The notes under the pieces: model-generated
Database searches by the model: none
What the model saw: only the letters and a program-made list of their open reading frames with translations
Told to the model about the DNA's origin: nothing
Program-made: the position numbers and the translations under genes
Shown here: positions 1-21,781 of the stretch, piece after piece
Position numbering within the stretch: position 1 is the first letter of the stretch
How the letters are laid out: each line of letters starts with the position of its first letter
Source: a virus
Length of the DNA stretch: 21,781 nt
IMG/VR virus record: IMGVR_UViG_3300008116_007988
Span: 1 to 21,781 of that record
Strand: one strand, 5' to 3'

Positions 1-1653
1 TATCAAGCTAGTTTTGCTATAAGAAATAATGGTTCTCTTTTTGCTTTTGGAAATGCCACTACTACTAGATTAGGGGACGGTACTACTGTAAACAAGTCAA
101 GTCCTGTTCAACTTTATTCTACTTCTTCTTTTGCTATGGTAGGAGGAGATTTTGAAAGAGCTGTAGGATTAACTGTGGATGGAACTTTAATACTATGGGG
201 GGACAATGCAAGCGGACAATTGTTAAATGGTGCAACAGGAGGAGCTGGCACAGGGGTAACAAGACCAATAATACAATTTCCTAGTAAGATTGCAAACGGA
301 ACTTGGAATCAAGTTTCGGCAGGCTCCGCACACAGTGTTGCGTTAGACTCTAATAATTACTTATATGGTTGGGGACACCCTGTTGCGGCTGACCCTGTTA
401 GATTTGCTTCTTGGTCGCAAGTTAGTATGGGTATATGGACTTGGACAGCAATACGAAGTGATGGAAAATTATTTGGTTCAGGAGAAGGATATACAGCAGT
501 CGGATCTGGAACTATAATACAAGTAGGCCCAGATACTTGGTCTAAAGTATCTAATGATGGCTATGGAAATCATATAGGTATTAAAACAGATGGAAGTCTT
601 TGGACATGGGCAGGTAATTTAACATCTCTTACTAATCATAGACCCGGGGAGTCCTGGGTCTTTGCCACAAATCGTGTTGGCATAAATATGGCAATTCGAA
701 CTGACGGTGCTCTATTTACTTGGGGTAGCAATTTTTACGGGCAACTTGGTCAAAACACTGCAAACGTATCAGTCACTACTCCTGTTCAAGTAGGTACAAA
801 TTCTTGGGTATTTGCAGTCACCAATGGGGCTGTGGGAGACGCAGTTGCTGCACTACGTTCAGATGGTAAAATATTTTGTTGGGGCAGAAATAACCTTGGT
901 CAGTTAGGCGATAATACAACAATAAATCGTTCTAGCCCTGTGCAGATTACTGGAACAAACACATGGGCAAATACTGGAACTCCTCTAACTGGAACAGAAA
1001 GAGCATTTTTTGCTATAGCATCTTCAAATGGAGCCATCTGGAAGTGGGGAGGGAGTGACTCTTACTTAGGATTAACAGTATCTTCGCCTGTTCTATTGAA
1101 TAGTTCTTCTTGGATTCATGTTGCCGGGGGAGACTCATCATTATTACATATACGATATGATGGAAAATTATTTGGAACCGGAAGAAATGATGGAGGACAA
1201 TTAGGGGGAGGAGATACTGCAACTCCAAAAGATACTCAAGAAGTAATAGGGGGAGGTTCTTGGACTCAAATATCTTTGTTTAAAGGCTCAAGCTCAGGTA
1301 TTAAATCTGATGGAAGCATTTATAATTGGGGATCTGGTGCTCTTAATAGAATTACTATGGGAGAAGGTACTACTGAAGGCAGGTCTAGTCCTACTCAGCT
1401 CGGATTTGATACTAATTTTATTAAATCTCCAACTCAAATTGGATCCACTCAATGGAAGAAAATTTCTGCTGGATCAAATTATACCTTGGGAGTTCAATCA
1501 AATAATATACTTTATGCTTGGGGCGCTAACTACTTCAGAGCTATGGGAGTCCCCTTAGTACGAAACACTCCAACTTCTTTAGGTTATTATGGAGTGAACG
1601 CAACCGCAGGACTTAATCATGCGGCTTTATTGGTAACTAGTAATACAAATTAG
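1..1653 (+). CDS. RCC1-repeat protein, 5'-truncated by the window edge (possible virion or adhesin component)
   Basis: The reading frame is open from base 1, and the first 45 codons already carry repeat sequence, so the gene starts upstream; the ATG at 136 is internal. The visible 550 residues contain about 11 units of roughly 50 residues, each with a core such as WGSNFYGQLG, WGRNNLGQLGDN or GTGRNDGGQLGG, followed by a PVQVG-like strand. This is the pattern of the RCC1/RLD beta-propeller family. Seven units make one blade ring in RCC1, so 11 or more suggests more than one propeller or an extended array. No signal peptide can be judged because the N-terminus is missing. Family members are protein- or glycan-interaction scaffolds; a phage structural or host-contact role is inference. 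It ends with TAG, and the next gene starts 9 bases later in the same frame. Its place before a sugar-modification cassette makes it a candidate target of those enzymes, which is unproven. Confidence 0.85.
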   Translation, partial: YQASFAIRNNGSLFAFGNATTTRLGDGTTVNKSSPVQLYSTSSFAMVGGDFERAVGLTVDGTLILWGDNASGQLLNGATGGAGTGVTRPIIQFPSKIANGTWNQVSAGSAHSVALDSNNYLYGWGHPVAADPVRFASWSQVSMGIWTWTAIRSDGKLFGSGEGYTAVGSGTIIQVGPDTWSKVSNDGYGNHIGIKTDGSLWTWAGNLTSLTNHRPGESWVFATNRVGINMAIRTDGALFTWGSNFYGQLGQNTANVSVTTPVQVGTNSWVFAVTNGAVGDAVAALRSDGKIFCWGRNNLGQLGDNTTINRSSPVQITGTNTWANTGTPLTGTERAFFAIASSNGAIWKWGGSDSYLGLTVSSPVLLNSSSWIHVAGGDSSLLHIRYDGKLFGTGRNDGGQLGGGDTATPKDTQEVIGGGSWTQISLFKGSSSGIKSDGSIYNWGSGALNRITMGEGTTEGRSSPTQLGFDTNFIKSPTQIGSTQWKKISAGSNYTLGVQSNNILYAWGANYFRAMGVPLVRNTPTSLGYYGVNATAGLNHAALLVTSNTN

Positions 1654-1662
1654 GATATTTTT

Positions 1663-3225
1663 ATGCATGAAATTGATCAAATGTTGCAATTACAATTGCA
1701 AGGAAAACAAAAAGAAGCAAGAGCACTTTCTGATAAACTTGAAAATATTGGGCCAGAAAAAATATTAGATCCCAAAGGGCAAAATACAGAAGATATTTGG
1801 TTAAGACATTGTTTTAATCGAGGGTGGTTTTTATTGCAAGATGGAGATTATCAAGCCGGATGCAAATTATTAGAATCTGGAAGATTTTTAAGTGTTTACG
1901 GCAGCTCTCCGCTTAAGACAAACGCTCCAATCTACAATCCAGAAAAACATGAATTAAAAGGCAGATCAATTATTATCTCTCTAGAAGGCGGTTATGGCGA
2001 TGAAATAATTCATGCTCGATTTGCTACAAGTTATAAAAAATTAGGAGCTGCAAAAGTTTATATTGCTTGTGCTCCAGAACTTCTTTCTGTGCTGTCTCGT
2101 ATAGAAGGAGTGGACAAAACTATACTTCGTAGTGAAACTCATACAGTACAGCACGATTATTGGGTGCCAGGATTTAGTGCAGGATGGGTTGCAGGTCATA
2201 CCTTTTCTAACTTTCCAGGCAAACCGTACATGCAACCATTGACACAATCAGTAGAAATATGGAAAAATTTAATTTCTTCTGATAAAATTAAAGTTGGAAT
2301 AAGATGGGCAGGAAATCCTAAATTTGAGCATCAACAATTTAGAAAATTTCCAGAAAATTTTATAACAAATTTAGCTCAGTACAAAGAGTTACAACTTTAT
2401 AGTCTACAAAGAGATCATAATTTAATACAACTTCCAGAAAATATTATAGATTTACAGCATTTCTTATTAAGCTGGGAAGATACTATGGCTGCAATAGCCA
2501 ATCTAGATCTAGTAATTACATCTTGCACTAGTATTGCACATTTATCTGCTGCTATGGGTAAAGAAACTTGGGTTATTGTTCCCATACTTCCTTATCATAC
2601 TTGGACAGCAGGATCGCCAGAAGGAAAAACTAGTCCTTACTATGAAAGCGTTACATTATATCGTCAAGTTGAAACAGGTAAGTGGAACTTAACGTTTCAA
2701 TCGCTATATACTGATTTAGAAAAGAAGTTTAATTTAACTTCTTTAAATCTTCCAAACGAAGACAAAGTATTTAAAAAACTAAATCTAGGCTGCGGAACTA
2801 TGAAAATAGATGGATTTATCAATGTTGATAAGTCTTCACTAGTAAATCCAGATGAAGTTGTAAATTTAAATTCATTTCCTTGGAAGTGGGCAGATAAAGA
2901 ATTTGGGCACATTGTAGCAAAAGATATTTTAGAGCATATAGAAGGAAATTTTATCGATATAATAAAAGAAATGTATAGAATTAGTGATAATAGCGCAATT
3001 TTACTAGCTTTCGAAGAAGATATTGATATACAAGTGTGTGATGTAATGTTTGAATACACTCAGCCTTTTATGGAAAAAATTAAAAATAAAACTATTACTG
3101 AAGAAGAATTGCAATTTTCACTTAATCATTTAAATAATGTTGCACATTCTGTAAAAGTATTGATACAGGTACATAAACCAGGTAGAATTGACTCGAAAGA
3201 ATTACAGCAAGCGTTGGCATCATGA
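1663..3225 (+). CDS. GT9-like (heptosyltransferase-type) glycosyltransferase fused to a C-terminal SAM methyltransferase-like domain
   Basis: This is a 520-residue, two-part protein. Residues 1-80 are helical and TPR-like (NRGWFLLQDGDYQAG). Residues 100-350 resemble TPR-linked ADP-heptose:LPS heptosyltransferase (GT9, GT-B fold) proteins: ISLEGGYGDEI near 105-115, KVGIRWAGNP at 210-219, and a nucleotide-sugar-side segment, DLVITSCTSIAHLSAAMGK, near 282-300. From residue 370 a second domain opens with methyltransferase motif I, LNLGCG (373-378), followed by an acidic residue in INVDKS and by KDILEHIEG, typical of Methyltransf_11-like proteins. The methyltransferase part is short (about 150 residues). 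The likely role is sugar transfer plus methylation in glycan building; donor and acceptor are unknown. The start has an AGGA element 7 bases upstream, overlapping the preceding stop. The stop overlaps the next start as ATGA. Confidence 0.75.
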   Translation: MHEIDQMLQLQLQGKQKEARALSDKLENIGPEKILDPKGQNTEDIWLRHCFNRGWFLLQDGDYQAGCKLLESGRFLSVYGSSPLKTNAPIYNPEKHELKGRSIIISLEGGYGDEIIHARFATSYKKLGAAKVYIACAPELLSVLSRIEGVDKTILRSETHTVQHDYWVPGFSAGWVAGHTFSNFPGKPYMQPLTQSVEIWKNLISSDKIKVGIRWAGNPKFEHQQFRKFPENFITNLAQYKELQLYSLQRDHNLIQLPENIIDLQHFLLSWEDTMAAIANLDLVITSCTSIAHLSAAMGKETWVIVPILPYHTWTAGSPEGKTSPYYESVTLYRQVETGKWNLTFQSLYTDLEKKFNLTSLNLPNEDKVFKKLNLGCGTMKIDGFINVDKSSLVNPDEVVNLNSFPWKWADKEFGHIVAKDILEHIEGNFIDIIKEMYRISDNSAILLAFEEDIDIQVCDVMFEYTQPFMEKIKNKTITEEELQFSLNHLNNVAHSVKVLIQVHKPGRIDSKELQQALAS

Positions 3226-3917
3226 AGTCATTGTTTTTTAACTACGAGTGCAATATAGCTCAAACTTATATTATTCGATTGCAAAATAATGCTACTTCTT
3301 TACGACTTGCAGAAAGATGTGCAAATTCTTGCAAGACTGTAAATCAATCATACGAATTTTGGGATGCATATGACGGTAGTGGAGAAACTATTATTGTTCC
3401 AGCACATCACAATGCAATCATGAACTTAATTAAAATTACGGATCATTACTGCACTCAAGGAGAAGTGGCAACTGCATTGTCTCATATTTCTCTATGGGCA
3501 CAGTGTGCTTTAATAGATAAACCAATTTTAATTTTAGAACACGACGCAATAATGGAAAAAACTTATTCATCTCATTTAGTCTATAACTCAATAGGATATT
3601 TAGGCGGATCTGAGCAAAAGTTTAAAAATTGGCCTATATATGCCACTCCTCCACATGCTAGCGAAGGTCCAAACTATCATTTTATTTGTAGAGCACATGC
3701 ATATTCCATAGACCCCGCTGTGGCTAAAAATTTGCTTAGTTATGTAATTAAATATGGAATTACGGCCCCGCTTGATATTATGATGAGAGCAGATATTTTT
3801 TCTTTTCATCAAATGGATTTATATGCTTATGATTTATCAGAGCATAATAATACAACAATATTAAATAGACCTTTGGAGGGTAGAACAACTAAACGAAATG
3901 ATAAGTTAGAATGGTAA
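3222..3917 (+). CDS. GT25-like glycosyltransferase
   Basis: A 231-residue protein. GEVATALSHISLWAQ (80-94) followed by PILILEHDAI (101-110) matches the core of family 25 glycosyltransferases, which include LPS galactosyltransferases and collagen hydroxylysine galactosyltransferases. There the ExD motif, here EHD at 106-108, binds the metal and nucleotide sugar. Near the N-terminus TYIIRL is the usual first beta strand, and YEFWDAYDG matches the family's FxAxDG stretch. Near the C-terminus, APLDIMM resembles the family's PxD region. The ATG overlaps the upstream TGA (ATGA), a sign of translational coupling. The 3' end overlaps the next start by 7 bases. The acceptor could be LPS, another glycan or a hydroxylated protein side chain; the oxygenase gene at 4620 makes the last option worth testing. 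Confidence 0.72.
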   Translation: MKSLFFNYECNIAQTYIIRLQNNATSLRLAERCANSCKTVNQSYEFWDAYDGSGETIIVPAHHNAIMNLIKITDHYCTQGEVATALSHISLWAQCALIDKPILILEHDAIMEKTYSSHLVYNSIGYLGGSEQKFKNWPIYATPPHASEGPNYHFICRAHAYSIDPAVAKNLLSYVIKYGITAPLDIMMRADIFSFHQMDLYAYDLSEHNNTTILNRPLEGRTTKRNDKLEW

Positions 3918-4630
3918 GTTTTATTCCTAAGATAGTACACATAACGTGGAAGTCAAAAAATTTATTTGATTTAACATCAATATTTTTAGATAATTGTATT
4001 AATAACGTATTAAATTTAGCTGAAGATTGGAGTTGTATACTATACGATGATTATGATATTGAAACATATTTATTAGAAAATTTAGACGGGCAAGATTATA
4101 GTTTACTAAAAAATAAACATATTATAGAAAAATGCGATGTGTGGAGACTCATAAAGCTGTATAATGAAGGAGGTTTATATACTGATATCGATAGACTCTG
4201 CAATATATCGTTAAATAGTATTATAGACGTAAATACTAAACTTGTTCTCCCTACCTGTCAAGATTTAGATTTTTCTCAAGACTTTATGTTAAGTGCCCCA
4301 AAAAACCCTATATTTCTAAAAACATTAGAATTAAATTTAAAAAGAAGATACGAAGGCTGCAATAATATGTATTTTTTGGGAGCACAAACTTACTTACACG
4401 GTATTATGCTAGCACTATTCGGAGAAATCCTACCACAAAAAGAAGAAAATATCATAAGTATGAGGAATATTTTACAAACTTGGGATTTTATTCAAACTTA
4501 TAGAGAAGACCCTCCTTATAATACAATTTTATATAGACCAACTTTATCTCAAGTTTCTTTTGATCACGAAACAGAAAAAAGAAAATTTTATGCTAGTCAA
4601 AATGTGAGGCACTGGACCAATGAGTGGTAA
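3911..4630 (+). CDS. GT32-like glycosyltransferase with DXD sugar-binding motif
   Basis: A 239-residue protein. The N-terminus IPKIVHITWKSK (5-16) is the classical opening of the Gly_transf_sug/OCH1-like family (GT32). The sugar-binding block CDVWRLIKLYNEGGLYTDID (75-94) contains the DxD at 92-94, with the preceding GG-Y typical of the family. These are Mn-dependent, retaining GT-A enzymes that usually transfer mannose, galactose or related sugars onto lipid- or protein-linked glycans. No membrane segment is evident, so it is probably cytoplasmic. It overlaps the previous gene by 7 bases and the next by 11, consistent with one co-translated cassette. The donor sugar cannot be read from the sequence. 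Confidence 0.78.
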   Translation: MVSFIPKIVHITWKSKNLFDLTSIFLDNCINNVLNLAEDWSCILYDDYDIETYLLENLDGQDYSLLKNKHIIEKCDVWRLIKLYNEGGLYTDIDRLCNISLNSIIDVNTKLVLPTCQDLDFSQDFMLSAPKNPIFLKTLELNLKRRYEGCNNMYFLGAQTYLHGIMLALFGEILPQKEENIISMRNILQTWDFIQTYREDPPYNTILYRPTLSQVSFDHETEKRKFYASQNVRHWTNEW

Positions 4631-5204
4631 CTTATTTCAACTAAATTCTTATGCTAAAAGATTATTTATCGTAGATAACTTTTATTCAAATCCAGATGAA
4701 GTTAGAAAATTTGCTTTACAACAAGAATTTAAAACAGATTTAAGATGGTATAAAGGATTACGAACTATTGAAGTTTTTCGACCTAGTGAAATTAAAAGCT
4801 CTTTTGAAAAAATTTTAGGACAGCCAATACAAAACTGGGACTACTATGGATCTAACGGAGTATTTCAAATTACTACTGCTGAAGATCCTCAAGTTTACCA
4901 CTATGATACACAAAAGTGGGCTGCTATGATTTATTTAAATCCTGATGCTCCTCTACAAAGCGGTACACGATTGCATTCTTCAAAAATAAATGGAGTACGT
5001 TCTTCGATTGAACCCACAGAACTAGTTAACCAAACATTTTCTGGCGGATTTTATGATTCGACAAAATTTAATCTTGTAGATTCTGCTGGAAACGTGTATA
5101 ATAGACTAGTTATAATGGATGCTAATTGCATACATTCTGCGGGTCCGTATTTTGGAAATTCTCCAGAAACGGGAAGACTTACTCACTTATTTTTCTTCGA
5201 TTAA
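4620..5204 (+). CDS. 2-oxoglutarate/Fe(II) oxygenase-like protein
   Basis: A 194-residue protein. The arrangement fits the double-stranded beta-helix dioxygenase fold: HYD gives the HxD iron ligands (H94, D96), IHSAG supplies the distal histidine (H172), and GRLTHLFFFD supplies the conserved arginine (R186) that would bind 2-oxoglutarate. FIVDNFYSNPDEVRKFAL near residue 16 is typical of phage and bacterial proteins of this superfamily (a DUF6445-like relative is possible). Members hydroxylate proteins, sugars, lipids or nucleobases; the substrate here is unknown. The gene lies between GT32-like and GT2-like transferases, overlapping the first by 11 bases and ending 1 base before the second's start. 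It may prepare a hydroxyl acceptor for glycosylation, which is inference. Confidence 0.65.
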   Translation: MSGNLFQLNSYAKRLFIVDNFYSNPDEVRKFALQQEFKTDLRWYKGLRTIEVFRPSEIKSSFEKILGQPIQNWDYYGSNGVFQITTAEDPQVYHYDTQKWAAMIYLNPDAPLQSGTRLHSSKINGVRSSIEPTELVNQTFSGGFYDSTKFNLVDSAGNVYNRLVIMDANCIHSAGPYFGNSPETGRLTHLFFFD

Positions 5205-5205
5205 T

Positions 5206-6468
5206 ATGAAATACAAATTTAGTATAATTACACCAGAGCATGATGTTAAAAATATTGAGTACCTATTAGAGTTGTATAATTCTATTTGTGCTCAAACTTA
5301 CGATAATTGGGAATGGGTACTTTATTTAAACAATGGAGCGTCAACAGATTTTGTTCCAGAAGAAATTGCATCAAATCCAAAAGTTTCTATTCAGATGCAA
5401 TTTTATTATAATAAAAAAATTGGATCAATTAAACATTATGCTTTCAAAAAAGCAACTGGAGACATTTTAGTTGAAGTTGATCACGATGATTTAATTACTC
5501 CAGATTGTTTGGAAAAGTTAAATGAAGCTTTTCAAGATCAAGAAATTGGATTTGTTTACAGTGATTCTGCTGTATTACACATGCAAAATCAATTTGTTCC
5601 TTATGATACTAGGTATGGATGGACATATAGAAAATTTGATTGGAAAGGACAATCATTATTTGCAATGAATAGTTTTGAGCCTACAAGTCAAGCTATGTCT
5701 TATATATGGTATGCCCCTGATCATGTAAGAGCTTGGCGTAAGTCAGTTTATAATGAAATTGGAGGGCATAATAAAGAGTTAGATATATGCGACGATCATG
5801 AGCTTGTAATTCGAACTTATCTTGCAAGTAAAATGAAACATATACCAGAAGTGTTATACATCTATAGAGTTACGGGCAACAATACTTGGTTAAATCGAAA
5901 TCAAGCAATTCAAGATACGACAAAACAGTTATTTAAAACATATGCACAAAGTTTAGCAGAAAGAGAAGCAGATTTAAGAGGGCTTTTAAAAGTAGATATA
6001 GGTGGAGGACTAAATCCTTACCCAGGATACTTTACAATTGATTTGCGACAAAATTCTAATATAGTTCATGATTTAAATAATGGAATTCCTCTTCCAGACA
6101 ATTCAGTGGGAGTATTAAATGCTAGTCATATACTTGAACATTTGCACGATAAGACAAAGATTATGTCAGAAATTCATAGAGTATTGGCTCACGGAGGCTG
6201 GGCCTTTATAGAAATTCCTAGCACTGACGGTAGAGGAGCTTTTCAAGATCCAACTCATGTAAGTTATTGGAATGAAAATAGCTTTCTATATTATACAGAT
6301 AAGTATTTAGCGGATTTTATTGACAATACTTCTATAAAATTTATGGAATTTAGAAAAGATACTTATTTTCCAAATGAGTGGATGAAAAATTTAAATGTTT
6401 GTGTAACGACTGCTTGGCTTGTTGCTCACAAAGACGGTCCAAGATTACCTCATACACTAAATATTTAG
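5206..6468 (+). CDS. GT2 glycosyltransferase fused to a C-terminal SAM methyltransferase
   Basis: A 420-residue bifunctional protein. The start chosen is ATG 5206, just after the upstream TAA (5202-5204). The frame is open 29 codons further, but that stretch overlaps the oxygenase gene and the protein fold begins at KYKFSIITP. Residues 1-225 are a GT-A family 2 domain: SIITP strand, VEVDHDD metal-binding motif (90-95) and CDDHELVIR (195-203) as the likely catalytic-base region. Residues 260-400 are a Methyltransf_11-like domain: motif I VDIGGG (263-268), acidic D279 in FTIDL, ASHILEHLHD, then HRVLAHGGWAFIEIP. The methyltransferase may cap or tailor the sugar that the GT2 domain adds. It ends with TAG at 6466-6468 and converges with the SleB gene, overlapping it by 4 bases. 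Confidence 0.82.
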   Translation: MKYKFSIITPEHDVKNIEYLLELYNSICAQTYDNWEWVLYLNNGASTDFVPEEIASNPKVSIQMQFYYNKKIGSIKHYAFKKATGDILVEVDHDDLITPDCLEKLNEAFQDQEIGFVYSDSAVLHMQNQFVPYDTRYGWTYRKFDWKGQSLFAMNSFEPTSQAMSYIWYAPDHVRAWRKSVYNEIGGHNKELDICDDHELVIRTYLASKMKHIPEVLYIYRVTGNNTWLNRNQAIQDTTKQLFKTYAQSLAEREADLRGLLKVDIGGGLNPYPGYFTIDLRQNSNIVHDLNNGIPLPDNSVGVLNASHILEHLHDKTKIMSEIHRVLAHGGWAFIEIPSTDGRGAFQDPTHVSYWNENSFLYYTDKYLADFIDNTSIKFMEFRKDTYFPNEWMKNLNVCVTTAWLVAHKDGPRLPHTLNI

Positions 6469-6469
6469 T
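6456..6469. repeat. 14-bp perfect palindrome at the convergent gene ends
   Basis: ACTAAATATTTAGT reads the same on both strands and contains the stop codons of both converging genes (TAG on plus, TAA on minus). It is short and AT-rich without a loop, so it is a weak terminator candidate at best; the overlap of the two coding ends could produce it by chance. Confidence 0.5.
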
Positions 6470-6881
6470 CTTCGATATAAAAAAGATGGTCACCGATACG
6501 AGAGACAAAAAACTTTTTACGAAAAAATGAGTTTCTTTTCTTTTTTATACTATGAAAATAGTAGGTATTATGAGGTAAATTAGTAAAAGTATAAGGATAT
6601 ACCTTTAAGGAAATACGCGCAAGGCGTACCGCCTCAATCCAGCTTAAATAATCCTCTGGATAGTCTGATTTACCGTCACAATACCATGAAAATTGACATC
6701 GATTTCGCACTGGATTGGAATATCGATGCAATCCTTGGTAAACAACGGAACATACATCGTTAGGAAACAGCTCGCTGTGTGCTCTATGAAGCACAACTTC
6801 AGCCACTGCAAGTTTACCTTGCAGTGGCTGATTACGAGCCTCCCAGTATATTGCAAGAGCGAGACACGTTTCCGCAATCAT
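6465..6881 (-). CDS. SleB/CwlJ-type cell wall hydrolase (phage endolysin candidate)
   Basis: A 138-residue protein that is essentially one Hydrolase_2 (SleB) domain. IYWEAR with glutamate E14 is the family's catalytic signature; QGKLAVAEVVLHR (21-33), NDVCSVVYQG (41-50) and QFSWYCDG (63-70) follow in the expected order. SleB-type enzymes are lytic transglycosylases that cut the peptidoglycan glycan backbone. There is no N-terminal signal peptide or extra binding domain, so release to the wall would need a holin or similar, which is not visible here. The ATG overlaps the nrdB stop by one base (TAATG). It is the last gene of the minus-strand block. A strong hairpin lies within codons 17-28. A structural role, such as a tail-associated lysin, is the main alternative. 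Confidence 0.8.
   Translation of the reverse strand: MIAETCLALAIYWEARNQPLQGKLAVAEVVLHRAHSELFPNDVCSVVYQGLHRYSNPVRNRCQFSWYCDGKSDYPEDYLSWIEAVRLARISLKVYPYTFTNLPHNTYYFHSIKKKRNSFFRKKFFVSRIGDHLFYIED
6799..6831 (-). other. 14-bp perfect inverted repeat (RNA hairpin) inside the SleB gene
   Basis: The arms 6799-6812 and 6818-6831 are exact complements with a 5-base loop. The arm TCAGCCACTGCAAG is GC-richer than most of the window. The transcript would form a stable stem-loop at about codons 17-28 of the hydrolase gene. Whether it slows translation, protects RNA or is coincidental cannot be told from sequence. Confidence 0.6.
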
Positions 6882-7840
6882 TATTTAAAAATATCCTGCC
6901 AGTTGCCTGAAGTGCTTGCTCGAGCATATTCGGTCGAGCGATTTTCGAAGAAGTTTGTATGCTCAACAGCATTGAGCATATAATCTAGCCATGGAAGTGG
7001 ATTGCTTCGACTATGAAAAATCTTTTTCAATCCAAGTCCTAGCAATCTTCGATCTGCAATATATCGAATATATTCTTTTACTTCGTTTGCCGTCAGCTCG
7101 GGGACGGTGCAGCTTTCAAATACAGTATCAATAAATGCATCTTCAAGCTCTACTACTCGTTCTGCTGCGCAGTAGATTTCATACTTTAATTTATCGTTCC
7201 AAATCTCAGGATTTTCACGAATAAACTCTCGAAATAGCCGACTCATGCCTTCGACATGCAATGTTTCGTCGCGAACAGACCAAGTAATAATCTGACCCAT
7301 ACCTTTCATTAGATTATGTCGAGGATAATTTAACAAAATAGCAAAACTGCTAAAAAGTTGAACTCCTTCGGTAAATCCGCTGTAAACTGCAAGAGTTTTT
7401 GCAATATTCATGGGATCTGACATATTAAAGTTTGTCAGATACTCGTGCTTATCCGCCATTGCCTTGATATTTGCAAACATTTGAAACTCAGTTTCATCAA
7501 ATTCTAGCGTATCGACTAGCAAAGCGTATGCTTCTTGATGAACTGCTTCCATACCAGCAAAAGCTGCAAGCATCATGCGTACTTCTGGCTTTTTAAACGT
7601 AGGCAAATAGTGTTTTGCATACCCACAACATACATCTACGTCTGCCTGCGTAAAAAATCGAAAGATTTGCGACAACAACTTTTTGTTATCTACATCAAGC
7701 TTTGTGCGAAAGTCCTTTAGATCGTCAGCCAAAGGAACTTCATCAGGCAGCCAATGCATGTGCTGTTGAGTTTTGTAAAACTCAAACGCCCACGGGTACT
7801 CAAACGGTTTGTAATAATTTCTTTCATTAAGTAGACTCAC
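6881..7840 (-). CDS. nrdB: Ribonucleoside-diphosphate reductase class I beta subunit (R2)
   Basis: The 319-residue protein has the full di-iron ligand set in order: D67 (TQAD), E98 and H101 (GMEAVHQ), E158 (FTEG), E192 and H195 (DETLH). Y105, seven residues after E98, matches the radical tyrosine of the E. coli protein. The C-terminus NWQDIFK is the flexible tail that docks in the large subunit. The protein makes and stores the radical needed to turn ribonucleotides into deoxyribonucleotides. The start is GTG at 7840 (codons GTG AGT CTA CTT), preceded by AAAGGAG with 7-base spacing. It overlaps the stop of the small zinc protein upstream as GTGA, and its TAA overlaps the SleB start. Length and ligands are normal, so it should be active. 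Confidence 0.97.
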   Translation of the reverse strand: MSLLNERNYYKPFEYPWAFEFYKTQQHMHWLPDEVPLADDLKDFRTKLDVDNKKLLSQIFRFFTQADVDVCCGYAKHYLPTFKKPEVRMMLAAFAGMEAVHQEAYALLVDTLEFDETEFQMFANIKAMADKHEYLTNFNMSDPMNIAKTLAVYSGFTEGVQLFSSFAILLNYPRHNLMKGMGQIITWSVRDETLHVEGMSRLFREFIRENPEIWNDKLKYEIYCAAERVVELEDAFIDTVFESCTVPELTANEVKEYIRYIADRRLLGLGLKKIFHSRSNPLPWLDYMLNAVEHTNFFENRSTEYARASTSGNWQDIFK

Positions 7841-7980
7841 TTCTTTTCTCCTTTACACACCGGGCATAGTACAACTACTGACATGCCATTTTCAAACTTT
7901 TGCAAAATTTTTCCAGTTCCATTACATCGCCAGCATACATCACATCTTTGGCGTTCTCGAATTCGTTGTGTTCGACTCAT
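7837..7980 (-). CDS. Small DnaJ-type zinc-finger protein between nrdA and nrdB
   Basis: A 47-residue ORF read directly from the sequence: ATG at 7980, TGA at 7837-7839. It begins MSRTQRIRERQRCDVCWRC and carries two cysteine clusters: C13, C16 and C19 (CDVCWRCNGTGK), and C42 and C45 (CPVCKGE). CxxCxGxG followed by CPxCxG is the zinc-binding pattern of the DnaJ cysteine-rich domain, so it probably binds one zinc ion. It starts 2 bases after the nrdA stop and overlaps the nrdB start by 4 bases (GTGA), so it is co-translated with both. Its function is unknown; a redox or assembly partner of the reductase, or simply a translational coupler, are possible roles. No gene with an obvious thioredoxin or glutaredoxin motif is seen in the window. 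Confidence 0.8.
   Translation of the reverse strand: MSRTQRIRERQRCDVCWRCNGTGKILQKFENGMSVVVLCPVCKGEKK
7848..7854 (-). promoter_or_regulatory. Shine-Dalgarno site that fixes the GTG start of nrdB
   Basis: AAAGGAG on the minus strand lies 7 bases before the GTG at 7840. It sits inside the last codons of the small zinc-binding gene, so nrdB translation is probably coupled to it. Confidence 0.75.
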
Positions 7981-7982
7981 AA

Positions 7983-9758
7983 TCACCCTTCACAAGCTAG
8001 GCAAGCATTTTCATCATTAAAGTCGAAAATGTACTCGCGCAGCTTCTCATCCGAAACTACTTCGGCACGCTTGATCGCTTCGCTTCGGCAATAATAAAGT
8101 GTTTTTACTCCACGCTTCCAAGCCATCATATGAATGTTATGCAACTCTTGCTTTGATACGTTTGCGGGAAAGAACAGATTTAGAGATTGTGATTGGCAGA
8201 TATACTGCTGACGATCCGCTGCCAACTCTACAATCCATCGTTGATCAATTTCAACCGCAGTCTTAAATACATCTTTAGTATAGTCATCTAAAAAGTCAAG
8301 ATGCTGCACACTTCCATTATGTGTTACAATTGATTTCCAGACTTCCTCTGTATTCATTCCGATTTCTTCGAGAATAAATTCGAGATACTCGTTTTTAAGT
8401 AGCGAGGTGCCTGACTTAGTTTTTTGACTAAATGCATTAGCACGATAAGGCTCAATAGAGGGACTAGTATTGCCACATATAATGCTACTGCTAGCATTAG
8501 GAGCAATAGCGAGAAGATGAGCATTACGAACTCCGGCAGCGTGTCCGTCGGGGCAAGGTCCTCTAACCACTGCAAGATTCCTAGATTCTTCAAGTGCTTT
8601 AGCTTTGATATGGCTGAACATACGCATGTTGATAGATTTTGCCATTGCACTTTCAAGTGGTATATTATGTCTTTGTAGGTAAGCATGAAATCCCATTCCT
8701 CCCAAACCTATGCTGCGCTCTCGCATTGCGCTATACTTAGCTCTTGCAAGCTGAGATGGAGCACTGTCAATAAAATAAGTCAATACATTGTCAAGCATAC
8801 GAACCAAATCCGCAATAAAATGCGGATGATCTTTCCACTCATCAAATTCTTCCAAATTTACGCTTGAAAGACAACACACCGCGGTACGTTCTTCATTTGT
8901 CGGAAGTGTAATTTCTGAGCAAAGATTTGAATGATGCACACGAAGTCCAAGTTTCTTTTGGTATTCGGGCAGTGCATCGTTTACAGTGTCTTCAAACATG
9001 ATGTAAGGTTCACCAGTCTCGACACGATTTTGTATTAATTTTACCCAAAGTGCTCTTGCCGACGCAATCTTTTTAATCTCTTTGCTATTCGGATCGATGA
9101 GCGGCCAGCTATCGTCAAATCCTGGAATCAGTGTAGCTTTTTCGATAATTTCCATAAAACTATTTGGAATTACTACAGCATGATGAAGATTTGTTGATTT
9201 GCGGTTAATATCTCCGCCTGTCGGTTTTCGCACATCTAGAAACTCTTCAATTTCTGGATGAGACATATGCAAATACGCCGCATAGCTACCCCGACGAGTT
9301 ACTCCTTGAGCAAATGCCAGCATTTCCGAGTCTACTACTTTAAGAAACGGAATTACTCCAGTAGATTCACTGCCGTTTGACGTTTTTGAGCCGACACTTC
9401 GCACTCGCGACCAGCTTCCGCCGACCCCGCCGCCGACTGACGAAAGCCAAGCATTTTCAGTGTAATGATCTGTAATTCCTTCTCGACTATCGGGAACATA
9501 ATTTAAAAAACAAGAAATTGGCAGTCCTCGTGCAGAACCACCATTTGACAACACCGGCGTGCTGTACATAAACCACAGACGAGACGCGTAGTCATACAGT
9601 CTTTGTGCATGTTCATCATCATCTGCAAAAGCCATTGCAGCTCGAGCAAAAGCTTCCTGCGGTCCACTTTCTCCTGGTAGAAGATATCGATCTTCTAGCG
9701 TCTTTTTTCCGAACTCTGACAGTAGTCGGTCACGTCCTTGATTAATCGAAATCGGCAT
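7983..9758 (-). CDS. nrdA: Ribonucleoside-diphosphate reductase class I alpha subunit (R1), short form
   Basis: The 591-residue protein is the catalytic subunit. Active-site residues visible: C83 (ISCFLN) and C295 (AVCCLSS) as the redox pair, NLCSE with N278, C280 and E282 (C280 being the thiyl-radical cysteine), the paired tyrosines Y555/Y556 (TLYYCRS) for radical transfer, and the C-terminal CLACEG (C586, C589) that shuttles reducing power. It is markedly shorter than the roughly 750-residue E. coli or T4 protein. The first redox cysteine is at residue 83 rather than about 225, so the N-terminal ATP-cone that senses dATP is absent. Loss of feedback shut-off would suit a phage needing high dNTP output, which is inference. 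The start overlaps the upstream exonuclease gene by 17 bases. The zinc protein and nrdB follow directly. Confidence 0.96.
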   Translation of the reverse strand: MPISINQGRDRLLSEFGKKTLEDRYLLPGESGPQEAFARAAMAFADDDEHAQRLYDYASRLWFMYSTPVLSNGGSARGLPISCFLNYVPDSREGITDHYTENAWLSSVGGGVGGSWSRVRSVGSKTSNGSESTGVIPFLKVVDSEMLAFAQGVTRRGSYAAYLHMSHPEIEEFLDVRKPTGGDINRKSTNLHHAVVIPNSFMEIIEKATLIPGFDDSWPLIDPNSKEIKKIASARALWVKLIQNRVETGEPYIMFEDTVNDALPEYQKKLGLRVHHSNLCSEITLPTNEERTAVCCLSSVNLEEFDEWKDHPHFIADLVRMLDNVLTYFIDSAPSQLARAKYSAMRERSIGLGGMGFHAYLQRHNIPLESAMAKSINMRMFSHIKAKALEESRNLAVVRGPCPDGHAAGVRNAHLLAIAPNASSSIICGNTSPSIEPYRANAFSQKTKSGTSLLKNEYLEFILEEIGMNTEEVWKSIVTHNGSVQHLDFLDDYTKDVFKTAVEIDQRWIVELAADRQQYICQSQSLNLFFPANVSKQELHNIHMMAWKRGVKTLYYCRSEAIKRAEVVSDEKLREYIFDFNDENACLACEG

Positions 9759-10593
9759 GTGCTAGATACTCCCTGACCATGTGATTCATTGAATTCACAT
9801 TTTCTGAACCTATGGCTTCTTCACAAAAGGTAAGAAGATCCATAAGATTTAAATTTAGTAATATTCTTTCAGCATTTTCATTTAGAGCTTGAATATGCTT
9901 ATATTTGCTTGCAATAGGGCAAGCATCGTATAGATCCAATGCTGAGCCATACTCTGAAATAAGAGTAGAAGCTCGCTTAGGTCCGATGCCGGGAATACCT
10001 GCAATATTATCTCCCGTATCGCCTACAAGTGCCTTCCACGACACATAATTTTCTCGAGTCACATCGTAAGGCCAGTTTTCTACTGTAATTTCTTTACGAG
10101 TTACATATGAAAATCGAGAAACATTTTCCGAAACTAGACAATCCCAGTCTTTATCTGATGAAATCAGCCAAATATGATTTACATTATAACTTTTGCTGTT
10201 TTTTACAAGATAAGCTGCAATATCATCAGCCTCTACACCTTTATACCGAAGAATCGGATACTTATTCATAAACTGAAGAGTACGCTCGTATTCTTCAAAA
10301 AATTTCTCAAAAGCTTCTTTTTCTTCTGGTGTTTGCTGATCGGCTTTATCTTTTCTATTTTGCTTATACTCTGGATACATCGCTTTACGATAAGTGCTAC
10401 TACCAAAGTCTGCCGCGATCAATACTTTTGAGCAATCATATGACTTTGCAAGAGATTCTACAGTTCTAAGATACTCTTCTTTGAACTCCAGTCGTCCTTG
10501 ATGTTTCCATCGAAATGCAAGGTTCATAGAGTCAACGATCATTAGATTATTGCCACTCGGTCCGCTCATAAGAGACGAAAAATTAGTTGCCAT
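9742..10593 (-). CDS. FEN-family 5'-3' exonuclease (T4 RNase H / T5 D15-like)
   Basis: A 283-residue protein with the whole FEN/PIN pattern: D21 (LMIVDSMN), D62 (LIAADFG), the arch-region YPEYKQNRK (73-81), EADD with E121, D123 and D124, SSDKDWD (145-151) and GDTGDN with D192 and D195. The helix-three-turn-helix GIPGIGPKRASTLI (199-212) then binds DNA. Such enzymes remove RNA primers or 5' flaps during lagging-strand synthesis, or act in recombination. All acidic metal ligands appear intact. It overlaps the Hjc-like gene by 11 bases and nrdA by 17. Whether it is the functional equivalent of T4 RNase H or a separate exonuclease cannot be told. A start at M9 is possible, but no ribosome site favours it. 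Confidence 0.9.
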   Translation of the reverse strand: MATNFSSLMSGPSGNNLMIVDSMNLAFRWKHQGRLEFKEEYLRTVESLAKSYDCSKVLIAADFGSSTYRKAMYPEYKQNRKDKADQQTPEEKEAFEKFFEEYERTLQFMNKYPILRYKGVEADDIAAYLVKNSKSYNVNHIWLISSDKDWDCLVSENVSRFSYVTRKEITVENWPYDVTRENYVSWKALVGDTGDNIAGIPGIGPKRASTLISEYGSALDLYDACPIASKYKHIQALNENAERILLNLNLMDLLTFCEEAIGSENVNSMNHMVREYLAHADFD

Positions 10594-11026
10594 TTATAAA
10601 TACCGGTTTTTCCATTGTGAGCCAATCTTCACTAAGCATAGTATAGCAAAAAAGAGCACTAATGTAAAGATAATTATTTACGTTTGTAGGTTTTTCCTCC
10701 GTTGCAACAAATATCTTTGAGCGATTGTACTTGAAAAATAACAAAGGCTCTTGATTCTGAGAATCTGCTTGCTCTACAATTTTTGTCCACCATCTTATTA
10801 AATTGTTACTTTTATTAGTCAAAACTTTATCAGTAAGAGCAGATTCTTCATAAAACTTTACTTCTATACAAAATCTATTATTTCGATTTGGCACATATAA
10901 ATCTCCTTTTAAATAGGAAAGAGCACCAGAAGCTGGTACTCTTTCAAAAGGAAGTTTAGTGTGCTCTCTTAATAAATCTCTTACAAGATATTCTCCTCTA
11001 TTACCTTTATCTTTCGAGTCTACCAT
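10583..11026 (-). CDS. Hjc-like PD-(D/E)XK endonuclease (putative Holliday junction resolvase)
   Basis: A 147-residue protein. KGNRGEYLVRDLL (7-19) supplies E12, GDLYV supplies D42, and FCIEVKFYEE (52-61) supplies the E55-x-K57 pair. This matches the order in archaeal Hjc-type and related phage restriction-fold nucleases; VPASGALSYLKGD in between also fits the Hjc pattern. It would cut branched DNA formed by recombination-dependent replication. The neighbours agree: gp46/gp47 upstream (5-base gap) and a FEN exonuclease downstream (11-base overlap). T4 itself uses the unrelated gp49 for this, so this would be a replacement. Another structure-specific or repair nuclease is the main alternative. 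Confidence 0.7.
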   Translation of the reverse strand: MVDSKDKGNRGEYLVRDLLREHTKLPFERVPASGALSYLKGDLYVPNRNNRFCIEVKFYEESALTDKVLTNKSNNLIRWWTKIVEQADSQNQEPLLFFKYNRSKIFVATEEKPTNVNNYLYISALFCYTMLSEDWLTMEKPVFINGN

Positions 11027-11031
11027 ATTTA

Positions 11032-12840
11032 TTAGTATTCTAAGAACGATACATTGTTCTTCTTGATCACATCGATCTTATTCAGCAGCGGGTGCGTCCA
11101 ACCATGAGAAACTAAATAAGTATTGAGATCTTCTTCTTTAATTAGTACTTCAACCAGTTTTTCTCTTCCCTGCTCATCAAGCACATTAATCACTTCGTCT
11201 AGAAAAAGAATGTTAATTTTGGTCTTTGAAATACTACTCATTAGTTTACGAATTGCTAAAAGCGTTGCAGTATTTACTCTTGCAAGTTCTCCGCTTGATA
11301 AAGCTAAAATATCTACAACATTTCCATTGTCTGTAATTTCTACATTTAGCTTATCGCTGTTAATTACAAATTGAATCGTAAATCGTCCATCTGAAAGCTC
11401 TGCCAGATAATTATTTGTAAGTTCTTCGAGTTCTTTTACTAAGTTTTCAATTTTATATGCAAGTAGTCCATTAGTTGAAAATGCTTTTTTCAATACTTCT
11501 AAACTTGCTAATTTTTCTTGAATTACTCCTAACTTACTCGTAGTTTTCTCTAAATCTTCCTTAAATTTATTCGTTTGCTCAAGTATAATTTGAATTCGAG
11601 TATTATGCTTTTCTGCTTTTTGATTTTCTGCTGCAATTACTTTTATACTTTTTGAAATGCCTTCAATTTTAGCGGAAACTACTGCAAGTTCTTTTTGTAA
11701 TTCATTTTCATCTAAGTATTCGGAAGGTATACTTCGATCAATTGAACGTAACAAATCCTCAAACTCTTTTTGCTTTTGAATCTTATGCTGATAAGCTTTG
11801 TTATTTTTATCTATGCTTAGTAGCTCTTCCTTCAGCACTGCAATTTTAAGTTTATTTTCAGTTACTATATCTTGATTCAACTGAATAATTTCAACATTTT
11901 TTTCTTGATCAATATCTTGTGTACAAGTTGGGCAGACCCCGCTCAGGCTTTCCATTTTTGTAATTACTTTTTGAGCAGCATTTAAAGCTGCCGTCGCTTG
12001 TCCTAGTTCATTTTGTACACTTTCTGTGCTTAGCAGTTCTGTTGCTGCAATATTATTAATACTAGTAATATCAATTTGAGAAAGTAAACTTTTAAATTGA
12101 TTATTTTGTCTTATTTTTTTATTTGTATTTGTAATATTTGTGAGTTTATTTTTTAGCTCATTTGCTTCGTTTTCATACTCTACTGGTACTTCTGGCAGTT
12201 CTTGGATTGATAAAATCTGTATTCCTTCCTCCAGTTTATTATTTTTTAGCCAAGTAGTAATTGTATCTAAACTTCCGTTTAGTTGAGTTGATTCAGAGGA
12301 CAACTCTTTTACTGCATCTTTGAAAACATCAAATAACTCAACATAATCCTCAAGACCTAACAGATCGATTAAAAACTTTTTTCTTACTGTATCAGTTGCT
12401 GTCAAAAACTGTAGACTACTATTTGTATTTTGATATACTAGCTGAGAAAATGTTTTGAAGTCAATGCCTAAAATATCTTCTTGAATAGTTTTAAAAGTAT
12501 TTGTAGCTGTATGGCTTGATATATCCTCTCCATTTTTTAGTAGTCGAACTTTTACTGTAGCACCTTTTCTAGTAACTTCTATAGTATACTCGTCTTCATT
12601 TTTTACTAACTCTAAGTATATTTTATAAGAGTCACTCCCGTATCGATTAGCAAGATCGGCTTTTTTAACTCCTTTTGAATTTTTGTTATACAAAGCTTCT
12701 TCAATAATTAAAGGAATAGAAGACTTTCCAACTCCATTGGTTCCAACAATTTGAGTTAAAGTATGCTGATCTAACTCTAGTGTATTGCCTTCTCCATAAG
12801 AGAAGCAATTATCCCAAATTAGTTTTTTTAGTGTAATCAT
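11032..12840 (-). CDS. gp46: gp46/SbcC/Rad50-like recombination ATPase subunit
   Basis: A 602-residue protein from the chosen ATG at 12840. The frame also allows a GTG three codons upstream (12849), but that lacks a better ribosome site. Walker A GTNGVGKSS is at about 33-41, a Q-loop glutamine in VYQNTN, and a long charged coiled-coil follows to about residue 450. This is broken by the zinc hook CPTC (303-306). The ABC signature LSSGE is near 514-518, Walker B NILFLDEV near 543-550, the D-loop VLDEQ and the H-loop SHGW near 578-581. It pairs with gp47 to make the end-resecting nuclease for recombination-dependent replication and host DNA breakdown. The start lies inside the last codons of gp47 (32-base overlap), so the two subunits are made together. 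Confidence 0.93.
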   Translation of the reverse strand: MITLKKLIWDNCFSYGEGNTLELDQHTLTQIVGTNGVGKSSIPLIIEEALYNKNSKGVKKADLANRYGSDSYKIYLELVKNEDEYTIEVTRKGATVKVRLLKNGEDISSHTATNTFKTIQEDILGIDFKTFSQLVYQNTNSSLQFLTATDTVRKKFLIDLLGLEDYVELFDVFKDAVKELSSESTQLNGSLDTITTWLKNNKLEEGIQILSIQELPEVPVEYENEANELKNKLTNITNTNKKIRQNNQFKSLLSQIDITSINNIAATELLSTESVQNELGQATAALNAAQKVITKMESLSGVCPTCTQDIDQEKNVEIIQLNQDIVTENKLKIAVLKEELLSIDKNNKAYQHKIQKQKEFEDLLRSIDRSIPSEYLDENELQKELAVVSAKIEGISKSIKVIAAENQKAEKHNTRIQIILEQTNKFKEDLEKTTSKLGVIQEKLASLEVLKKAFSTNGLLAYKIENLVKELEELTNNYLAELSDGRFTIQFVINSDKLNVEITDNGNVVDILALSSGELARVNTATLLAIRKLMSSISKTKINILFLDEVINVLDEQGREKLVEVLIKEEDLNTYLVSHGWTHPLLNKIDVIKKNNVSFLEY

Positions 12841-13762
12841 TAAAAGCACTCACAATTTTTGAAATCTTTTCGTTTGGAATTTCTAGAATATAAGTTAAAT
12901 ATTCTACTAACTCTTCCTCGATTGTCATATTTTTATTTAAATAGAGAGATGTTTCTGTTTGTCGTTTTACTACTTTTTTGTCTAGTAATTCTACATTTTT
13001 AACAGAAGAAAGTTCTGATAAATCTCCTTCCAACTCATATATTGTATGATCATAGTCTGTTGCAATCATTTCTTTTGGATTTGTTACAGTTACTCGTAAT
13101 AATTGCGGTAACTTAAACCTAACCCAAGACCAGTCAAAATCGTCTTCTATTATTAATGCACCCGTTTCTACTTTACTTCTATGAAATGAAGTAGTCATTG
13201 GGGAGCCTGGGTACACTATATTTCTTTGAGAGTTTGAGTGAGAGTGTAAATCTCCTGCAAAAACTATAGGAAACTCTATTAATTTTTCTAGGTCTATTTC
13301 TGGCTTTACATGAGGAGGAATTTCTCCTCGTACATGAGTAAACAAAGGTAGTTTTTTATCTATCTTCGACTCCCATTCTTTACTATGTAGTTCACAGTAT
13401 GGTAGAATACTAAATTTATCGTTTTTATAAATTTTATCTACAATTTTTACGTTTGTATTAATAGAAGCAGTTACGTTCTTCAAAGAACTAAAAAAAGTTT
13501 TCCCTTTTTTTGTTGCTTCGTGATTACCATCGTAAATGTAAGTAGGAATAGACACTCCTTTTATAAACTCAAAGTATAGATTCAATTCATCTAGCGTTGG
13601 CAAACGATCAAAAATATCCCCACCAATAATATGTAAATCTACTTCTTTTTCTAACTCTGCAATTTGCCCAAAAAATTCTAAGTATCTTTTTATGGCCCAT
13701 AAAACTGGAACATTTTTCTGCCCTAGTTTAATGTGCCAGTCTGCTGTAAATAATATTCTCAT
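12809..13762 (-). CDS. gp47: gp47/SbcD/Mre11-like recombination nuclease subunit
   Basis: A 317-residue metallophosphoesterase. Motifs in order: DWH with D8 and H10, GGDIFD with D49, DGNHE with N80 and H81, H143 (FTHVRG), then GDLHSH with H173 and H175, and the YPGSP element (184-188) typical of SbcD/Mre11. All metal ligands are present, so the nuclease should be active. It forms the exonuclease half of the gp46-gp47 complex. Upstream on the transcript, 19 bases away, is a glycosyltransferase gene unrelated in function, so the recombination pair is transcribed behind a sugar-metabolism cassette. Confidence 0.93.
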   Translation of the reverse strand: MRILFTADWHIKLGQKNVPVLWAIKRYLEFFGQIAELEKEVDLHIIGGDIFDRLPTLDELNLYFEFIKGVSIPTYIYDGNHEATKKGKTFFSSLKNVTASINTNVKIVDKIYKNDKFSILPYCELHSKEWESKIDKKLPLFTHVRGEIPPHVKPEIDLEKLIEFPIVFAGDLHSHSNSQRNIVYPGSPMTTSFHRSKVETGALIIEDDFDWSWVRFKLPQLLRVTVTNPKEMIATDYDHTIYELEGDLSELSSVKNVELLDKKVVKRQTETSLYLNKNMTIEEELVEYLTYILEIPNEKISKIVSAFNDYTKKTNLG

Positions 13763-13781
13763 TTAAATCTCTATGTTAGAC

Positions 13782-14759
13782 TTAGCTATTAAAGACAGAT
13801 AAAATTCCATCTACTGTATTACGTATTGTATGCTTGTTTATTACGTAATTATAATTATTTTCTATATTTTGTTCTATAAAATTTTTATCTTTCATTTCCA
13901 AGATATGGGTTACTAACTGTTTATTATCTATGTAGGTAAATCCATAATTACTTAATACTTTGGCACCGGCTATATATCTAGATGCCCATGAAGTTTTATT
14001 TAACATTGCTTCTAAAAGTACTAGCCCAAATCCTTCGACAGTAGAGTGCATTATATACATGTCACTTTCAAATAAAGCTGATAACATATCTTTTCGTTCT
14101 GTTAGTATAAAACTTTTAACATACTCTGTAGCCTCAGGCATTAAGTTACATCTGTTATCATACCCTGTTACCACTAAAGTAGTATCAGGTAGCTTTAATT
14201 CATTAAAAATATTTGCAAGATCAACATGATTTTTATTAGGCCAGTACCCTCCGCAAGATGATATCATAAATTTAGTTTTAATTTTATACTTTTCTTTAAA
14301 CCCTGCCGTGCCTGTAGAATTAACTATGTTAATACCGTGTGGAACATAAATAGCTTTATGTTGAACGTTAAACTTATTAACAAAAGCATAGTCATCAAAA
14401 GTTGAACAACCTATATACGTAGCATTAGATATTCCTCTCATAAATGCTTCAGACTCGCTTGGTAATATAAGAAGAAACAGTATTGGAGATTTAATAATAT
14501 GCGAATTATATAATACTAAATCTTGTATGGGTACATTTCCTCCATGAACAACTATTAAATCCCAATGTTTCAATAAAATATTAGGATCAGAAGTTAAAGA
14601 AACACCATTTAAATTACCTTTATGTTCTCCTGCAAATACAGTTACATTTATACCTCTGCTTAAAGTATTTTCTGCAATATCTCTTACATAATTTTCTGAA
14701 CCTCCAGGGTAAGGAGGGTATCTGTGAACAACAAATAAAATATTTTTTATGCTAAACAT
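13782..14759 (-). CDS. GT4-like (GT-B) glycosyltransferase
   Basis: A 325-residue protein. The N-terminal strand NILFVVHRYPPYPGGSE (6-22) contains the glycine-rich acceptor-side loop of GT4 enzymes. VPHGI (139-143) begins the second Rossmann domain, SSCGGYWPNKNH (167-178) is the usual start of the donor-binding half, and EGFGLVLLE (242-250) is the ExxxxxxxE signature that binds the nucleotide sugar. GT4 members are retaining transferases acting at the cytoplasmic face on lipid-linked or soluble glycans. It overlaps the upstream methyltransferase gene by 13 bases and is the last member of the sugar island before gp47. The donor sugar is unknown. Confidence 0.83.
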   Translation of the reverse strand: MFSIKNILFVVHRYPPYPGGSENYVRDIAENTLSRGINVTVFAGEHKGNLNGVSLTSDPNILLKHWDLIVVHGGNVPIQDLVLYNSHIIKSPILFLLILPSESEAFMRGISNATYIGCSTFDDYAFVNKFNVQHKAIYVPHGINIVNSTGTAGFKEKYKIKTKFMISSCGGYWPNKNHVDLANIFNELKLPDTTLVVTGYDNRCNLMPEATEYVKSFILTERKDMLSALFESDMYIMHSTVEGFGLVLLEAMLNKTSWASRYIAGAKVLSNYGFTYIDNKQLVTHILEMKDKNFIEQNIENNYNYVINKHTIRNTVDGILSVFNS

Positions 14760-15295
14760 ATAATTTTTAGTACAGAGTTACAGGCGGGTTTCGGATTTCT
14801 ATCATCAGTAATTCTTTCAATATTTTTAAAGCCATTATTTTCTAATAATTCTTTTAAACTATCAAAATTAAAAGCGTTAACGTGTCCCATTCCTGGTATT
14901 TTATACTCTCTTTCATTATGAAATCCTCCAAATAGATAAGACATAGCATTTTTCCAAGGATTATTTGTAGGATTTAACCAGGCTACATTAGCTTCTTTTT
15001 CCCAGTCGTTATATATAATTCTTTCAAAAATCCAGTATGCATCAGGAACTGTTACCTCAAAAACTGCTTGAGGTTTTAAAATTCTATGAACTTCTGTCAG
15101 TACTTTATCGATATCAAAAATATGTATATGCTCAATTACATCACACATATAGGCTTTATCAAAAGTTTTACTTTCAAAAGGGTAAGGTATATTCATCAAA
15201 TCATGAATACAGTTTACCTGGGGCCAAGGGTATAGGTCCATTTTAATATCTGCATTTGCTCTAGGCCATGGGCCGGAGCCTATATCAATAATCAT
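14747..15295 (-). CDS. Class I SAM-dependent methyltransferase (Methyltransf_11-like)
   Basis: A 182-residue, single-domain protein. Motif I is IIDIGSGP (2-9), the acidic residue ending strand 2 is D20 in KMDLYPW, and CDVIEHIH (51-58) followed by VHRILKPQAVFEVTVPD supplies motifs IV to VI. It resembles the methyltransferase halves of the plus-strand fusion proteins (IGSG/IGGG, EHIH/EHLH, HRVL/HRIL) and may be a stand-alone relative. Small-molecule or sugar methylation is likely from context; DNA or RNA as substrate is not suggested. It overlaps the GT4-like gene by 13 bases and sits 21 bases from the epimerase gene. Confidence 0.82.
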   Translation of the reverse strand: MIIDIGSGPWPRANADIKMDLYPWPQVNCIHDLMNIPYPFESKTFDKAYMCDVIEHIHIFDIDKVLTEVHRILKPQAVFEVTVPDAYWIFERIIYNDWEKEANVAWLNPTNNPWKNAMSYLFGGFHNEREYKIPGMGHVNAFNFDSLKELLENNGFKNIERITDDRNPKPACNSVLKIICLA

Positions 15296-15316
15296 AAATT
15301 TTCTCTATGTCTAGCT

Positions 15317-16186
15317 TTATGTGATATTTTTTATAGCCATGTTTATACCATGCTCTAAACAAATTTTTGGTTTATAAAACGATAGCATTTTTGAAGGATT
15401 ACAACATCTATACATAACACCTACTGGAGCTGTATTAATATACTTTATTTGAGGAGAGTATCCAATTTGCTGACAAATTATTTGTTGTAAAATATTAAAA
15501 GTTGTTGGAATTCCACTTCCTAAATTAACTGGACCTATTATATCATTGTTAATAGCCGTATCTACTGCATCTACAATATCTTGTATATGAATAAAGTCTC
15601 TTACTTGAGTACCGTCTCCCCAAATTTCAAAAGGGTCTAATTTTAGTTTTCCTCTCATAATGTATGCTGGAAAAGGGTAGTTTAAATCTTGATCCGTGCC
15701 ATAGCCACTAAAGGGTCTAAATATATGCACTTTGATTTTAGCTTCTTCAAGATATTGTAAACAAAATTCTCCTGTTAACTTTGCCCACCCATAAGTCATA
15801 TCTGGAGTAGAGCAATCTGAGAGATTAATATCTGACTCTTTTAATTTATATTTATCTTTGAAATTTTGTAATTTAATTGGATACGCAGCCGAAGAAGAAA
15901 AGTATACTACTCTAGTTGGTTTTACTTTTAAGCACCATTGAATAAATTCTGAATCAATGGAAAGATCATCTGCAACAGCTAAAGGATTATTTTCTATAGT
16001 TACTCTTCCTCCTACAATTGCCGCTAAATGAATTACTAAATCAATTTTTAAATCTAAATTTTTTTTGAAGAAATCTCTACAGTCATTTCCGTCTTTTAAG
16101 TCAACTCCTATTATTTCATGATCTATATACTTTTTAACAAAATATTTTCCTACAAATCCTTTATGACCAGTAATTAAAATTTTCAT
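15317..16186 (-). CDS. NAD(P)-dependent nucleotide-sugar epimerase/dehydratase (extended SDR)
   Basis: A 289-residue Rossmann protein. ITGHKGFVG gives the GxxGxxG dinucleotide loop (G7, G10, G13), VIHLAA (51-56) is the extended-SDR strand-4 motif, SSSAAYP (97-103) carries the catalytic Ser/Thr, and YGWAK (Y132, K136) is the catalytic YxxxK. RDFIHIQDIVDA and NLGSGI follow, as in UDP-glucose 4-epimerases, GDP-mannose dehydratases and GDP-fucose synthases. It would supply a nucleotide sugar for the surrounding transferases. The exact sugar cannot be decided. It is separated by 1 base from the upstream GT-B-like gene. Confidence 0.88.
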   Translation of the reverse strand: MKILITGHKGFVGKYFVKKYIDHEIIGVDLKDGNDCRDFFKKNLDLKIDLVIHLAAIVGGRVTIENNPLAVADDLSIDSEFIQWCLKVKPTRVVYFSSSAAYPIKLQNFKDKYKLKESDINLSDCSTPDMTYGWAKLTGEFCLQYLEEAKIKVHIFRPFSGYGTDQDLNYPFPAYIMRGKLKLDPFEIWGDGTQVRDFIHIQDIVDAVDTAINNDIIGPVNLGSGIPTTFNILQQIICQQIGYSPQIKYINTAPVGVMYRCCNPSKMLSFYKPKICLEHGINMAIKNIT

Positions 16187-16187
16187 A

Positions 16188-17177
16188 TTATAGCTCCGAG
16201 GCGTAAATAATATCGTTTATTCTATTAATATAAGTGTGATTATTTTTGATATTATTCATATGATGTAAAATTAAATTTTTAGTGGTAGGATTTTGTTGTA
16301 ACTCTATAATATTATCGAATAAATCGCTAGAATTTTCAGCATAAGCGCAGTCTCCATTAAAAAATTCTTTTATAGCTAAAGAATTTGTAACTGGAATAGC
16401 CCCATAAGATGCATTTTTTATAGGCCTACATGCAATATAACCATTAGCAAGGTGATTGGCGGGTCTAATATCTAACGGTAACAATGAACTACAAACATAT
16501 TCTCTAATTTTTTTTGTAGGCATCTGATTGTCGAAAGGATTATTGTATAAAAAAGGTATATTATGTTCTTCGCATTTTTTTATAAAACCTTCAAATAAAG
16601 GCCCATTGTCTTCTCTTATTGTTCCACAAAAAAAGGCTTGATTTTTTTGTTTAATAAATCTATCTTCAAAATTTATTTCATTAGGTAGAAGATCAGTTCC
16701 CCATATTGTATATAATCTATCGTAGTCATTTGAGGTCTCATAGAACGATACTTCGTTTAGACGATAATATTTACTGGGCTCAAAACTATAGTTGTAGTTT
16801 TTATCTTCTACTCCATTATTTCCCCAGCCATTTTTAGCATTAAATCTAAGATCAATTAATTTTCCAACTTTTCCTAAGTATAAATCTGCACCAGGATTTT
16901 GTTCTACTTTACCCTTATTGCCTAGATAGTGCACAAAATAAGTTGCAGTTTTATTAAGAGGCATATTATTGCTAGCTCCAAATGCAAATACTAACCATTG
17001 TTCGGTAATTACTATTGCATTATCAAAAAAAGAAGCATTAACATTGTCTCTGTTATCTAACCAGTATGTATCCCATCCTAAGTATTTTGCTGCTCTATAA
17101 AAGGCTTCATGAATAAATCCATGAGTGTGACCTGTATCTAGCTTTGCTCCCCAAATGATAATTTTATTATGCTTCAT
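16188..17177 (-). CDS. Putative GT-B-fold glycosyltransferase, divergent
   Basis: A 329-residue protein that I recognise only in outline. The N-terminus KIIIWGAKLDTGHTHGFIHE looks like a glycine- and histidine-rich acceptor-side loop, followed by AAKYLGWDTYWLD, the usual second strand of a GT-B Rossmann domain. The C-terminal half has AFFCGTIRED and a GYIACRPIKNASYGAIPVTN segment, which resembles the donor-binding side of exostosin- or DUF-type transferases (small residues, then a switch to a visible locus of the donor). No signal peptide or membrane segment is evident. Its position between an epimerase and a FkbM-like methyltransferase, with an 11-base overlap on one side and 1-base spacing on the other, supports a glycan role. 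Confidence in the specific family is low. Confidence 0.5.
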   Translation of the reverse strand: MKHNKIIIWGAKLDTGHTHGFIHEAFYRAAKYLGWDTYWLDNRDNVNASFFDNAIVITEQWLVFAFGASNNMPLNKTATYFVHYLGNKGKVEQNPGADLYLGKVGKLIDLRFNAKNGWGNNGVEDKNYNYSFEPSKYYRLNEVSFYETSNDYDRLYTIWGTDLLPNEINFEDRFIKQKNQAFFCGTIREDNGPLFEGFIKKCEEHNIPFLYNNPFDNQMPTKKIREYVCSSLLPLDIRPANHLANGYIACRPIKNASYGAIPVTNSLAIKEFFNGDCAYAENSSDLFDNIIELQQNPTTKNLILHHMNNIKNNHTYINRINDIIYASEL

Positions 17178-17724
17178 AACCTAATCTCTTGTGCACCCAT
17201 AAATCATCTACATGATAGTGAGGCTTTCCTATATCATAAATTTCTTTTACAAGAATAAAATCTTTTTTACGCAAAAATTCTCTGGACTCATCTCTAGTTC
17301 CCTTACGTTTAAAGTTACATTCTACGTCTCCTCCATAGTCGCATTCAAACGTAATAACATTAAATGAATAATTTGTTTCGAATATTTTGTACAAAGCTTC
17401 AAGAGATAATGTGGTAGGAGGATCAACATCAATAGATAAATAATCTATAATTTTTGGGGCATTATTCAAGTCTAGTAATTTTTGATAGTCTACTTTAGTT
17501 GCATCTTCACAGTGAAAATACGAGTTTTTCCTAAATTTAGCCCAGTCTGCCTTGTACTTTTCATAAAGTTCTACTGCTACTCCTGTCCAATCTCGTTCTA
17601 TCTCAAAAAATTGAGAATTACTCATATGGTCATAGTAGCAAGCTCCTATGTCTAAAAAGAATCCTTTTCTTTTTTTATTTAAAATAGTATCTACTAACTT
17701 GTCTTGCCCGAGTTGAGATCCCAT
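17167..17724 (-). CDS. FkbM-family methyltransferase
   Basis: A 185-residue protein. SQLGQDKLVDTIL (3-15) followed by KGFFLDIGACYYDHMSNS is the characteristic opening of FkbM-type SAM methyltransferases, with motif I LDIGA at 24-28. VAVELYEKY marks strand 2, and YLSIDVDPPTTLSLEAL matches the family's L-SIDVEG-like segment. FkbM enzymes O-methylate sugars or natural products, and they are common in surface-glycan loci. It starts 1 base after the upstream methyltransferase stop and overlaps the next gene by 11 bases. The protein is shorter than many FkbM members but contains the whole core. Confidence 0.85.
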   Translation of the reverse strand: MGSQLGQDKLVDTILNKKRKGFFLDIGACYYDHMSNSQFFEIERDWTGVAVELYEKYKADWAKFRKNSYFHCEDATKVDYQKLLDLNNAPKIIDYLSIDVDPPTTLSLEALYKIFETNYSFNVITFECDYGGDVECNFKRKGTRDESREFLRKKDFILVKEIYDIGKPHYHVDDLWVHKRLGYEA

Positions 17725-17725
17725 A

Positions 17726-18355
17726 TTACTCCTTTGTAATACACCATGCAGTATTTTCTAGAAAAGTTAAGTTTGACAGTTCTTTTTTTACGCTGGGCAA
17801 AAAAGTTTCTAAAGCTTTTCTAACTGAGTATAAATTTATATCATGACCTGCAAATATTCCACCTTGTTTAACTTTAGGCCAATAAAGCTGACAGTCAGAT
17901 AAGGTATTTTCGTAAGAATGATTTCCATCAATAAATAGAAAATCTAAACAATTATCCTCTAAAGTTTTAACAAACTCGAAACTTGATGTAAATGCAAAAT
18001 TTATTTTTTCTTTGTAAGGGTTAAGTCTAGCTACACATCTTGCTTTGATTTCTGCCTGCCTTTCAGCGGTTAAGCGTATCCCGCCATTGCTATCAACAAA
18101 TTCTGGGTAAGGGTCTACGGCGTGAAAAATTTTAATATTTGGAATATTTCTTAATAAAAATTCTGAAGTAAATCCATGACAAACTCCTATTTCACAGCCT
18201 ATTAATTCTCCTTGCAATTTTTGCAGATAAGGCAAAAGACCTATTCCAGATATAGTATGAAGTTGACTGCCATACTCAATTTGTTTATCTACCCATTCTA
18301 ATGTAGGCAAATGATCATAAGGATCAGCACACGGTGTTTCTATAATATATTTCAT
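17726..18355 (-). CDS. Class I SAM methyltransferase (Methyltransf_24-like)
   Basis: A 209-residue protein. CEIGVCHGFTSEFLL (54-68) is motif I of the type seen in cephalosporin-hydroxylase- and O-methyltransferase-like proteins. HAVDPYP (78-84) carries the strand-2 aspartate, and FLFIDGNHSYENTLSD (139-154) with GGIFAGHD (165-172) is the conserved metal- and substrate-side block of that group. A small-molecule or sugar O-methyltransferase is likely. Together with FkbM and the single-domain enzyme at 14747, it makes three separate methyltransferases in one island. The next gene downstream starts 1 base after its stop. Confidence 0.82.
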   Translation of the reverse strand: MKYIIETPCADPYDHLPTLEWVDKQIEYGSQLHTISGIGLLPYLQKLQGELIGCEIGVCHGFTSEFLLRNIPNIKIFHAVDPYPEFVDSNGGIRLTAERQAEIKARCVARLNPYKEKINFAFTSSFEFVKTLEDNCLDFLFIDGNHSYENTLSDCQLYWPKVKQGGIFAGHDINLYSVRKALETFLPSVKKELSNLTFLENTAWCITKE

Positions 18356-18383
18356 GAGTTTCCATTGTTGTAATAAATTTTAT

Positions 18384-19259
18384 TTAACTATAAGTACTTT
18401 TTATCAAGTTACTCCATTCAGGTATTCTATCATACTGATGAACTATGCTATAAATTTGGTCTTTTTTATTACAAATTTTATTATTTACTATTTTAGGGCG
18501 ATTTTCTTCTAACTTTAATTTATTTGTGCTTTTTGAAATTATTCCGACTTGATCATTTCTGCACTCTATGGCTTGAATAGTCGCTCCAGCATGACAAACC
18601 CAAGTATCGTGGCCAGAATTAAACTGTATTATATCTTTGTAAGGAGTTAGACTAATTAATATATTTAGTGCGGCTTGATCAGGGCCGCCTCCCCCAGGAA
18701 CTTGCTGTATGGTGGATTTACTTATTAAGTATAAGTTTAAGAATAAGTCCACCAAAGCTTTTCTAGTACCGCCTATTACTCCAGCACAGTAAATTTTATT
18801 ATTTTTTACTTTTTCATAGAAGTACGGACCAAAACTTTTTAGTATATTATTTTTACCCCATGGCTCTTCTTCATAAGTTAAATTTTCACTTCCTAGATAA
18901 ATTAATTTATTACTAAAGTATTTAAATGGATCAGTTTGAAAAATAACATCTTTAATATCAGTAAAAATTATATTGTTAATATCTGTTAATTCGTTTAAAA
19001 ATAGCGATGCATGAAGAAATCTATCTACCATTATAGAAAAATTTGGATAAAAGTCAAAACTTAAATTATTACTATTATCTTTTTTAAATGCAAAAATTTT
19101 AACATTTTCTTTAGTTAATTTTTCAACATCAGAAGATGCCATATTATAGGCAATCAAACCTATAGAGATGTCTGTATTTAATGCTTTTATAGACTTAACC
19201 CAAGGTTTAATATCTTCATAAGAATAATTTAATACAGCACCTAGAATCATATTACCCAT
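18384..19259 (-). CDS. GT-A-type glycosyltransferase, GT8-like
   Basis: A 291-residue protein. IIFTDIKDVIFQTDPF (97-112) contains the DxxD motif and the TD.xDV.FQ.DPF pattern of a GT-A group found in capsule and plant-type transferases. VPGGGGPDQAALN near 192-204 is the usual donor-side DQ segment, and HQYDR sits near the C-terminus where the family has a metal-binding histidine. Two starts are possible: ATG 19259 (used here, with an AAAGGA element about 8 bases upstream) and ATG 19250, which would make an ATGA overlap with the previous stop but leave the ribosome site further away. It overlaps the GT2 gene and leaves a 28-base gap before the next gene. The sugar is unknown. Confidence 0.7.
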   Translation of the reverse strand: MGNMILGAVLNYSYEDIKPWVKSIKALNTDISIGLIAYNMASSDVEKLTKENVKIFAFKKDNSNNLSFDFYPNFSIMVDRFLHASLFLNELTDINNIIFTDIKDVIFQTDPFKYFSNKLIYLGSENLTYEEEPWGKNNILKSFGPYFYEKVKNNKIYCAGVIGGTRKALVDLFLNLYLISKSTIQQVPGGGGPDQAALNILISLTPYKDIIQFNSGHDTWVCHAGATIQAIECRNDQVGIISKSTNKLKLEENRPKIVNNKICNKKDQIYSIVHQYDRIPEWSNLIKSTYS

Positions 19260-19960
19260 GGAAATTTTCCTTTATAGAGTTGATTCATAATGCTGTTGCC
19301 TTGAATAATAAAATCTTTTGATAATTTAGCGGCACCAAAACTTATTCTGTAGTTCATTGTTCTTTTGCCACTAGTGCCAAATTTACTATGATCTTTGATA
19401 GTATTTAAAAATATTCTATCACCACACTCTGCAACATGCCAAAATTGGCTTACTTGAATCAAAAATTTACGTGTAAAAGCGTAACAACTAGTGTCAACGT
19501 GATAGTGTGCTTGGTTGTTATTTATATAAGAAGTCCAGACAGGCCAATTACCTAAGCTTTCACAGTTATCTGGTATAACTTCTTTTTCGTCTACAATATT
19601 TCTTAACGAATAAGCCCAGTCATATTTATTTTTTTCTATGCAATCAACTAAAGATGAAACATGATTTCTTTCTATCCAGTTATCATCATCTAGAAAATAT
19701 ATATAGTCTTCATTTACTAAATGAGCAAATCCTGCAAATATTCTATGTCCACAAAATCCGTTTTTACCTACGTTTTCAGGTAAACAAATTACCGAGGCAT
19801 TTGGATTTATAGTTGAAATATTTGCAGGAATTTTATGTAAAAATTCAGGGCCATCCACTACTATTAGATGCTTTGTATTATAAGTTTGATCTCTTACACT
19901 GTATACAGCTTCTAATAATCCTGGGTGCCCTGTACAAGGAGTTATAACTATTGCTGACAT
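19247..19960 (-). CDS. GT2 glycosyltransferase
   Basis: A 237-residue GT-A family 2 protein. IVITPCTGHPGLLEAVYSVRDQTY (4-27) is the nucleotide-binding opening, and IYFLDDDNW (87-95) contains the DDD metal-binding motif. The C-terminal third, with AECGDRIF, would hold the catalytic acid region. It has no membrane helices, so it is a soluble rather than processive enzyme. It is the first gene of the sugar island. Its ATG overlaps the SLOG stop by 1 base (TAATG), so translation is linked to the replication-side genes upstream. Confidence 0.83.
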   Translation of the reverse strand: MSAIVITPCTGHPGLLEAVYSVRDQTYNTKHLIVVDGPEFLHKIPANISTINPNASVICLPENVGKNGFCGHRIFAGFAHLVNEDYIYFLDDDNWIERNHVSSLVDCIEKNKYDWAYSLRNIVDEKEVIPDNCESLGNWPVWTSYINNNQAHYHVDTSCYAFTRKFLIQVSQFWHVAECGDRIFLNTIKDHSKFGTSGKRTMNYRISFGAAKLSKDFIIQGNSIMNQLYKGKFPWVI

Positions 19961-20310
19961 TATACCTTTTTCACATGCACTAATAATCCTTTTTCTTTGG
20001 CGATTTCAATCATGTGTGCTGTTCCACGACTTTTGCCATCCCATACGGCTACTAAAGCATCTGCATTTTTCACCATTGTAATATTCCGCTGTATTCCTTC
20101 AGCGGGGTCGAAGCTATCTGTTGTGTTCCAGTGATCTACCATAATTCGCACAGGAATTTTATTTAGATGAGCGTAAGCTTCTCCAAACTCATCTACACCG
20201 CGCGCTCCTCCGGAAAGAATCTCTGTAACAGCCCATGGGGCTTCAGCGATTGCTGAAGCCACATAGGAATATCGATCAATTGTTCGCGAACCTGCTACAA
20301 TTGTTCTCAT
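19960..20310 (-). CDS. YspA-like SLOG-domain protein (DUF2493 type)
   Basis: A 116-residue, single-domain protein. IVAGSRT (4-10), ILSGGARGVDEFGEAYA (31-47) and ADALVAVWDGKSRGTAHMI (83-101) are the signature of the YspA/DUF2493 branch of the SLOG superfamily, Rossmann-like domains thought to bind nucleotide-derived ligands (known as a family prediction; exact activity undefined). Related SLOG domains occur in DprA, LOG and anti-phage systems. It follows gp32: its ATG overlaps the TAA that ends the gp32 tail as TAATG, so it is probably made by reinitiation. If ribosomes stop at the TAG in gp32, 213 bases upstream, that coupling would be lost. Confidence 0.85.
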   Translation of the reverse strand: MRTIVAGSRTIDRYSYVASAIAEAPWAVTEILSGGARGVDEFGEAYAHLNKIPVRIMVDHWNTTDSFDPAEGIQRNITMVKNADALVAVWDGKSRGTAHMIEIAKEKGLLVHVKKV

Positions 20311-20522
20311 TACAAATCAAGCTCACTCTCCACTTCTTCCGGTACTTCCACTGAGCCGTTTGCGTCAGTTTCGGGAACCCCGCGGCTGATTCGCTCAAGA
20401 AGCTCTTTTTGTGCATCAGCAGTGGGACGAGGAAGAACATCATCCATTGACTTGAGGCTTGCAATTAGACTACGTTCTGCATCCGTAAGAGATCGCTTCT
20501 TGCACTTCAGTGCTTGGAGCTG
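20310..20522 (-). pseudogene. Detached acidic C-terminal tail of gp32, downstream of an in-frame TAG
   Basis: After the TAG at 20523-20525 the same frame stays open for 70 codons to TAA at 20310-20312. It begins QLQALKCKKRSLTDAE, continues with a helix rich in acidic residues, and ends SVEVPEEVESELDL. A conserved-looking basic/hydrophobic segment followed by an acidic end is how gp32-type proteins finish (the acidic A domain that binds partner proteins). No good ribosome site precedes an ATG here (the only one, at 20447, is not preceded by a Shine-Dalgarno), so it is not an independent gene. It is annotated as a broken part, but readthrough would restore a 216-residue gp32. Confidence 0.8.
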
Positions 20523-20525
20523 CTA
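20523..20525 (-). other. In-frame TAG stop dividing the gp32 coding frame
   Basis: The codon order on the minus strand is GTA GAG TAG CAG CTC CAA. One base change in a TAT or TAC (Tyr) codon would give this TAG; by memory of related phage gp32 proteins, tyrosine is usual at this place (NVEYxLQ), which should be checked. The stop is followed by C, a weak termination context in bacteria. All other stops in the minus-strand genes are TAA or TGA; TAG is used as a true stop only twice, on the plus strand. Confidence 0.85.
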
Positions 20526-20960
20526 CTCTACATTATAAGTCTGAGGACCAGTTTTGACTCGCTTGAAGTATACATCCCAGCCTTCATCTGGATCGGTCGG
20601 ATCGCCTAGATCTTCTGCTGCAACAAGAATCTGCTCAAGAAGCTTCTTTTTTAGATTCATAACTTTTACTTTGTTATCGCTAGGGTCAATTACCTGACAG
20701 GCATATGCCCAGCCACATCGAAGATCAGGATAGTAGTCTCGCACCCAATCTTTTTCACGATTGTTAAACTTCTCAAGCTGACGGTCAAAGGACAGACACT
20801 CCATAGGAATATCTTTGTTATTTTCGCCTTTGATCCAGTAAACATAGCGAGGAAGAAGATCACCTACAAAACGAACAACATTGTCGCCATTTTTATAGAT
20901 ATACTGATCAACTTTCTCTTTTACTGCGCCGCCCTTAGTGCTTCCAAATTTAACTGCCAT
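20523..20960 (-). CDS. gp32: gp32-like single-stranded DNA-binding protein, ending early at a TAG
   Basis: The product up to the TAG is 145 residues. ATG 20960 is chosen because GAGGAG stands 7 bases upstream; the frame also runs back to a TTG at 20975, which is not favoured. The basic N-terminus MAVKFGSTKGGAVKEK and the core with NVVRFVGDLLPRYVYWIKG, PMECLSFDRQ and GDPTDPDEGWDVYFKRVKTGP match T4-like gp32 proteins of aquatic phages as I remember them. The T4 zinc-ligand spacing (H, C, C, C) is not complete here. It coats single-stranded DNA and recruits replication and recombination proteins. Without the 70-residue acidic tail it would lose its partner-docking region and bind DNA more tightly. 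The gene lies downstream of the strong promoter at 21345, as would suit an abundant protein. Confidence 0.88.
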   Translation of the reverse strand: MAVKFGSTKGGAVKEKVDQYIYKNGDNVVRFVGDLLPRYVYWIKGENNKDIPMECLSFDRQLEKFNNREKDWVRDYYPDLRCGWAYACQVIDPSDNKVKVMNLKKKLLEQILVAAEDLGDPTDPDEGWDVYFKRVKTGPQTYNVE

Positions 20961-21342
20961 TTTTAGTCTCCTCAAACTTAAAATAAATTTTATTGCCTGT
21001 GATTGTGATTAATCTGTTGTTTTCTATTGCCTTTACGTTTACATACTCCGCGTGTAAAGTCTTTTTGTGAAAAAGCTTATACTCAGTATAATCTCGCCTT
21101 GCAGCAAGCAGTATGTACTGAAGTATTTCTTTTTCTGAATATCGCCAATGTTTATCTAAAAATTCTTCAGGATTTAAAAGGTATGAAGAACCGAACCAAT
21201 CAATAGACTGGTATTTTAACTGTTTGATATCTCTTCGAGATTTTGGGGTAGGTCGATACGTGATATACCATAGTATACCAATCATATTTTGAGTAGAGCC
21301 GCCACTAAATTTCAATAATTTAGATTTGTCAAACAGTATCAT
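20950..21342 (-). CDS. Unknown protein between uvsW and gp32
   Basis: A 130-residue protein from ATG 21342; a shorter form from ATG 21285 would have 111 residues. I do not recognise the family. It is mixed in charge, rich in aromatic residues, and contains a YRPTPKSRRD stretch and an RRDYTEYKLFHKKT region that look like nucleic-acid or protein contacts. No signal peptide, membrane segment or cysteine cluster is seen. Its place between the helicase and the single-strand binding protein suggests a replication or recombination accessory, such as a helicase loader or mediator, but this is only context. The start is uncertain: neither ATG has a clear Shine-Dalgarno, and the strong promoter upstream would start transcripts inside the longer ORF. 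The stop overlaps gp32 by 11 bases. Confidence 0.6.
   Translation of the reverse strand: MILFDKSKLLKFSGGSTQNMIGILWYITYRPTPKSRRDIKQLKYQSIDWFGSSYLLNPEEFLDKHWRYSEKEILQYILLAARRDYTEYKLFHKKTLHAEYVNVKAIENNRLITITGNKIYFKFEETKNGS
20968..20973 (-). promoter_or_regulatory. Shine-Dalgarno site that fixes the gp32 start
   Basis: GAGGAG on the minus strand is 7 bases upstream of ATG 20960. This is among the strongest ribosome sites in the window and argues against the TTG start at 20975. It lies inside the last codons of the preceding gene. Confidence 0.8.
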
Positions 21343-21344
21343 AT

Positions 21345-21373
21345 ATTATATCTAAAATGTACTGAGTTGTCAA
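21345..21373 (-). promoter_or_regulatory. Perfect-consensus sigma70-type promoter upstream of the gp32 operon
   Basis: On the minus strand, TTGACA (21373-21368) and TATAAT (21350-21345) are separated by exactly 17 bases, the ideal spacing. It lies in the only sizeable gap of the minus block (42 bases), after uvsW. Predicted transcription starts at about 21339-21337, after the ATG at 21342. It would drive the unknown protein, gp32 and the genes beyond. A host-type promoter of this strength fits an early phage transcript. Confidence 0.85.
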
Positions 21374-21384
21374 GAAGTATTTTT

Positions 21385-21781
21385 TTACAGGATATTAATT
21401 GAGTATCCTTCGTGCAGATAATGTGCCATTCGAGCCTGAGCTTGTCTGGCTGCAGTTTTACCTTTTAGATGAATATCTACAATTGTAGGCTGTAACTTAT
21501 CAGGGGAAAGCCGTACTACACGACCAATTAACTGAGTTAGTAGTGGAGTATTATTTACTGGCGTTCCTAATACTAGACAACTTAACTCATTAATTGAGAT
21601 ACCTTCAGAAAAGATAGATTGTGTACCAAACAACACTTTTTTCTCTCCAGATGCGATTTGCTGGGCGGCTTTTAGTCTAGCTTCACGCGTTTGGTCGCCC
21701 GTAACACTTACAGCAATTTCGCCTACCAGTTCGGCGCAGCTCTTCAAAAACCGCACACGATCAGAAAGCACCAAAACTCTA
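21385..21781 (-). CDS. uvsW: UvsW-like SF2 DNA helicase, C-terminal part (5' end outside the window)
   Basis: The last 132 or so residues of a superfamily-2 helicase. The frame is open to the right edge (RVLVLSDRV), so the gene begins outside; the apparent start at 21774 is an internal leucine codon. GTQSIFSEGISI is motif V with the usual GTxxxxEGxxI pattern, and QLIGRVVR is motif VI with the arginine finger. T4 UvsW unwinds and anneals branched DNA during recombination-dependent replication and removes R-loops. The neighbouring unknown gene, gp32 and gp46/47 agree with this. Another phage SF2 helicase cannot be excluded because the N-terminal motifs are missing. Confidence 0.78.
   Translation of the reverse strand, partial: RVLVLSDRVRFLKSCAELVGEIAVSVTGDQTREARLKAAQQIASGEKKVLFGTQSIFSEGISINELSCLVLGTPVNNTPLLTQLIGRVVRLSPDKLQPTIVDIHLKGKTAARQAQARMAHYLHEGYSINIL

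Follow-up and report, generated by a model that had tools for sequence, protein, structure and literature searches.

An in-frame TAG in the gp32-type ssb gene of a metagenomic phage contig is most probably a private change of a conserved tyrosine codon

The DNA analysed here, referred to as the window, is a stretch of 21,781 nucleotides from a viral metagenomic contig (IMG/VR record IMGVR_UViG_3300008116_007988). Its minus strand encodes a single-stranded DNA-binding protein (SSB) in a frame that is interrupted by one TAG codon, which raises the question of whether this TAG is an error, a mutation or a signal that is read through during translation. An earlier note on the window proposed a sequencing or assembly error, a real amber lesion or regulated readthrough; the list is a sensible one, with the third option found to be unsupported for the reasons given below. 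The minus-strand translation, running from 20960 to 20310, begins with MAVKFGSTKGG, reads TYNVE, stop, QLQALKCKK across the interruption and ends with VESELDL before the final stop. Translation confirmed the claim that the frame opening with the ATG at 20960 meets a TAG at 20523–20525 and then remains open for 70 codons to the TAA at 20310–20312. This TAG is the only in-frame stop within the gene and is codon 146 of 216, or of 217 when the final stop is counted. The 70 codons downstream match, in a colinear fashion, the C-terminal third of intact SSBs from relatives, and the downstream open frame is therefore not due to chance. The TAATG overlap with the next gene was likewise correctly attributed to the distal stop, as the ATG at 20310 overlaps the TAA, and the ssb stop and the next start share a base in two related contigs as well (L001 and L004). 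The further claim that this is the only TAG stop in a minus-strand block of 20 genes holds in that TAG terminates none of the other minus-strand genes, though the minus-strand genes number 19 rather than 20; TAG is the terminator of two plus-strand genes, which end at 1653 and 6468. The features of the locus are listed in Table 1.

Table 1. Coordinates of the interrupted ssb gene, its parts and the gene that follows it in the window
Feature	Position	Strand	Basis or remarks
ssb gene (gp32-type single-stranded DNA-binding protein)	20310..20960	-	216 codons, including the TAG, followed by the final stop
In-frame TAG, codon 146	20523..20525	-	Tyr (TAT/TAC) in relatives; motif with TAG absent from IMG/VR
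Codons 1-145: N-terminal region with the larger part of the OB fold	20526..20960	-	Secondary structure and confidence of the model
Codons 147-194: remaining gp32-like core (end of strand 144-148; helices 160-166, 172-175 and 181-193)	20379..20522	-	Model; alignment with T4/RB69 gp32 core
Codons 195-216: disordered acidic tail ending VESELDL	20313..20378	-	pLDDT < 50 over 194-216; charge count
Next gene, YspA/SLOG-like	19960..20310	-	ATG overlaps the ssb TAA (TAATG)

The interrupted gene is an ordinary phage gp32-type SSB gene. Residues 1–144 of the product match phrog_1607, "single strand DNA binding protein" (E value 1.5e-30), and the intact homologue encoded by L001 matches the same family with an E value of 1.4e-36. 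The tblastn matches include proteins annotated as phage ssDNA-binding proteins or D11 (E values down to 6e-16), from enterobacterial and Vibrio phages, with 34–40% identity. The score against the Pfam gp32 family PF08804 was 13.2 bits, below the gathering score of 26.8, and the protein is therefore classed by its fold and PHROG rather than as a PF08804 member. The SSB family profile matched no PDB sequence, and an hhalign comparison to only T4 gp32 gave no useful information; fold comparison was the only method that worked for the link to the PDB and T4. The AlphaFold2 model used for this comparison is that of the intact L001 protein, with 36 aligned sequences as input, and it has a mean pLDDT of 73 that rises above 90 over much of the core. 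This model aligned to 1gpc with a Z score of 11.3 (165 residues, rmsd 3.4), to 2a1k with 11.5 and to 8gme with 10.0. The gp32 core structures were the only good matches, the next unrelated rows having Z scores of approximately 4. Residues Cys55, Cys82 and Cys153 are invariant in the SSB alignment and are candidates for a zinc-binding site in the core. The earlier identification of a gp32-like SSB is thus backed by both phrog_1607 and the gp32 core fold. The protein resembles the SSBs of T4 and RB69 (PDB 1GPC, 2A1K and 8GME) and of marine phage relatives (PHROG 1607) in its OB-fold core (165–167 residues aligned, Z 11.3–11.5), its acidic disordered C-terminal tail and its place among replication genes. 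It differs from the T4 and RB69 proteins in sharing only about 14% sequence identity with them and in its low Pfam gp32 score, and from all of these SSBs in the TAG at codon 146, which is found in the window's copy alone.

A lone premature stop in a metagenomic contig, when followed by conserved sequence, mimics recoding until relatives are compared. The search of IMG/VR for related loci returned 80 ssb loci, and codon 146 encodes Tyr in all 79 that cover it (TAT in 46, TAC in 33). The nearest relative, L001, with 93.9% DNA identity over 1,629 bp (window 20153–21781), has TAT at this codon, one base from TAG. Tyr146 is also invariant in the 36-sequence alignment. IMG/VR was additionally scanned with a degenerate DNA pattern for the motif surrounding codon 146, in which the codon at the site was varied. 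The motif with TAG gave no matches in IMG/VR, while with TAT or TAC at least 119 were found; all 119 that were fetched are ssb relatives and 118 of them aligned as Tyr. The seven matches with TAA or TGA all belong to one unrelated gene and were rejected as parallels. Matches to the TAG motif in genome contigs were also rejected, being chance occurrences outside SSB genes. An exact search with the local sequence and any base at the site did not turn up a second contig from this population. The earlier note held that relatives always carrying Tyr here with no TAG would make this an error or an isolated mutation, and this is the pattern observed. Our main reading, to which we assign a probability of roughly 0.94, is that the TAG is a private one-base change of the conserved Tyr codon 146 and is not programmed, with an error likelier than a real amber mutation.

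Among 199 relative loci, a few of whose contigs are counted twice, 193 encode a full-length protein, four run off the contig and two are interrupted for other reasons. The first of these two, L122 (IMGVR_UViG_3300002231_000395), has its minus-strand ssb locus (5754–7689) in two pieces that encode residues 1–127 and 129–191, with approximately 1.37 kb between them. The insert encodes a 357-aa LAGLIDADG_3 protein and contains two matches to the Rfam group I intron family RF00028 (E values 4.9e-11 and 0.0017), the first scoring 49.1 bits, just under the gathering score of 50. This phage ssb gene is probably interrupted by a mobile group I intron that carries an endonuclease. The second, L206 (IMGVR_UViG_3300050343_000216), has a frameshifted ssb gene at 2860–3308. 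Its contig carries a ribonucleotide reductase gene in seven pieces, along with many frameshifts and stops, and is an error-rich assembly. Neither locus was accepted as a parallel to the TAG of the window.

The comparison with L001 bears on the age of the TAG. The codons downstream of it exhibit 11 differences between the two contigs, nine synonymous and two non-synonymous, and those upstream exhibit 23, of which 21 are synonymous and two non-synonymous, giving no detectable difference in constraint between the two parts (Fisher p 0.58). Under neutral expectation, two or fewer non-synonymous changes among the 11 would occur with a probability of approximately 1e-4. On these counts, purifying selection continued to act on the downstream codons after the lineage separated from that of L001. 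From this constraint it follows that the TAG is recent on the branch of the window, is not in the genome, or is read through, and an old null allele is ruled out. Constraint alone does not separate a recent change, an error and readthrough, and, as no relative carries the TAG, nothing speaks positively for the last of these.

The position of the stop within the protein is informative in this respect. In the L001 model, codon 146 falls within a predicted strand (residues 144–148) in a stretch with pLDDT above 80. Three helices lie C-terminal to the stop, and the disordered acidic tail does not start until about residue 194. The gp32 core of T4 and RB69 aligns to model residues 16–194. The earlier note placed the acidic tail downstream of the TAG, which is correct for the last 22 residues with their VESELDL end (eight acidic residues and no basic ones), but residues 147–194 are folded core with a net positive charge (seven acidic and 10 basic). 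Judging from the model, the short product would lose approximately 48 core residues in addition to the 22-residue tail. The "*I" form of T4 gp32 is also a C-terminally shortened gp32-type protein, but it keeps the whole core (residues 22–253) and is missing the acidic C-domain of residues 254–301 (PMC5892887), whereas the 145-residue fragment from the window would be without the 48 or so core residues. Since the stop lies in a core strand and not at the border of the tail, termination at the TAG gives no *I-like tail-less gp32, and such an analogue was ruled out.

Programmed readthrough of the TAG, by which short and full-length SSB would be made in a fixed ratio, is very improbable. A stop programmed in this way would be expected at a domain border that lets both products fold, and codon 146 is instead in the predicted core strand, away from the tail boundary near 194. 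The open and constrained frame downstream agrees with readthrough, but a recent change or an error would leave just the same constraint, and the C following the TAG was taken as a weak termination context by the earlier note only. The TAG is conserved in no relative, and no stimulatory RNA structure was found 3' of it, as the predicted folding of the 98 nt around and downstream of the stop was not improved over that of shuffles (z = +0.44). The earlier note also suggested a search for a CUA-anticodon tRNA; there are no tRNA genes in the window, and none with this anticodon is among the tRNAs of five related contigs, all of them fragments. With no conservation, the wrong position, no RNA structure and no suppressor tRNA found, regulated readthrough is left unsupported. 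Were it real, it would provide a novel means of tuning SSB activity, yet the evidence gives it no advantage over an error or an isolated mutation. It is similarly hard to credit that one population carries a real, partly read-through TAG, making some full-length SSB and leaving the rest as a short fragment with a role of its own.

Reassignment of TAG to an amino acid throughout the phage, as in genetic code 15, has a negligible probability. Phages with a reassigned TAG show this codon across many genes. The 6,932 codons of the other 24 genes of the window include 219 for Gln and 316 for Tyr but no in-frame TAG, leaving the single TAG in ssb, and reassignment is therefore excluded for practical purposes. 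Consistent with reassignment, TAG is rarely used as a stop (by two plus-strand genes out of 25), and the one at 1651–1653 shares its frame with the start ATG of the gene downstream. Readthrough of the TAG at 6468, on the other hand, would extend the product by three residues only, and the window and the five fragmentary related contigs provided no CUA tRNA to decode TAG, a tRNA present in only some half of code-15 phages (PMC11210395). The plus-strand gene that ends at 1653 (136–1653) is RCC1-like, and three codons separate its TAG from the in-frame start of the next gene, an ATG at 1663 (window 1651–1665). Readthrough at this point would fuse the two genes, but the spacing is probably a coincidence of close packing.

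A private base change that was not programmed may be artefactual or real. We consider a miscalled base, or a consensus or assembly error in the metagenomic contig, to be the probable cause. That the sampled phage has recently acquired a true amber mutation is possible but rather unlikely; such a mutation would be either lethal or debilitating, and thus present in a minority or dead genome, or tolerated by means of an amber suppressor tRNA of the host or phage. Such tRNAs are known in some phages (PMC11210395), though none with a CUA anticodon was found in the window or in the five related contigs, which are fragments. The TAG is a single-base step from the TAT of L001, and the window is otherwise without broken genes, so that the contig is not generally error-rich, which counts against an error; a one-base substitution in an otherwise clean contig fits error and mutation alike. 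Gene 32 is essential in T4, and SSBs of this type are essential where tested. Because of this, and because the truncation cuts the gp32 core, we infer that an error is likelier than a mutation. In either case, one private base change would have turned the conserved Tyr codon of an ordinary gp32-type ssb into TAG. If the TAG is real, termination would yield a 145-residue fragment that breaks off within the OB fold and probably neither folds nor functions, and the phage would be reliant on chance suppression, or be non-viable or a minority variant.

The locus shares with the in-frame stops described in prokaryotic protein-coding genes (PMC7918605) the conservation of the codons downstream. Most of those events were concluded to be short-lived, and artefacts were limited by a focus on stops common to two or more species (PMC7918605). 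The stop in the window differs in being present in one contig only and would fail this two-species filter.

Between the SSB and YspA-like genes and the replication genes, the minus strand of the window encodes a block of genes (approximately 13782–20153) that, judged by eye, resemble glycosyltransferases and methyltransferases. The DNA similarity to L001 ends at approximately 20153, inside the YspA-like gene, which suggests that this block is a variable, exchanged segment.
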